Shown: piece after piece, positions 1 through 64,000 of the stretch
How positions within the stretch are numbered: position 1 is the first letter of the stretch
Layout of the letters: each line of letters starts with the position of its first letter
The notes under the pieces: model-generated
What the model saw: only the letters and a program-made list of their open reading frames with translations
Told to the model about the DNA's origin: nothing
Databases searched by the model: none
Origin: Microcystis aeruginosa Ma_SC_T_19800800_S464
Lineage (GTDB): Bacteria > Cyanobacteriota > Cyanobacteriia > Cyanobacteriales > Microcystaceae
Length of the DNA stretch: 64,000 bases
NCBI GenBank assembly: GCA_007095785.1
Contig: SFBL01000083.1
Span: 1 to 64,000 of the forward strand
Direction: 5' to 3'
Program-made: the position numbers and the translations under genes

Positions 1-178
1 GTTATTAAATATTCTTAAGTCAAATCCCTATCAATCTTATCCTGTTTATGAGAAACTCAGTGGCGATTTAGCGAGCTATTATTCCCGACGTATTAATATT
101 CAGCATCGTTTGGTTTATCCGGTTATTCCAGAAGAGAAAGTTGTCAAAGTTATACGGATGTGGACTCATTATGAATAA
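1..178 (+). CDS. YoeB/Txe-family toxin, C-terminal part (partial at left edge)
   Basis: The open frame runs in from the left edge and stops at 176-178. The 58 visible residues end in VVKVIRMWTHYE and contain the SGDLASYYSRRI and HRLVYPV segments typical of the C-terminal half of YoeB/Txe toxins. These are RelE-fold mRNA interferases that cut mRNA on the ribosome. The C-terminal His-Tyr pair is the expected catalytic end of the family. The partner antitoxin (YefM/Phd type) would lie just upstream, outside the window. The family call rests on my recognition of the motif pattern; only half of the protein is visible. Confidence 0.75.
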   Translation, partial: LLNILKSNPYQSYPVYEKLSGDLASYYSRRINIQHRLVYPVIPEEKVVKVIRMWTHYE

Positions 179-290
179 CCCCTTTTATTTATTTTACACT
201 GGTAACATTATAGATTGAGAGAGTTAGGCAATAAATACCCCCCTCAACTGACTAAATGAAGGGAGCATTTATGGTATTTTTAGAAGCAAT

Positions 291-971
291 TTAGCCTACT
301 TTTGTGGTTTCTTTTTCGGCTGATTTGGATGGCTTCAATTTGCGCTTCAGGGTTGAAGCTGCGCCGAGAGTTCCGAGGGCTAAGAGGCTGAGAGTAGAGG
401 AAGGTTCGGGAACAGATGTAGAGATAACTTGAAACTGAAAATTAGGACCGAAACGGCCATTGCCAGATGCAGTGTTAGAAGGGAAAGAGAAACCACCAGC
501 CGAATTGTTAACTGCCGTGCCTAAAAAGGTAATTTCTGGGGCTGTGACGATCGAACTAGCACCACTTGTATATCTATCAGAAAAAGGGTCATAAACTTCT
601 GAACCTAGAAAATACGTTAACCCGCTGGTCAAAGCAACTGGCGTGATCGCCGCATAGCGAAAGCTACCGGTTAATGGACTATTGGTTTGAATAGTAGCGG
701 AACCGAGCAGAGTTCCAGTTGAACTCCATAAACCAACCTGATGAGATTGCCGTAAAGGGTCTGCCGGAGTTTGATCCCATAGCCCTAAAGAAGTTACCGA
801 GAGATTGTCATTAGCGGTAAATGACCATCCTATGGTCCTGTGCGTTCCATCAACACCACTAGGCACACTACCACCCGTAAAGCTTTGTAAAGCGACGATC
901 GCTTGAGCTTGAGTCGGAAAAAATAAAAAAGGAACGACTAGAGCAGAGATGGCGGCTGAGTTTTTGAGCAT
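291..971 (-). CDS. PEP-CTERM sorting-domain exported protein
   Basis: This is a secreted or surface protein of unknown function. With a start at 971 the product is 226 residues. It begins with a signal peptide (MLKNSAAISALVVPF, then a Thr-Gln-Ala-Gln-Ala cleavage region). It ends with a PEP-CTERM anchor: Val-Pro-Glu-Pro-Ser, a hydrophobic helix, then a Lys/Arg-rich tail. The middle is Gly/Ser/Thr-rich, predicted beta, with an FTANDNLSVTSLG segment common in cyanobacterial PEP-CTERM proteins. The frame stays open upstream to 1037, but 971 is preferred because an AAAGAGGT-type ribosome site sits just before it and the signal peptide then starts correctly. The anchor is a sorting signal for the exosortase/EpsH system. 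The gene stands alone. Confidence 0.85.
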   Translation of the reverse strand: MLKNSAAISALVVPFLFFPTQAQAIVALQSFTGGSVPSGVDGTHRTIGWSFTANDNLSVTSLGLWDQTPADPLRQSHQVGLWSSTGTLLGSATIQTNSPLTGSFRYAAITPVALTSGLTYFLGSEVYDPFSDRYTSGASSIVTAPEITFLGTAVNNSAGGFSFPSNTASGNGRFGPNFQFQVISTSVPEPSSTLSLLALGTLGAASTLKRKLKPSKSAEKETTKVG

Positions 972-1169
972 TTTAACCTCTTTTTCTTGCTGAAACTTAA
1001 ACAAGAACTCAGACAACCATACACATCCCCCCCCCACAACTGTATTAAAAGCTACAATTTTATAAATCTTTACATTTTTTCCCTAACTATCCCTTGCCTT
1101 CCGCCCTAAACCGATTAAGCTCCAACTAGCTGATAGACTAGGGATACCAGCTTTCATCAAGGCATCAGC

Positions 1170-1457
1170 ATGACTACCAACGTAGCGAAAACTCAATGGC
1201 AGTATTTAGAGAAACGTCCTCATTCCTGGCGACAGCAACTATACGTCAAAGGCAGCAAGCTGACAGCTTTCACTGTTTGGTCAGATATGATTGTCAACAA
1301 AATGACTCCTGAAGAAGTCGCCGACAGCAAAGAATTACCCTTAGCCGCCGTTCTCGAAGCAATTGAATACTGCCAAACTCATCAAGAACTGTTGCAGCAG
1401 GAAGCAGACGCAGAACGTCGTTACCTAGAAGCGAGAGGAGTAGCCCTGGGTTCCTAA
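1170..1457 (+). CDS. DUF433 family protein (antitoxin-like)
   Basis: A 95-residue protein with the DUF433 pattern: an N-terminal basic segment, a SKLTAFTVWSDM stretch, then MTPEEVADSKELPLAAVLEAI, which is the winged-helix-like part of the family. DUF433 genes commonly sit directly upstream of DUF5615 PIN-like genes and are regarded as antitoxins of that pair. The same order is seen here, with the next gene starting within about 30 bases. Toxin-antitoxin function is inferred from family and context. Confidence 0.8.
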   Translation: MTTNVAKTQWQYLEKRPHSWRQQLYVKGSKLTAFTVWSDMIVNKMTPEEVADSKELPLAAVLEAIEYCQTHQELLQQEADAERRYLEARGVALGS

Positions 1458-1489
1458 AGTTACTTATTGATGAAGATGCTCAAGATAAA

Positions 1490-1807
1490 GTGTTAGTGAA
1501 ATTGCTGCAACAGGCTGGACATGAAGTGATTACAGTTAACCAAGCTGGTCTGATGAGTCAGCCAGATTTCATCGTTCTGGACTATGCTAGAAATGCCGAT
1601 CGCATCCTATTGACCCTTAACTGTCGCGACTTTCAATCTCTCCACGCAGTAAATTCCTATCATCCCGGAATTTTGGCAATTTATCAAGAGGCAAATCCTT
1701 CAAAGAAAATGAGTTTCAAAGCAATTGTCAAGGCGATCGCCAATCTTGAAACTGCTAACGTAACCCTTATTAATCAGTTTATCTCTCTGAACCACTGGAA
1801 CTATTAA
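1490..1807 (+). CDS. DUF5615 (PIN-like) family protein, putative toxin; start unclear
   Basis: The GTG at 1490 is the first usual start codon and gives 105 residues. However, the same frame is open upstream and encodes FLKLLIDEDAQDK from about 1451. This is the conserved DUF5615 N-terminus, including the Asp-Glu-Asp that forms part of the PIN-like acidic site. No ATG, GTG or TTG precedes that stretch in frame, so either a rare start such as ATT at 1466 is used or the gene has lost its start. The rest (LLQQAGHEVITVNQAG, DFIVLDYARNADRILLTLNCRDF) fits the family well. It pairs with the DUF433 gene upstream. If translation really begins at 1490, the first acidic cluster is missing and the protein may be inactive. 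Confidence 0.7.
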   Translation: MLVKLLQQAGHEVITVNQAGLMSQPDFIVLDYARNADRILLTLNCRDFQSLHAVNSYHPGILAIYQEANPSKKMSFKAIVKAIANLETANVTLINQFISLNHWNY

Positions 1808-1881
1808 TTCTGCTTTGTCGTGATCGCGTCACAAATCTTAACTTATCTATCTCTCACACTAGCGATCGCTTCTGTTTTTTG

Positions 1882-1921
1882 AGAAGGAGTTTCAGGTAGT
1901 TTCTCTTGTTTTACTCCTTCT
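1882..1921. other. Inverted repeat in the gap between convergent genes
   Basis: A 9-bp perfect stem, AGAAGGAGT at 1882-1890 and ACTCCTTCT at 1913-1921, with a 22-base loop. It lies between the DUF5615 gene (+) and the DUF2283 gene (-). It could help end transcription, but no long T run follows on either side. The rest of 1808-2025 shows only one HIP1 site (GCGATCGC near 1862). Confidence 0.35.
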
Positions 1922-2025
1922 TAGGCTCTATATCCTCATTCCGTGAGATATTGTGACGCAGTATGTCCCATTCGCCTTTGACTGACCCTCAACTCGATCG
2001 CAAACTAAATTAAACAGAATTAATA

Positions 2026-2253
2026 TCAACTGACGGGACTCAACTGCCCCAATTCGACGCTCACCGCATCAAAGCGATTGTCCCCAGGACGATAGGAGAG
2101 AATTTCCAAGCCAATCGGCTCGCCACTGGTGGAATCCTTAATCAAAATCACCCCATCCCCCAGTTCAGTACAAATCTGCTCCTTTCTGGGTTCCTGCCAG
2201 AAGACAGTCAGTAATTCCGTTTCTGGTTCATAGAAAACTTTTACTTGAGCCAT
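2026..2253 (-). CDS. DUF2283 family small protein
   Basis: A 75-residue protein with the DUF2283 layout: beta strands around VKVFYEPETELLTVFW, an acidic turn, then GVILIKDSTSGEPIGLEIL. DUF2283 members are often found next to small DUF4258 or RelE-like genes and are suspected antitoxins. Its start overlaps the end of the upstream gene by 13 bases, so the two are translationally coupled. The function is inferred from context only. Confidence 0.75.
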   Translation of the reverse strand: MAQVKVFYEPETELLTVFWQEPRKEQICTELGDGVILIKDSTSGEPIGLEILSYRPGDNRFDAVSVELGQLSPVS

Positions 2254-2543
2254 AGCGTTTCCCCTTCTTTAATCCCATCGGTTTGGTAGGCAGTAATCAA
2301 GAACCCATCTCCATTTAAACGCCGAGCCACTGCCACAACCCAACGTTTTTCCCGTCGCTGGCGATAGAATAGCAGTACCCCAGCATCGCCGCTACTGCGT
2401 CGGATTTCATCCGGTGAAGCTAGGGTAAGGGTCACTAATTCCCCCAACTCCTCAAGGTCAGGATGTTTGCCTATTAGCCTCTGCCAATAACCTTCTGAAG
2501 TTCTAACTGTAAATCCCAACGGGGTAACAATTTCAAATTTCAT
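2241..2543 (-). CDS. Small protein, possible RelE/BECR-like toxin partner of the DUF2283 gene
   Basis: A 100-residue protein with the order helix (SEGYWQRLIGKHPDLEEL), strands, then DAGVLLFYRQRREKRWVVAVARRLNGDGFLIT. The pattern of a mid-protein helix with basic strands and a late Tyr-Gln-Thr resembles BECR-fold nucleases such as DUF4258 and PBECR. I cannot assign a named family with certainty. It is the first gene of a two-gene leftward unit, and the next gene (DUF2283) overlaps it by 13 bases, as in many type II toxin-antitoxin pairs. Confidence 0.55.
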   Translation of the reverse strand: MKFEIVTPLGFTVRTSEGYWQRLIGKHPDLEELGELVTLTLASPDEIRRSSGDAGVLLFYRQRREKRWVVAVARRLNGDGFLITAYQTDGIKEGETLWLK

Positions 2544-2663
2544 TCCTCTAAGCAGAATTCACGCCACCTCAAGTTCAATGCAAGACCAGAAGCCCATCAG
2601 AGCAACTCGATTTGCAATTGGCGGTCTACCACATCCGCCTATCCGCTCCCTAATCGGCAATAA

Positions 2664-2736
2664 CGGGTACGGTAGGGATCGAACCTACAACCGTCCGCTT
2701 AGAAGGCGGATGCTCTATCCATTGAGCTACGTACCC
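2664..2736 (-). tRNA. tRNA-Arg (anticodon TCT)
   Basis: Read on the minus strand, a 73-base cloverleaf can be drawn: acceptor GGGTACG pairing with CGTACCC, D arm AGCTCAATGGATAGAGC, anticodon stem TCCGC/GCGGA around loop CTTCTAA, T arm GTAGGTTCGATCCCTAC, discriminator G. The anticodon is TCT, reading AGA/AGG. CCA is not encoded. Confidence 0.95.
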
Positions 2737-2792
2737 AAGAAAGCACAATTATAGATTATACTTCCAAAAGTGACAAGTGGTGGGACTGATTT

Positions 2793-3932
2793 TCAATGAT
2801 GGTGGTGGTGTCCGTGGTGATGATGGTGATCGGAATGAATGTGAGGAATTGTTACAGAACTATTGACAGATAAAGCCTCTTGTGATAGCAAAGCTTCGAT
2901 ATGTTCCTCGGCCCAATCGGCGACCATCTGGCAAAATTCGGGGTTATCGTTGACACAGGCCATCTGCACATAATTAACTTGGTCGTGTTTGCGGCGTAAA
3001 GCTTCGATAATATGCTCTACATCCAGTAAAGTTTCGTGATTTTCCGTAGCAAAGCCAATCGGCATGAAAATTAAGGCTTTGGCCCCCAATTCGATTAAAT
3101 TCTTCGCCGCTAACTCCGCATTCGGTTGCGTCCATTTAATTAAGGGGGTTTGGTGATTTAACCAACCCACAGAAATCAAGGGATAACGATAGATTAATTT
3201 TTCCCGGACCAACTCGTATAAAGCTTGACTTTCATCGATTCCCGACGTAAATCCCTTAGCTTCGTGGGGACAACCGTGATTCATTAAAATAATGCCAATT
3301 TGCGAGGGAAGACAGCTACTAGCTACCTCGGCAGCGATTTTTTCCTCCACTAACCGCGCCATTAAATCTATATAAGCGGGTTGGTTATAAAACGAGGGAA
3401 TATAGCGCAATCCTTTAACCCAATGTTCTCCCGTTTGTCCTTGAGCTAAAGCTTTATTAACTTGTTCGATCGCAATGCCACTGGTAAAGATAGAATCAAC
3501 CACGAGGAGAGGATAGATCAAAATCTTCTCAAATCCACGTTCGCGGATTTCCCCTAATACCTGTGCTGGTAAAAAAGGCGCGCAGAAGTTAAACGCTTTG
3601 AATACCTCCACCCGATTACCCCATTTTGCCTGTAAATTGCGCTCGATTTCCTGTCTTTGATGCTCGAAAATGTGGTTATGGGGCGAAATAAAGTGATTAT
3701 GCTGGTGTTGCCATTCGTGCAGGTCAAATATAGCCAATAATTTCCCTAGGGGAGGATAAACCCAAGTCGGTACGGGAGCGAACTTAGCCGTCAGCAGATT
3801 TAAGGCCTGTTCATTATAGTTGGCAAAGTCCTCGTAACTCTCCACCTCCCCGTATCCCATCAATAATACCGCCACTCGATCGCTGTGGTTGTGGGTAGCG
3901 GCTAACGGTTGTTGATCTGAAATGGCAACCAC
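2793..3932 (-). CDS. Ferrochelatase-like protein with a polyhistidine C-terminal tail
   Basis: A 379-residue protein of the ferrochelatase/CbiX chelatase superfamily. The N-terminal half starts with VAVLLMGYGEVESYEDF, matching the LLMGYG start of HemH. The second half has MNHGCPHEAKGFTSG near residue 217 (the place of the HemH catalytic His, Ser-Ala-His-Gly-Leu-Pro type) and ENHETLLDVEH near residue 297 (the place of the HemH His-Ile-Glu-Thr motif). The last 15 residues are almost all His (one Asp, one Gly break the run), as in CbiX or CobW metal-handling proteins. The C-terminal Cab-type membrane helix of typical cyanobacterial ferrochelatase is absent. It may insert or deliver Fe, Co, Ni or Zn rather than be the housekeeping HemH. 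It is a single gene, leftward. Confidence 0.7.
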   Translation of the reverse strand: MVAISDQQPLAATHNHSDRVAVLLMGYGEVESYEDFANYNEQALNLLTAKFAPVPTWVYPPLGKLLAIFDLHEWQHQHNHFISPHNHIFEHQRQEIERNLQAKWGNRVEVFKAFNFCAPFLPAQVLGEIRERGFEKILIYPLLVVDSIFTSGIAIEQVNKALAQGQTGEHWVKGLRYIPSFYNQPAYIDLMARLVEEKIAAEVASSCLPSQIGIILMNHGCPHEAKGFTSGIDESQALYELVREKLIYRYPLISVGWLNHQTPLIKWTQPNAELAAKNLIELGAKALIFMPIGFATENHETLLDVEHIIEALRRKHDQVNYVQMACVNDNPEFCQMVADWAEEHIEALLSQEALSVNSSVTIPHIHSDHHHHHGHHHHH

Positions 3933-4139
3933 GTTTTTAACCCCGATTTTCTAAGTGAAAAACGCTATATCACTGGGATAGTAGCGTTTTTCTATCCTAT
4001 CCCCTAGCACGGGATAGACCGCTAAAAATTTATAACCTCTACAGAATTATACAGATTCCTTATCATCCTGATTAATAAAACGATATGTAAAGAAACTTTA
4101 AATAATGTTAAGATCGTTGCAGTCCCACTTATGAGAGAT

Positions 4140-4889
4140 ATGACAGCAGGCGTGTTTGGTAGCTTACCTTTTCCCAATCAGAGCGGCGATCAACTCATCA
4201 GTAAGGTGGTGAGTGCTGCGATCGCTGCATTATTCAAACGCACAGGCAAGCTGACAGCCACTGTCCGCGCCGAACCCGTAGCCAAATTACTCCAAGGCAG
4301 TATCGACGGTTTTGACTTTATCGGTCAGTCGATGCTCATGTACAATGGCCTACGCATCGAAGCCATGGAATTGTATGTGCAGGCGGTGGCGATCGATTTT
4401 AGTGCCATTTTTACCGGACAGGTAAAACTCCGTCAACCGACCCGGGCCACTTTGCGGGTAGTTTTAACGGAAGAAGACTTAACCACCTCTTTTAATACAC
4501 CTTTTATCGTCGAAAAACTGCAAAGATTAGAGTACGAAGGTAAATCAATTCACTGTCAGAACACAGAATTAATTCTCAATGACGACAAAACTTTAACTCT
4601 GAAAAGTCTAATCAAATTGGCAGAAGAAGAACCGATTCTGCTAGAAATGACCACGGCTGTGGTTGTGGAAGAACGGCGAAAAATTCAATTTGTTGATGTG
4701 GTTTACCAAGGCAACGAAAGATCAAAAGCTTTAGGAGAAGCTTTAATCAGCCACGTTAACAACCTCATGGATTTAGATAAATTTGCTCTCGATGGTACTC
4801 AATTAAGGGTCGATCGACTACGTTTAAAAGATAAACAGATCATCTTTTATGGTATCGCCGATATCGAGCGTTTTCCCCAAAGAAAATAG
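4140..4889 (+). CDS. DUF2993 (LmeA-like) lipid-binding family protein
   Basis: A 249-residue protein (252 if the ATG at 4131 is used). GAGAGAT directly before 4140 looks like a ribosome site, so 4140 is preferred. The repeated beta pattern (LTATVRAEPVAKLLQGSIDG, FDFIGQSMLMYNGLRIEAM, LRLKDKQIIFYGIADI) is that of DUF2993. This is a widespread cyanobacterial family distantly related to tubular lipid-binding proteins. There is no clear signal peptide, so the protein is probably cytoplasmic or membrane-peripheral. It stands alone, with 200 bases of AT-rich intergenic DNA upstream that show no recognisable element. Confidence 0.7.
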   Translation: MTAGVFGSLPFPNQSGDQLISKVVSAAIAALFKRTGKLTATVRAEPVAKLLQGSIDGFDFIGQSMLMYNGLRIEAMELYVQAVAIDFSAIFTGQVKLRQPTRATLRVVLTEEDLTTSFNTPFIVEKLQRLEYEGKSIHCQNTELILNDDKTLTLKSLIKLAEEEPILLEMTTAVVVEERRKIQFVDVVYQGNERSKALGEALISHVNNLMDLDKFALDGTQLRVDRLRLKDKQIIFYGIADIERFPQRK

Positions 4890-4954
4890 GCAATCATCAA
4901 CGGGTCTAAAAATATCAAGAGTTTTACAGACTTTACCCTAAAAATGAAGTATAA

Positions 4955-5022
4955 CCTAATTTGGTATTGACTCCTGAATCCCCAAAACGAAAACTTCTTA
5001 TCTCACCATTGAGATAACTGCT
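4955..5022. repeat. Dispersed repeat copy (ends in AGATAACTGCT)
   Basis: The sequence CCCCAAAACGAAAACTT followed by TCTCACCATTGAGATAACTG also occurs, with small changes, near 27540-27600. Shorter versions occur near 22935-22980, 23240 and 38630-38670. All copies are between genes. It is a non-coding dispersed repeat, probably a miniature mobile element remnant. Confidence 0.6.
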
Positions 5023-5029
5023 GTGACTT

Positions 5030-5269
5030 TTAATCGTGCTTGTGGTTACAGGGAGGCACGGGATCGTAACCTCCGGGGTGAAAGGGATGACAACGGAGAA
5101 TACGCTTAATTGCTAACCAAGAACCCCGCAGCACACCAAAGCGATCAATCGCTTCCATGGCATACTGGGAACAGGTGGGTTGAAAACGACAGGAAGGGGG
5201 AAATAGCGGCGAAATAAACCGTCTATATCCCTCAATTAAGCCAATAAAAATTCCTTTCATCAATGTCAC
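5030..5269 (-). CDS. yidD: YidD membrane protein insertion efficiency factor
   Basis: A 79-residue protein with the full YidD signature: an amphipathic N-terminus ([20 protein letters not shown]), the [17 protein letters not shown] core with two Cys, and [16 protein letters not shown] at the end. YidD is a small inner-membrane-associated protein that helps YidC insert membrane proteins. In many bacteria it sits with rnpA and yidC. Here it is alone, divergent from the prenyl kinase gene, with only 46 bases between the two starts. Confidence 0.95.
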
Positions 5270-5315
5270 CTCGATCGCCTAAACTAAATAGATAGTCAAT
5301 TTTCGCTTTTGCCAC

Positions 5316-6002
5316 GTGGAACTATCCCACTCTCTCCTATTTTCGATCGGTTTAGTCGCCTGTTACCTAGCTGTTCTGATTCTGATCGCTGAAAAATTAA
5401 AAAGTCTTTTCAGTACCGATGGCGAAATTACCCGCAAAGTTGTCCACATTGGCACAGGAAACGTCATCCTTTTTGCTTGGTGGTTAAATATCCCCGCTTG
5501 GGTGGGAATAAGTGCGGCCATCCTAGCGGCAATTATTGCTATCCTATCCTATTTTTTCCCCATTTTACCCAGTCTTAATAGTGTTGGCCGCCGCAGTTGG
5601 GGAACTTTTTTTTATGCTGTTAGTATCGGTGTTCTCGTGGCTTATTTTTGGCCAATTTCTCACCCCGAATATGCGGCAATGGGTATTTTAATTATGGCTT
5701 TAGGAGACGGATTAGCAGCCCTAGTGGGACAAAATTTTGGTCAACATCCCTACAAAATTTTCGGCAGTGGCAAAAGTCTGGAAGGTTCCCTGACTATGTT
5801 AGGAGTCAGCTTTCTAGTCAGCTTGATTATTTTATCTTTTGTTAATGGCATTAATCCGCCAATTATTCTAGTATCTTTATTAACAGCGATCGGAGCCACT
5901 ATTCTAGAAACTTTCTCGAAACTAGGTATAGATAATCTCACTGTACCCGTTGGTAGTGCCGCAATTGCCTATTTTCTTACCCAAATTTTCATCTCAAGCT
6001 AG
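5316..6002 (+). CDS. Phytol/polyprenol kinase family membrane protein (VTE5/SEC59-like)
   Basis: A 228-residue integral membrane protein with about seven hydrophobic segments. The cytoplasmic motifs RKVVHIGTGN (residues 40-50), ALGDGLAALVGQNFG (near 130) and GSGKSLEGSLTM (near 150) are those of the CTP-dependent phytol, dolichol and diacylglycerol kinase family. In cyanobacteria and plastids the member with this layout phosphorylates phytol released from chlorophyll, feeding tocopherol and chlorophyll salvage. Phytol as the substrate is inferred from family. The start is GTG at 5316, with no better codon upstream. Confidence 0.8.
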   Translation: MELSHSLLFSIGLVACYLAVLILIAEKLKSLFSTDGEITRKVVHIGTGNVILFAWWLNIPAWVGISAAILAAIIAILSYFFPILPSLNSVGRRSWGTFFYAVSIGVLVAYFWPISHPEYAAMGILIMALGDGLAALVGQNFGQHPYKIFGSGKSLEGSLTMLGVSFLVSLIILSFVNGINPPIILVSLLTAIGATILETFSKLGIDNLTVPVGSAAIAYFLTQIFISS

Positions 6003-6055
6003 GCTATCTCAGCTTATTCACAAGGGCCGAATCTAAAACCTCATTGGTTAAGCTA

Positions 6056-6148
6056 AGTAGGGAGGCACAATTATTTGTTAGGATGGGTTAGTAGTAGCGT
6101 AACATGAGCGGGTGTTGGGTTTCATGCTTCAACCCAACCTACGTTCTA
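6056..6148. repeat. Truncated copy of the TA-flanked MITE seen inside tnpB
   Basis: AGTAGGGAGGCACAATTATT at 6056, followed by GGATGGGTTAG and GTTTCATGCTTCAACCCAAC, is the reverse complement of the element at 41310-41428. The left terminus after a TA dinucleotide (6054-6055) is conserved. The other terminus is not found, so this copy is truncated or diverged after about 6148. Confidence 0.7.
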
Positions 6149-6181
6149 TGTTAGCAATCAGCTTTTTAGTCAGCTGTACCG

Positions 6182-6218
6182 ATAACTGATAACTGATAAC
6201 TGATAACTGATAACTGAT
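6182..6218. repeat. Heptamer tandem repeat (GATAACT), about five units
   Basis: Five consecutive copies of the 7-base unit GATAACT run up to the ATG of the next gene at 6219. This is a short tandemly repeated repetitive (STRR) sequence of the kind common in cyanobacteria. It occupies the place where a ribosome binding site would be expected. Confidence 0.9.
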
Positions 6219-7091
6219 ATGACCTTTACTATCACTCAAAACCAAAATCAATATCTTACCTATTGTCTCAAGGATGAAGAAGCTGACGCTTATCTGGAAG
6301 TGGTTCCCGCTAGGGGAGGAATCATCACCCGTTGGCGAATTTGCGGAGAAGATATTTTATATCTGGACAGAGAAAGATTCAAAGATCCTAACCTCAGTGT
6401 GCGAGGAGGAGTCCCGATTTTATTCCCTATCTGCGGCAACTTACCCGATAATACCTATCAACACCAAGGCCGAAACTATAGCCTCAAACAACACGGATTT
6501 GCTCGTGATTTACCCTGGCAAGTGAGCAAACAAAGCACCGAAACTGCCGCTAGTTTAACCCTAGAATTAAACAGTAATGAAGCAACTCGTCAAGTCTATC
6601 CCTTTGATTTTCAATTAATCTTTACCTATCAACTGCAAGGAAACAGCCTCAAAATTCACCAAAAAGTTATTAATCTTTCACCCGAAAAAATGCCCTTTTC
6701 TATCGGGTTCCATCCCTATTTTCAAGTCACCGATAAAACCCGATTATCTTTTGATATTCCCTCCTCCCAATACCTCGACCAACGCAGGAAAACCCTCCAT
6801 TCCTACTCCGGCAACTTTGACTTTAATCTCGAAGAAATTGATGCCGCTTTTCCGCAAATTACGCGCCATCAAAGTAGTTTTAGCGATTCCTATCATCAAC
6901 GTCAAATTGTTATCGGTTACGACGATCTCTATACAACTATAGTTTTTTGGACTCTGAAAGATAAAAATTATATCTGTCTCGAACCCTGGAGCGCCCCCCG
7001 CAACGCCCTCAACACAGGCGAACATTTGAACTACCTGGAACCCCAGAGTAGCCGTGAGGCGATCGTGGAAATGCGAGTCAATCAAATTTAA
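6219..7091 (+). CDS. Aldose 1-epimerase (galactose mutarotase-like) family protein
   Basis: A 290-residue protein of the galactose mutarotase-like fold. VPARGGIITRWRICGEDILYLDRERF and RGGVPILFPICGNLPDN in the N-terminal third, the His of KQHGFARDLPW near residue 90, PFSIGFHPYFQV near residue 170 and CLEPWSAPRNALNTGEH near the end are the sugar-binding and catalytic positions of the glucose-6-phosphate 1-epimerase/YeaD-like branch. It catalyses interconversion of alpha and beta anomers of a hexose or hexose phosphate; the exact sugar is not visible. The start codon directly follows a heptamer array, and no Shine-Dalgarno sequence can be seen. Confidence 0.85.
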   Translation: MTFTITQNQNQYLTYCLKDEEADAYLEVVPARGGIITRWRICGEDILYLDRERFKDPNLSVRGGVPILFPICGNLPDNTYQHQGRNYSLKQHGFARDLPWQVSKQSTETAASLTLELNSNEATRQVYPFDFQLIFTYQLQGNSLKIHQKVINLSPEKMPFSIGFHPYFQVTDKTRLSFDIPSSQYLDQRRKTLHSYSGNFDFNLEEIDAAFPQITRHQSSFSDSYHQRQIVIGYDDLYTTIVFWTLKDKNYICLEPWSAPRNALNTGEHLNYLEPQSSREAIVEMRVNQI

Positions 7092-7154
7092 ATTACCCCT
7101 TGACTTAGCCCAGATAAGATGTTATATTGATGAATCGTGTGCAGAACACGAAAC

Positions 7155-7226
7155 GGGTCGCTAGCTCAGCGGTAGAGCACTCGGCTTTTAACCGATTGGT
7201 CTTGGGTTCGAATCCCAGGCGACCCA
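7155..7226 (+). tRNA. tRNA-Lys (anticodon TTT)
   Basis: A 72-base cloverleaf: acceptor GGGTCGC pairing with GCGACCC, D arm TAGCTCAGCGGTAGAGCA, anticodon loop CTTTTAA flanked by TCGG/CCGA, T arm TTGGGTTCGAATCCCAG, discriminator A. The anticodon TTT reads AAA/AAG. It ends 29 bases before tsaB. Confidence 0.95.
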
Positions 7227-7255
7227 TAAAAACTTACTGATACAGAAAGATTGAC

Positions 7256-7858
7256 TTGTCTTCCCCTGTCTATGGATTAGCCTTGCATACCAGCAGTCCC
7301 CAACTAGGACTGGCCCTCTCTAATTTCAGCGATGATAGTCGTCAACAAACTTGGGACTTAGACAGGGACTTATCGAACCTATTCCACCCCTATCTAAAAC
7401 AGTTCCTAGCCCCCCAAAAATGGGCTGATTTAGCCTTTCTAGCCACCGCTAAGGGGCCGGGGAGCTTTACCAGTACCCGCATCGGTATAGTCACGGGTAG
7501 AACCCTAGCACAACAATTACAGCTACCGATTTTTACCGTCTCCAGTTTAGCGGCCTTTGCTTGGTCACAACGGGATTTTTACCCCCTTGATACCCATCTA
7601 GCCCTAGAAATGCCCGCAACTAGGGGAAAATTGTATGTGGGCATCTATCGGGGTAATCGGGTTTATTTAGCTGATAGGCTGATGACTCCAGAACAATGGC
7701 AGCGGACTTTAGAAAACTTAACTATTTCCTATCAAAGATTAGCCACACCCAGTTGTTTAGGCATAAATGCCCCCGATATCCTCGATTTAGCCTATTTGGA
7801 TTGGCAAATGGGAAAACGCCCCCATTGGTCGGAGGCGCTACCATTTTACGGGATGTGA
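7256..7858 (+). CDS. tsaB: TsaB, tRNA N6-threonylcarbamoyladenosine biosynthesis protein
   Basis: A 200-residue member of the ASKHA/TsaB family. The N-terminus YGLALHTSSPQLGLALSN, the conserved FLATAKGPGSFTSTRIGI near residue 65 and ALEMPATRGKLYVGIY near residue 120 are the TsaB pattern. TsaB is the non-catalytic partner of TsaD and, with TsaE, makes the t6A modification at position 37 of ANN-decoding tRNAs. It directly follows tRNA-Lys(TTT), itself a t6A substrate by decoding rule. The start is TTG at 7256. The last 13 bases overlap the convergent PEP-CTERM gene. Confidence 0.9.
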   Translation: MSSPVYGLALHTSSPQLGLALSNFSDDSRQQTWDLDRDLSNLFHPYLKQFLAPQKWADLAFLATAKGPGSFTSTRIGIVTGRTLAQQLQLPIFTVSSLAAFAWSQRDFYPLDTHLALEMPATRGKLYVGIYRGNRVYLADRLMTPEQWQRTLENLTISYQRLATPSCLGINAPDILDLAYLDWQMGKRPHWSEALPFYGM

Positions 7859-9510
7859 TTAGTAATTCCCTTTTTCAAACCATAACCAGCTAATCCGAGG
7901 GTTAGCAATCCTAAAACTGCGCTAGGTTCTGGGACAGGTTTGACGGAATAAATCGCCACATTACGACTAACTTCATTGGCAACAATTAACAGGGGAGTGC
8001 CATTAGGACTATCGGCAGCGGGAATAAATAATAATCCTTCGGGGGAGATATCGCCCAATTGCCAATCGTTGATATAATTAGTGAAGAAAGGATTATCGGG
8101 ATCGGTTATATCATAAACCATGAAACCGCCAGCCCTTTCTATTCCCACAAAACTATAGAGACGATTGCCTACAGTTCCCACTGCTAAACCTTCCGGTTCT
8201 GGCCCGCGGTTATCGCTACGAGTATCGAAGCTGATAGGATTACCATCGGAATTAAAAATACTAGCAGTTAGGGGAGTTGCCGAAAAAGCCGCTAGAATTT
8301 GTTCAAAATCATCGCCACTATCGAAGACTTGAGACAGTCCATTAGTGACATTCCAAATCGAAAAAGAACGACCCCCGTAGGCAAAAAGTTGGCTATATTG
8401 ACCTTGGCCGTTAAGTCCGTCAATGCTAGAAACATCCAAACGACCGAGATTTTGGGCTAATTGCAAGTTGGCGGCATCAGGGAAAACATTGGGGTCTAAA
8501 GTTAGAGTAGAAACTCGTCTGTTCTCATCTCTAGTATCCCCTTCATTGGCAGTAATTAAATAGGTTTGTCCGGCGATGGTAACGGTAGCAATCGTATCCG
8601 GTTGATATAGGCCAAAAACCGGCCAGTTATTAATTCTCACTGCTGGGGAATTAGTCGCCCCTCCAAATACTACCCCATCTCGATCGCTTGCATCTAAACC
8701 ATTACCCGGTGCGTTAAAATCCTTAGCTCCTAAAGGTAAAATACTGGTGACTTGAGCGTTAACAATATCGACTATCGCAATAGCGTTATTTTCCTGTAGA
8801 GACACCCATGCAGAGGTTCCATCGTCGGAAACGGTGATGTATTCTGGTTCCACATCTTGGGAAACCGTCTGACCGGGGAAAATGCGGACTCCCTGATTTC
8901 TTAAAGCATTCTCTTGACCATTAAAACTGGTAAAGGTGGCAGTGTTGACCGTGGGATTGAGAACACCAGCACTAAGGTTAATGATACTAACGGAACCATC
9001 GGGATTGATACCATTAGCTGCTTCCCCTTCATTAGCGACCAAAACCCGATTACCGTCAGGAGTAAAGGTTAACATATCTGGTAAAGCACCCACAGTAACC
9101 TGACTCTGAAAGACACCATTAGTATCGAAAAAGACCACACTGCCGTTATTGGTAATGGGATTAGCTTCCATGGCCAGGGCCACGATACCATTTTTGATGG
9201 CAACGCTGTTAACCCCCGCACCGTAGGAGCTAAGATCGATCGAGGGTAAGCGAATTGGACTAGCGGGATTGCTGATATCGGCAATATCTAGACGATTATT
9301 GGGACCGGTCAGGAATAATCTGCGACTAGCGGGGTCGTAAGCGGGAATTTCTGACCCGAAGTTATTAGCAGCAGTTGTACTATTGCCAAGACTGCTCAAT
9401 CGGGTTATATTTAAAGCTGAGGCCGATTCGGTAACAATGTTGATACTGCCAGCAATTGACAGCAAAGTTAATAAAAATTTCCCCTGGTGACGATAGATAG
9501 CCTTAATCAT
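7846..9510 (-). CDS. Choice-of-anchor I domain protein with PEP-CTERM anchor
   Basis: A 554-residue exported protein from the ATG at 9510 (the frame extends to 9567). The signal peptide is near residues 10-35 (FLLTLLSIAGSINIV then ESASA). The body is a seven-bladed beta-propeller-like choice-of-anchor I domain: repeated GALPDMLTFTPDGNRVLVAN, VANEGEAANG, EYITVSDDGTSAWVSLQENN, ITANEGDTRDENRR, GPEPEGLAVGTVGNRLYSF and FVGIERAGGFMVYDI. The acidic Asn-Glu-Gly-Asp segments resemble metal sites of esterase-like or alkaline-phosphatase-like propellers. The C-terminus has Val-Pro-Glu-Pro-Ser, a hydrophobic helix and Lys residues, an exosortase sorting signal. It probably acts at the cell surface; its substrate is unknown. 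Confidence 0.85.
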   Translation of the reverse strand: MIKAIYRHQGKFLLTLLSIAGSINIVTESASALNITRLSSLGNSTTAANNFGSEIPAYDPASRRLFLTGPNNRLDIADISNPASPIRLPSIDLSSYGAGVNSVAIKNGIVALAMEANPITNNGSVVFFDTNGVFQSQVTVGALPDMLTFTPDGNRVLVANEGEAANGINPDGSVSIINLSAGVLNPTVNTATFTSFNGQENALRNQGVRIFPGQTVSQDVEPEYITVSDDGTSAWVSLQENNAIAIVDIVNAQVTSILPLGAKDFNAPGNGLDASDRDGVVFGGATNSPAVRINNWPVFGLYQPDTIATVTIAGQTYLITANEGDTRDENRRVSTLTLDPNVFPDAANLQLAQNLGRLDVSSIDGLNGQGQYSQLFAYGGRSFSIWNVTNGLSQVFDSGDDFEQILAAFSATPLTASIFNSDGNPISFDTRSDNRGPEPEGLAVGTVGNRLYSFVGIERAGGFMVYDITDPDNPFFTNYINDWQLGDISPEGLLFIPAADSPNGTPLLIVANEVSRNVAIYSVKPVPEPSAVLGLLTLGLAGYGLKKGITNHIP

Positions 9511-9724
9511 ATTTTTAGCTGAAACCCTGCAAAAAAACGCCAAACAATCCCATTTTTTCAGCCCCAAGTTAAAGGAAGATTAAACAAGAGAGAAATTAAG
9601 GATATCTTCAAAATTTGGCCAAGGCCAGTAAAAGCGAACTAGGAGAAGGAGAGACCCGATCGCTTTTTAGTTGAACGGCTCATTTACCAGGGTGATAACA
9701 TGGTTTAGTATAAGCTCGATCAAT

Positions 9725-10498
9725 ATGGAATCAAGACTCGTGTTATCTATTCTCCTAGCCGATTTCAAGATCATTTTTGAACGTGACCCCGCTGCCCGCA
9801 ACTGGTTAGAGGTACTGTTTTGTTATCCCGGATTACAGGCTTTACTGTGCCATCGCTTCGCCCATTGGCTATATCACATCGGGATTCCCTTTATTCCCCG
9901 TTTAATTTCCCATCTTGCCCGTTTTCTGACTGGTATCGAAATCCACCCCGGCGCCCAAATTGGTCAGGGTGTTTTTATCGACCATGGCATGGGAGTTGTC
10001 ATCGGAGAAACCGCCATTGTCGGTGATTATGCCCTCATCTATCAAGGAGTTACTTTAGGAGGGACGGGGAAAGAAAGCGGTAAACGTCACCCGACTCTAG
10101 GGGAAAATGTGGTCGTCGGCGCTGGGGCTAAGGTTTTAGGTAATATTTATCTGGGTAATAACGTTCGCGTCGGTGCTGGTTCTGTGGTTCTGCGCGATAT
10201 TCCCGCCGATTGTACCGTTGTTGGTGTACCAGGTCGTTTAATCTATCGCGCCGGGACGCGGGTGGAACCCCTCGAACACGGTGATTTACTCGACTCGGAA
10301 GCGGTGGCTATTCGCGCTCTCGTGGACCGCATTGAACAACTGGAAAAACAAGTGTACGAATTGCAGCTAGAACGGTCAAAAGAACCAGATTATCGGATTA
10401 ATTGCCCAGTTTTAGCCCATTTAGAAGAAGAAGCGAGTCATAGCTGTTGTCCTGGGGCCGATCGAGATATGCGCGAGTTTCTCGAACGGGCGGTTTAA
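9725..10498 (+). CDS. cysE: Serine O-acetyltransferase CysE
   Basis: A 257-residue enzyme that acetylates L-serine with acetyl-CoA, the first step of cysteine synthesis. The N-terminal helical part ([28 protein letters not shown]) is followed by the left-handed beta-helix of hexapeptide repeats from about residue 80: [55 protein letters not shown]. The catalytic Asp-His pair is in FIDHGMG. The tail is a coiled segment ending in a Cys-Cys-Pro. ATG 9725 is chosen; the frame is open to a TTG at 9671, but those extra residues do not resemble the family. Confidence 0.95.
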
Positions 10499-10595
10499 CC
10501 CCGAGAATCTTTTGATATGATAGAAGACTGGTTTTCTAGTGGCTGAAATCCATTCGTCAAAGCTATTATTGTTAAGGACTACTTGGCACCATCCG

Positions 10596-13508
10596 ATGGC
10601 TCAAACTGACTCGATCCGTATCCGTGGCGCCCGACAACACAATCTCAAAAATGTTGATCTCGAATTACCCCGCAATCAGTTGATTGTTTTTACGGGAGTT
10701 TCAGGGTCGGGCAAATCTTCCCTCGCTTTCGACACTATTTTTGCCGAGGGACAGCGCCGCTATGTGGAGTCCCTCAGCGCCTACGCGCGCCAATTTTTGG
10801 GACAATTAGATAAACCCGATGTGGATGCGATCGAGGGTTTAAGTCCGGCTATTTCCATCGACCAAAAATCCACTTCCCACAATCCCCGCTCTAGTGTGGG
10901 AACTGTAACGGAAATTTACGATTACTTGCGTTTATTGTTCGGTCGTGCCGGTGAACCCCATTGTCCCCATTGCGATCGCAATATTGCCCCCCAAACCATC
11001 GATCAAATGTGCGATCGAGTGATGGAATTAGCCGAGAAAACCCGTTTTCAAATCTTAGCCCCGGTAATTCGCGGCAAAAAAGGCACTCATAAGCAATTAA
11101 TCTCTAGTTTAGCCTCCCAAGGCTTTGCTCGGGTGCGGATTGACGGCAAGGTAGTAGAATTATCCGAGGGCATCGAGTTAGATAAAAAACATCTTCATGA
11201 TATCGAAATTGTTATTGATCGCCTGATCAAAAAAGAGGGTTTACAGGAAAGATTAGTGGATTCTTTAACCACTTGTTTAAAGCATTCCGACGGTGTAGCG
11301 ATTGTGGAAATTCTCGATGAGAATAACGAAGATAATCCCGAAGTTACCAAAGAAATTGTCTTTTCTGAAAAATTTGCCTGTCCCGAACACGGGGCCGTTA
11401 TGGAAGAATTATCCCCCCGTTTATTCTCTTTTAATTCTCCCTACGGTGCTTGTCCCAACTGTCACGGATTGGGCAGTTTACGGAAATTTTCGGCAGATTT
11501 AGTCATTCCAGACCCAAAACAGCCAGTATATTCTGCTATTGCCCCCTGGTCAGATAAGGATAATTCCTACTATCTTTCTCTCCTCTACGGTTTAGGGCAA
11601 GCTTTAGGTTTTGAAATTCAAACTCCTTGGCGGAAACTAACAAAAACCCAGCAAGATATAATTCTCTATGGGAGTAAAGAACCGATCTATTTTGAGGATG
11701 ATTACCGTTACGATACTGGTCGCGGTTACTATCGAGAATTTGCCGGAGTTATCAATATCTTAGATAGGAATTATCAAGAAACCACCTCGGAAGTTATTAA
11801 ACAAAGACTAGAGAAATATATTGTTAACCAAACCTGCGAAGTTTGTCACGGAAAAAGATTAAAACCGGAAGCTTTATCGGTACGTTTAGGAGAATATTCG
11901 GTCACGGATTTTACCGGAGTTCCGATTCGGGATTGTTTGCAGAGAATTAATGATTGTCATTTAACCCCAAGACAAGCATTAATTGGGGAATTAGCTCTCA
12001 AAGAAATCAAAGCGAGACTACAATTTTTAATCGATGTGGGATTAGATTATCTTACCCTCGATCGACCAGCGATGACTTTATCCGGGGGAGAATCCCAACG
12101 AATTAGATTAGCTACTCAAATCGGTTCGGGATTAACGGGAGTATTATACGTTCTCGATGAACCTAGCATCGGATTACACCAAAGAGATAATAGTAAACTG
12201 TTAGAAACCCTGCAAAGATTGCGAGATTTAGGTAATACTTTAATCGTCGTCGAACACGATGAAGAAACGATTCGGGCAGCCGATTATGTGGTCGATATCG
12301 GTCCAAAAGCAGGCATTCATGGCGGAGAAATCATCTGTCAAGGCAGTTTTAAAAGTCTTTTAAAGTCGAAAAAATCGATAACAGGGGCCTACTTATCGGG
12401 ACGCAAAGTTATTGAAACTCCTCCCCAAAGAAGGGACGGGAATGGTAATGCTTTAGTTTTAAAAAATTGCCATCAAAATAACCTAAGAAATATTGATGTA
12501 ACGATTCCTTTAGGAAAATTAGTCTCGATTACGGGAGTATCTGGTTCAGGCAAATCCACCTTAATTAATGAGTTATTATATCCAGCTTTACAACATCATT
12601 TAACCCGTTTAACTCCCTTCCCCAAAGAATTAGATAAAGTGGAAGGATTGGACGCGGTTGATAAAGTAATTGTCATCGACCAATCACCGATAGGACGCAC
12701 TCCTCGGTCAAATCCTGCCACCTATACGGGGGTTTTTGACATTATTCGCGAGATTTTCACCGAAACCATCGAAGCAAAAGCTAGAGGTTACAAAGCGGGG
12801 CAGTTTTCTTTTAATGTTAAGGGAGGACGCTGTGAAGCTTGCCTAGGCCAAGGAGTAAACGTCATCGAGATGAATTTTCTCCCCGATGTCTATGTGCAGT
12901 GTGATGTGTGTAAAGGGGCGCGTTATAATCGGGAAACCCTACAGGTTAAGTATAAAGGTTATTCGATCGCCGATGTCTTAGATATGACGATCGAGGAAGC
13001 ATTAAAAGTCTTTGAAAATGTCCCCCGGGCCACCACCAGATTACAAACTCTCGTGGATGTGGGTTTAGGATACTGTAAACTCGGTCAAAGCGCTCCCACT
13101 TTATCCGGTGGAGAAGCGCAAAGGGTGAAATTAGCGGCCGAATTATCCCGACGGGCCACGGGAAAAACCCTATATTTGATTGATGAACCGACTACGGGTT
13201 TATCTTTTTACGATGTGCATCATCTCTTAGATGTGTTACAAAGATTGGTCGATAAAGGTAATTCGATTATCGTCATCGAACATAATCTCGACGTGATTCG
13301 CTGTAGCGATTGGATTATTGATTTGGGACCAGAAGGAGGGGATAAGGGAGGAGAATTAATCGCGGTGGGAACACCGGAAACCGTGGCTAAATGTGAAAAA
13401 TCCTACACCGGTCATTATCTTGCCCAAGCATTACTTCAATATCCCCCAAAAAAGCGGGATAATATTAGGGAAGAACACAGAGATAATAAAGCCAATGATC
13501 AAGATTAG
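10596..13508 (+). CDS. uvrA: UvrA, excinuclease ABC subunit A
   Basis: A 970-residue damage-recognition ATPase of nucleotide excision repair, which works as a dimer and loads UvrB. Two ABC modules are complete: Walker A GVSGSGKSSLAFDTIF near residue 32 and GVSGSGKSTLINEL near residue 650, with signatures LSGGESQRIRLATQIG and LSGGEAQRVKLAAELS. The zinc-binding modules CPHCDRNI and CEVCHGKRL, and CEACLGQG with CDVCKGARY, are present. ATG 10596 (MAQTDSIRIRGARQHNL) matches the family start; a GTG at 10539 in the same frame would add 19 residues. The 3' end overlaps the convergent methyltransferase gene by 44 bases. Confidence 0.97.
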   Translation: MAQTDSIRIRGARQHNLKNVDLELPRNQLIVFTGVSGSGKSSLAFDTIFAEGQRRYVESLSAYARQFLGQLDKPDVDAIEGLSPAISIDQKSTSHNPRSSVGTVTEIYDYLRLLFGRAGEPHCPHCDRNIAPQTIDQMCDRVMELAEKTRFQILAPVIRGKKGTHKQLISSLASQGFARVRIDGKVVELSEGIELDKKHLHDIEIVIDRLIKKEGLQERLVDSLTTCLKHSDGVAIVEILDENNEDNPEVTKEIVFSEKFACPEHGAVMEELSPRLFSFNSPYGACPNCHGLGSLRKFSADLVIPDPKQPVYSAIAPWSDKDNSYYLSLLYGLGQALGFEIQTPWRKLTKTQQDIILYGSKEPIYFEDDYRYDTGRGYYREFAGVINILDRNYQETTSEVIKQRLEKYIVNQTCEVCHGKRLKPEALSVRLGEYSVTDFTGVPIRDCLQRINDCHLTPRQALIGELALKEIKARLQFLIDVGLDYLTLDRPAMTLSGGESQRIRLATQIGSGLTGVLYVLDEPSIGLHQRDNSKLLETLQRLRDLGNTLIVVEHDEETIRAADYVVDIGPKAGIHGGEIICQGSFKSLLKSKKSITGAYLSGRKVIETPPQRRDGNGNALVLKNCHQNNLRNIDVTIPLGKLVSITGVSGSGKSTLINELLYPALQHHLTRLTPFPKELDKVEGLDAVDKVIVIDQSPIGRTPRSNPATYTGVFDIIREIFTETIEAKARGYKAGQFSFNVKGGRCEACLGQGVNVIEMNFLPDVYVQCDVCKGARYNRETLQVKYKGYSIADVLDMTIEEALKVFENVPRATTRLQTLVDVGLGYCKLGQSAPTLSGGEAQRVKLAAELSRRATGKTLYLIDEPTTGLSFYDVHHLLDVLQRLVDKGNSIIVIEHNLDVIRCSDWIIDLGPEGGDKGGELIAVGTPETVAKCEKSYTGHYLAQALLQYPPKKRDNIREEHRDNKANDQD

Positions 13509-14241
13509 TATTTAACTCTTGTTCGCTTTTAATTTCCTGACCGGTTTTCCAAGAATAAATTTTAATCTCTTGAAAGTAAGACCTTAACTGTCTTAATTGT
13601 TCTTTGGGGGTGGCGTAATAATTTTGGAGACGAAAATTATGGGGTTCATCCCGAATAATTGCATAGTCAGCAGTCAATAACTGTTCGTAGCTAAGAGAGG
13701 GATTACAGGCACGCAAAATCGCCCAGATGACTAAATTGACATAGCTACTAAAAGGATTCAAACTAATCTTTTTTTTCCAATCGAATTCTGGGATAATTCC
13801 CTGAAGATTATGACTAGAAAAGCAAAAATAACCACCCGCTTTACCAATGCGGCTAATTTCCTCTAAAACTAGAAAACGGTCAGCATGGGAAATATAATCA
13901 ATGCCATTAAAACTAAAGAGAATAAAATCAAAATAATTATCGGCAAATTGTTCTAGATTTCTAGCATCGGCCACTTGCCAGACTAAATGGGGGAATTTTT
14001 GACGACAAGCGGCGATCATTTCCGCAGAATAATCAACCCCGATATATTCTCCCACAAGAGGGGCAAAATACTTCGTAGTCCGTCCCGCACCTACCCCTAA
14101 ATCAAGCATTTTCATCGTCGATAAACGCTCTTGCAGCAGGGTTAAAATTGTCTTTTCTGCTGGCTGTAGCTCGCTTAATTGGGCATAATAATCAACAATA
14201 CTAGAGTCTCTATAGGTTTGCTGATTTTTATCCTTAATCAT
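13465..14241 (-). CDS. Class I SAM-dependent methyltransferase
   Basis: A 258-residue protein (265 if the ATG at 14262 is used; a purine-rich GAGGAAAGAG precedes 14241). The SAM-binding motif I is KMLDLGVGAGRTTKYFAPL near residue 45, with EYIGVDYSAEMIAACRQKFP (acidic loop), VADARNLEQFADNYFDFILF and FCFSSHNLQG following, as in the Methyltransf_11/25 group. The C-terminal part is not diagnostic, so the substrate is unknown. It is convergent with uvrA. Confidence 0.8.
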   Translation of the reverse strand: MIKDKNQQTYRDSSIVDYYAQLSELQPAEKTILTLLQERLSTMKMLDLGVGAGRTTKYFAPLVGEYIGVDYSAEMIAACRQKFPHLVWQVADARNLEQFADNYFDFILFSFNGIDYISHADRFLVLEEISRIGKAGGYFCFSSHNLQGIIPEFDWKKKISLNPFSSYVNLVIWAILRACNPSLSYEQLLTADYAIIRDEPHNFRLQNYYATPKEQLRQLRSYFQEIKIYSWKTGQEIKSEQELNTNLDHWLYYLCVLP

Positions 14242-14299
14242 TCTTGATCGCTCTTTCCTCATAATTTGGCTGTTTTTCTCTTACTAATAATTCACCTTC

Positions 14300-14491
14300 C
14301 TAACCGCCAATTACTTCTTCAAAGAAGCCTTCTTGCCATTGGCTAAATGTAGTTTTTTCTTCTTGTTCTTTTAGAGATATTGGCTGATAAACTAAGGTAA
14401 CTTCTAAATCTGTGTTTTTAAGTTCAGGCGGTAAAGATATTTGTAATGTTCCATCTTCTCCTACATGGGTTTTAAAACTAATTGTTCTCAT
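14300..14491 (-). CDS. Small antitoxin-like protein (orphan)
   Basis: A 63-residue protein, MRTISFKTHVGEDGTLQI then LPPELKNTDLEVTLVY, a beta-rich N-terminus like AbrB/SpoVT-type or related cyanobacterial antitoxins, and an acidic, aromatic tail (FSQWQEGFFEEVIGG) that could bind a toxin. No toxin gene follows: the next gene downstream is the methyltransferase, 58 bases away. It may be a solitary antitoxin. The following 280 bases up to 14770 contain no gene I can support. Confidence 0.5.
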   Translation of the reverse strand: MRTISFKTHVGEDGTLQISLPPELKNTDLEVTLVYQPISLKEQEEKTTFSQWQEGFFEEVIGG

Positions 14492-14770
14492 GGTTTCGGC
14501 TCAGGTTACTACTATCATAAAGATAGTGTAATATGTCCTCGTCTGACAAGATGCGTCCCCTGCGGTCTTTTAACCATAAAGACATCTTCACCCCAAACAG
14601 GTCGGACATGACAGAAACTACCATGATGAGAATGGCAGTACATCCCGCTCAAGACACCGTTATGCCGCTCTCTTCTCTTCGGGATCAAACTCACGATGTT
14701 GCATAACCACGAGAAACTTGATATATTGGCAGTTGATAAATATTATTGAAAACTTACTGGAGGCATAAAT

Positions 14771-15067
14771 ATGTTATCAACTGATGTCAGACAAAAATCG
14801 ATGATTAAGAGAATTGAGCAAGTTGTTTCTATTTTAATGGAAGACCGTCCTTTATTTAAAGAGGAGCTTAATTATTCAGAAATAGTGAAACATTTGGTTG
14901 AATTATTTGAAAAAAATTTACCTTTTGAGGAATTTAACACTATGTCAGAGGCAGAATTGAAAGAGCATTGTAGCTTTATTATGTCCACAGAAATCCTGTC
15001 AAAAATTGGCGGCGACTTTACTCCTGAACAAATGGCTATTTTCGATGAAGCAATTAAGCGTAAATAA
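14771..15067 (+). CDS. Putative antitoxin upstream of a PIN-domain toxin
   Basis: A 98-residue mostly helical protein with two acidic segments (KEELNYSEIVKHLVELFEKN and MSEAELKEHCSFIMSTEIL). I do not recognise a named DNA-binding fold. It has a good ribosome site (TGGAGG, 9 bases before ATG). Its stop is only 6 bases before the VapC-type gene, the usual antitoxin-first arrangement. The antitoxin role is inferred from this position. Confidence 0.6.
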   Translation: MLSTDVRQKSMIKRIEQVVSILMEDRPLFKEELNYSEIVKHLVELFEKNLPFEEFNTMSEAELKEHCSFIMSTEILSKIGGDFTPEQMAIFDEAIKRK

Positions 15068-15073
15068 GTAATT

Positions 15074-15478
15074 ATGAGTTATTTGTTAGATACTAATATC
15101 GTCTCTTTGATCATTAAGCGTAATCTTGAAATTTATCAAAAAATTGAAGATGTCAAAGCTCAAAGAAAAAGTATCTTTATCAGTTGCATTACTTATTTTG
15201 AAATTAAGAGGGGATTTTTGGCAGTTGCTGCACCTAAACAAAGAGAAAGATTTAACCAACTTTGTCAGGATTATCAAATTATTTTATTAGATGATTTAGC
15301 TATTTTAGAAAAAGCAGCCGAAATTCATGCTGATCTTAGATTAAGAGGATTACCCATACAAGCAGAAGATATTTTAATTGCTGCTACTGCTATAGTTAAA
15401 AGTTTAATTGTTGTTTCTAATGACAGTGATTTATTGAGGGTTGAAGGATTAAGTTTAGAGAATTGGGTAGAGTTATAA
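15074..15478 (+). CDS. VapC-type PIN-domain ribonuclease toxin
   Basis: A 134-residue PIN-domain protein. The acidic site residues are visible: Asp in MSYLLDTNIVSLI (residue 6), Glu in YFEIKRGF (near 43), Asp in QAEDILIAATAI (near 100) and Asp-Ser-Asp in VVSNDSDLLRVEGL near the end. VapC toxins cut tRNA or rRNA and are held by the antitoxin encoded just upstream. Length and motif spacing are normal, so it looks intact. Confidence 0.85.
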   Translation: MSYLLDTNIVSLIIKRNLEIYQKIEDVKAQRKSIFISCITYFEIKRGFLAVAAPKQRERFNQLCQDYQIILLDDLAILEKAAEIHADLRLRGLPIQAEDILIAATAIVKSLIVVSNDSDLLRVEGLSLENWVEL

Positions 15479-15537
15479 GTTATAAATTGAACCCAATCTT
15501 TAAGTCATCCGACATATTTTAACAGCTTGAGTCAGTA

Positions 15538-15622
15538 AAGAGGTGCGTTACACTACGTTAACGCACCCTACAAGATCGGCGTACTGTTACGCAGTGCCTT
15601 CGGCATCGCACTGTAAGGAGGG
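15538..15622. repeat. Hairpin-forming intergenic repeat
   Basis: An inverted repeat, AGGTGCGTTACACTACG with TAACGCACC, is followed by GTACTGTTACGCAGTGCC and TTCGGCATCGCACTG. The second half in reverse complement (GTGCGATGCC, GGCACTGCGTA, CAGTA) matches the units at 61403 and 61598. It is a dispersed non-coding repeat placed between vapC and the DUF29 gene. Confidence 0.6.
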
Positions 15623-15719
15623 GCGGTAATTTTTCCCGTCTCACTATCAAAATTAGGAGAAAGTGGCCTAATATATATATGAGGGTACTTATCTCGTATT
15701 AAAAACCGCCAACAACGAA

Positions 15720-16205
15720 ATGAAAACTTTAAATCAGAATCCCTGGCAAGTAGAGGGAGGAGAAAACCTGCCACTACTTTACGAAATTGATCAACATCTT
15801 TGGTTAGAGGAAACAATAAAAATCCTCAAGGAAAATCGCTTAGATGAATTAGATATAATCCATTTAATTGAGGAATTAGAAAGCTTGAGTAAAAGAGATA
15901 AAAACCGAGTCAGTAGCTTACTTGAACAAGTAATCAGGCATTTATTACTTTTACACTATTGGACAACAGAATCAGAAAGAAATGGCAATCACTGGCGAGC
16001 AGAAATTATCAGTTTTCGGACTCAATTAAGAAAATATTTAACGACAAGTTTACAGAATTATTTAGATGATGAATTACCGATAATCTATCAGGATGCTTTA
16101 GATTATGTTCAACAAAAAACTGGTTTTTCTGGCGATTTTCCCTCCGAATGTCCTTACAGTTTAGAGCAATTATTAGATAAAAATTGGTTCAACGGTGAAG
16201 ATTAG
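15720..16205 (+). CDS. DUF29 family protein
   Basis: A 161-residue all-helical protein with the DUF29 pattern: an aspartate/tryptophan segment (IDQHLWLEETIKILKENR), then LDIIHLIEELESLSKRDKN, LLEQVIRHLLLLHYWTTES and NGNHWRAEIISFRTQLRKYL. The family is very abundant in Microcystis-like genomes; its function is not known. A second member lies at 27604-28041 and differs in most positions outside these motifs. It starts after a short non-coding gap and has no operon partner. Confidence 0.85.
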   Translation: MKTLNQNPWQVEGGENLPLLYEIDQHLWLEETIKILKENRLDELDIIHLIEELESLSKRDKNRVSSLLEQVIRHLLLLHYWTTESERNGNHWRAEIISFRTQLRKYLTTSLQNYLDDELPIIYQDALDYVQQKTGFSGDFPSECPYSLEQLLDKNWFNGED

Positions 16206-16310
16206 ACATTAAAGATGATAAAATTATCAAGGAAAGCCGTTCTCAAACGATGGGTTTTTTAACCGAAATTTGCGATAATAAGATGCGATTAAATTATCAA
16301 CTTGCCATCA

Positions 16311-17210
16311 ATGCAGATTTTTAGTTCTTTTGTCTCATCTACGGCCACTTTTGCCGAATTATCCCTACAAGCGGCCAAGGCCCCTGTTGATACCCTCACC
16401 GGTTGGTCATTGGAGGATCGGGATCCGCAAGTGATCAAAAAATTTGTCCCCCTTCTGGATTGGTTTTATCACCATTATTTTCGCGTTAAAACCGATGGTT
16501 GGGAAAATATTCCCCCCTCAGGACAAGTGTTATTCATCGGCTCCCATAACGGCGGTTTAGCTGCTCCCGATATGTTTATGATGATGTATGATTGGTTTCA
16601 ACGCTTTGGCAGCGATCGCTTAATCTATGGTTTGATGGATTCGCGAGTCTGGCGAGTTTTTCCACCCCAAGCTAGTCTAGCAGCCCAAATGGGGGCCGTT
16701 CATGCCCATCCGAAAATGGCGATCGCTGCTTTGAATAGTGGCGCTAGTGTCTTAATTTATCCAGGAGGTGCTACGGATGTTTTCCGTCCCCACAGTTTAA
16801 GAAATAAAATTCATTTTGCCGGTAATCAAGCTTTTGTTAAACTAGCTTTACAGTACGAAGTGCCGATTATTCCCGCCATTTCCCACGGCGCTCACTCGAC
16901 CCTGTTTGTCCTCGAGGATATTTATCCTCAATTAAAAGAATTACATGAAAAGGGTATGCCTTGGCCTTTCGGTATTGACCCCGGGACCTGTCCCATCTAT
17001 TTCGGTTTACCCTGGGGACTAGCTATCGGTCCCTTGCCGAATATTCCCTTACCCGTACCGATACATACGCGGGTTTGTCCCCCAATTATTTTTGAACGTT
17101 ACGGCAAAAAAGCAGCCCGGGACCGCCGTTATGTACGCGAATGTTATGAGAAAGTCTGTTATTTGATGCAGCAACAACTCGATCAATTAGTGGCGGCCAA
17201 TTCTCCCTGA
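16311..17210 (+). CDS. Lysophospholipid acyltransferase family protein (LPLAT/MGAT-like)
   Basis: A 299-residue acyltransferase. FIGSHNGGLAAPDMFMMMYD near residue 78 takes the place of the His-X4-Asp catalytic motif, and VLIYPGGATDVFRP near residue 145 is the second (glycerophosphate-binding) block of the MGAT-like branch, with AFVKLALQYEVPIIPA after it. The canonical Asp at +5 is Ala here, while Asp is at +8, a spacing seen in this branch as far as I recall. The likely role is transfer of an acyl chain to a lipid acceptor. ATG 16311 is chosen over TTG 16302. fabG follows on the same strand, which fits a lipid role. Confidence 0.75.
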   Translation: MQIFSSFVSSTATFAELSLQAAKAPVDTLTGWSLEDRDPQVIKKFVPLLDWFYHHYFRVKTDGWENIPPSGQVLFIGSHNGGLAAPDMFMMMYDWFQRFGSDRLIYGLMDSRVWRVFPPQASLAAQMGAVHAHPKMAIAALNSGASVLIYPGGATDVFRPHSLRNKIHFAGNQAFVKLALQYEVPIIPAISHGAHSTLFVLEDIYPQLKELHEKGMPWPFGIDPGTCPIYFGLPWGLAIGPLPNIPLPVPIHTRVCPPIIFERYGKKAARDRRYVRECYEKVCYLMQQQLDQLVAANSP

Positions 17211-17330
17211 TACTATAGAGGAAAGTGGGGACATAGCGATCGCAATTGAGCATTGCTGCGGTCAGATTAACCCGCTTGTGAGATAATGAAGTGTTTTGAG
17301 CAAAGTTATCAGTACAGAGTTTTCTCTTGA

Positions 17331-18128
<798 letters not shown>

Positions 18129-18393
18129 TTCAGTTATCAGTGATCAGTGATCAGTTATCAGTGATCAGTTATCAGTGATCAGTTATCAGTTATCAGTTTT
18201 AAGCTTTAAGTTAACAGGTTTAATTTTTAAGCTTTAAGTTTTAAGATTTAAATGATATTATTCACCGATCAATCTTCACTAATTACTGTTTACTAATTAC
18301 TGTTTACTGTTTACTGTTTACTGTTTACTAATTACTGTTTACTGTTTACTGTTTACTGTTTACTGTTCACTGATTACTGTTCACTGATTACTG
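18129..18393. repeat. Heptamer repeat arrays (ATCAGTK and GTTTACT)
   Basis: Two different 7-base tandem arrays fill the gap between fabG and the protease gene. The first (18133-18200) alternates ATCAGTT and ATCAGTG. The second (18280-18390) is mainly GTTTACT with AATTACT and GTTCACT variants. About 70 bases with AAGCTTTAAGTT direct repeats separate them. The second array ends 6 bases before the ATG at 18397. They are STRR-type sequences. Confidence 0.9.
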
Positions 18394-18396
18394 AAA

Positions 18397-19164
18397 ATGA
18401 CTTACTGTTTAGGAATTATCAATCGTTTTGGCATTGTTATGGGGGCAGATTCCCGCACGAATGCGGGAGTCGATTATATCTCGGCCTATCGGAAATTATT
18501 TGACTTTTCGGTGTCGGGAGAAAGGGTAATTATGGTCTGCACATCGGGGAATTTATCGATTAGCCAAGGCGTGATTCACGAACTAAAAAGAGATCTGCAC
18601 AATCAAGAGGATAAAAGTCTCCATTCTCTGACTCATCTCTACGATATGGCCCACTATATCGGTGATAAAAGTCGTCAAGTACAAGCTAGGGAAAGGACTT
18701 GGCTAGAAAAAGATAATATCGATTTCCAATGTAACTTTATTCTTGGGGGACAAATTAAAGGAGAAGAACCGCAATTATTCCTGATTTATCCCCAGGGAAA
18801 TCATATTCAAGCCACCAAAGAAACACCATTTTTACAGATAGGTGAAACTAAATACGGTAAACCGATTCTTGACCGCACCATTACCTATGATACACCCCTA
18901 GAGGAAATGGCCAAATGTGCCTTACTTTCCATCGATTCGACCATGAAATCGAATATTTCTGTCGGACCGCCTATCTATTTGAGTATGTATGAAGCTAATA
19001 GCCTAAGCCTACGTCATAAGTTACAATTGCGCCTAGGAGATCCCTACCTAGCCAAAATGCGGAAACTCTGGGAAGATTACGTCCGGCAAGCTTTCGAGGC
19101 TATGCCCAATGTGGAATGGCATTATACCGACGAAGATCCCAAAGAAGATATCATAATAGATTAA
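18397..19164 (+). CDS. Anbu proteasome-like peptidase
   Basis: A 255-residue Ntn-hydrolase of the Anbu (ancestral beta subunit) family, related to HslV and the 20S beta subunit. The mature protein would start at Thr2 (MTYCLGI), with IVMGADSRTNAGVDYISAYRK supplying the Asp and Lys of the active site and SIDSTMKSNISVGPPI in the second half. Anbu genes usually sit with transglutaminase-like, alpha-E and circularly permuted ATP-grasp genes, thought to make and remove a peptide tag. That operon is in this window at 29.6-33.0 kb. There is no ribosome site; a heptamer array abuts the start. Confidence 0.85.
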   Translation: MTYCLGIINRFGIVMGADSRTNAGVDYISAYRKLFDFSVSGERVIMVCTSGNLSISQGVIHELKRDLHNQEDKSLHSLTHLYDMAHYIGDKSRQVQARERTWLEKDNIDFQCNFILGGQIKGEEPQLFLIYPQGNHIQATKETPFLQIGETKYGKPILDRTITYDTPLEEMAKCALLSIDSTMKSNISVGPPIYLSMYEANSLSLRHKLQLRLGDPYLAKMRKLWEDYVRQAFEAMPNVEWHYTDEDPKEDIIID

Positions 19165-19195
19165 GTAACTCTTTGTGAATTAACTTTACAACTCG

Positions 19196-19933
19196 ATGAT
19201 CATTGTTACCTTGATGTTGGCAGGTAGTCTAGCTTGGTTTTTTAGTAGCCTTGCTGGTGGGGGCAGCCCCCTGATTCTACTCCCCGTTTTAGGTTGGTTT
19301 CTCGATGCTGCCGTCATTCCTCCAGTTTTGACCACGGGGATGCTACTCGGTAACGTCCAACGCATGGGAATGTATTGGTGCGCCATTGACTGGCCCTCGA
19401 CGGTGTGGTATCTACCTGGGGCAATTATGGGATCTACCCTCGGTGCTTTTGTCTTTGCCCATTTACAATTTAAATGGTTGCCGCTAGTTTTGGGAATTTT
19501 TCTGGTTTTATCCTCGCTTAAACAATTATTTCCCCAAGAAGAAAATTCTTTTTTTGAGATTAAAACTTGGTATTTTATGCCCTCGGGATTTATCTACGCT
19601 TTCCTGTCGGGATTAGTCGGTAGTACCGGCCCGATGATGAACCTTTTTTATATCAACTATGGCCTAGTTAAAGAACCAATGGTGGCAACAAAATCCGTTC
19701 ACATGGTCGTAGTTCATGTGGCTAAATTAATCGCCTACGCAGCCTTTGGAGTTTTACATCTGCCTTTTCTCGGTTACGGTTTATTATTAGGATTAGCGGC
19801 CTGGCCAGGTAATTGGTTAGGACAAAAAGTTTTAGAAAAAATGAGTCCCCAACAATTTAAACAAGCAGTGATGTTATTCGTTTCGATGAGTGGCCTATTG
19901 ATGATCTGGCGAGAACGGGGCATCGTCTTTTAA
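19196..19933 (+). CDS. TauE/SafE family sulfite/anion exporter-like permease
   Basis: A 245-residue membrane protein with about seven or eight hydrophobic helices. The two repeated TauE-type motifs are AWFFSSLAGGGSPLILLPVL near the N-terminus and FLSGLVGSTGPMMNLFYI in the middle. Such proteins export sulfite, sulfoacetate or similar organic anions; the substrate here is not visible. It lies 31 bases after the Anbu gene on the same strand and could be co-transcribed. Confidence 0.8.
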   Translation: MIIVTLMLAGSLAWFFSSLAGGGSPLILLPVLGWFLDAAVIPPVLTTGMLLGNVQRMGMYWCAIDWPSTVWYLPGAIMGSTLGAFVFAHLQFKWLPLVLGIFLVLSSLKQLFPQEENSFFEIKTWYFMPSGFIYAFLSGLVGSTGPMMNLFYINYGLVKEPMVATKSVHMVVVHVAKLIAYAAFGVLHLPFLGYGLLLGLAAWPGNWLGQKVLEKMSPQQFKQAVMLFVSMSGLLMIWRERGIVF

Positions 19934-20052
19934 AATTTTGCTGACAAAGGGACAAATTTTGCTAAAATACTAGATAAAGGTAAATTGTATTAACCTAGTG
20001 TAGTACACAAATAACCGTTAAATTTACTCCTTGATTAACCCCCTAGCTGAAA

Positions 20053-20472
20053 ATGACAGAAACCGCCAATTTTACCCTCGAACAAGGTTTAGAACGCTAC
20101 CAACAGGGAGAAAGTGCCTCCAGTTTATTGCCGGAATTTAAACAATTAAGCGATCGCAGTCCTAAAAATGCCGCCGTTTGGTCCTGTTTAGCTTGGTTAT
20201 ATATGCTCACCGATAAACCGGAATTAGCTCTAAAAGCGGCCCAAAAAGCCGTTAAACTCGATAAAGTTTCCCCCCAAAACCGGATCAATTTGGTTTTGGC
20301 TATGTTAGAAACCAAAACCGCCGGAGTTAGGGAACATATCGAACTGGTACAACAATTAGTTAGTTTAAACAAAGAAGTTCGCCAAGAAGTGGATGAAAAT
20401 ATCGCTGATGGTTTGGCTAGAAAACCCGATTGGAAAAGTTTAGAACGCGTCAAAGCTTGGTTAAATGAGTAA
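20053..20472 (+). CDS. TPR-repeat protein
   Basis: A 139-residue helical protein with at least two tetratricopeptide repeats (AAVWSCLAWLYMLTDKPELA, LKAAQKAVKLDKVSPQNRIN). It overlaps the next gene, an M48 peptidase, by 8 bases, so the two are translationally coupled. TPR and M48 domains are fused in BepA-like proteins, which suggests this is a partner or adaptor for the peptidase. That link is inferred. Confidence 0.8.
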   Translation: MTETANFTLEQGLERYQQGESASSLLPEFKQLSDRSPKNAAVWSCLAWLYMLTDKPELALKAAQKAVKLDKVSPQNRINLVLAMLETKTAGVREHIELVQQLVSLNKEVRQEVDENIADGLARKPDWKSLERVKAWLNE

Positions 20473-21352
20473 GAATATGGAATTATCAAAACAGCTATTA
20501 CTCGGCTTAAAAGCCAATGATTTTCGGCATCCCATCGACTTAGAGTCCACTAATTCCCTCAAACAAGTACCTGGGTTAGATATAGCCGTGAGAAGTTTAT
20601 TAGGTTCCGTCGCTGAAGAATTCTTTTACTTAAATAATATTGCTGCTAGTGTTTTGGTGGGGGAAAAACAATTACCCGACCTGCATAATCTCCTCCTAGA
20701 AGCTTGCCGAATTCTCGACTTAGAACCACCTCAATTATACATTCAACAAAACCCCGTTCCTAACGCCTATACCTTCGCCATGCGCGGCAAAAAACCGTTT
20801 ATGGTGATGCACACTTCCCTGATTGAAATGCTGACTCCCGCAGAAATTCAAGCGGTAATCGCTCACGAATTAGGTCATCTCAAATGTGAACACGGCGTTT
20901 ATCTGACTTTAGCCAATATTATGGTCCTAGCGGCAGGATTACTGCCCAATTGGGGGACAATGTTAGCACGATCCCTACAGGAGAGAATGTTAGCATGGGT
21001 GCGCTGCGCCGAGTTTAGTTGCGATCGAGCGGCTTTATTGGCAGTTCAAGACCCAAAAATAGTCATGTCGGTGTTAATGAAGTTAGCTGGAGGTTCCCCC
21101 AGTCTCGCACCTTTACTAAATTTAGAGGCTTTTATCGATCAGGCCAAGTCCTACGATGCCGTCAGCGCCTCAGAAATGGGCGAAATGTTAAAGGGTTTGC
21201 AAACCCAGCAGTTAACCCATCCCCTCCCCGTTCTGCGTGCGCGAGAAATTGATCGTTGGGCCAGTTCCCCCGATTATCAAAATTTGTTAAAAGGGCCAAA
21301 AATGGGTTATAATAATAAAACTAATGCCAAGGGCGAATGGCGAAATTGGTAG
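20465..21352 (+). CDS. M48 family zinc metallopeptidase, C-terminus encoded by tRNA-Leu sequence
   Basis: A 295-residue peptidase with the zinc site HELGHLKCEHG near residue 133 and the third ligand Glu in CAEFSCDRAAL near residue 182. VPNAYTFAMRGKKPFMVMH is the typical M48 segment. A hydrophobic stretch (LTLANIMVLAAGLLPNWG) follows the zinc site, so it is probably membrane-associated. The last codons (Lys-Gly-Glu-Trp-Arg-Asn-Trp) and the TAG stop lie inside the 5' part of tRNA-Leu (21331 on), which implies that the original stop was lost and the frame runs into the tRNA. The start overlaps the TPR gene; ATG 20477 is a possible alternative. Confidence 0.85.
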   Translation: MSKNMELSKQLLLGLKANDFRHPIDLESTNSLKQVPGLDIAVRSLLGSVAEEFFYLNNIAASVLVGEKQLPDLHNLLLEACRILDLEPPQLYIQQNPVPNAYTFAMRGKKPFMVMHTSLIEMLTPAEIQAVIAHELGHLKCEHGVYLTLANIMVLAAGLLPNWGTMLARSLQERMLAWVRCAEFSCDRAALLAVQDPKIVMSVLMKLAGGSPSLAPLLNLEAFIDQAKSYDAVSASEMGEMLKGLQTQQLTHPLPVLRAREIDRWASSPDYQNLLKGPKMGYNNKTNAKGEWRNW

Positions 21353-21415
21353 ACGCACCACACTCAAAATGTGGCGAGGCAGCCCCTCATGTCGGTTCGA
21401 GTCCGACTCCGCCCA
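21331..21415 (+). tRNA. tRNA-Leu (anticodon CAA)
   Basis: An 85-base class II tRNA with a variable arm. Acceptor GGGCGAA against TCCGCCC has one A-C mismatch, D arm TGGCGAAATTGGTAGACGCA, anticodon stem CCACA/TGTGG around CTCAAAA, variable arm CGAGGCAGCCCCTC, T arm GTCGGTTCGAGTCCGAC, discriminator A. The anticodon is CAA, reading TTG. The first 22 bases are also the last codons of the M48 peptidase gene. Confidence 0.93.
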
Positions 21416-21614
21416 TTAAATTACATCAGGATTTTTAAGGTTATTCTTACAGGTTGTCCTTACTTCCTGCAAGAATGTTTTACTGCCCAATCACATTGAA
21501 ATTTGTGGCATTGCAAGCTAAATATTTGTTTAGTACACTGAACCAAATAAATTAAACCACCACTGAAATAAGTAGTATATTATTCAGTATAAGTTAGCGA
21601 CATCAAAAACAGCG

Positions 21615-22868
21615 ATGAGTATTCCACAAAAGCGAGTTTTATCCCTATTCTCTGGCTGCGGGGGAATGGACTTAGGATTAGAGGGAGGTTTTTGGGTACA
21701 TCAAGACTGCATTAATGAAAATATCCATCAGGATTGGGTAGTAGAAAGACGAGAACCTTGGCTAAAACTGCAGCACAATACTTTTGAAACTGTCTTCGCT
21801 AATGATATAACTAAAGCTGCTCATAATGCTTGGATTCCCTACTTTGAAAAAAGGGGTAAAAAGAATGTATTTCACTTGGGGAGTATTGTAGATTTAGTCA
21901 AACAAGCAGAAAAAGGCGAGTTTCAATTTCCCAGTAATATCGATGTAGTAACGGGAGGTTTTCCCTGTCAAGATTTTAGTGTTTCAGGAAAAAGAAAGGG
22001 GTTTAATTCTCATAAAAGTCACACGGGGAAACTGCTAGACGAGAGTGAAGATAGTTTTCAGGATAATCGCGGGAAACTCTATTATTGGATGAAAAGAGTG
22101 ATTGAATTAACCTTACCTAAAGTTTTTATCGCTGAAAATGTCAAAGGTTTAATCTCTTTGGCTAATGTTAAAGATATAATTGAAGATGATTTTAGTGCCA
22201 TTGGTAACGATGGCTATATAGTTATCCATAAACTTCTCTTTGCTCCCGATTACGGAATTCCCCAAACTAGGGAAAGAATTATCTTTATCGGTTTAAATAA
22301 AACCTATTTAAAAGCGACAGCGATAGCACATCTAGAAAATAATGATATTTTTCCCCGTCCAACCCATGAAGTTAAAACTTACAGTACGGTGGGTCAGATA
22401 TTATCAGGTTTAGCAGAACCGGAAGATGAGTTATTTGACCTTTCACAAAAAAGCTATTCAAAAGCTAAACATTATGGCAAAACTCAGGGACAAATCGAGG
22501 TTAATTTACAGGGTTTAAGTCCGACTATTCGCTCGGAACATCACGGCAATATTGAATTTAGGAGATTATCTTTAGAATTAGGGGGAAAGATAATTAATGA
22601 GTTAGAAGCAGGATTAAAAATGAGACGTTTAACTGTGCGGGAATGTGCGAGAATACAGACTTTTCCCGATGATTTTGAATTTGTGCGTCCACAAAACAAG
22701 GGAGATGAAAAATATTCACTTTCGGCTACGGATGGTTACAAACTAATTGGTAATGCTGTGCCACCTTTACTTGCTTACCACATGGCTAAACATTTAGAAA
22801 ATCAATGGGATTATTTGTTTGAAGATATTTATTCAGCTACCCAAAATTTATGTGTAGCATTGCCTTAA
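21615..22868 (+). CDS. C5 cytosine-specific DNA methyltransferase
   Basis: A 417-residue enzyme that methylates C5 of cytosine in a specific DNA site. Motif I is LSLFSGCGGMDLGLEGGF, motif IV VTGGFPCQDFSVSGKRKG (catalytic Cys near residue 118), motif VI KVFIAENVKGL near 170, motif VIII GIPQTRERIIFIG near 220, and motifs IX-X RRLTVRECARIQTFP and YKLIGNAVPPLLA at the end. The target-recognition region is about residues 250-340. No restriction endonuclease gene is adjacent, so it is either solitary or its partner has been lost. The recognition site cannot be read from sequence. Confidence 0.93.
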   Translation: MSIPQKRVLSLFSGCGGMDLGLEGGFWVHQDCINENIHQDWVVERREPWLKLQHNTFETVFANDITKAAHNAWIPYFEKRGKKNVFHLGSIVDLVKQAEKGEFQFPSNIDVVTGGFPCQDFSVSGKRKGFNSHKSHTGKLLDESEDSFQDNRGKLYYWMKRVIELTLPKVFIAENVKGLISLANVKDIIEDDFSAIGNDGYIVIHKLLFAPDYGIPQTRERIIFIGLNKTYLKATAIAHLENNDIFPRPTHEVKTYSTVGQILSGLAEPEDELFDLSQKSYSKAKHYGKTQGQIEVNLQGLSPTIRSEHHGNIEFRRLSLELGGKIINELEAGLKMRRLTVRECARIQTFPDDFEFVRPQNKGDEKYSLSATDGYKLIGNAVPPLLAYHMAKHLENQWDYLFEDIYSATQNLCVALP

Positions 22869-22899
22869 TAATTTCTGCTAATTATGAATTATGAAGTGT

Positions 22900-22982
22900 G
22901 GAGAATAAATAAAAATAATCTCCTGACGACCGACTCCTCAAAATCCCAACTTTACACCTCACCCTTAAGATAACTGCTATAG
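22900..22982. repeat. Dispersed repeat copy (AATAAATAAAAATAATCTCC ... AAGATAACTGCTATAG)
   Basis: The segment GGAGAATAAATAAAAATAAT at about 22900 and the end CACCCTTAAGATAACTGCTA match the unit before 27600 and shorter copies elsewhere. It lies downstream of the methyltransferase. Nothing coding is visible in 22869-23315. Confidence 0.6.
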
Positions 22983-23108
22983 TCTGATACTAAATCCGGT
23001 TATTAAAAACTGATTATTTATTCACCCTTTTGCCTGTCCTTATAAGTAGGGTTTGCTGAATAAATCTAAAAACCTTGTTGGATAATATTTTTAGGCTTTT
23101 TTGAAATC

Positions 23109-23158
23109 AAAAAGTGCCAGCCATTGGAGTGTTCGGGGGGGAAATTTAGGCACTTTTT
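23109..23158. repeat. Inverted repeat, 10-bp perfect stem
   Basis: AAAAAGTGCC (23109-23118) pairs with GGCACTTTTT (23149-23158) across a 30-base loop containing a G run. The flanking AGGGTTTGCTGAATAAATC looks like the end of a degenerate transposable element. It could also act as a terminator for either flanking gene. Confidence 0.45.
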
Positions 23159-23197
23159 CCCTGAAAATTAGGTAATTGACCCCCTGAAAATGGGTAA

Positions 23198-23241
23198 AAC
23201 CCCACACCCCACACCCCACACCCCACACCCCACACCCCACC
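23198..23241. repeat. Heptamer tandem repeat (ACCCCAC)
   Basis: Six consecutive 7-base units with consensus ACCCCAC, ending in CACCCTTAAGATAACTGG, which is the tail of the dispersed repeat seen at 22960-22980. It is another STRR array, different in sequence from those at 6.2 and 18.2 kb. Confidence 0.9.
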
Positions 23242-23315
23242 CTTAAGATAACTGGTTCATCTGAGTTCGGAATCAGGGAAAACTGCAAAATTTCCCTAAC
23301 CCGAACTAACCTTGA

Positions 23316-23780
23316 TTACAAAACCTTATGGGTGTGAGAATGTTGTTTGACGTTATCCTCCGTCCGCACCACATGAACAGCATTCAAGATGCGTTTTTTC
23401 TCTAGGGAAAAGTTTAAATCGTCTTTTTGGCTGCCCAAGGAGATTAACCCTTGCAGGTGGGGTTGATTTTTATAGGTGCGAGTGGCCGCAATCGCCCTTT
23501 CGACAAAATTCTCGCATAATTGGGCATTATCAGGGAAATTACTGGGTATTTGAGGATTATCGTCCTGAAATACCTCTCCCAAAGCCATGGCGCGGGCAAA
23601 TTCGTAGGAAGTGGGAATTCCTTTGACAATTGCCTCTAGGGCTGCCGAGGGAATCGGTTCTAACACCGCCACTTTTTCTAATTCTCCCTCCTGTTTGAGA
23701 AAACAAATCGCTAAACCGAATACACAATAATCATCTTTTGTCAAGTCAGAAATGTTTAAGAATTGTGTCGCTGTGGCCAT
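23316..23780 (-). CDS. Conserved cyanobacterial-type hypothetical protein
   Basis: A 154-residue protein with no signal peptide or membrane segment and no domain I recognise. It has mixed alpha/beta character (CVFGLAICFLKQEGELEKV, AVLEPIPSAALEAIVKGIP), a helical middle (AQLCENFVERAIAATRTY), and a His-containing tail (VKQHSHTHKVL) that might bind metal. It is transcribed away from the tldD operon, with 185 bases between the two starts. Confidence 0.55.
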   Translation of the reverse strand: MATATQFLNISDLTKDDYCVFGLAICFLKQEGELEKVAVLEPIPSAALEAIVKGIPTSYEFARAMALGEVFQDDNPQIPSNFPDNAQLCENFVERAIAATRTYKNQPHLQGLISLGSQKDDLNFSLEKKRILNAVHVVRTEDNVKQHSHTHKVL

Positions 23781-23964
23781 TATTTTTATCCTGAGTCGCT
23801 CTTTATTTAATCTTGCGGGTGATGAGCGATCGAATCAAGGTTTTTATTAAGAGATATGAAGGAGAAAAATTTAGCTGGGTTGGGCGACGCTCACGCACCC
23901 CCAGACGGAAAAAACTGATAGCTGTTAGACTAGAAACCAGCAGATTAACTGATAAACGAGCTTT

Positions 23965-25434
23965 ATGTCACCCACTCTACTCATCTCCAAAGAACTCCCC
24001 ACCCTGAAATATAATCCTAGTCTGGAGCGCTTTGATAGCTCTTGGGCGGCCCCTTTATCTACCCTCCTCGGACTGGGACGGGCTGCTGGGGCGACTTTTA
24101 TCGAATTTTTCCTGGAAAGAGTCAACTATATCAGTTGTTTAGCCGAAGATGACAGCATCACCAGTCTCTCACCGAAACTATCTACAGGGGCAGGAATCCG
24201 CCTTTTTCGCGGTAAAGCTGATTGTTACGTCAGTACCAACGATTTAAGCTTCCAAGGCTTAAAAAATGCCCTAGAAAAAGGTTTATCGATTCTTGGTTTA
24301 AACCTACCGGTTCCTAACGCATATATTCCCGAAATCAATCTGGAAATGTTCCGGGATTATGCCACGGTCAAAAATAAAGATATTTGGCTGAATAATTGCA
24401 GTTCTTTGGGAGAAATGGGTGATATTCTCCTAACTGCTAACGTTCACCTCAATCAGAAAGCCTCTCACGTCCAATCTCGTCGCGCCGCTTATTTTCGCGA
24501 TTGGCAAGAAATTTTAGTTGCCGCTAGTGACGGCACTTTTGCCCGGGATATTCGCCTCACCCAATCCGTGGGCTATAATCTCCTCTGTGCCGATGGAACT
24601 AATCGTTCTAGCATTGGTAAACGGGTGGGTAGTACCAGTAATCCCGATTTTCTGCGGACGTGGAATGCCGAGGAATCGGCGGCAGAAGTGGCCGAATCGG
24701 CGGGTAAAATGCTTTACGCTGACTATGTAGAATCCGGCAGTTATCCCATCGTCATGGCCAATGAATTTGGCGGTGTTATCTTCCACGAAGCTTGTGGCCA
24801 TTTGCTAGAAACTACCCAAATCGAACAAAAAACCACGCCCTTTCTCGATAAAAAAGGCGAAAAAATCGCCCACGAAAACCTGACGGCTTGGGACGAAGGA
24901 TTATCCGATAAAGCTTTCGGTACTATCGATATGGACGATGAGGGAATGCCGGCCCAGCGTACTCTCCTAATTGAAAATGGTATCCTAAAAAACTTCATTG
25001 CCGATCGCACTGGTTCAATGAAAACCGGTCATCCGCGCACGGGTAGCGGTCGCCGTCAAAACTACACCTATGCGGCCGCTAGTCGGATGCGGAATACCTA
25101 CATCGCTCCCGGGGAATATACCCTCGATAATCTCTTTAATTCCATCGATAAAGGCATTTATTGCAAAAAAATGGGCGGTGGTAGTGTGGGGGCGACCGGT
25201 GAATTTAATTTCGCCGTCGAGGAAGCTTATCTTATCGAAAACGGCAACCTGACTAAACCCCTGAAAGGCGCGACTTTAATTGGTTCAGCTAAGGAGATTA
25301 TGAATAAAATCTCTATGTGTTCCCAAGATTTAGGTCTAGCGGCCGGTTTTTGCGGTTCCGTCAGTGGTAGCGTTTATGTCACCGTTGGTCAACCCCATTT
25401 AAAAGTCGATTCTATTACCGTTGGCGGTCGTTAA
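23965..25434 (+). CDS. tldD: TldD, metalloprotease subunit
   Basis: A 489-residue catalytic subunit of the TldD/TldE protease, which degrades unfolded peptides and trims leader peptides of some ribosomal natural products. The zinc motif His-Glu-Ala-Cys-Gly-His near residue 273 ([14 protein letters not shown]) is intact. The C-terminal [20 protein letters not shown] and [11 protein letters not shown] are typical. It is the first gene of a three-gene rightward operon (tldD, DUF456, tldE), and the stop is 2 bases from the next start. Confidence 0.95.
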
Positions 25435-25436
25435 TC

Positions 25437-25979
25437 ATGGCTTTAGTGATTCTCTACTATTTCCTCATCGCCATCATGATAGTGGGGATAATTGGCGAAC
25501 TGCTGCCCGCTGTCCCCGGCATGAGTTTGATTTTAATCGCCATGCTGGTATGGGGTTTCGTCACCAAATTCGCAGGGATGGGGGTCGCTTTAACCGTGGC
25601 CTTTGTTATCCTTCTCCTCAGTCTGGGGGTGGAATTCCTCGCTAGTTATCTCGGCGCCCAAAAAGTTGGGGCGAGCAATTGGAGTCAAATCGGGCTAGTA
25701 GTGGGTTTATTAGCGGGAATATTCGGGCTTTTACCCGCTTTACCCATTGGCGGCCCAATTATCGGCTTATTTGTCGGTCCGGTGGTGGGAGCTTTTTTGG
25801 GAGAATACGCCTATCGTCGCGATTTGGAATTAACCCCCCGTTTGCAACAATCCCTAAAAGTCTGTGTCGGTATCGTCGTCGGTACGGTTATCGGTCACGT
25901 TGCCAAAGCTATGCTGGCTACGGCTGCCCTTATCGTCTTTATTGTCACCACCTGGCCTAATTTAGCCAATTTAGGCTAA
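25437..25979 (+). CDS. DUF456 membrane protein
   Basis: A 180-residue membrane protein with five or six hydrophobic segments and several Gly-rich motifs (GELLPAVPGMSLILIAMLV, GLLPALPIGGPIIGLFVGPV, GAFLGEYAY) typical of DUF456. The role of the family is not known. It sits between tldD and tldE, only 2 bases after tldD, so it is almost certainly co-translated with it and could tie the protease to the membrane. That link is an inference from position. Confidence 0.85.
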   Translation: MALVILYYFLIAIMIVGIIGELLPAVPGMSLILIAMLVWGFVTKFAGMGVALTVAFVILLLSLGVEFLASYLGAQKVGASNWSQIGLVVGLLAGIFGLLPALPIGGPIIGLFVGPVVGAFLGEYAYRRDLELTPRLQQSLKVCVGIVVGTVIGHVAKAMLATAALIVFIVTTWPNLANLG

Positions 25980-26069
25980 GTATAGCTATCAGCGGTCAGG
26001 AGACAGGATTCAGCTTTTATTTATTCTCCCCATCACCCCAACCCCCAACCCCTAACCCCCCATAAATCT

Positions 26070-27413
26070 ATGCCAAAAGTCGAAGATATCGCCCAAATCG
26101 CTAATTCTAGTGCCCAAGCTTTAGGAATTGCTAAATACGACATCTATGGTTCTTCTGTCGATGAAACCGATGTGGATGTGTTCCAAGGAGAACCGAAACA
26201 GGTACAAGCTTCCAATCGTTCCAGCGTTATCGTTCGCGTCTGGAATCGGGATAATCAAGTTGGTGTCACCTCGACCACCGATGTGGACCCGGTGGGACTG
26301 CAATTAGCCCTGAAAACCGCCCAAGAAGCCAGCTTTTTTGGCGTTAAGGAAAATGTCCCCGATTTTAGTCCCGCGGCCACTGCACCTACCACAGAAGTGG
26401 CCAGCGAAATGTCTAATCAAGCACCCGTATCCACTCTCATCGATAAGTTATTGGCCGCCGAAAAATCTTTACTAGCGGCCCATCCGGCTATTGCCAGTGT
26501 TCCCTATAACGGTTTGGGACAACAGCAGGTCAGACGTTTTTATCTCAATAGCGACGGGGCAATGCGTCAGGAAGCGCGTAGTTATGCCAGTATGTATTTA
26601 TACACCAAAACCGAACAGGAAGGCAAAAAACCCCGCAGCGCTGGTGCTTTTCGGGTCAGTCCGGGCCTGGAAAAATTAGATATCGATGGTTGCATCGAGG
26701 AAGCGATTACCAAAACTGTTAGCCATCTGGACTATCAACCGATTACCACGGGTAAATATTTAGTGGTTTTTGCCCCTCGCGCCTTTTTGAGTCTAATGGG
26801 AGCATTTTCTAATCTGTTTAATGCCCAAAATGTCCTTGATAAACAGAGTCTTTCTACTCCTGAATCCCTAGGAACACAAATCGCTGCTACCGCCTTAAAT
26901 TTGTGCGATGATGCCCTCCATCCAGCTAATGTTGCCGCCGAAACTTTTGATAGTGAAGGCACTCCCACCCGTCGTGTGGAATTAATTAAAGAGGGGATTT
27001 TGAGTAATTTTCTCCACAGCACGATTACCGCTAAACGGATGAATGTGGAACCCACTGGCAACGGTAACATTGGGGCAAAAGTAACGGTTAGTCCCCATTT
27101 TTATCACGTTTTTGCTAGTGCGAATCAACCAAAGAGCTATTCTTTGGAAACAGCAGAAAATGTGGTTTTAATTGATAGTTTACAGGCACTTCATGCCGGA
27201 GTTAATTCTCTGCAAGGTTCCTTCTCTTTGCCGTTTGATGGTTGGTTAGTTAACAAAAATGAGCGCGTTAGCATCGATTCCGCTACCGTAGCCGGAGATA
27301 TTTTAACACTGCTGAAATCGATTGTTTATCTGGAACCAGAAGCAGTTATCACTCCCAGTGGTGTTTGTCCCTACGTTTGGGTAGAAGGTTTATCAATCAC
27401 AGGAGAAGCTTAA
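26070..27413 (+). CDS. tldE: TldE/PmbA, metalloprotease partner subunit
   Basis: A 447-residue protein of the PmbA/TldE family, which lacks the zinc motif and forms a heterodimer with TldD. Recognisable segments: VEDIAQIANSSAQALGI at the N-terminus, RSSVIVRVWNRDNQVGVTS, the DSEGTPTRRVELIKEGILSN region (near residue 300) and GVNSLQGSFSLPFDGWLV near the end. TldD/E complexes process leader peptides in some RiPP pathways; a YcaO gene lies at the right edge of this window, but 36 kb away. Confidence 0.93.
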   Translation: MPKVEDIAQIANSSAQALGIAKYDIYGSSVDETDVDVFQGEPKQVQASNRSSVIVRVWNRDNQVGVTSTTDVDPVGLQLALKTAQEASFFGVKENVPDFSPAATAPTTEVASEMSNQAPVSTLIDKLLAAEKSLLAAHPAIASVPYNGLGQQQVRRFYLNSDGAMRQEARSYASMYLYTKTEQEGKKPRSAGAFRVSPGLEKLDIDGCIEEAITKTVSHLDYQPITTGKYLVVFAPRAFLSLMGAFSNLFNAQNVLDKQSLSTPESLGTQIAATALNLCDDALHPANVAAETFDSEGTPTRRVELIKEGILSNFLHSTITAKRMNVEPTGNGNIGAKVTVSPHFYHVFASANQPKSYSLETAENVVLIDSLQALHAGVNSLQGSFSLPFDGWLVNKNERVSIDSATVAGDILTLLKSIVYLEPEAVITPSGVCPYVWVEGLSITGEA

Positions 27414-27434
27414 CACTATACCGGAGCAAAAATA

Positions 27435-27461
27435 GGGGGTATTAATCAGGGTAATACCCCC
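27435..27461 (+). terminator. Hairpin after tldE
   Basis: GGGGGTATT and AATACCCCC form a perfect 9-bp stem with a 9-base loop, 22 bases after the tldE stop. There is no T run after it, so a factor-independent terminator role is only possible; it may instead stabilise the 3' end of the operon mRNA. Confidence 0.5.
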
Positions 27462-27511
27462 GCAAAGTGGGCAAGCTGTTGACTATCCAAATTACTTCTT
27501 AAACTGCACCA

Positions 27512-27600
27512 GAATTGGGACTGGGGAGAATAAATAAAAATAATCTCCCATCTCCCCAAAACGAAAACTTCATACCTCACCATTAAGATAACTGCTATAA
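27512..27600. repeat. Dispersed repeat copy, fullest example
   Basis: It contains GGGGAGAATAAATAAAAATA, CCCCAAAACGAAAACTTCAT and CCTCACCATTAAGATAACTG in series. The same blocks in the same order, in part, are found at 4955-5022 and 22900-22982. It lies directly against the 3' end of the DUF29 gene. Confidence 0.65.
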
Positions 27601-27603
27601 GAA

Positions 27604-28041
27604 CTATTTTTCAGCCGGGGGAAACCAATTATCATCTAATGTTTGTTCGAGGGATATATGAGCGTCTGAATTGAGGGAAAAAAGCTGAGAAACCGATTTA
27701 ATCGCCACTGGATAAACTTTATCATACATAGCAGCTAATTCTGGCCGTAAGCTGGGACTGTCTTCTAAACGATGCTGAATTTGTGCGCGAAAATTGACTA
27801 TTTCTGCCGCCCAATGATTACCTGACCGTTTTTTTTCTTCTTGCCAATAAGCCAGCTTTAAAAGATGTTCGATAAGACGGGTTAACAGACTCATTAAAAC
27901 TCGTCTATCACTTTTCCCCATACTCTCGATTTCTTCAATTAAATTATCCCAATCCACCTGCTCAAAATTACGCTCTCGTAACTGTTTTACCGTCTCTTTT
28001 AGCCATTGATTATAATCAGTTTCGTAGGCAGTTGAGGACAT
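27604..28041 (-). CDS. DUF29 family protein
   Basis: A 145-residue helical protein from ATG 28041 (the frame is open to 28062). The DUF29 pattern is clear: YETDYNQWLKETVKQLRERN, VDWDNLIEEIESMGKSDRR, LLTRLIEHLLKLAYWQEEKK and GNHWAAEIVNFRAQIQHRL. Function unknown. It is a paralogue of the gene at 15720. The 480 bases upstream (28042-28520) hold no gene I can support. Confidence 0.85.
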   Translation of the reverse strand: MSSTAYETDYNQWLKETVKQLRERNFEQVDWDNLIEEIESMGKSDRRVLMSLLTRLIEHLLKLAYWQEEKKRSGNHWAAEIVNFRAQIQHRLEDSPSLRPELAAMYDKVYPVAIKSVSQLFSLNSDAHISLEQTLDDNWFPPAEK

Positions 28042-28487
28042 AAGACCTCTTGTAAAAATCAAAAATTGTTGTTGGGGTTAGGAGTCAGTAGCCAGTAGTC
28101 TCCGAGTCAGGAGAATTAAGAATGAATAATAATTAATTAAATGGTCTATTTACAGATTTTATGCAATTTAATCCTTATTTTTGCCGTTTTTGAACCCTGA
28201 AAAATTAATTATGCAAGAGGTTTATAATTTAACTCTCCATATAAAATTACTTAGGACTGGCTGCATAAATCTACTTTTGTTGGAGAGGAGAATTACGGTC
28301 AGTAAATTCTAGCAAATATACTCCATCCCCGTCTATTAAGAAATATTACAATAAACATGAGTAGATTGAGAAAGGTTAATGAGTTTATCCATTGACGGAT
28401 AAGAGTTTTCGGGCATTACAGTACATATGTATAGTAAAAGTTCAGACATATAGAAAAACTGGCGATTACGATTCACGACGGTTGTAG

Positions 28488-28508
28488 TAATGTATAATGT
28501 AATGTATA
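28488..28508 (+). promoter_or_regulatory. Probable promoter/operator of the vapBC pair
   Basis: Two direct copies of TAATGTATA (28488-28496 and 28500-28508), spaced 12 bases centre to centre, overlap a perfect TATAAT box (28493-28498). The box is placed to start transcription about 18 bases before the ATG at 28523. Ribbon-helix-helix antitoxins commonly bind such repeats over their own promoter. This also argues for the start at 28523 rather than 28490 or 28502. Confidence 0.5.
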
Positions 28509-28522
28509 TACTTAAACTGGCT

Positions 28523-28780
28523 ATGGTCAGCAAAATCCGCAAGCAAATTTATATCGAAGCCGAGCAGAATAATTTACTAAAAGAGAAAGCCCGACAGACG
28601 GGACTGAGTGAGGCCGAGATCATCCGACAGGCGATCGACCGACACATAATTTCCGTCAAATCTATCACCCCGAACTTGAGCGCTTGGGAGCGAGAAAAGG
28701 CCTTTATCGCCAGTCTAGAAAACCGCCCATCACAACCGGGTAAAAGGGATTGGCAACGAGAGGACCTCTATGAACGATAG
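28523..28780 (+). CDS. Ribbon-helix-helix antitoxin (VapB-like)
   Basis: An 85-residue protein with the CopG/Arc pattern: a short N-terminal strand (KIRKQIYIEAEQ), then helices LLKEKARQTGLSEAEIIRQA, and an extended C-terminal toxin-binding part (AWEREKAFIASLENRP, RDWQREDLYER). It binds DNA as a dimer and neutralises the PIN toxin encoded next; the stop overlaps the toxin start by 11 bases. The frame runs back to 28490, but the promoter-like sequence overlaps that extension. Confidence 0.8.
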   Translation: MVSKIRKQIYIEAEQNNLLKEKARQTGLSEAEIIRQAIDRHIISVKSITPNLSAWEREKAFIASLENRPSQPGKRDWQREDLYER

Positions 28781-29210
28781 AGTCCTGCTCGATACCAATA
28801 TCTTGGTCTATCTCTACGATATCGCCGAGAAAAGCAAACGGGAACGGGCATTAACCGTTGTCGATGACCTGATCCGCACGGCCCGTGCCGTCATCAGCCC
28901 CCAGGTGACGGGAGAATTCTTTCAAGCCGTCACCCGCAGCCGTCGCCCCCTGCTAACCCACGAAGAAGCCCTGGCCCGCATCCGTCAATATCTAACAGCC
29001 TGTGAGGTAGTTCCGATCACCGAGTTGATCGTTCTGGAAGCCACCCGTGGAGTAGAAAGTTACCGGTTTTCCTACTGGGATGCCCAGATCTGGGCGACCG
29101 CTCGCTTAAATCAAATCACCACGGTCTATAGCGAGGATTTTAATTCCAGGGCTACCATTGAGGGAATTCATTTCGTCAACCCCCTGAACGATAATTTTCT
29201 GCTGCCGTGA
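28770..29210 (+). CDS. VapC-type PIN-domain toxin
   Basis: A 146-residue PIN-domain ribonuclease. Asp in MNDRVLLDTNILVYLYD (residue 8), Glu in QVTGEFFQAVT (near 49), Asp in YRFSYWDAQIWATA (near 110) and Asp in TVYSEDFNSRATI (near 128) give a complete acidic site. It is intact, the second gene of a type II toxin-antitoxin unit. Confidence 0.88.
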   Translation: MNDRVLLDTNILVYLYDIAEKSKRERALTVVDDLIRTARAVISPQVTGEFFQAVTRSRRPLLTHEEALARIRQYLTACEVVPITELIVLEATRGVESYRFSYWDAQIWATARLNQITTVYSEDFNSRATIEGIHFVNPLNDNFLLP

Positions 29211-29247
29211 TCGAACGGCGGCGACAAAAAACTTTTTGCCGCAAGCC

Positions 29248-29586
29248 CTATCTAGGAGAAGCCGAATTTTGTTCAAAAGTTAACTCCTCTAATACTTCCG
29301 TAACCAATTTGCCGTTGGCTAAACGCTTTAAACTTCTAATCTGAATATTTACTTGGGGAGTTTCTTCTAACTGTTCAATCAAAAAATCTGCATATTTGAT
29401 TATCGCCTCACGCGCCGCACTTTTTTTAGTCCAAACTCGCGCCATTTCTAACATATTAGTAACCCCAATAAACTCCTCTCCTTCCCCATCTAAACTATAA
29501 TTAGCCGCATAGGTGTTAGCAGTAGGACACAACAATAAAACATAGCCTAAATGTCCTTTTGTTGGTGTGCCAAATCCTTTAGCCAT
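29248..29586 (-). CDS. Conserved hypothetical protein downstream of the transglutaminase operon
   Basis: A 112-residue soluble protein, MAKGFGTPTKGHLGYVLLLC at the start, a helical middle (MARVWTKKSAAREAIIKYAD) and a beta C-terminus (VNIQIRSLKRLANGKLVTEV). I do not recognise a family. It follows the transglutaminase gene by 12 bases on the same strand and is probably the last gene of that operon. Confidence 0.6.
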   Translation of the reverse strand: MAKGFGTPTKGHLGYVLLLCPTANTYAANYSLDGEGEEFIGVTNMLEMARVWTKKSAAREAIIKYADFLIEQLEETPQVNIQIRSLKRLANGKLVTEVLEELTFEQNSASPR

Positions 29587-29598
29587 AAAGAATTTTCC

Positions 29599-30465
29599 TC
29601 AAGATAACAAATCGAGCGCGATTGTCGATGATAGCTGAGATTCTATCACTTGATGACCGAGATTAACCGGTCGAGCATTTCCCTCTACTGGGGCGCAATA
29701 ACGGGGAATTGGGCTAGAAACGAGGCTAATATGACGGTCACTCACCGCTAATCCATGGGTAGGATCATAACCTTTCCAGCCGCCCCCCGGCAAATACACC
29801 TCCACCCAAGCGTGTAAATGTCTTTCTTCTTGGTCTAAATCTCCTTCTTGATAGCCACTGACAAAACGGGAAGCTAATCCCACACAGCGACACACATCCA
29901 TAAATAAAACCACAAAATCACGACAGGAACCCTGCTTATTTTTCCAAGTGTTTCCGGGTAGGTAGGGTTCCCCGGTAAGACGAATAATTTGCTGACAATT
30001 TCGGTAAATTTTGTCATTGAGATTAAATAGGAAAGATAGCACCTGTCCTTCGGTTTCCTGCATAATTTCTTGGGCTAATGCTGCCATATCAGGGTCATTA
30101 GCTAACCCATAAAATTGTCTGTAGGGTTGTAATTGACTATGGAGAGAAATGGGATAATCAAAGGGTAAACAGGTCGCCCAAGGTTCCAACAAATACTGAA
30201 AAGGATTAACCCCATGGGTTTCCACTTCACTGACCACATCAATCAATAATTCTTCTGTCGGTTGATTAAACCAAATTTGTAAACAAGAATTGCCATCGAG
30301 GTCGATAATATTAGTTATCGTTAAAGGTTCTGGGTTAATTTTGAGGGTAAACTCTCGCAAAGTTTGCCCACCATCGGATTTTGGTCGCAAGCGCAGCAGA
30401 TGAGGCGATAAAATCACGGGTTGATTATAGAAATAGTTGGTTTGATGCCGAATGTGATAACGCAT
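29599..30465 (-). CDS. Transglutaminase-like cysteine peptidase (Anbu-linked operon)
   Basis: A 288-residue protein with the bacterial transglutaminase-like N domain (MRYHIRHQTNYFYNQPVILS) and a catalytic core: Cys in KQGSCRDFVVLFMDVCR (near residue 178), His in ERHLHAWVEVYLPGGGW (near 220) and Asp in GYDPTHGL (near 235). Such proteins act as peptidases or amidases. With alpha-E and circularly permuted ATP-grasp proteins and Anbu they form a conserved gene set proposed to attach and cleave peptide linkages. Its ATG shares one base with the stop of the alpha-E gene upstream. Confidence 0.9.
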   Translation of the reverse strand: MRYHIRHQTNYFYNQPVILSPHLLRLRPKSDGGQTLREFTLKINPEPLTITNIIDLDGNSCLQIWFNQPTEELLIDVVSEVETHGVNPFQYLLEPWATCLPFDYPISLHSQLQPYRQFYGLANDPDMAALAQEIMQETEGQVLSFLFNLNDKIYRNCQQIIRLTGEPYLPGNTWKNKQGSCRDFVVLFMDVCRCVGLASRFVSGYQEGDLDQEERHLHAWVEVYLPGGGWKGYDPTHGLAVSDRHISLVSSPIPRYCAPVEGNARPVNLGHQVIESQLSSTIALDLLS

Positions 30466-31466
30466 TAAGTTGTTAATTGGGATTGATATTGAAAGTTATT
30501 TACTGGCAGAGGTGGGGCAAGTTCGGGATTAAAAACAAAGAAAGTTTCTGTCATTTTTATTCCCACATCATTAACTCTTTTTTGAATATGGTCGAGGAAT
30601 TCATGCAATCCCATTTCAATAATATCCTCGATAGTTAAATAACTCATTTCCGCACAAAGTCGCCCTAAACTTCTTTCTACCGAATTCCCCCAAGTTCCTA
30701 TAGGAGTACCAGTAACTTGATGCACACAGTGGTCTAATTCCCGCAGACAAAAGTGAATTGAACGAGGAAATTCTCGATTAAGAATTAAAAATTCGGCTAC
30801 GTCACTAGGAGTAATCCGTCGTTGACATTTACGATACATTTCGTAGGCACTCACGGACCGCAGTAAAGCAATCCATTGAATTTGGTCTAGAGAAGTTCCT
30901 ACCCATTGAGCGGAAGGCAAGAGATAATAGTATTTAACATCAAGAATTCTGGCGGTTTTATCGGCGCGTTCCTGTAATCTTCCCATAACGCCAAAATGCC
31001 AACCTTCATTATGAGTCATCGTCGCATCCATTACCCCCGCAAAACGGTGACTAGCCAATTTAACTTGGGTAAAAAAGTTCGGTAAAGTAGTTTGAGGATG
31101 GTAAGAGGAAGCATCTTTTACCATCAAGAAAAAACCATTAACCTGTTCCCACATTTCCGAAGAAATAATCTCGCGAACTGACCGAGCATTTTCTCGCGCC
31201 CAGCGCAAACAAGAGATAATTGAGTTACTATATTCCGTGTCAAATGTCAAGAAATTGATCACATTTTCTGCGGTGGCTGTGCCGTAACGTTTCTTGAATT
31301 GTTCTAAATCTCCCGTGGTTAAAACCAAAGGTTCCCACTGTTGCAAAACACTGGTAGGTACATCTAACATTAAATTAAGATTAACATCCATAAATCGGGC
31401 GACATTTTCCGCCCGTTCAATATAGCGATTTAACCAATAAATTGAATCAGCAACTCTACTAAGCAT
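30465..31466 (-). CDS. Alpha-E domain protein
   Basis: A 333-residue all-helical protein of the alpha-E family. The start MLSRVADSIYWLNRYIERAE is the family's own, so ATG 31466 is chosen although the frame is open to 31574. ENARSVREIISSEMWEQVNG and MGRLQERADKTARILDVKYY are typical. Its biochemical role is not known. It is always found with circularly permuted ATP-grasp and transglutaminase genes, as here (order: ATP-grasp, alpha-E, transglutaminase). Confidence 0.9.
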   Translation of the reverse strand: MLSRVADSIYWLNRYIERAENVARFMDVNLNLMLDVPTSVLQQWEPLVLTTGDLEQFKKRYGTATAENVINFLTFDTEYSNSIISCLRWARENARSVREIISSEMWEQVNGFFLMVKDASSYHPQTTLPNFFTQVKLASHRFAGVMDATMTHNEGWHFGVMGRLQERADKTARILDVKYYYLLPSAQWVGTSLDQIQWIALLRSVSAYEMYRKCQRRITPSDVAEFLILNREFPRSIHFCLRELDHCVHQVTGTPIGTWGNSVERSLGRLCAEMSYLTIEDIIEMGLHEFLDHIQKRVNDVGIKMTETFFVFNPELAPPLPVNNFQYQSQLTT

Positions 31467-31555
31467 AATTAACGAGGAAAAAGTGAAAAGGGTAGGTTGG
31501 GTTAGGCGAGAATAATTTATGCAGTAACCCACCAAAATTTTGATTATTGTCCTGA

Positions 31556-32992
31556 TTACTTGGTTAAAACCCAAGTGTCTTTACTGCCACCACCTTGAGA
31601 AGAATTAACCACTAAAGAACCCTTTTTCAAAGCTACGCGAGTTAACCCCCCGGGATGCACATAAATTTCATCGCCCCGATGGAGAATATAGGGACGTAAA
31701 TCCACATGACGACCTTCAATTTCCGTGTCAATTAAAGTTGGAACCCGAGAAAGACTTAACACCGGTTGAGCGATATAATTGCGGGGATTAGCAGCAATGC
31801 GTGGCGCAAATTCTTCTCGTTCTTTCGAGGTAGATTGAGAACCGACTAACATCCCATAACCTCCCGATTCATTAGCAGCTTTCACCACTAATTTATCGAG
31901 ATTATTTAAGACATAATCTAAGTCCTTTTCTCGCCAACAAAGATAGGTGGGAACGTTATTTAAAATCGCTTCTTCTCCCAGATAATAACGAATCATATCG
32001 GGTACAAAAGCATAAATAACCTTATCATCGGCGACTCCCGTACCTGGAGCATTAGCTAAAGCGACACGGCCTTCCTGGAAAACTTTTAATAACCCTGGTA
32101 CACCTAACATCGAATCGGGACGAAAAACCGCCGGATCTAAGAAGTCATCATCGAGGCGACGATATACCACATCTACCCTTCTTAATCCCTTGGTGGTTTT
32201 CATTTGTAGATAACCATCAAAGACGACTAAATCACGCCCTTCCACTAATTCTACCCCCATTTGTTGGGCGATAAAAGAATGTTCAAAGTAGGCAGAATTA
32301 TAGGTTCCGGGGGTTAAAACCACCACGGTGGGATTAGGTAATTGGGGTGGGGCTAAATTGAGGAGAGTTTCCAACAGATGGGAAGGATAATCATCCACCG
32401 GTTTAACATTCATTGTCTGGAAAATATCGGGAAAGGTGCTTTTCATTACCCGACGATTTTCGAGGACATAGGAAATACCGGAAGGAACCCGCAAATTATC
32501 CTCTAAAACGTACCATTGACCATCTTTATCGCGGACTAAATCGGTTCCCGTGATGTGACACCAGATACCTCCGGCGGGTTTCAGTCCCAGACAGGGTTTC
32601 AGAAATCCCGTCGCTGAGGCGATTAATTCGGGGGGAATAATGCCATCTTTAATGATTAACTGGTCATTGTAGATATCCGAGAGAAAAAGATTGAGAGCTT
32701 TGATGCGTTGTTTCAGTCCTCTTTCCAAATAATCCCAGTCCTCAGCCGCGACAATTCGGGGAATAATATCAAAAGGAAAGATTTTTTCTACCCCTTGATT
32801 GTCGCTATAGACATTGAAAGTCACCCCCAATTCAAACAGGGCCGACTGGGCGGTTTCCCGGTGTTGTTGAAGTTCTTGGGGTGGCAGATTCTGCAACCAT
32901 TTGATTAAAGGGGACGAGTGGGGACGAGGTTGACCATCATCCAAGAATAGTTCGTCGTAGAAGCCTTCGGGATCGTAGGTATTTAATAGCAC
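31556..32992 (-). CDS. Circularly permuted ATP-grasp protein
   Basis: A 478-residue protein of the circularly permuted ATP-grasp type 2 group. The N-terminus (YDPEGFYDELFLDDGQPRPH) is followed by the fold-core segments DLVRDKDGQWYVLEDNLRVP, VLTPGTYNSAYFEHSFIA, LDKLVVKAANESGGYGML and HVDLRPYILHRGDEIYVHPG, which hold the ATP and metal positions. ATP-grasp enzymes of this group are predicted to form peptide (amide) bonds. It is the first gene of a leftward operon with alpha-E and transglutaminase genes. It is divergent from petB, with 238 bases between starts. Confidence 0.9.
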   Translation of the reverse strand: MLLNTYDPEGFYDELFLDDGQPRPHSSPLIKWLQNLPPQELQQHRETAQSALFELGVTFNVYSDNQGVEKIFPFDIIPRIVAAEDWDYLERGLKQRIKALNLFLSDIYNDQLIIKDGIIPPELIASATGFLKPCLGLKPAGGIWCHITGTDLVRDKDGQWYVLEDNLRVPSGISYVLENRRVMKSTFPDIFQTMNVKPVDDYPSHLLETLLNLAPPQLPNPTVVVLTPGTYNSAYFEHSFIAQQMGVELVEGRDLVVFDGYLQMKTTKGLRRVDVVYRRLDDDFLDPAVFRPDSMLGVPGLLKVFQEGRVALANAPGTGVADDKVIYAFVPDMIRYYLGEEAILNNVPTYLCWREKDLDYVLNNLDKLVVKAANESGGYGMLVGSQSTSKEREEFAPRIAANPRNYIAQPVLSLSRVPTLIDTEIEGRHVDLRPYILHRGDEIYVHPGGLTRVALKKGSLVVNSSQGGGSKDTWVLTK

Positions 32993-33230
32993 ACTGACCT
33001 CATTTCATACCTTACCTATTCCCAGTGTCGGACAATTGGCCCGATTTTTTGTAGCCTAGAAGACATTTTAAGGGAAATTTTAGGAAGTTAGCGGTTTTTC
33101 GTCCCTAGCGATCGCCGATTGATCCCCACCGGTGGAGAAACCTGACCAGAGCGAGAATTAGACCTGAAAACTGTGTTACATTTTTTAAAGGTCACACCTT
33201 AAATCTTTCATTTTTCTTACTGGTTACGCG

Positions 33231-33899
33231 ATGTTTACCAAACAAGTAACGGATTCTAAAGCCTATCAATGGTTTGAGGAACGCTTAGAAATTCAAGGGA
33301 TCGCTGATGATATCAGCACCAAATACGTTCCCCCCCACGTCAATATCTTCTACTGTCTGGGTGGTATCACCCTTGTGTGCTTCGTGATCCAGTTTGCCAC
33401 TGGTTTCGCCATGACCTTCTACTACAAACCCACTGTAGCAGAGGCCCTCTCCTCCGTACAGTACATCATGAACGAAGTTAACTTTGGTTGGTTAATTCGT
33501 TCTATCCATCGCTGGTCCGCCAGTATGATGGTATTAATGATGATCCTGCACGTTTTCCGCGTCTATCTGACCGGTGGCTTCAAAAAACCTCGCGAATTAA
33601 CCTGGGTAACTGGGGTTGTCCTGGCCGTGATCACCGTTAGCTTCGGTGTCACTGGTTACTCCTTACCCTGGGATCAGGTGGGTTACTGGGCGGTTAAAAT
33701 TGTTTCCGGTGTACCTGCTGCTATTCCCGTCGTCGGTGATCAACTCGTCACCCTGATGCGCGGTAGCGAAAGCGTCGGTCAAGCAACTTTAACCCGTTTC
33801 TACAGCTTACATACTTTTGTACTACCCTGGTCAATTGCGGTCTTCATGTTGCTACATTTCTTGATGATCCGTAAACAAGGCATTTCTGGGCCTCTATAA
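33231..33899 (+). CDS. petB: Cytochrome b6 (PetB)
   Basis: A 222-residue membrane subunit of the cytochrome b6f complex, which carries electrons between photosystem II (and respiratory donors) and plastocyanin or cytochrome c6. Cys42 (NIFYCLGG) is the covalent heme c-n site. The bis-His heme ligands are in [20 protein letters not shown] and [20 protein letters not shown]. Four transmembrane helices are evident. petD follows 51 bases later with a strong ribosome site (AGGAGA). Confidence 0.98.
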
Positions 33900-33950
33900 T
33901 TCAGAAAAATATCTCTGTCGATCCGAAATCATTTTTAGGAGACATTATCC

Positions 33951-34433
33951 ATGTCCACATTAAAAAAGCCCGATCTCAGCGATCCCGCTCTCCGCGCTAA
34001 GTTGGCTAAAGGTATGGGTCACAACTACTACGGTGAACCCGCTTGGCCTAACGATCTGCTCTATGTCTTCCCGGTGGTCATCTTTGGTACGATCGGACTC
34101 TGCACCGGTTTAGCGATTATGGATCCCACCATGATCGGCGAACCGGCCGATCCTTTCGCTACTCCCCTAGAAATTCTGCCAGAGTGGTATCTTTATCCCG
34201 TTTTCCAAATTCTCCGTATTCTTCCTAACAAACTCTTAGGTATTGCTTGCATGGCCGGCGTTCCCCTAGGCTTGATGTTAGTTCCTTTTATTGAAAGCGT
34301 CAATAAATTCCAAAATCCTTTCCGTCGTCCCGTCGCTACCGCTATCTTCCTATTTGGTACTGTGGTCACGATTTGGTTAGGTATTGGTGCCACTTTCCCC
34401 ATCGATACATCTTTAACTCTCGGTTTGTTCTAA
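33951..34433 (+). CDS. petD: Cytochrome b6f subunit IV (PetD)
   Basis: A 160-residue subunit IV with three transmembrane helices and the quinol-site motif [18 protein letters not shown] (Pro-Glu-Trp-Tyr). The N-terminus [20 protein letters not shown] is typical. It is co-transcribed with petB; a strong hairpin terminator follows 22 bases after the stop. Confidence 0.98.
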
Positions 34434-34455
34434 GTTACTGAACGCCGCCGGTTTT

Positions 34456-34512
34456 TTGCCCACGCTTGTGATTCCTGACTTTGGAAGAGCGATCGTGGGC
34501 AATTTTAATTTT
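34456..34512 (+). terminator. Rho-independent terminator of petBD
   Basis: TTGCCCACG at 34456-34464 pairs with CGTGGGCAA at 34494-34502, followed directly by TTTTAATTTT. Only the plus-strand reading has the T tract after the stem, so it belongs to petD rather than to the convergent gene. Confidence 0.8.
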
Positions 34513-34520
34513 GATTTCCT

Positions 34521-35330
34521 CTAACGGGTAATTTGTTGTACCAAAGCGATAACATCACTGCGACTGAGTTTTTCCTTACCTAAAGCTAGGACTTCGAGAG
34601 TGCCATGGGCTAAAGCGAGGGGAATCTTACAAAAATCGAGTGCCGGCCCTTTCGGCAGCGATTGAGTGTAATAATCGGCTAATTTCAGATTACGACGGGC
34701 ATAATTATGAATATCACTCATTGTCCAACCCTGGGGCAGAAAACTTACCCCCCGGCGCCGATCCTCCCCGTGGTTGCGGGCAATATTAACCGCTTGTAAA
34801 CCCCGACCAAAACCGATGGCATAACTGCGATTAGTTTCGGTGCCATCGTACCAATTCCAGAGGTCAGACAGTAATAAACCCACGGCACCGGCCACACTAA
34901 AGGTATATTGATCTAATTCCACTTCTGTGCGAATATCCCAGTTATTCCCGGCCCAGTAGGCCATGCGATCGGCCATGGCCGCCGTGGCATCCCAAACCCG
35001 GGGGGCGATCGAATCCGGCGCTAACAGGGCCCATTCGCCAATTCTCAGGGTTACTTCTGGCAAAATCTCCCGATGGACTAAGCCAAAAGTAAAATCCTCT
35101 TTAGTAGAATTTTCAGTACCTGCTTGTAAATTCAGGCTAATTTGTCTTAATATCTGGGATTTACTGAAGTTATCTAGGTCGGGATGGTCTTCTACTTCAT
35201 CGATCGCCCTCATACAGAGATAAGCTGAGGCTACTGCCTCAAGCAGACGATCTGGTAAACGACTTATGGGAATATAAAAAGTTCGACTCGTTTCTTGCAG
35301 AATCGTTAAAGCATTATCGCGCAAATTCAT
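34521..35330 (-). CDS. Squalene/phytoene synthase family protein
   Basis: A 269-residue all-alpha prenyl transferase of the trans-head-to-head class. The first aspartate-rich motif is RAIDEVEDH (residues 42-48). The second site reads VNIARNHGEDRRRGVSFLP near residue 185, where classical enzymes have Asp after the Arg; Asn is there instead, but the following Glu-Asp is kept. TRTFYIPI-like residues near the N-terminus (TSRTFYIPISRLP) fit squalene synthase of cyanobacteria. It probably joins two farnesyl diphosphates for hopanoid or sterol-like lipids; a phytoene role is less likely. It is convergent with petBD. Confidence 0.75.
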   Translation of the reverse strand: MNLRDNALTILQETSRTFYIPISRLPDRLLEAVASAYLCMRAIDEVEDHPDLDNFSKSQILRQISLNLQAGTENSTKEDFTFGLVHREILPEVTLRIGEWALLAPDSIAPRVWDATAAMADRMAYWAGNNWDIRTEVELDQYTFSVAGAVGLLLSDLWNWYDGTETNRSYAIGFGRGLQAVNIARNHGEDRRRGVSFLPQGWTMSDIHNYARRNLKLADYYTQSLPKGPALDFCKIPLALAHGTLEVLALGKEKLSRSDVIALVQQITR

Positions 35331-35599
35331 TCAGTCCTCTCCTCACGCCAACTTAGGTAACTACGAGTTAAACCAATCAGACAGATCGGTTTAGGTGATT
35401 CCGATGTTCCTAAGACAAAGTTGCTGTCTATTGTAGTATTATTATCCAAAATTTCGAGATTATTCTCGAAAAAATCAAGCTTTAGGGTCTTCTTGACAAT
35501 TTTTCTTTCTGGTGTAGCTGAGGGACAATTACGGCAATTTTTCGAGATTACAGGCTTAAAAAACCGATTTTACCCTTTTTTAAGCAGTATTTTTTGGCT

Positions 35600-35824
35600 T
35601 CATGGCAGGGATTGAAAGGAGGTCACTTGTAAAACTGGCCCGATCATGGCCAGAGTCATCACATCTGAGCGAATTTGACCTATAACTGTCACTTTTACCT
35701 TTGTTTGGATTAATTCGGCGGTCGGTTCCATTAATTCGTAGGTTTGACCGTTATCGGCAATTAATGCCCAAGTTCCCGTGCCTATTTCGATTCTTTTTAC
35801 CTGACCCGTTACACTAATACTCAT
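35600..35824 (-). CDS. Small beta-rich conserved protein
   Basis: A 74-residue protein of mostly beta strands, MSISVTGQVKRIEIGTGTWA then LIADNGQTYELMEPTAELI, resembling small OB-like domains of the DUF5818 type. There is no signal peptide. It stands alone; 270 bases upstream of the prenyl synthase and 320 bases on the other side (35825-36146) show only a HIP1 site and a short repeat (CGACTGAGCTTCGCCG with CGACTGAGCATCGCCG). Confidence 0.55.
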   Translation of the reverse strand: MSISVTGQVKRIEIGTGTWALIADNGQTYELMEPTAELIQTKVKVTVIGQIRSDVMTLAMIGPVLQVTSFQSLP

Positions 35825-36146
35825 GCTTTAATTTCGCTGCTCGATGCGATCGCAGTTGTTGCCCCTGTCACAAGCATTCTATCGATATCTTTATCTTTCC
35901 TCGCTATTGATTGTCAATTTTGCTGGACTTGAACCCCATAAATCAGTTTTTTTTATCTAAAAAGCGATCGCCACTTCCGTCACCACCGCCAAGAGGGATG
36001 CCACAATTGACCACGGCTCGACTGAGCTTCGCCGCTCGACTGAGCATCGCCGAACGTCGGAACTTCCTGAAAATAGCTAAAATCCTAGACCCCAGACCCC
36101 ACATCCTGCCCCCACAAAAAACTTTTTCAGCAGACCCCAATTAAGC

Positions 36147-37787
36147 CTAACTGTTAATAGCGTAATGATAGGTACTACCATTAGATTCCATAGGTATCAA
36201 CCACTGGGAGATAGTTTCTAGTTTTTGACGGATTTGATCAAGATGATCCTGCACAGGTTGCAGGAAAGTTTCGTACTGTTGTACCTGAGTTTTCAAACGC
36301 AATAATGCCAGATTAGCATCACGCCATTGTCGCTCCTGTTCTTCAAATTCACGAGTTTTTTGCTCTAAATCCGACCATTGACCCTCAATACTATCGCCGC
36401 TTTTTTGTAAATCCTCTTGTAGTCGCTTAATTTTTGCGGCTAAACGTTGACTTTCTTGGAGATTATTTTGATAATTATCGGCCAACAGCATTAACACTGG
36501 TTCAAAGCCAGATTTTTGAGTATCTTCTGGGGATAAAATACCCTGTCTCCGCTGCAAAATTTTCAGATGTTGAGAGCGAATAGCTTGCCTTTCCTGGAGA
36601 TTACGTCTTTGTCCGACTAAAGTTGCCGCCAGCATACCTTTTTTTTCCTGTTCCTCGGCTAATTCTTTTTCTAAATTAGCTCGCTCGGATTCATCTATTC
36701 TGGCCATTCTTGCTTCTAATTCTTCCACGGTTTGGCATTGCAGAGTTAATTCTTCCTCTTGGTCGTTGACAAAAATTTCCCAGCGCTTGAGGTCTGTTTG
36801 TAAGTTCTTAACTAAGCTCTCCAATTCTTCTAAAGGCATTTTTTCAAGAGCTTCTAGATCGACTTTACCATCAAAATCTAGTTCTTCCCCTTGCAGGAGA
36901 CGAAGGAGCATTTGTCGAGTAGAATCAGTGGTTTGTAGGCTGAGGTTAAGGCACTCGAATAATTCCTGTTTTTGACTCAGAACAGTTTCTTGTATTTGTA
37001 ATTGTATTTTAGCCGTTTCCAAAGCATTGCGACTCGTCTGTAATTCCCTAGCTCTTTGTTCTAGATAATCCAGCATTTCATCGTTGGCAACCTGACGATT
37101 TTCCACAGCTTTTTTCTGCTCCTCTAAACTCTGCCAACAACTATTTAAAATAGTCTGTTGTTCCTGCACAGATTCAAGAGTGGAATAGAGAATTTGTGAG
37201 GGAGAATTGCCCCGATCATGATTATTAGCTAAACGCTCCGCTAGAGCGCGAATAAATTGTTGTTGTTCTGGAGAAAGATTGGGGTAGGAGTTACAATTTA
37301 TTTGTCCTTCTTCCAGTTGTCGCTGTTGCTCGTTTAATTGTTGTTTTAGGGTTTCCAGTTCTTGTCTCTTGCGCTCTAAATACTCGAATTCTGCCTCTAT
37401 TTGCTCAATTTGCTCGATTCTTGTCTCCATTTCCATTTTCTGGCGGTTGAGAATCTCGCTTTGATAGGTGAGGGATTGTTTCCACTGCTCGATTTTCTCT
37501 TGATCTTTCTTGCTGCGCTCCATCAAACGGGAAATCTTTTGCAGTTGCCGCACCATCTCCGCTCCCGCTAATTCCGGGTTTCCTTGTAGTTGACGATTAT
37601 TGCTCAAATTTACCAAGAGAAGCGCACCTTCACCCAGGGAGTTAGTTTCGTCGTAGGTTAGGATATCTTCCCCTGGTATGGCACTCCACGTCTGATCTTT
37701 ATGCTGACAGGCCAATAGTTTTAATTCGGTTTTGTAACCACCGATAAAACCTCTAGTCTGTTTTTTTACTTCTGCAAGGTATAGCAC
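36147..37787 (-). CDS. hmpF: HmpF-like pilus motility/taxis protein
   Basis: A 546-residue long coiled-coil protein. The N-terminal 60 residues (LYLAEVKKQTRGFIGGYKTE, LKLLACQHKDQTWSAIPGED) match the start of HmpF, a cyanobacterial protein needed for type IV pilus-driven motility and phototaxis. From residue 80 the sequence is almost all heptad-type helix, rich in Glu, Gln, Leu and Lys. The start is taken as GTG 37787, because homologues begin at LYLAEVKK and GAGGA lies about 10 bases upstream; an ATG at 37844 would add 19 unrelated residues. The pilH-pilI-pilJ taxis genes lie 4 kb away on the other strand, with the mobile element nest between. Confidence 0.85.
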   Translation of the reverse strand: MLYLAEVKKQTRGFIGGYKTELKLLACQHKDQTWSAIPGEDILTYDETNSLGEGALLLVNLSNNRQLQGNPELAGAEMVRQLQKISRLMERSKKDQEKIEQWKQSLTYQSEILNRQKMEMETRIEQIEQIEAEFEYLERKRQELETLKQQLNEQQRQLEEGQINCNSYPNLSPEQQQFIRALAERLANNHDRGNSPSQILYSTLESVQEQQTILNSCWQSLEEQKKAVENRQVANDEMLDYLEQRARELQTSRNALETAKIQLQIQETVLSQKQELFECLNLSLQTTDSTRQMLLRLLQGEELDFDGKVDLEALEKMPLEELESLVKNLQTDLKRWEIFVNDQEEELTLQCQTVEELEARMARIDESERANLEKELAEEQEKKGMLAATLVGQRRNLQERQAIRSQHLKILQRRQGILSPEDTQKSGFEPVLMLLADNYQNNLQESQRLAAKIKRLQEDLQKSGDSIEGQWSDLEQKTREFEEQERQWRDANLALLRLKTQVQQYETFLQPVQDHLDQIRQKLETISQWLIPMESNGSTYHYAINS

Positions 37788-38252
37788 GAGTAGTCGTCCT
37801 CTATAATAAAAGTCTTTGTCATCGATTTTAGAGAGCGTTGCCAATCAAGGCTAGGAGCGGCCCGTCTATGGTTTGGTGTGTAACCATCCGATCCCAAAAA
37901 TTTTTTAATTTCTATCATTCGAGTTTTTATTTTTGATCCATACATTTGTTCTCAATTTTCCCTCTTCCCCACTGGAAAATTTTTGGAGATTTTTCAGAGC
38001 GAATTTACTGTCCTAGTCTCAAAAAATTTGGCAGTCAATCTCATAAATCGGCTCGTGTTTTCTGACTCTTTTCACCTCTGGCTGCAGTGTGAATAAGCTG
38101 ATCACACATCTAAATTATTGGTTAAGACGGCCTGAGAGTGAGAAGCAAAGATAGAAGTTGGTTCTTTTGTACTGAAAATTTCCTAGGCCAGTTTAAATGC
38201 AGTCAAGCTTACTGAAAAATATGTTACATAATTAGCTTATCAGATTTATTAT

Positions 38253-38355
38253 TATAGCGGTATGCAGTCGAATCAGGTATACTGCAACAAGCTATAAGTC
38301 AGTCTAGGCAAGACGATGGGATGGTCTGTATCTCACTCAAGCGAATACCGCTATA
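38253..38355. repeat. MITE-like element with 11-bp terminal inverted repeats
   Basis: TATAGCGGTAT at 38253-38263 and ATACCGCTATA at 38345-38355 are perfect inverted repeats bounding 103 bases with no frame. TA dinucleotides at both tips would fit target duplication by an IS630/Tc1-type transposase. The inner segment CTATAAGTCAG also occurs near 58190. The rest of 37845-38876 holds no supported gene, only G/T-rich repeats and one copy of the dispersed AAGATAACTGCT repeat near 38660. Confidence 0.55.
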
Positions 38356-38917
38356 GTGACAAGAGGAGGTAATACTAAATCCTGTTTAAAAGGTATAGGA
38401 GAGTGGTGTGTCTGGTGTGGGTTGTAGGTTGTGGGGTGTGGGGAAAAGGGAGCACCGGAGCTGCGGAGTGGGGAGCAGGGAGAAACAATTTATAATTTGA
38501 GAGTTAATCACACTATTAAAAACGGATTTGGTCTGAGAGAGCGTTTCTCATCAAGATGAAGTATGACGGCATTTGGCATCATCCCCAGACGACCAGCTAC
38601 TGTTCCAGCCTTCCCCAGTTCCAGCCTTCCCAAAAACCGGAGAATTCGTACCTGACAATTAAGATAACTGCTTCTCCTAGACTAAAAGAAATAGGTCCTA
38701 TTGGGGGAGATTCCGAGAAATTATGGAAGCAAGCTGCAATGAAAGCGAGATTCGCAGTATTTTACTATGGGATGGGGCTTTTCAAGGGGCAAAGTAATTC
38801 GCCCCAGGGTTTCCCTCATCAATGCTGACTTTGTATACAATTCTCAAAAACTATGTTATCATAAATATAGTGTCTTGATGACTTTTATGTACAAAGCGTA
38901 CAAATTCAGACTTAAGC

Positions 38918-40454
38918 GTGCGACTCGTTCCTACCAAAAGTCTAACAGACGTGGGTAGGGCAAGGTCAAGAACCTTGACAACTCAATAACCGTGATGGTG
39001 AAAGTCCATCCCTCCAGATGATGGAGTGACAGCATAACCCCTTCCTGTGAAGAATGGTCATCAAAATAGGAAAAGCGGTTAAACGGCAGTAATGATGAAT
39101 CTGACATCAAATCCTGTCTAGCATCTAACTATGTGTATGAATAAGAACTTCCGTCAGAAGTATCGTTACTGAAACCTAGCCTACACAGATTATTGGCTGG
39201 CAACAAAAATGTTAACAAGCTAACGTACTGGGAAAAGGTATAGTTCAACCAGAATCATCTACACAACTTCGGTACAGAGGAAGACACTAAAGTTAGGAAT
39301 ACGGTTGTTGGGAACGAAGTAACCCTTATGAATCTCTTAGATAGGTCGAAATCCAAGTAGTAACCAGCGCAAGACTCATATAGGGAAAGATTGTGTAAGA
39401 AGCTAAAGCCTATCTGTAGTAGATAAGGATATGCTGATGTACACACTGCTCAATGGAATGAATGGTCTTAAGTAGTAATGACAAAGTTATGAACACGGCA
39501 TTAAAACCGATGTATGAATGGAAGGACATCAACTGGCGAAAAGCCGAAAGATGTGTCTTTAAGTTACAAAAAAGAATATTCAAAGCCAGTCAACGGGGTG
39601 ATGTCAAATTAGTCCACAAATTACCAAGGCTAATCCTAAAAAGCTGGTACGCCAAACTGATAGCCGTCAGACGGGTGGGCCAAGGCAATCAAGGCAAGAA
39701 AACCGCAGGAGTTGATGGGATAAAATCCCTAACACCCAAACAAAGAATGGCACTTGCTAAGAATATAAGACTTGGCAATAAATCAAAGCCAACCCCACAG
39801 GTTGTCTTAATCAAAAGACTAAATCCAATCATAAGAGGGGTGGAGTAATTACTATTCATCAGTAGTAAGCTCAAAAACTTTCACAGATTGTGATTACTAT
39901 TTCTTTGAAAAACTCAAAAGATGGGGATACAGACGACACCCAATGAAAAACCGAACTTGGATAATGCGTAAATATTGGCATACTGAGGGAAAAGATAATT
40001 GGGTATTCAGCACAAGAGAAGGTAAAAACTTCTCCAAACTAGCAAGACACCTAGATACAAAAGTCGTAAGATACGTCAAGGTGAGAGGGAATAAAAGTCC
40101 CTAGTATGGGGATTTAATATATTGGAGTAGTCGTATGAGTAAACACCCAGAAATCCCACCAGAAAAAGCTGTTTTACTCAAAAGACAGCAAGGACGCTGT
40201 GCATATTGTGGATTACATTTCCAAGATGGAGACATACTCGAAACCGACCACATTATTCCCAAATCTCAAGGGGGTAAAAACAATCGAGATAATAAGCAGT
40301 TACTCCATCGACATTGCCACGATTCTAAAACTGCATTAGATAAAACTGGTACTCATGACAAAGAGCCATTGGAGAGAGGAGCGGTGTGAGGTGAAAGTCT
40401 CACGCACCGTTTTGAAGCCGAGCCAGGATGGTGACATATCTGGCTTAGGGCAAC
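38918..40454 (+). ncRNA. Group II intron (about 1537 nt) inserted in tnpB
   Basis: The 5' end is GTGCGACTCG, the classical group IIB start. It is followed by domain I-like sequence (CAAGGTCAAGAACCTTGAC, ATAACCGTGATGGTGAAAGT). A maturase remnant lies in domain IV. Domain V is at 40379-40413: GAGCGGTGTGAGGTGAAAGT then CTCACGCACCG, with the AGC catalytic triad. Domain VI follows (AAGCCGAGCCAGG pairing near CCTAAGCC-type sequence) and the 3' end is CAAC at 40454, a normal AY end. Excision leaves tnpB exactly in frame, which fixes both ends. Confidence 0.88.
39489..40389 (+). pseudogene. Group II intron maturase (reverse transcriptase) with the RT core deleted
   Basis: The first part (39489-39830) is the RT N-terminal domain: MYEWKDINWRKAERCVFKLQ, FKASQRGDVKLVHKL, VRRVGQGNQGKKTAGVDGIK. 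It passes straight from NKSKPTP into VVLIKRLNPIIRG, the start of the maturase X domain, so some 300 residues of fingers and palm, including the catalytic Asp-Asp, are gone. A four-G run at 39837-39840 shifts the frame; one base fewer restores WSNYYSSVVSSKTF. A TAG at 40102 interrupts the next part. The end (40135-40389) is an HNH nuclease domain (RCAYCGLHFQDGDILETDHI with CHDSKTALD). At least three independent lesions make it a pseudogene. Confidence 0.88.
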
Positions 40455-41309
40455 CCAATACCGAGCAAGAAATAGCCTTAGCTAAAAGCTTTCGCTTTTG
40501 TCGTTGGTTTTGGAATTATTCATTGAATTTATGCCAAGAAACCTATCAAACCACAGGAAAAGGACTGACACGAAACTATATTCAGGGACTATTGCCTAGT
40601 CTCAACAAAGAATATGAGTGGTTGACAGATGCTTATTCCCAGTGTTTACAGGTTGTTGCTTTGAACTTATCGCCAGCTTATCAAAACTTCTTTGAGAAAC
40701 GAGCTAGATTGCCGAGATTCAAATCCAAACATGGTAAACAATCAATTAGCTATCTGGCTAACGTCAAGTTTGAGGGGGATTATCTAAAACTTCCTAAAAT
40801 TGGCTCGGTCTATTGTGTTCATCATCGGGAATTTGCAGGAACAATTAAAACTGTTACTATCTCAAAAAACCCAGACGGTAAATACTACGCTTCTGTTTTA
40901 GTTGACCCTTCGGCTCCGCTCAGGGTCAACGTCGAGGGAAGTCGAGACGTTGATGAAGGATTAGATCCCCTTGAGACATCAAAGGATGGAAAAGCGATAG
41001 GAATTGATTTAGGATTAACTCATTTTTGTATTACCAGCAATGGCAGTAAATATGATAATCCTAGACATTTAGCCAAACATCAACGTAATCTAAAAAGGAA
41101 ACAACAGAGGCTATCCTGTAAAAAGAAGGGAAGTAACAACCGTCAAAAAGCTAGAGGTAAAGTAGCTAAAGTTCACTCTAAAATCTCAAGATGTCGTGAG
41201 GATTTTCTCCACAAGCTATCCCGTAAGATAGTTAACGAAAACCAAGTTATTGCGGTAGAAAATCTGAATGTCAAAGGCATGGTACGCAATCATAATTTAG
41301 CTAAGGCTA

Positions 41310-41428
41310 AGTAGGTAGGTGGAATTAAATATAAGATGAACGTAGGTTGGGTTGAAGCATGAAACCCAACGCCCGCATGGGTTACGAAGTGCGCTAACCC
41401 ATCCTACAAATAATTGTGCCTCCCCACT
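41310..41428. mobile_element. 119-bp MITE inserted in tnpB at a TA target
   Basis: The terminal inverted repeats are AGTAGGTAGG on the left and AGTGGGGAGG (reverse complement of the right end). The element is flanked by TA on both sides (41308-41309 and 41429-41430). Deleting it with one TA gives the intact TnpB frame. It contains the inverted block GTTGGGTTGAAGCATGAAAC with CCAAC. A partial copy lies at 6056-6148 in opposite orientation. TA duplication points to mobilisation by an IS630/Tc1-type transposase, not encoded here. Confidence 0.85.
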
Positions 41429-41663
41429 TATTAGTGATTATGGTTGGGGGATGTTTTGTATAATGCTTAAATACAAGGCAGAATGGCAAGGAAAAACCTG
41501 TAGGGAAGTTGATAGGTTTTTCCCTAGTTCTAAAACTTGTCCTGTCTGTCTGAATCAAGTGGGTAGTTTGTCCCTTAATATTAGAATATGGACTTGTGTA
41601 TATTGTCAGACAACTCATGACCGGGACATCAAGGCGGCGATAAATATCAAAAACGAGGCCTGA

Positions 41664-41794
41664 CGGATATTGTCGTTAGGAAAAGCGCGATACTGCCTAG
41701 GTCGGGGATATAAGACCAAAAACTGGGCGTAAGTCCGTCTTGAGGCAATCCCGCATGAAATAGGAAGCTCTCAACTCGGTTGAGAGTAGTTCAC
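41664..41794 (+). ncRNA. Predicted omega (right-end) RNA region of the TnpB element
   Basis: In TnpB elements the guide RNA overlaps the 3' end of tnpB and ends at the right end, with the guide taken from flanking DNA. Here 41664-41794 holds several short stems (TAAGACC/GGGCGTAAGTCC, GTCTTGAGGC/GCCTAGGTC-like) and the final hairpin CTCTCAACTCGGTTGAGAG before GTTCAC. The guide would begin at 41795 with CAGTGGAATTGGGAAC. The role is inferred from the family; the exact RNA ends are not visible. Confidence 0.5.
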
Positions 41795-41989
41795 CAGTGG
41801 AATTGGGAACTATAGAGATGAAACCCGAAAGGGTGAATCAAGTCCTTGTTTAGGGGGAAAACCCCTCGTAAATTTCAGATTGCGTTGGAGGCAAAAATGG
41901 GAGCAATTTCGGAGCATCGGGTCAACGGGAACTATTATCGGGCATCTTTTGCCATTGTTGTCCTTGGCAGCCTAGCTAGGTAGGGAGTT

Positions 41990-42355
41990 ATGAGCGAAAT
42001 ATTGCTAGTAGAAGACAGCCAAACTCAACGGGAACTGATCTGTGATCTACTCCGTAATAGCGGCATTAAGGTCACGATCGCCACGGATGGGGTAGAAGCC
42101 CTCGAATATATCCAGAGAGGCAATCCCGATCTCGTCGTCCTCGATATCGTCATGCCCCGCATGAATGGTTATGAGGTGTGTCGTCGTCTCAAGTCGGATG
42201 CAAAAACCAAAAATATCCCGGTGGTCATCTGTTCCTCGAAAGGGGAAGTCTTTGATCGCTATTGGGGCATGAAAATCGGAGCCGATGCCTACATTGTCAA
42301 ACCCTTTGAACCGATTGAGTTCATTTATACCATTAAACAACTGTTGCGCCGATAA
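41990..42355 (+). CDS. pilH: Response regulator PilH (CheY-like)
   Basis: A 121-residue single receiver domain with Glu8-Asp9 in the acid pocket, phospho-acceptor Asp52 in LVVLDIVMPRMNGYE and the conserved Lys in AYIVKPFEPIEF. There is no output domain. With the CheW-like and MCP genes that follow it matches the order pilH-pilI-pilJ (hmpB-hmpC-hmpD in filamentous cyanobacteria), which controls type IV pilus twitching and phototaxis. The PatA-like pilG that often comes first is not upstream; a mobile element lies there instead. Confidence 0.88.
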   Translation: MSEILLVEDSQTQRELICDLLRNSGIKVTIATDGVEALEYIQRGNPDLVVLDIVMPRMNGYEVCRRLKSDAKTKNIPVVICSSKGEVFDRYWGMKIGADAYIVKPFEPIEFIYTIKQLLRR

Positions 42356-42446
42356 AATCGCCCTTTCTGGGGACAGTCTAGCTATGGCATAGGTCAAGAC
42401 AGCTAAAAACGCCGCCCGAAATATTAGTTGCAAGAGAACGAAACTA

Positions 42447-42977
42447 ATGCTTAACAACGCTGATTTTTTTACTGGTAACGCTCAAAATATCGCCCCCGAC
42501 AATCAGGAATTACAAACTCCCGTCGGTGAACTGTACTTGCGATTTTATCTACCCTCTCAGGACGAGCTTGCCCTTAGTGCCGTGGGCATTGGCGAGGTAA
42601 TGCAGCAACCACTCGATCGCATTACCCCCATTCCCAATGCTTCACCCTTGCTCCTCGGCACGATCAATCTCCGGGGTCAAGTGATCTGGGTGGCGGATCT
42701 CGGTCAATTTTTGGGGGATAGCAGCCCCTTAAACACCGATCGAGCCGAAATTCCCATAATTGCGATCAAAGAAGAGGAAACGATCCTCGGTTTAGCGGTG
42801 GAACGTTTGGGAGATATGGAATGGCTCGACCCAGATCAACTAGGTAGTGCCGCCAGTATTCCCGATCCGATCGCCCCCTATGTGCAGGGAGAGTGGATTC
42901 TGAGCCAAGAATCCAAAAAAACCTTAAGACTACTCGATTATCTGGCCATAATCCGTTCTGCCCGTTGGGCAGCTTAA
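42447..42977 (+). CDS. pilI: CheW-like taxis adaptor PilI
   Basis: A 176-residue CheW-domain protein (LYLRFYLPSQDELALSAVGI, NASPLLLGTINLRGQVIWVA, LGLAVERLGDMEWLDPDQLG, PYVQGEWIL). It couples the chemoreceptor PilJ to a CheA-type histidine kinase. It lies 91 bases after pilH and 94 before pilJ. No CheA (pilL/hmpE) gene follows in this window. Confidence 0.88.
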   Translation: MLNNADFFTGNAQNIAPDNQELQTPVGELYLRFYLPSQDELALSAVGIGEVMQQPLDRITPIPNASPLLLGTINLRGQVIWVADLGQFLGDSSPLNTDRAEIPIIAIKEEETILGLAVERLGDMEWLDPDQLGSAASIPDPIAPYVQGEWILSQESKKTLRLLDYLAIIRSARWAA

Positions 42978-43071
42978 AACCTGAAAAAAAATAGCAGAAT
43001 AAGATTTATAGCAATTCTTTCTTTAAGCTACTAACTACTTCACCACTTTAACTTTACTAGGGGAGGGGCAA

Positions 43072-45750
43072 ATGCCGTCAGGGACAGAATACGCGAAACT
43101 CTATGGAAAGGCTAACACCGCCTATTGCCAGGGCAACCTTGAGGATGCCGCCGTCATTGTCAAAGAGATGATCAGCAAGTATCCGGAGGATGCCAATGTC
43201 ATGCTTTTACAGGGCCACATTCATCTAGGACTACAACAATACAGCTTGGCCGAGGAACGTTACGAAAAAGTGCTGCAATTGGCTAAAAATTCCCCCAATC
43301 GCTCCGATCTAGTCGATTATGCCAGACGAGGTCTCGATCAGATTCGGCAATTGGGTTTTGAAGCCGAGGAGGGAGATTTTACAATCGCTGCTACGGAAAG
43401 CATTGCCTACAGCGAGGCAGCTTTCGATCCAGGTCAAGGTTTTAACCATTCTCGGTTCGGGAAGTCGCAAGGGGCTGAACCTGATGGGCAAAATAAAGGA
43501 ATGGATTGGAATAGTAGTCTTTTCCATGAGGAGGATCCCGGCGAGCCTACGGTAAGTAAAGTCCATTCCTATGACGATGATTTTGAGGAATCGGAGGAAA
43601 CTGGCTTTAGTTCCCTTACCCTGTCCAGTTCAGGCTCTCATGGTTCCCAGTGGTCTGGCGATTCTAGGGAGGGGGAACCCCCTTTCCCCTTTTTAGAAGC
43701 GGCGGAGATTGACTCGCTGCAAGAAGAGTGGGACGGTGAGTTAGGGTCAACGGGAGAAGCCACTTTTATGGTTTCCTCTGACCTAGGGGGAAATCCCCTC
43801 ACCGGTAGAGATCAGGAGTTATCCTATACCGATACCCTAAAAGAAAGCACTTTTGCCATCGACCCAGAATCGACCCAGCGACAAGCGGCAAAAACCGGCC
43901 TTAATCAGGGCAGAGTCACTCAAAAAAGATACGAGGAGGAAGACACCGGAGATTTTAGGGAACCAGAACTCAATGATGAGGATTTAGATGGTTTTTCCCG
44001 ACCGGCTCTGACGGATAGGACCCAAAGACTGGGGGAATCGGAGCTATTTACCCGTTCGGGAGAGGAAGCTTTAAGTGCTGGTTTTGTCCTCGAACCCAGT
44101 ACGCGCCTTAATGCCAGTTTTGGTGTGGGAGAGCCTAGTTTTAATCCTTCTCGTCTAAAAATCGCCAATGACAAAAGAGATAGTCATCTTGCCCATGCTT
44201 CCGAGCGCTTGCTCAAGCCAGTGGTGGAAGTCAATCTGGGCAAATTAGCCTTTTTTGTCAATGCTTCTTTAGGCAAAAAACAACTAATCCTAGCGGCTTT
44301 AGCGGGTATTACCCCTGTAATCATAATTTTTGCCGTTAGTACCACCTCTTGGCTTTCTACGCTCTTAGCTGCCAAACCAGCCCCGAATAGCCAGGCAAAA
44401 ACCGAAAAGGTTGCCCCGAAACCAGCCCCGAAACCGTCAGCATCAGCCAGTCTTTCCCCCTTCAGTCAACCGGTACTAACCACGATGTTATTAACCGGAC
44501 TGGGAACCTTGGCGGTGACTTGGCTAGGCCTACAGTTGCTAATTAGTCAGATTAAGCGCAGTCTCAACGATCTGCAAAGCCAATTCGAGCATCTCTCGGA
44601 AGGTGATTTTAACGCTCAAGCAACGATCTACTCAGAAGATGAGTTCGGTCAACTGGCCAATCGGTTCAATCAGATGGCCCGGGTGGTGCTAACTACCACC
44701 ACGGAAGCCCAACGCCGCGCCGCCGAAACGGAACGGGAACGGGAAAACCTACAAAGGCAAGTGATTCGACTGCTCGATGATGTGGAAGGAGCGGCTCGGG
44801 GGGATCTAACCGTGGAAGCGGAGGTAAGTGCCGATGTGTTAGGGGCGGTGGCCGATGCTTTTAATTTGACGATCCAAAACCTGCGCGAAATTGTCCGACA
44901 GGTGAAAAAAGCGGCAAAACAGGTGAATCAAGGCAGTACCAATAGTGAATCTTTCGCCCGCAATCAGTCTAGCGATGCCCTGCGGATGGCGGAGGAATTG
45001 GCCGTCACCCTTAATTCGGTACAGATGATGACCGACTCAATTCAACGGGTGGCAGAAAACGCTAGGGAAGCCGAAGAAGTCGCCCGCACTTCCTCGATTA
45101 CTGCCCTGAAGGGGGGCGATTCCGTGGAAAGAACCGTGGCAGGAATTCTACAAATCCGCGAGACAGTATCAGAAACAGCGCGAAAAGTCAAGCGTTTGGC
45201 GGAAGCTTCCCAGGAAATCTCGAAAATTGTTGCGGTAGTCTCTCAGATTGCCTCGCGGACTAATTTATTGGCTCTTAATGCCTCGATTCAAGCGGCGCGA
45301 GCAGGAGATGCGGGCCGCGGTTTTGCGGTTGTGGCCGATGAGGTGCGTCAGTTGGCCGATAGAGCCGCTAAATCTCTTAAGGAAATTGAACAGATCGTTT
45401 TACAGATTCAATCGGAAACGGGTTCGGTAATGATGGCGATGGAGGAAGGGATTCAACAGGTTATCGATGTCACCGAGCGCTCGGAACAGGCGAAGAAGTC
45501 CCTAGAAGATATTATCCAAGTTTCTAACCGCATCGATACGCTGGTGCGATCGATTACCGCCGATACGGTTAAACAACGGGAAAATTCCCTCAATGTCGCC
45601 CAAGTTATGCAGTCGGTGGAGTTAACCGCTCAGGAAACTTCCCAAGAATCCCAACGGGTGGCCGGTTCTCTGCAAAAATTGGTGAGTATCTCCCTGGAGC
45701 TGCTGTCTTCGGTAGAACGGTTTAAGGTAGACTCGGAAGATGATCGATAA
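43072..45750 (+). CDS. pilJ: Methyl-accepting chemotaxis protein PilJ with N-terminal TPR-like region
   Basis: An 892-residue receptor. Residues 1-100 form a TPR-like helical region ([40 protein letters not shown]). Residues 100-395 are a long acidic, Ser-rich disordered linker. Two transmembrane helices lie near 403-425 ([18 protein letters not shown]) and 470-492 ([20 protein letters not shown]) with a very short loop, so there is hardly any periplasmic sensor. HAMP follows (about 495-545), then the signalling hairpin near 714-770 ([35 protein letters not shown]). It senses input for type IV pilus movement, probably from inside the cell. Confidence 0.88.
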
Positions 45751-45823
45751 TCGGTGAGCGGTAATCGGTGAGTTATTGATTGGCCGCTATCCCTCAAGAT
45801 TGACCGCTAGAGTGAGTAAAGTT

Positions 45824-47035
45824 ATGCCTAAACTTAGTCTCTGCATGATTGTCAAAAATGAAGCCGAAAATCTCCGGCGCTGTTTGGATAGCGTTAAAGG
45901 GGTGGTGGATGAGATGATCGTTATGGATACGGGTTCGACCGATGATACGATTGCTATTGCTAAAAGTTACGGTGCTATAGTTCCTAGCTACGATTGGCAG
46001 GGTAATTTTTCCGATGCCAGAAATGAGGCTTTAAAATATGTTACTGGTGATTGGATTTTAGTTCTTGATGCCGATGAGGAATTAAATGCCGCTATCGTAC
46101 CAAAAATGCGTCGGGCCATGGAAAAAGAGGAAAATTTAGTTATTAATTTAATCCGCCATGAAATCGGAGCCATACAATCACCTTATTCTCTAATTTCGCG
46201 GCTATTTCGCCGACATCCTCAGGTAACTTTTACCCGTCCCTATCACTCAATTATTGATGATAATGTGGCCATCTTATTAAAAAAAGAACCTGATTGGAAA
46301 ATAGTTGAACTGCCAGAAATTGCTATCTTTCACTACGGTTACACCGTCGATAAAATAGCCAGCTTAGATAAGTTTGAACGGGCAAGAAAAGCGATGGAGG
46401 GTTTTTATCAGCAACATCCTCACGATCCCTATGTGTGTAGTAAATTGGGAGGGTTATATCTGAAGATTGGCAGGGATAAAGAGGGTTTTAAGCTGCTCAA
46501 ACACGGTTTAAAATGCCATGGCTCTAATCCACATATTTTATACGAGTTATATTATCATCTCGCTAATTATTATTATTCAGTGGAGGAATTTAAGCAATCA
46601 GGCGATCATTTTGTTAAAGCGATTAAGCAGCCAATTTTAGATAAATTAAAACTGGGTGCTTATAATAATTTCGGTGGGTTATTGTACGAAGCAGAAAAAT
46701 ACGAAGCTGCCTTATCTATCTTTGAGAAAACCGTAGAAATTGATCCTAGCTATGCCGATGGTTACTATAATTTAGGACTGGTTCTCAAACAACTGCACCG
46801 GCTACCAGAATCGATTAAAGCTTATAAAAAAGCTCTCAAGTTAAACCAGGATAATCCCACTATTTACCAAAATCTAGGGGTTGCTTATATAGTTTTCGGT
46901 AGTTATAATGAGGCGATCGAGATTTGGCAAAAAGGCCTACAATTATTGAAAGATCAGGGTAATTTCTCTCGCGCTGAAATACTGCAAGAAACCCTAGAAG
47001 CTCTGGGAGCAAGTGTATTGAAGGATGAACAGTAA
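45824..47035 (+). CDS. Family 2 glycosyltransferase with C-terminal TPR repeats
   Basis: A 403-residue protein. Residues 1-230 are a GT-A fold glycosyltransferase: LSLCMIVKNEAENLRRCLDS, VVDEMIVMDTGSTDDTIAIA, FSDARNEALKYVTGDWILVL and the metal-binding Asp-Ala-Asp-Glu-Glu. Residues 240-395 are TPR repeats (YDGYYNLGLVLKQL-like, NPTIYQNLGVAYIVFGSYNE). This SPINDLY-like architecture is frequent in cyanobacteria; the acceptor is unknown. ATG 45824 is chosen because the TTG at 45776 adds residues not fitting the fold. A duplicated TAATCGGTGAG lies between pilJ and this gene. Confidence 0.85.
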   Translation: MPKLSLCMIVKNEAENLRRCLDSVKGVVDEMIVMDTGSTDDTIAIAKSYGAIVPSYDWQGNFSDARNEALKYVTGDWILVLDADEELNAAIVPKMRRAMEKEENLVINLIRHEIGAIQSPYSLISRLFRRHPQVTFTRPYHSIIDDNVAILLKKEPDWKIVELPEIAIFHYGYTVDKIASLDKFERARKAMEGFYQQHPHDPYVCSKLGGLYLKIGRDKEGFKLLKHGLKCHGSNPHILYELYYHLANYYYSVEEFKQSGDHFVKAIKQPILDKLKLGAYNNFGGLLYEAEKYEAALSIFEKTVEIDPSYADGYYNLGLVLKQLHRLPESIKAYKKALKLNQDNPTIYQNLGVAYIVFGSYNEAIEIWQKGLQLLKDQGNFSRAEILQETLEALGASVLKDEQ

Positions 47036-47481
47036 CTGTTAACCGTTGTTGGCAAGATTGGGAGCAGCCACTGTACTAAAATTGCCAAGAGGCAGTTTAA
47101 ATGCAGTACATCTGATTGCTAAAACCCTGTGTAGCCAACTCCTGTGAGGATTTTTCCGAATTAATTCTTAATAGGATTATCGAGGAGTTAGACGCTGAAG
47201 ACTTAGGGTTTTTAATAGAAATCATCAAGAGATAATTGCTGCCGTGTAATTGACCTTGACAAGAAATGCTATAATTTCCTAGCAAGAGGGGAAATTAATC
47301 CCTCTCGGTGTTGCCGTCGCACAATTTTGTCGGTTGCCAGTTCTCGTCAGCTTGTTTGTCAAATATACCAATTCCAGTTTGAATCGGTGCTGTTATGTCA
47401 AGATTCAAGATTTCTGGCTGCAACAGAACTGGAAAATCAAATAATCTATTCCCTCAAATCTTCTTACCTTAGACAAAAATA
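47036..47481. other. Intergenic region with a hairpin and a possible -10 box
   Basis: About 446 bases without a supported gene. A 39-codon frame at 47116-47235 is acidic and could be a fragment. TATAAT is at 47270-47275 with TTGACC at 47250 (14-base spacing), a poor sigma70 match. AGAGGG and CCCTCT (47284-47304) form a 6-bp hairpin. Any of these could belong to the 5' region of the ATPase gene at 47482. Confidence 0.35.
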
Positions 47482-48819
47482 ATGAAATTCGAGGAAATCC
47501 AAGAGATTCTTAATCGGCAACTGCTCAAGCTTGAGAATCGCTGTCTCAATGACACAGAACAATTATTGTTGCGAGGACTTTGGCAGAAAAAAACCTATCA
47601 AGAAATTGCCCAAGAAAACGGTTATAGTAGCAGCTATCTTGCCAATGTAGTTGCCCCAGAACTCTATGATAGACTCTCGCAACTGATCGGTTCTCCGATC
47701 AATAAGAAAAATTTTTTATCTAGACTACAATCTCATTTTACCAACTCCATATCGCTTCAGTATTGCGGTAATGAATATCCCCAGAATGAGCGTCCAGAAT
47801 ACCCCGATGCTCCTGTTCCCTATAATTCTTATTATTATCTAAAACGAACAAAACTTGAAGCAAAAATTATCGAGGAAATCGTTCAATCTGGGGCGTTAGT
47901 ACGCATTAAAGCACCCAAAAAATGGGGAAAAACGTCTTTATTATTAACAATTTTAGAGGCTTGTCAACAACAATTCGGTTATCGAGTTGTTAGGTTAGAT
48001 TTACAACAAGCAGACCAAGACATTATAGCAAATTTTAACAAGTTCTTACGCTGGATTTGCCGTAATTGCGCTCGGCAGTTGAATTTAGAAGCCAAATTAG
48101 ATGATTATTGGGATGAAGATATAGGAATTAAAATGAGTTGGACAATTTATTTTGAAGAGTATATTTTACGAGAAATAAAACAGCCACTGGTATTGGCTTT
48201 AGATGGAGTGCATCGAGTCTTTGAACATCCGAAAGTAGCGGAAGATTTTTTCCCTTTAATCCGAGCTTGTTATGAAGAATCTAAGCGATCTCCCCTGTGG
48301 CAGAAATTACGTTTAATTATTGTTCAATCCACAGAATCTTATGTTTCTCTGCGATTAGAACAGTCTCCTTTTAATGTGGGATTACCCATAGAGTTACAGG
48401 GTTTTGATCAAGAACAAGTGGCAGAATTGGCAAAAAAATATCAATTAAATGAATTAGCAACCAACGAAATTCAACAATTGATCGACTTAGTGGGGGGACA
48501 TCCTGCCTTAATTCATTTAGCAATTTATCATCTTAGCCAAGAGCAAATCACGATGCCAGATTTAATCAAATCAGCAATTACATCAACGGGGATTTATTCC
48601 TCTCATTTACAGCTGCACTGGGTCACTTTACAAAAACAACCCGAACTTGCCGATGTTTTTCAACAGATTTGTCAAGGGAATCAACCAATGATAGTTAATC
48701 CAATTATTGCTTATAAACTTAATAGTATGGGTTTAATTAAACTGAGAGAAAATCAAGCAATTGTCAGTTGTCAACTATATCAAAAATACTTTGGAAGTCA
48801 ATATACTGGTTCAGTTTAA
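47482..48819 (+). CDS. AAA-like (AAA_35-type) ATPase with N-terminal vWA-MoxR-associated helix-turn-helix
   Basis: A 445-residue protein. Residues 1-75 form a helix-turn-helix like the vWA-MoxR-associated protein N-terminal domain ([40 protein letters not shown]). Residues 120-430 are an AAA_35-type P-loop ATPase: Walker [14 protein letters not shown] near residue 148, Walker [17 protein letters not shown] near 230, and [19 protein letters not shown] followed by [12 protein letters not shown]. These proteins are thought to act in signalling or conflict systems. Its last 4 bases overlap the end of the convergent kinase gene, whose C-terminal domain is of the same type. Confidence 0.8.
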
Positions 48820-51800
48820 GATAGCGATCGCTCAAGCCAATCATTATTAAATATCGTCTGATAAATCCGATTATGAACGTCCATTTTCCCATGGCGTTTT
48901 ACCACTAATCCAGATAAAAATAACTCAGGTAAATAGGGATTGTTATCAATCTGTATTGCTTCTTGATGGAGAATTTGTCGATACAAGGTTAATAATTGGG
49001 TTCGGTTTGGACTTTGAAGAAGGCGATCTTGAATAGTTTTTAAATGTTCGGGTTGATCCTGCATCTCCCAATCTTGAATAATTTTTTCTGCTACTAAGTT
49101 GGCCAACCATTGTTCTTCTTGATTAGAGGGGATTAGTTGCTCACTATCCCGCATCAGTTGACAGAGTTTTTGAGTTAAGAAAGGTTGCCCTCCCGTCCAG
49201 CTTAAGACTTGTTTGAGCATGGTCTGAAGATTACTGACTTTTTCTGTTAACCCATATAATAAAGGTTGGGCTTCGTGTTCTTTAAAACTTGCCAATTCAA
49301 TAGCGTTACCAATATTAAAAGGTGTTTTCTGGGGGTCAGTAATTAAAGCTGAAGGTGTGGTAGCACCAAAAAAGGCAAAAGTTAGCTCTTGAAATTGAGG
49401 TTGAATCGCTCTCTGGTTATAAAAAGAACGAATTAAAGCAAAAAAGTCAGAAACTTCAAAATTTAACCCTAGAATGCTATCAATTTCATCAATAAATATA
49501 ACAGTCGATTTTCCAGATTGCCGATGATCAAAATCGTCATTAACTAGAAGAAACTCTTCCATAAATTCTCCTAATCGTTGTACAGGAGGCAGGTCTAATT
49601 GTTCACTCCACCAAGCTTTAAAAGGTTTCAATTGTTTGATTAATCCAAAACTGCGGAGCAGATCAACGGCTAATCCTTTATACCATTGTTCGGGGGTAAT
49701 ATTGTCTGTTCCTAGGCGAGTTAAGTCAATTACTGCACATTTAATTCCCTCCTTTTGTAATTGGCTCATCATCCGTACCATTAAGCTAGATTTTCCCATT
49801 TGACGTGCATTTAAAACATAGCAAAATAGACCTTGTTTGAGAGCTTTATAAAGATTGCGATCAGCTTGTCGAACCACATAATTCGGTGCATCCATCGGTA
49901 AACTTCCACCTACTTGATAGACAAAATTACTAGGTTGTTCAGCACTTTTAAGCAGGTCATTTTCAAAGATAAGTTCTGCTTGAGTTGCTTTCAGTACCTC
50001 TAAAGTATTTGTGAGTTCTTTAGTGCGTTCTTGCACTCTTTGTTCTAAGGTTTGATAGAGTCTTGAGTTATCAATAGAAATAGCAGCTTGAGCCGCTAGA
50101 ATATTTAATAGTTCTACTCTTTCATCAGTAAATGCACCTGTGGTTAGATTGTTTTCTAAATAAATAATTCCTTTTATTTGACCTTGATTTAGTAAAGGAA
50201 TACAAAGAATGGATTTAGTTTTTTTAGCCACAATATAATAATCATTGGTAAATTGACCTTCAGAAGTGGCATCATTTAAAACGATAGTTTCTTTTGTCCG
50301 AGCGACATAATAAATAATTTTAGTGGGTAAAAGAGGAATTGAGTTATCATGGTCGATAGATTCTATGGGAATTGACTCTAGGATATTAATAGTTTCTTGA
50401 TCAATTGTGCCTTGAGCTTCAATAACCCAATTTTCTTCCTTTTCTAAAATCAGATAACCTGTTTGCGCTCCTGCATTTTCAATGACAATTTTCATTAAAT
50501 TTTGCAGAAGATTTTCTAGCTTGATTTCTCCAGAAATCGCTTGCGAGGCTTTGATAATTGTGCTTAAATCAAGAACTTCTCCATCATTTCCAGTGGTAGA
50601 GATAGTGGTACTTAATCCCTTAGATTTGTTTTGATTGCTGATGCCTAATAAATATTTAGGGTATTCTTCTTCTAATTGTTTAACTTTGGCCTTTGCACCC
50701 CAACGCGTATAACAATGATAAGCATTTCTGAGATATAGTTTACCGATTTCTTCTCTACCTAAAGTAAAATAAAATTCAGAGGCACGTTCATAAGCTAAAG
50801 CCTCTTCATGGATAAATTCATATTTCTTTGCTCCTGCTATAGCACTATCATAATATTTCATTGCTGTCAAAGGTTTTCTCAAAACACGAGCTATTTCTGC
50901 CTGTATTAAATTGTATTTATGCTCAAAATTCATCGGGGCATGATCCTGCCAACATTTCATCAATTTCTGATTTTCTTGGACTTGCTTAAGATATTGTTTT
51001 TGATTTTTTTGACCAAGGGATCGATATTGAGCTAGTAATGCCAAAGAATAATAAAAATTATGTTCTGTAAAAATAATTTCTGATTTCACAAAACCTGAAT
51101 ATTCAAGGGCGATCTTACTGTTTTCTATTGCTTGAGGATAATCTTTAAACAAGTAACAAAGCCAAGCTTTATAAAAATAAATATTAAAGACAGAAATTCG
51201 ATTGTTAACTTGGAGTAACTGCGTTAAAGACTTTTCCTCGTCGAGCATAGTACCCGTTAAGTTTTTAACGACTGATTCATTTACTAAAATTTCGACAAAT
51301 TGGGCGCATATCTTTGTTAAATTTAAGGGATGTTCTTGCTGATATTGAACAATAAAATCAATATATTGTTTTTGCTGATTGTGAACGAATTCTAAGTTAT
51401 TCCCTACAAATAATAAATGATCGCAGTAGAAATTGGCCGCATGGCAAGCAAATTCAAGATCGCCAACTTCCAGAGCCTTTTGCATAGATTTCTTAAGGGT
51501 TTCAAGCGTTTGTTTAATATGATGTTTTTTATAGGTTATATTAATGGAAATTGAGACATAAGCTTTCGCCCAAAAATCCTTGGCATTTAATTTCTCTAAA
51601 ACCCGTAAAGATAACTGTCCAAGTTGATAAGCTAAATCAATATCTAACATGAGCCAAGAGACAATAATTCCATAAACAGCATAAGCATAAACGACTGGGG
51701 GTGAATTACCATACCGCTGGGATAGGGTAATCTCAGTATAGAGAATTGGTAATGCTATAGAACTTTCGGCAAAACAAGCAGGACCATAAATAAGACTAAA

Positions 51801-54527
51801 AATCTTCATTGCCATCAACTTATTAGGTTCTTTCATCACTCCTAATCTGGCTAATTTTTCAATGTCTAACGCTTGTGGTGGTGATTCCACTAAAGATATG
51901 CCCAAAATTTCTAAAGCTTTTTGTCCGTTATTTAAAGCTAGGTATATTGCGCCCTTAGCCAAGTTTATTTTAATCTTTATTTCGTAAAATTTAACTTGTT
52001 CTAAAGGACTTCGGACGTGCAGTAAAGCAAAATCACACAGATTATCAGCCGTTTCTAGATTAGTATTCAGATAGTGAGCTTCTGCTAATTCAAGATAGAT
52101 ATTAAAGGTAAGCTCATATTGCTTTTGCCAACTATCTAATAATAAAAGCTGACAAGCAAAATGTAAATAATTGACTGAAGCTTGGTAAGCATTAGCCGAT
52201 TTAGCTTTCTTTCCCGCCCTTAAATTTAATTGACACAACTGTTCTTTATCTGAGGTATCCTTTAATAAATCAATCCCAAAATTGAGTTGATTAACTATGT
52301 CAAATAATTTGTTTTCTTGAGCTTGAGGAGTTGTCTTTTTGAGGAGAAATTGACCAATTTGCAAGTGAGTTGCTTTTCGTTCTGATTCAGGAATAAGTGA
52401 ATAGGCTGCTTGCTGTACTCTATCGTGTAAAAATTTATATTTAATCTCTACATTTTCTAAATTTAACTTTTGGTATTCTATCTGATCAAACAATAAAGGA
52501 AGTTGATAGTCTTCTGACTGAGGTAAAATAAATCCTTGTTGAAGAGCTATCGCTAATTCTTTCGCTGTAGCGGAGATAGATTTTTGTTGAACAAATGCCA
52601 ATAAATCTAAACTAAAAGAGTTGCCAATACAAGCAGCTAATTTGATTAGTTGTTGCGTTTTTTCAGGAAGTTTACTAATATTTCTGGCAATTAATTCCAC
52701 AACATTATAATCAGTAATACCGACAGATTGTATAGCCTCACTAGACCAAATCCAACGATCTATATTGACTTGATAGGTTATTAAGTTTTCACTGTATAAA
52801 GTTTTAAGAAACTGAGAGATAAAGAAAGGATTGCCTTGGGTTTTATAAAAAATTAATTCGGCTAAATCTTTAAGCTCATCCCTATTAACCTTACCGTTAA
52901 AAGTTTCCTCAATTAATTGTCGAACACTGTCATAAGATAAGGGTTGAATTTCAAGATGATTGATCAGTAAATGGGTAGTTTTTAGTTTCTCTAGCATCAA
53001 GGTTAAGGGATGAGTTGAACTAACCTCGTTATCTCGATAAGCACCAATAAAAAACAAATATTTGCTTCTTTTATCGGTCATTATAAGTTGCAATAATTTT
53101 AGGGATGCCGAATCTATCCATTGTAAATCATCAAGAAAAATTACCAAAGGATGATTAGGAGTACAAAAAACCTTGATGAACTCTTTAAAAACTTGATTAA
53201 AACGATTTTCAGCTTCTAGAGAGTTTAATTGAGGAACTTCTGGCTGTTTACCAATGATTAATTCAACTTCAGGAATGACATCGATAATAATTTGAGCATT
53301 TGGCGTAATAGCCCTGATAATATGGTCTTTCCAACCTTCAATTTCCTCCTGATTTTCGGTTAATAACTGGCGAATCAATTCTTGCAATGCTTGAATCAGA
53401 GCCAGATAAGGAATATTGCGTTTTAACTGCTCAAATTTTCCCCTAATAAAATATCCTCTCGCTTCAACAATTGCTTTTTGAACTTCATTAACAATGGATG
53501 TCTTACCAATTCCTGAATAACCAGAGACTAACATTATTTCGATGGCAGATTCAACTTTTTCTACTCCTGCTACTTTTGGGTTTGCTACTCGTTTGAATGC
53601 TTCTAGTAATCTGACTATTTCTTGACTTCTTCCATATAGTTTTTGAGGAATCAGCAATTGATTGGGATAATCCCGTTTTCCCAAAGCAAAAATCTTAAGC
53701 CGGCTCTGCTTTTCTAGTTGACATAAACAAGTTTCCAAATCAAATTTGAGTCCAGCAGCACTTTGATAACGCTCTTCTGCATTTTTTGCCATTAGTTTTC
53801 TAACAATGTTAGAAATCATCGGCGGAACTGAGAATTGTTCTAAAGGAGGAGGTTGTTTTGCAATATGACAATGAACTAACTCCATCAAATCCTGAGACCT
53901 AAAGGGCAACATTCCTGTGAGCATTTCATAAAAGGTCACTCCCAAAGAATAAAAATCACTGCGATGGTCAATCCTGCGATTCATTCGTCCCGTTTGTTCT
54001 GGGGACATATAAGCCAGTGTTCCTTGTAAAAAACGAGGATTGGTAATAGTTTGCTGCTCAAATGTTAGGTTAGAAGCAATGCTAAAATCAGTCAGTTTAA
54101 CCTGTTTTGTTTCTCGGTTGATGAGGATATTACTGGGTTTAATATCTTTATGAATAATGGGAACTTGGTGAATCTTAATTAAGATGTCTGCCAAAGAGAT
54201 AGCAATGGTTAAAAACTGAGAAATAGAAAGGTGTTGGGCTGTTAAAAATTCAGCTAAAGATTGACCACCAAAATCTTCGAGAATTAGGGCAAAAACATGA
54301 CGATAGTTAACCAAACCATAGGATTTAACTACCCCATCATAGTTTAAATTTTGAATAATTTCATGCTCCTGTCTCCAACAGACGATCTCTTCTATGGAGG
54401 GATATTCAGCTTTGAGAACTTTGATGATTACGGGCTGTTCTTTCTGACAAGATTTACCGCGATAAACGACGCTTTTAACCCCTTCGTAAATCTTGTGATT
54501 AATCTCATAGTTAGGAAGAGCGAGCAT
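48816..54527 (-). CDS. Ser/Thr kinase-STAND ATPase-GAF protein ending in an AAA-like ATPase
   Basis: A 1903-residue multidomain signalling protein. Residues 8-265: protein kinase, with [13 protein letters not shown] near 126, Asp-Phe-Ser in place of Asp-Phe-Gly and [20 protein letters not shown]. Residues 290-560: AAA_16/STAND ATPase, Walker [18 protein letters not shown] near 334, Walker [13 protein letters not shown]. Residues 780-1260: TPR-like helices. Residues 1325-1480: GAF domain. Residues 1490-1515: coiled coil ([20 protein letters not shown]), which in relatives leads into a histidine kinase. Here residues 1530-1900 are instead an AAA_35-type ATPase ([31 protein letters not shown]). 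It is the last gene of a probable operon, 14 bases after the carotenoid oxygenase. Confidence 0.88.
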
Positions 54528-54541
54528 CGAATCTTTATCTC

Positions 54542-56644
54542 CTACACTAAATGTCCATTATCTGATGGAAAGAAGGGATATATTTCATCTTCAAAAAGTT
54601 TTTGAATATCGGGGGAACTGTCCTTTACCAACTGCTGAAAATCCGATTTGACAGGGATATTGTAACTCACTTGACGGCGACCAATTGTAGGAAGCCAAGC
54701 CGTGTGCAAACTATAACCAAAATTTAGATCCTGATGTCTTAGCTTAGTCAAAGGACCTTTGGCCAGATCCCCCCCATCAAAAATCCAAAATTCGCTACTA
54801 CGAGGGGTAAAAACGCTACAAATGATGTAACCCTCTGTAGAATTTTCTTCGCTTGTATGGCGAGGAATGAACTGAGGAGAACCACCAATATATCCCCTAG
54901 GAAACTGATAAGAATCGGCAATCTTCAGGGAATCATCTGGGGTATGTAATCGAAACAGGGAAGATGGAACGCCTTGTTTTGCTAAATTTAGTAAATCCTC
55001 CAAAGGCACTGCTCGGTAGGGGGCATCTTTATATAAATCATAGAGAAACTTTGTCATCGTTTCCTGCCAAAGTCCAAAGGAAATCCAATAAATATCATCA
55101 AGTCGTTTGGGTTGCCTTCCTGATGATAATCGATCTCGGTAAGCGTATAAACCCGTTCCCCAAGTATAGGGAGATGAGTAGATAACATTTGATTGAATGA
55201 CTTCTCCTCGGTTTCCATCAATTACATAGCGTCCCAAACGGCTAATATCCATCTCACTGGGTTCCATAGAATAAACCCGCTTGGCGATTGGATGATAGGG
55301 TGGGTAAGCCGATAAGTCATATTTACGAATCCACTCAGCCACATCCCAAGAAGCAATGTGAGCAACATGAAGGGTAATTTTTCCATCAGGATTTTCGTAA
55401 TCAACCAAAAAGTGAGCGGCTGGTAAAGGAATGACGAGTTTTTTAGCGATGACAGTCACTTCCTTGTCAGAATCAATCGGGTACTGTCCTGAGATGAGAT
55501 CCCCACGACGTACAATATAAATATATGAATCCGGTCGATTCGGGCTTTCGAGTAAGTTTCTGATTAATTCTTCGAGTTGTTTATTCTCTGGTATTGGATT
55601 GTTTATTAACTGCTCTAAACCGACAATAAAAGCTGTGTCCATTAAAATCACATAATCTTTGCTGACTCCAATTTGATGGATGGTTTGTTCAATTTTTACT
55701 GGTGAACCATCGGGAAGTCTTAACTTCCAACGCTCTAAGTTTCCTGTCCCATCCCAGCGAAGCAGATAGACAAAATTCTCAATATCTTCCCCTAGCAAAT
55801 ATTTAATTACATTTATGGCCTGTTGCAAAATACCTTGAGCCCACATAATATTCAACTGAAAAATATTTCGCAACATATTAGCATTAGAAAAACCAATGAC
55901 TGCCCTCATTAATTGGTAAATGTCTTTGGGGAGTTCATCTAATTCAATGGCAAAAGGGAGCCTCTTTAGCAGATTTATAATAGCTCTGCCATAATTTACA
56001 GTAAACATTTCACCCGTATTACTATCAAAAGCAGGATGGGCGGTACTCAAAATCGTCTTGAAAGGAAATTGTGGTTTGTTCATTTCGGACTGCCACTCTT
56101 GATTCCAGCCAACAGGTGTAACAACTTCAAGGGTTTCTGTATCTAATTCGTAGGGACGGCCTCCATCATAGGTCACTAATAAACGATCTAGGACATCTTC
56201 CTTTCCTGATGGCATAACTAGAAAAGCTGTATTTAGCTCATTACGAAATCCAAGTGCGTAAGAAAAGCGGACAATTCCATGATTGCGAAATCTATACTTT
56301 TGGTATTGGCTTTTCAAGAAGGTTGCCTTGTCTGCATAATAATCAGGGGGCTTAGCTAATCGTGTTGTTATCTTTGCTTCACCGGGGCAATCAAAATCGA
56401 GTCGGTAAATCATACCGTCGCCATTCAACAATGAGTCGCCATCGGGAAAAGGGGTACCCCCAGAATCAACCGTTCCTACTGGTGCGACCATAAAAAAATG
56501 ACCCTGCAAGTCTTCTGGTAATTGCCCTTCAATCTCTAAGTTAAGCTCCGTGTGTTCACATCTATTCGCAGTCATGATTGATTCTGGGATCAAGGGACAA
56601 CCAGAAGGTAAGTTAGAACTATAATTATTGGGGTTTTCAGTCAT
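54542..56644 (-). CDS. Carotenoid cleavage oxygenase family protein, long form
   Basis: A 700-residue member of the carotenoid/stilbene oxygenase family (retinal pigment epithelial protein fold). The four iron-ligand histidines are present: [16 protein letters not shown] near residue 203, [17 protein letters not shown] near 322, [15 protein letters not shown] near 428 and [13 protein letters not shown] near 649. The N-terminus [20 protein letters not shown] is typical. It is longer than apocarotenoid oxygenases (about 490), with insertions around 235-290 and 345-400. It should cleave a double bond of a carotenoid, apocarotenoid or stilbene. It sits between an amidohydrolase gene and the giant kinase gene. 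Confidence 0.88.
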
Positions 56645-56719
56645 AATATCTTAATAATCTGAGATTGATAGGGAAAATACTTGGATTAAGTTCAATTTAA
56701 TCTGATTCTTTACATCATA

Positions 56720-57538
56720 CTATAAACTTTTGTATTCTTCGTCAAGCTTCCATAACCAATAGGGAAGCCAACCACACCCTGACTCTAGAAACGCCACCCT
56801 CAGCCTCCGATGACGTTCTAAAACCCCCCCTTCAATTAAGGCTAACAGTGCCATCATCTGCTCCATGGGGTGAGAACAAGCATGAAGGGCAAAACGGGTG
56901 TGAAATCGATCGGCGCCGGTGGTGGGTAAACGACTCCAATGTCCCTCATGAATTCCTACAGCCATGTCCAAATCCTCGCAGGCCGCCCAAAAGGGTTCGT
57001 ATGCCGGATCGCTCAAAATTCTGCCTTTAACGGGGTTAGGACGCAAAAAAACCGCCTTCCAGCCCAAGTTTGCGCTGCGGTGTAGCTCTTTGACCATATC
57101 TTCGGGATCATGTTGATTGACTGCAGCGACTCCTTTCAGTCTAGCGGGGTCATAGCTACAAAATTCTTCATATAACCATGTATTGTAAGCACGGACAAAA
57201 GCCCCCATCACTTCAGCAGGTAGGCTATCAATGGCAAATAACCACAGTCCGTAATTAGGATAAATAAAAGCCACATCTATGCCCATTTGTGTCATAGATT
57301 GAACATGGGACTCTGGGTTATAGCGATTGAGATAAGCGTGGGGATGAGCTTGCATCATCTGCTTATTCCCTTCTGCTTGGACTTGTGGGGAGATTTTTTG
57401 ACTAATCGGTTCTCCTTTGATTTTCATGTCAGCAGAAGGGGCAAATTCCCTAAATTTAGGGTCTAGGTATTGGCCCCACATTGCGGGGGGTTCAATGACG
57501 TGGGAATCAGCATCAATAATTTTGTACCCGTTGAGCAT
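56720..57538 (-). CDS. Amidohydrolase family (ACMSD-like) protein, short C-terminus
   Basis: A 272-residue TIM-barrel metal hydrolase or decarboxylase. The metal motif IIDADSHVIEPPAMW is at residues 7-21 (Asp11, His13). VGIHEGHWSRLP near 197 and HACSHPMEQMMALL near 220 supply further His, and FLESGCGWLPYWLWKLDEEY near 250 the acidic residue. Family members of this type usually run 330-360 residues. This one stops at once after the last motif (Tyr-Lys-Ser-Leu-stop), so a C-terminal segment seems lost. It is the first gene of the leftward set, 75 bases before the oxygenase. Confidence 0.78.
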   Translation of the reverse strand: MLNGYKIIDADSHVIEPPAMWGQYLDPKFREFAPSADMKIKGEPISQKISPQVQAEGNKQMMQAHPHAYLNRYNPESHVQSMTQMGIDVAFIYPNYGLWLFAIDSLPAEVMGAFVRAYNTWLYEEFCSYDPARLKGVAAVNQHDPEDMVKELHRSANLGWKAVFLRPNPVKGRILSDPAYEPFWAACEDLDMAVGIHEGHWSRLPTTGADRFHTRFALHACSHPMEQMMALLALIEGGVLERHRRLRVAFLESGCGWLPYWLWKLDEEYKSL

Positions 57539-57679
57539 AGAGGTTTTTAGGCAATTTTCTACCTAAATTATATTTGATTGGGAAAAAGCGGTCCCTTTTT
57601 TTAGGCTTTTTTTTCATCCCCTAAAACTGCATGGATTGATTGGGTTAAACTTGATACAACACTTTATTAAACTTAACGA

Positions 57680-57861
57680 ATGGAAGCGATTGAATTTAAA
57701 ATGATTCTTCATCATGGCACAGTTGTCATTCCCCCTGAATATTCCTCTAAGTGGGAAGGTAAGGCGATCCGTGTGATACTTTGCGGGGTGAAGTCATTCG
57801 CTTGATTTCTGCTCGTCGTGTTACAAAACAAGAGAGAAAAACTTATGAGAAAGGAATATGA
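57680..57861 (+). pseudogene. Toxin-antitoxin remnants: antitoxin N-terminus joined to a BrnT C-terminus
   Basis: ATG 57680 opens a 41-codon frame (MEAIEFKMILHHGTVVIPPE then YSSKWEGKAIRVI) like the start of small beta-type antitoxins. At about 57785 it meets, in another frame, GEVIRLISARRVTKQERKTY then EKGI and a stop at 57859-57861, the C-terminal end of a BrnT toxin. The two halves are from different gene families, so a deletion or recombination joined them. The BrnT tail still overlaps the following brnA start by 17 bases. Confidence 0.7.
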
Positions 57862-58099
57862 TTTTTCTAAAGGAAAACGGGGGGCACTCATTTCCTCTCA
57901 GGGAAAAACACGCATTACCATTTATCTAGATGATGAGATTCTAGCTTATTTTCGAGAACAGGCTGAAACCGCAGGAATGGGCTATCAAACCCTAATTAAT
58001 GAGGTTTTAAAACAATATATCCAATCTCCTAAGGAGCGATCGCTCACTCAGTCCGATTTACGCCGTATTCTTCGGGAAGAATTATCAGCCCTCCAATAA
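57845..58099 (+). CDS. brnA: BrnA-family antitoxin (toxin partner truncated)
   Basis: An 84-residue protein from ATG 57845 (a TTG at 57818 in the same frame is less likely). MRKEYDFSKGKRGAL is the usual BrnA start, followed by a ribbon-helix-helix part ITIYLDDEILAYFREQAETA, GMGYQTLINEVLKQYIQ. BrnA represses its own operon and neutralises BrnT. Only the last 24 codons of BrnT remain upstream, so this antitoxin is now an orphan. Confidence 0.85.
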   Translation: MRKEYDFSKGKRGALISSQGKTRITIYLDDEILAYFREQAETAGMGYQTLINEVLKQYIQSPKERSLTQSDLRRILREELSALQ

Positions 58100-58164
58100 T
58101 GTTGCTTGTGATAGTTACAAGTTAGGCGATCGCTGTGTTGTTCTGAGGAATAGCGATCGCTTTT

Positions 58165-58770
58165 TTGCTTCTTTTCATCCCCTGAAACCGCTATAAGTCA
58201 GAGTTTAAAAGGGTTTTGAGGATTTTAGCCGCCCGATTAATTCATTAGTTCTACTTAAAAAGTACCCAACTATACCATAAAGTGACCCTTTAAAGTTAAT
58301 ATAAATCTAATATTACAGGAAAAATTAGACCCGCTCAAAAAAATACCCTATCTGTAGGGGTACAAGGTTTGTAGTAACACCATCTGTAGAGTTTTTGCCT
58401 AACTGATCTAACATCCATACTTTAAAGATGCTACATCTGAGAGAGTGGGATATTTTTGGAGATTACGACTAAATAGCATCTGGTTTCATCTTTGAAGGCG
58501 ATCGCATCTCTTGATTTTCTGGGAAAAGCGGGCGTTTTTTAGGCTTTCCTTGAATAAATCCAGCAATAAATCCCTGAAATCGCAACAAATCAGCATATAA
58601 AAGGGTTTTACTCATTCTAGTTAAGGTAAATCGGGTTTAATCTCTTAAATCTGTCTGATTAATTCATCTGTTCTACTTCAAGGGTTAGGGCATTATACCA
58701 TAAAGTGACCCTTTAAATCTAATATAAATCTAATATAAATCTAATATAAATCTAATATAAAAGTTAATAT
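58165..58770. repeat. Diverged direct duplication plus 11-bp tandem repeat
   Basis: Two units about 410 bases apart share CCCTGAAAYCGC, AAAAGGGTTTT, GATTAATTCAT and the almost identical TACCATAAAGTGACCCTTTA followed by AATATAAATCTAATA (near 58273 and 58695). The second unit ends in at least four tandem copies of TCTAATATAAA (58716-58760). The gap 58100-58907 holds no gene I can support, only HIP1 sites. Confidence 0.75.
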
Positions 58771-58907
58771 TCTGTACCAAAAAACCTATTAGAAAAGTAT
58801 TAGATTTATAGATTGCCATTACCCCAAATAAAACTTATTCTGGTATCAAAGGTGATGAAAGCAATCACTTTTAACCCCAAAGACAAGACATTTTGCTCAA
58901 AAGAATT

Positions 58908-58982
58908 ATGGCTAACTCGAAAAATTCAGAAATGGGTTTTTGGGAGTGTCTTGAGGGTTTAGATCAAAATTGGAATATCTGA
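58908..58982 (+). other. 24-codon frame directly before, and in frame with, the next gene
   Basis: ATG 58908 begins a short peptide (MANSKNSEMGFWECLEGLDQ then NWNI) ended by TGA at 58980-58982. The large frame continues in the same phase from 58983. It may be a leader peptide, or the original N-terminus of the following protein cut off by a nonsense change. No strong ribosome site is seen. Confidence 0.3.
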
Positions 58983-60605
58983 TTGATTATCAATAGAATT
59001 CCAAATCCCATATTACTTACTACAAGAAAACAGATGATACACGACACCCTTAAAACAACAAATCTCGTAGCATTAGAATCAGTTATGGCTGATCCAAGTT
59101 CTCAAATTTTCGCTGATTATATGGCGAATATCATCAAACAAATACCTAACCCTGGAAAATTGACATTGTTAACTGGCACAGCCAACAGCCAGGTTTCATT
59201 CTATTTCCAATCACCAACCACTAGCCAAATTAATGCTGATTTATATAACAATATTCTTTCACCAAGGGTAAAGGGTGTTGGTAGCCAATATGGTGTGAAT
59301 CAGGCAGCCCTATTAAGTTCATCTTTTATAAATGGGTATAATCAAATATATTTGAGCCTGAGATATCAGCTTTCCCAGTTAGACCAAGCGACAATGCAGA
59401 CACTTTTAGCCAAGGTTGCAGGTAGCATCACCGCCCTGCGTCCGATCTGGAATGCTTGGGTAGATACCTTTGGACCCAAACCCAATAGCTCTAGTGAGCC
59501 ATCAATCCTCGTCCCCAAGCTTGATATGAATGACACAAACATAGCTCTCATACAGATGACGGGTACAATGCAAACAACTTGGCTTAACCCATCTTTTCAG
59601 GAAAAACTGAAAGCTGATTCAAGCTACCCATATCAACATATGAATGATTTTGATCAGATTTTTAGTGGCATTCCACTTTCGGTTCCTGCACAGATGCGGG
59701 ATCTGATAAAACAAGTTTACAATGCCCAAGGTGCGGCAGGTGGCATCACTGCCAAACAAGCCAATGCGACTCAGATCCTTAGTGGAGTTCGTAACAATGT
59801 TCAGCACCCTAGCCAAGCTAATGGTGGTCTTAAACTGAGTGGTAGCGACAAGATGATCCCTGGTATGATATTTCAACCTCAAGATCCAATGACCCTAACA
59901 AATGAGTTGGGGGCTTATCCTACCCAAGGACTGACATATAGTGCAATAGTTACTAAAAGCAGTAGTTCAACATTGACCTTTGAAGCGTCGGTAGGAGGTG
60001 GAATTTCCATTCCAATCTTAGACTTTTTCTCAATTGGGTTAAGCGGTGGAGCAAAAACTAGCATTTTTAACAACGATTTTGCTGGATCAAGATTCACTAT
60101 AAAATTAACTGTTAACAATCCGACTCTACAGCCAATAATGACCGTCACACCAATGCTTTATAATATTACTACCCAACAAGGATGGCTTTATGTCGATCCA
60201 GTGAAGGAAGCAATAAAAAATGGTCGCAATACTGACGTAACAGGCTTCGTCTTCGATGGAGGGGTACCAAGCTTCCACTTGGAAGAAGGTGGTGATTTTG
60301 GCTACATAAATACTCTGGTGTTGAGCCAATTCCTTGAACTTAGTCTTGTGTTTGAGCAGTGCAACAGTACGGAAGTAAGAAAATATTTTGAACAATATGC
60401 CAGTGCTACGATTAGCTTTCTAGGCATTCCATTGGGAGGAGTCAGCCAAAGTTCTACCTACAGCTATAGCTACAGTAATCAGACTGAAACTACGATTACA
60501 GTTACCTTGAAGCCCAAGGCTCCAGGTTATACACCTGGTGGAACTGACATAACGCAGTCTTTGTGTAATCTTGTGGCAGTGGGTATCACCTATCCATTCG
60601 CTTAA
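58983..60605 (+). CDS. Unrecognised protein of 523-540 residues, aggregation- or pore-like C-terminal half
   Basis: I do not recognise a family. The frame starts at TTG 58983; ATG 59034 (MIHDTLKTTNLVALESVMAD) is a more natural start and gives 523 residues. The first 300 residues are mainly helical, polar and Gln/Asn-rich. Then come a Gly-rich hydrophobic stretch near 335-355 (VGGGISIPILDFFSIGLSGG), strand-rich sequence, and a repetitive SSTYSYSYSNQTETTITVTL near 495. No signal peptide. The Gly/Ser-rich amphipathic strands resemble those of secreted or pore-forming proteins, but this is only an impression. It stands alone among toxin-antitoxin loci and repeats. Confidence 0.6.
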   Translation: MIINRIPNPILLTTRKQMIHDTLKTTNLVALESVMADPSSQIFADYMANIIKQIPNPGKLTLLTGTANSQVSFYFQSPTTSQINADLYNNILSPRVKGVGSQYGVNQAALLSSSFINGYNQIYLSLRYQLSQLDQATMQTLLAKVAGSITALRPIWNAWVDTFGPKPNSSSEPSILVPKLDMNDTNIALIQMTGTMQTTWLNPSFQEKLKADSSYPYQHMNDFDQIFSGIPLSVPAQMRDLIKQVYNAQGAAGGITAKQANATQILSGVRNNVQHPSQANGGLKLSGSDKMIPGMIFQPQDPMTLTNELGAYPTQGLTYSAIVTKSSSSTLTFEASVGGGISIPILDFFSIGLSGGAKTSIFNNDFAGSRFTIKLTVNNPTLQPIMTVTPMLYNITTQQGWLYVDPVKEAIKNGRNTDVTGFVFDGGVPSFHLEEGGDFGYINTLVLSQFLELSLVFEQCNSTEVRKYFEQYASATISFLGIPLGGVSQSSTYSYSYSNQTETTITVTLKPKAPGYTPGGTDITQSLCNLVAVGITYPFA

Positions 60606-60652
60606 GATTTACTCATTTGTCGTGATTGATTTTTTACCTAAAGTGCGATCGC

Positions 60653-60735
60653 TGATCTGGTAGGTTGGGTTGAGGCAACGAAACCCAACACTATTTAAGG
60701 TGTGTTACTTCAGTGACATACCTTTTATCTATCAG
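60653..60735. repeat. Hairpin repeat pair, copy 1
   Basis: GTTGGGTTGAGGCAACGAAA with CCCAAC forms one hairpin, and AAGGTGTGTTACTTCAGTGA with CATACCTT a second. Related copies start near 61438, 62587 and 63349. The block follows GATCTGGTAG in three of them. Confidence 0.75.
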
Positions 60736-60862
60736 TACGATCGCTTATATATCTCTCTATTAATCAAACTTTGGCAAGACGCGATCGCACAGGAAAAATT
60801 GTTATTCCGCCCTCAGGATATGCTACAATGCGGGATATTTCAGTTGGCAAAGTGGCAATGAT

Positions 60863-61150
60863 TTGGAACTAGCATTTGAATGGGATAAACAGAAAGCAAA
60901 AATAAATCAAAGAAAACATAACATTTCTTTTGAAGAAGCATCCACCGTATTTGATGATCCCTTAGCTGTAAATTTCGATGATCCTGACCATTCTACAGGA
61001 GAGAATCGCTATCTTATAATAGGTTTATCAGATAAAAGTAAATTTCTATTTGTTTCTTATACGGATCGTGATCATAAAATTCGTTTAATTAGTGCAAGAT
61101 TAGTTACACCCAAAGAAAGGAGATATTATGAACGAGAAAATCCAAGATGA
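60863..61150 (+). CDS. brnT: BrnT-family ribonuclease toxin
   Basis: A 95-residue RelE-fold toxin. ELAFEWDKQKAKINQRKHNI, FEEASTVFDDPLAVNFDDPD, RYLIIGLSDKSKFLFVSYTD and IRLISARLVTPKERRYYE are the complete BrnT pattern, with the catalytic Lys, Arg and Tyr positions. The start is TTG 60863; the ATG five bases upstream is in another frame. The antitoxin gene begins 23 bases before its stop. Confidence 0.9.
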   Translation: MELAFEWDKQKAKINQRKHNISFEEASTVFDDPLAVNFDDPDHSTGENRYLIIGLSDKSKFLFVSYTDRDHKIRLISARLVTPKERRYYERENPR

Positions 61151-61400
61151 ATTAGAAGATGACTTGCGAGAAGAATATGATTTAAGTCAACTTAAAAATC
61201 CTGTTCGCGGAAAATATTACCAACAGTATCGGGAAGGTCATAGCGTTACTATTCATCATGAAGATGGAACAAAAACGGTTGAACATTTTCCAGCGCAAAA
61301 TGATGTAATTATTCTTGATCCTGATGTTAAAAAATATTTTCCTAATTCGGAATCCGTTAATGCGACCTTAAGAAGTTTAATTAAATTAATTCCTCAATAA
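61128..61400 (+). CDS. Antitoxin of the BrnT pair
   Basis: A 90-residue protein encoded in overlap with brnT, as in type II pairs where the toxin comes first. The N-terminus is acidic (KIQDELEDDLREEYDLSQLK), the middle is strand-like (EGHSVTIHHEDGTKTVEHF), and the end DVKKYFPNSESVNATLRSLI is BrnA-like. It lacks the clear ribbon-helix-helix of the orphan BrnA at 57845, so it belongs to a different antitoxin subgroup. Confidence 0.75.
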   Translation: MNEKIQDELEDDLREEYDLSQLKNPVRGKYYQQYREGHSVTIHHEDGTKTVEHFPAQNDVIILDPDVKKYFPNSESVNATLRSLIKLIPQ

Positions 61401-61680
61401 TAGTGCGATGCCTACGGCACTGCGTAGCAGTATGCCGATCTGGTAGGTTGGGTTGAGGCAACAAAACCCAACAATATTTGATTTAAGGTGTTAGGACTTA
61501 CCCAATAGCACTATAAATCTTGTCTAACCGTAGGGACAATTCATGAATTGCCCCTACGGGTAGCGTACCTGCGTAAGTCCTCTTTACTTAGATTCAGTGC
61601 GATGCCTACGGCACTGCATAGCAGTACGCCACTCGCTGAAAGCGCACCGAAGGTGATCTTGTAAATTGGGTTATCTTTAA
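61401..61680. repeat. Cluster of dispersed repeats
   Basis: It contains two copies of GTGCGATGCCTACGGCACTG followed by CRTAGCAGTA (61403 and 61598), one copy of the GTTGGGTTGAGGCAAC hairpin (61447), and a palindromic stretch (GTAGGGACAATTCATGAATT then GCCCCTACGG) near 61531-61560. No gene. Confidence 0.75.
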
Positions 61681-62154
61681 TTAAGTTTTTCCCTTGCTTA
61701 AATTATTACAAAACAATTGAATTTCATTGATTATGGTTTGATAAGAATTAACAATTTGATGGGCGATGATTAAAACCTTTTCCTCATCTAATTGGCAAGA
61801 ATAAGCACTTCTCACCAGATGACGAAACCGCCTTAACTCATCCAAAATGAGCCTTGTTTCTTCCATGATAACTGCTTTTCTCACATTAGGTATATCAACA
61901 GACATTTGATCTAATAAATCTCGATGCCATTTATCCCCCGTTGGAAATCTTTGATCAATTTTTTTAGCAATAACCTCAAAAATACGCTCGATTCCAGTAT
62001 AAACTCCATGCAAATTAAGCGCAATAGAATTAATTAATGCGTTTTGATACATGACATCCGATTGATTCTTAAAAATATCTCTAACTGTTGCAAAGCTTGA
62101 AGAATTTTCTTGATTTCTTGATTAATTCTATCTTGAATTAGTAAATTATTCATA
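61681..62154 (-). pseudogene. hepT: HepT-family ribonuclease toxin gene with a one-base frameshift
   Basis: ATG 62154 starts a frame (MNNLLIQDRINQEIKKILQA then LQQLEIF) that slips at a run of five A on the plus strand (62071-62075, T on the coding strand). One more T would continue into KNQSDVMYQNALINSIALNL and the rest, ending at 61681. The second part carries the HepT motif RRFRHLVRSAYS. HepT is the toxin of the MntA-HepT pair. Its ATG overlaps the mntA stop (ATGA). The shift is in a homopolymer, so a sequencing error or phase variation is possible. A downstream ATG at 62052 would give only the C-terminal 123 residues. Confidence 0.75.
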
Positions 62155-62524
62155 GTTCAATCCCCTGAGCAATTGCCTCTAAAATATAAGGATGAGCCTT
62201 TTGAACTTCTACTAAATCCACCTCAAAATCCTGTCCATTATCTAATTCTGTGATCGCTTTAAAATAATCTTTCTCTGGTAAATCCCAAACCGCTAAATCC
62301 AGATCAGAATGGGGAGTTATTTCTTCATAATTTAACAATGAACCAAATAAAACAACTTTCGTGACTCCATACTTATCTTTAAGGAGACTAGCACATTTTT
62401 GAGCAATTTTTAACCCTACTTGTTGCCGTTGTTTCATCTCTAAGAGAAATTGTTCACGGTTTGCTCTCGCTGCTAAAACTTCAGTAATAATCTCTTGTTT
62501 TCGTTCCTCAGTTAACTGTGTCAT
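62150..62524 (-). CDS. mntA: MntA-type nucleotidyltransferase antitoxin
   Basis: A 124-residue minimal nucleotidyltransferase. The signature Gly-Ser-X10-Asp-X-Asp is in VVLFGSLLNYEEITPHSDLD then LAV, with the third acidic residue in FEVDLVEVQKAHPYI. MntA antitoxins inactivate HepT by adding AMP to its active-site tyrosine. ATG 62524 (MTQLTEERKQEIITEVLAAR) is chosen; the frame opens at 62545. It overlaps hepT by the ATGA tetranucleotide. It looks intact. Confidence 0.85.
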   Translation of the reverse strand: MTQLTEERKQEIITEVLAARANREQFLLEMKQRQQVGLKIAQKCASLLKDKYGVTKVVLFGSLLNYEEITPHSDLDLAVWDLPEKDYFKAITELDNGQDFEVDLVEVQKAHPYILEAIAQGIEL

Positions 62525-62579
62525 TATGATTACCCCTAATATCAATAGTTTCTATGATAGCAATTTTTGTGATAAGCGA

Positions 62580-62665
62580 TCGCCGATCTGGTAGCTTGGG
62601 TTGAGGCAACGAAACCCAACAATATTTGATTTAAGGTGTGTTACTTTAGTGACACACCTTACAGC
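62580..62665. repeat. Hairpin repeat pair, copy 3
   Basis: The same two hairpins as at 60653, here GCTTGGGTTGAGGCAACGAA and AAGGTGTGTTACTTTAGTGA with CACACCTT (a perfect 12-bp stem). The second hairpin forms the 3' end of the truncated PIN toxin fragment that follows on the minus strand. Confidence 0.75.
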
Positions 62666-62915
62666 GTTGATGGTTATTGTCATTTCGACTCAGTAAGGCA
62701 ATAAGCGCAGAAGCATCGCACAAAATCAAGATAATTCCTCTCTTTTTAGCTGTTTTTCCTGTATTAACTCAGCAAATTTCTCTCCTGTTTGGGTAGAAAG
62801 ATCTGGGGAAGCTCCTTCAATGATACCCACTTTTCCCTTAAGGACTTCAGCTAGGGAGTTACTAGGGGGTGTCTTTTCCTTGCCTGAAATGGCATCCAGT
62901 ACGATGAGCCTTACC
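62646..62915 (-). pseudogene. VapBC-type remnant: antitoxin C-terminus and PIN toxin N-terminus
   Basis: On the minus strand, from about 62915, RLIVLDAISGKEK leads into SLAEVLKGKVGIIEGASPDL and ends in EKQLKREELS-stop (62726), an antitoxin tail. A TTG at 62729 overlaps it and opens MILCDASALIALLSRNDNN then HQRC, a PIN-domain N-terminus with the first catalytic Asp. This stops after 27 residues, exactly where the hairpin repeat begins. The repeat insertion probably truncated the toxin. Confidence 0.65.
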
Positions 62916-63196
62916 TAAAATGTCGGATGAATGCCCCCGCTACATTTTTCGACAAGATACTCACCTTTGCGGGGTATGAAATCCGACCAGAATATCAACA
63001 CCATCTCTGGGTAAACGGCGAACTCTGTTATACTTAACCTAGCCAAGGGTCGAGAATTGTTAGATCCTAGTCGTAGAAGCGAAGCTAAAAAACGGAACAC
63101 CAGAGCAATATCAGAAACTCGATGAAACTATAGCGTTTCTGATTCACAAGAGGTACATTACCGATCCTGAACAGCTTAATCAGCAAAGGTTTAAGT

Positions 63197-63340
63197 GTGC
63201 CGCACAGATGCGAGAACCGCTATATCAGAACTTCTCAGTTTGTGCGTAATTCTTGTATTCGTTATTGGCTGTACAATCAAGGGACAACCCGCAATGACCT
63301 CCAAAAGCTTTGTGCGGTACTAGCTAAGAATAAAGAGACG
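63197..63340 (+). pseudogene. TnpB-type transposon protein fragment
   Basis: The frame RCENRYIRTSQFVRNSCIRY then WLYNQGTTRNDLQKLCAVLA is the N-terminal part of an IS200/IS605-group TnpB. It is not closely similar to the TnpB at 38.9 kb. It ends where another copy of the GGTTGGATTGAGGCAACGAA repeat starts (63349). The 280 bases upstream (62916-63196) hold other fragments I cannot assign. Confidence 0.6.
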
Positions 63341-63348
63341 AGTCTAGG

Positions 63349-63380
63349 TTGGATTGAGGCAACGAAACCCAACACTATAA
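63349..63380. repeat. Hairpin repeat, copy 4 (first half only)
   Basis: GGTTGGATTGAGGCAACGAA followed by ACCCAAC, lying between the TnpB fragment and the 3' end of the YcaO gene. The second hairpin is missing. Confidence 0.7.
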
Positions 63381-63393
63381 TAACCCTAAAAGT

Positions 63394-64000
63394 TTACATC
63401 CACATGGGAAAAGGATTTAATTCATCTTCCGTTAAAGCTTCTTTTAACCATCCCATGCTAACAGGAACATCATACAATCTTCCCGCACCTAAACGCTTCC
63501 ACATATGACGCATTCCGGGGACAATGACTTTAGCTACCCTTAAACCAATATCAGGACGAGTCTGATCTAATACTAACATTTCCATCCCCTTTGACTCAAC
63601 AATTCGCTGACACAATTTAACATCTTCTAATAAATCATCACTGGCTAATTGTAAATAATCATTACTTTTTTTCGGTATTATTTTACTATCGGTAACTAAA
63701 TAAGATTGATTGCTTAACCTTGCCGTTTGCCACCATTTAACCGCCAAAGGATCCGCAGAAGGATTATAAATCGTTGTCCCATCTTCCTTAAAAGATAACA
63801 CATTGGGTAAGATTTGATTAACCTCCGTTAACGCTCGACTAATGGCAATTTTCGGGTCAAAATGCGCCCCATATCCTAATAAAATATCTTCCACTTCCCG
63901 CTCTTTTCTGGGACTAATAGCAGCAAAACAAGGGATATTCAAATCACTGGTAATATCTAACACCCATAGCTCCCGATTTAACCACTCATAATATTGCTTT
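63394..64000 (-). CDS. YcaO-domain cyclodehydratase (TOMM/RiPP type), C-terminal part, runs off the right edge
   Basis: The frame is open to the window edge: upstream of the GTG at 63963 it reads KQYYEWLNRELWVLDITSDL, so the gene is partial. NIPCFAAISPRKEREVEDIL and GYGAHFDPKIAISRALTEVN are the YcaO core with ATP-site Glu residues, and MEMLVLDQTRPDIGLRVAKV then IVPGMRHMWKRLGAGRLYDV the C-terminal core. The last residues are Leu-Asn-Pro-Phe-Pro-Met-Trp-Met, the Pro-rich tail of azoline-forming YcaO enzymes. It would turn Cys/Ser/Thr of a precursor peptide into thiazoline or oxazoline rings, using ATP. The rest of the cluster should lie to the right. Confidence 0.85.
   Translation of the reverse strand, partial: KQYYEWLNRELWVLDITSDLNIPCFAAISPRKEREVEDILLGYGAHFDPKIAISRALTEVNQILPNVLSFKEDGTTIYNPSADPLAVKWWQTARLSNQSYLVTDSKIIPKKSNDYLQLASDDLLEDVKLCQRIVESKGMEMLVLDQTRPDIGLRVAKVIVPGMRHMWKRLGAGRLYDVPVSMGWLKEALTEDELNPFPMWM

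Follow-up and report, generated by a model that had tools for sequence, protein, structure and literature searches.

In the 64,000-nucleotide stretch of a Microcystis aeruginosa genome analysed here (the window), the gene of an RNA-guided TnpB nuclease is split by a group II intron whose clade has four known members, each placed at the homologous codon of its own, different tnpB gene. We propose that a group IIB intron lineage, encoding a protein with reverse transcriptase (RT), maturase and HNH endonuclease domains, probably homes into tnpB genes of the IS200/IS605 type in cyanobacteria, most plausibly in Microcystis and its kin. The guides of the intron, the exon-binding sequences EBS1 and EBS2, would address codons of a conserved N-terminal TnpB motif, and because that motif is conserved, movement between otherwise divergent tnpB genes would be possible. 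In the full-length copy, locus L245 of another genome, splicing would rejoin the tnpB exons. The member in the window is decayed, with its RT mostly deleted, the rest of its intron-encoded protein (IEP) broken and its EBS1 unfit for the exon, and a TA-duplicating MITE entered the same tnpB in a separate event, truncating the product.

The tnpB gene is not one open frame as the DNA stands, being interrupted twice. Exon 1 (38887-38917; this and all following features lie on the forward strand) encodes MYKAYKFRLK and the first base of a proline codon, and is identical at 31 of 31 positions to the intronless copies L197, L198, L200 and L208. Exon 2 (40455-41309) carries the HTH_OrfB_IS605 and OrfB_IS605 domains with RuvC-I and RuvC-II, and the third part (41431-41663) the Cas12f1-like TNB zinc finger and RuvC-III (PF07282, E 1.9e-22). 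Joined, these pieces give 1119 nt, or 373 codons including the stop, with no internal stop. Residues 3-372 of the 372-residue product align with ISDra2 TnpB (8bf8) at E 2.5e-57, and the catalytic acidic RuvC positions (D-E-D) and the zinc-finger cysteines fall on aligned residues. The Pfam models PF01385 (OrfB_IS605) and PF07282 matched on separate pieces, and NCBIfam NF040570 and NF038281 also match the gene, guided_TnpB doing so for both pieces.

Uninterrupted homologues were sought at the two joints. A search of 148 genomes of the order gave tnpB matches at E <= 1e-120 in 62, the window's own genome included, and both joints are crossed without a gap in all 29 other loci fetched (L037-L065). 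Of seven more distant tnpB genes compared from the window's own genome, five reach joint 1 without a gap and two begin later, and a one-residue gap occurs near joint 2 in L013. Within the genus, all 12 genomes have a tnpB match at E <= 1e-60; among the ten closest loci examined joint 1 is covered in eight, and all eight are intronless there. The gene that the preliminary description had assembled from the three pieces, and the TnpB residues read in its product, are borne out by the open frame, the domain matches and these homologues. Partial tnpB matches at L246, L247 and L248 are without such an intron.

The intron spans 1537 nt (38918-40454), with its ends set by alignment to relatives and its domain 5 by Rfam. 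The termini, GTGCGAC and GGCTTAGGGCAAC (GTGCG at the 5' end, AAC at the 3' end), align with those of related group II introns at the positions proposed earlier (GTGCG at 38918, CAAC at 40454), and agree with the GTGYG/AY pattern. Domain 5 scores 46 bits with RF00029 (cut-off 40) and 55.5 bits with RF04357 (cut-off 53). Domains 5 and 6 (40376-40448, from the Rfam match and the fold) fold with a z-score of -4.0, and the domain 6 hairpin forms. Group I intron families gave no match at the gathering threshold in the window. Against the 2371-nt intron of L245 it aligns in two stretches, with identities of 93.7% and 94.3%, and in its own genome the intron DNA has a single match, the window locus itself. 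Its label as group IIB is presumptive and comes from the kinship of the L245 IEP with the solved maturase 6me0, which aligns with L245 IEP residues 18-582 at E 1e-111 and is grouped here with the Thermosynechococcus elongatus introns.

The intron-encoded protein survives as a relic (39462-40389), an RT/maturase/HNH frame that has lost 834 nt and is further broken by a frameshift and a stop codon. The N-terminal part (RVT_N, 39462-39848; PF13655, E 1.1e-33) is fused in frame to a piece of domain X and then frameshifted; the maturase domain X part (39835-40101, GIIM match) continues in another frame and ends at TAG, and the HNH endonuclease part (40105-40389) matches PF01844 at E 2.4e-15. Alignment to the full-length L245 indicates that the 834-nt deletion is in frame and takes most of the RT domain, including its core, while leaving the HNH. 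The intact RT/maturase IEP expected of a mobile intron is accordingly found in L245 and not in the window, where a deletion and a frameshift disrupt it. The draft assembly of the window's genome, 98% complete, has no other RVT_N or GIIM domain beyond the window locus. The same genome has three further domain-5-like places, two of them at contig starts and above the cut-off and one below it. The contig starts, C133 and C189, cut group II introns of another kind; these places may therefore belong to another intron family, with its body and maturase unassembled. Neither the broken IEP nor the poor match between EBS1 and the exon now next to it, described below, had appeared in the earlier reading of the sequence.

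Four introns, those of the window, L196, L245 and L181, lie after the first base of a proline codon (C/CC) at the homologous position of different tnpB genes, this proline belonging to the motif R-(I/L)-(Y/K)-P near the N-terminus or to the residues that correspond to it. They are 86-97% identical. L181, from the unicellular cyanobacterium SU3, was among the 48 related loci found when genome contigs were scanned with the HNH piece; its intron of 534 nt has no ORF and is 87% identical over the first 387 nt. Its exons, which encode EYKVY/PKQYQIDAINEAIRTTQ, form the beginning of a further tnpB; as read by eye, this gene meets a stop some 35 codons in. When 386 genomes of the phylum were searched for the L181 intron, five gave matches at E <= 1e-12, the close ones being those of the window and of genome G169, and the other three distant. 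The G169 member, L196, is 95-97% identical to the window intron over 910 and 560 nt and contains an open RT part carrying YADD. Its exon 1 reads MEKAY-stop-FRFY, with TAG at codon 6, and is identical at 29 of 31 positions to the intronless tnpB L014; the contig ends inside the intron, so that the 3' exon is unseen.

The full-length member, L245 in genome G494, was located through a tnpB match starting exactly at residue 10. Its 2371-nt intron lies between KAFKYRIY and PTSEQSV and encodes an intact 586-residue IEP including the HNH (TIGR04416, 340 bits; cut-off 300). Because the genome is one contig, this arrangement is not an assembly artefact. The L245 tnpB has ATA where ATG is expected and a second insertion inside. 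The TnpB of the window is 57% identical to that of the L245 host and 38-41% identical to the L014 type, to which the L196 host belongs.

The four members form one clade, with FastTree support of 1.0, when a tree is built from the 60 introns whose 5' ends were recognised by their motif. Only one of the other 56 lies in a tnpB (L249), at a site 5 nt further on, so the four of four at the tnpB codon compare with one of 56 (Fisher P 1e-5). This comparison carries a bias, the window and L245 having been found through tnpB; L181 and L196, which were found by intron sequence, differ from the 56 on their own (P 0.002). A motif scan of 64 5' flanks, with duplicates and some false ends included, flags the four members and L155, which is not in a tnpB. 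A tblastn flank test covered only 32 3' flanks, and exon 1, at about 31 nt, was too short for it to detect L181, L196 and L245, three of the four members; it is thus a limited check of the other introns, and returned one weak, unrelated match (L071, E 0.013). No plasmid among the 27 records matching the window intron covers 80% of it, and the L181 intron has no match in plasmids or in phages. Viral contigs contain no match to the intron 5' end and four IEP relatives, the one 5' end read among these not being recognised as lying in tnpB. As a separate observation, an intron remnant at L179 adjoins an internal part of a tnpB.

EBS1 and EBS2 were located by alignment position and complementarity, with GU counted as a pair. 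EBS2 of the window intron (CTGAA, 39169-39173) pairs 5/5 with TTCAG in exon 1; the corresponding values are 4/5 in L245, 5/5 in L181 and 4/5 in L196. EBS1 in the latter three is GATAGA, which pairs with TCTATC at 6/6 in L245 and L181 and at 5/6, one of them GU, in L196. The words of the clade are complementary to codons of K-(F/Y)-R-(I/L/V)-Y-P, EBS2 to those of Lys-(Phe/Tyr)-Arg and EBS1 to those of (Ile/Leu/Val)-Tyr-Pro. Of all possible six-letter words for EBS1, about 1% would match one of the nine site alleles seen at 6/6 when GU pairs are included. Seven more distant introns pair at 1-5 of 6 at the fixed EBS1 columns, partly owing to a one-base-longer loop in some, and two of them, L096 and L098, pair 6/6 one column on.

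EBS1 of the window intron (GGTATA, 39237-39242) differs from that of L245 and L196 at two positions. With TTAAGC, the IBS1 now in the exon, it forms only 3/6 pairs, as against 6/6 with TATACC of L199, an intronless copy in the same genus; the window EBS2 likewise fits its target in L199, at 5/5. Two of the eight window-specific substitutions in the first 545 nt lie within the 6-nt EBS1 (P 0.003), and yield this 6/6 fit to the L199 allele. Among the eight same-genus intronless copies the joint-1 allele is CTTAAGC, as in the window, in six, ATATACC in one (L199) and ATAAAAC in one (L209). The motif in the window accordingly reads RLKP and not RLYP, as in six of these eight copies. At the second base 3' of the intron, by comparison, the window agrees with L199 and L209 and not with the CTTAAGC copies. 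These fits suggest that the window intron may have come from, or been tuned to, an L199-like allele, with exon 1 exchanged later. The 3/6 fit counts against the homing reading, in that retrohoming into the present exon would be unexplained and an exchange of exon 1 or some other route is needed.

Two readings of the joint as damage were considered. Lys10 as post-insertion damage is rejected, since CTTAAGC is found in six of the eight same-genus intronless copies, and decay of IBS1 after insertion is unsupported for the same reason; the misfit between EBS1 and the allele remains.

What the window copy can still produce is limited. Unspliced, the tnpB yields 23 aa. The MITE (119 nt, 41310-41428; terminal inverted repeats AGTAGGTAGG/AGTGGGGAGG) brings in a TAG in the tnpB frame at 41312-41314, and even the spliced product would end there at 296 aa, lacking RuvC-III and the zinc finger. 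For RmInt1, PMC3123198 reports that excision could no longer be detected when three IBS1 positions, -7 to -5, were changed together, and fell to about 13% when -4 to -2 were; the EBS1/IBS1 misfits in the window are at -2, -4 and -5. In all likelihood, then, the window tnpB is dead and its intron a fossil that has presumably lost splicing. The unique codons of the window tnpB are 8 nonsynonymous and 9 synonymous, compared with 23 and 55 summed over seven copies, a difference that falls short of significance as evidence of relaxed selection (P 0.25). Five residues of the window TnpB do, however, depart from columns that are otherwise constant among the 36 other proteins, each of which shows 0-3 such departures.

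The preliminary description had suggested that the intron keeps TnpB silent unless spliced. The silent part agrees with the 23-aa unspliced product, but a working switch in this copy is unlikely, with a dead IEP and EBS1 at 3/6. For the intron still to be removed by a maturase from elsewhere, thereby controlling TnpB, is in our judgement improbable. The ribozyme end is well kept, the last 147 nt with domains 5 and 6 being 99% identical to L245 and folding well, and EBS2 and IBS2 pair fully. Moreover, ORF-less cyanobacterial introns splice with trans-acting proteins, as described in PMC4649490 and PMC2882425, and the introns cut at C133 and C189 leave room for an unassembled maturase. Against this stand the absence of other RVT_N or GIIM domains from the assembly, the poor EBS1/IBS1 pairing, a 2-nt deletion in an apparent domain 1 helix (assigned by eye) that L245, L196 and L181 do not have, and the MITE, which ends even the spliced protein early.

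Turning from the fossil to the lineage, homing must be weighed against a preference that only seems specific. Transposon genes present in many copies are frequent landing places for mobile DNA, and tnpB is numerous in the genus, with 27 matches in G494 and 31 in G496; other positions of tnpB, too, are in contact with related introns (L249, L179). Such unspecific insertion is nevertheless very unlikely to explain four of four introns at one codon and in one phase, with EBS complementarity in three. A single old insertion in an ancestral tnpB, inherited without homing as tnpB diverged, would account for the shared codon in all four, but is hardly credible when the introns within the genus are 94-97% identical and their host proteins 38-57%, when two of the four hosts have close intronless copies (L197 type and L014 type) and when L249, of the family of the L181 host, has no intron at that codon.

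The homing reading is favoured by this same disparity of intron and host identities, because of which the introns would have moved relative to their hosts. Besides the 3/6 fit in the window, the early stops in the tnpB genes of L196 and L181, the unseen 3' exon of L196, and the ATA codon and second insertion of the L245 tnpB weigh against it. A stronger form of it, to which we give slightly less than even credence, is that the lineage is specialised on tnpB, with EBS1 retuned to the codings of the motif (GATAGA for TCTATC, GGTATA for TATACC) as it spreads across subfamilies, and that it may put TnpB under splicing control. If homing is true, an RNA-guided retroelement would find its target by a conserved protein motif of an RNA-guided nuclease; in the stronger form, one RNA-guided element would parasitise another. 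L245 is the member to study, as a full-length donor for homing, for splicing and for the effect on TnpB.

Homing of group II introns into transposase genes is already known. RmInt1 of Sinorhizobium meliloti is a mobile group II intron with a specific site, naturally resident in the transposase gene of ISRm2011-2, and splicing is needed to restore that gene (PMC4238363, PMC3123198); in PMC4238363 the authors propose that the IS is kept in check by poor splicing. The present lineage is similar in residing in an IS gene. RmInt1, however, is of class D/IIB3 with an IEP lacking the endonuclease domain, whereas the present IEP has an HNH (window and L245) and the apparent target is the codons of a motif common to divergent tnpB genes. 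The TeI3/TeI4 introns of T. elongatus are likewise cyanobacterial group IIB introns with ORF-deleted members and with families that differ in EBS and hence in target, as given in PMC2882425. The passages on them mention few insertions within genes, do not name a tnpB site and do not use the word transposase, and the deletion in the window differs in removing the RT core and leaving the HNH. The present lineage appears to combine features of RmInt1 and the T. elongatus introns with another kind of target, tnpB, whose motif codons it appears to read. IStrons also combine a ribozyme intron with a tnpB-bearing element, but there (PMC4227781) a group I intron is joined to IS605/IS607, and in the window a group II intron lies inside tnpB. 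ISDra2 TnpB and cyanobacterial IS200/IS605 tnpB genes align over the whole length, the gene in the window differing in being split by the intron and the MITE. In searches of open-access papers, no listed title or opening of an abstract announced a group II intron homing into tnpB, and an earlier report in print is possible.

The tnpB-only element of IS200/IS605 type that hosts the two insertions extends over 38769-41794, the left end being approximate and the right end TTCAC at 41790-41794. In a same-genus genome (G095, locus L185) the flanks align up to 38768 and again from 41795, the interval being filled by about 440 nt of different sequence, so that the site is not cleanly empty; the same-genus loci yielded no true empty site, as they differ by more than the element. 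The right end (41664-41794, terminating in GAGAGTAGTTCAC) is conserved in the seven same-genus copies that reach it, followed by differing flanks. From what is known of TnpB biology, 41664-41794 is the expected position of the guide-RNA scaffold and may serve as such.

The MITE is flanked by the TA duplication at 41308-41309 and 41429-41430, and TA is found on both sides in eight of nine other copies examined. With its inverted repeats, this duplication and at least 41 matches in its own genome, counting the copy in the window and with 40 of the 109 candidates scored, it has the hallmarks of a MITE. Its earlier description as an insertion separate from the intron, with a TA duplication and a stop that truncates even the spliced product, stands. 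Like cyanobacterial MITEs such as Nezha, it is short, with inverted repeats and many copies. The MITE also has matches in seven phage records, six of Microcystis phages and one of a cyanophage.

The full-length relative of the window intron, which lies in a tnpB of genome G494 (locus L245), is not the only insertion in its host gene. A further one, about 230 nt long, is found in the C-terminal part of this tnpB, at about 6550-6785 on the reverse complement of the locus, and parallels the MITE in the tnpB of the window.

Another tnpB, of the MFVLEYKV type, holds a more distantly related group II intron in genome G144 (L249:1826-4220). Here, the intron is preceded by NPK and followed by PYQI, which places it 5 nt downstream of the other tnpB site, which follows the first base of the proline codon in the N-terminal TnpB motif. 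Its intron-encoded protein is split, being shared by two frames. In a Tolypothrix brevis MAG, what is left of the 3' part of a group II intron lies immediately next to an internal part of another tnpB (L179:5001-5815).

Group II introns were also observed in other settings. A tandem pair of near-identical copies is present on contig C67 of G091 (L095), with the 3' end of one intron followed directly by the 5' end of the other. In the window's own assembly, contigs C133 and C189 each start with a truncated copy of a different group II intron (L111 and L112), and the intron bodies are absent from these two contigs.

A short repeat of ~120 nt was noted at L196:1698-1898, the locus of a close relative of the window intron, and in similar places elsewhere in the genus. 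It is matched in all 12 genus genomes, with counts ranging from at least 38 to at least 54 per genome. As for the MITE of the window (41308-41430), a full copy, 83.7% identical, is carried by Microcystis phage LMM01 at 18149-18270, and parts of it are present in other Microcystis phages.
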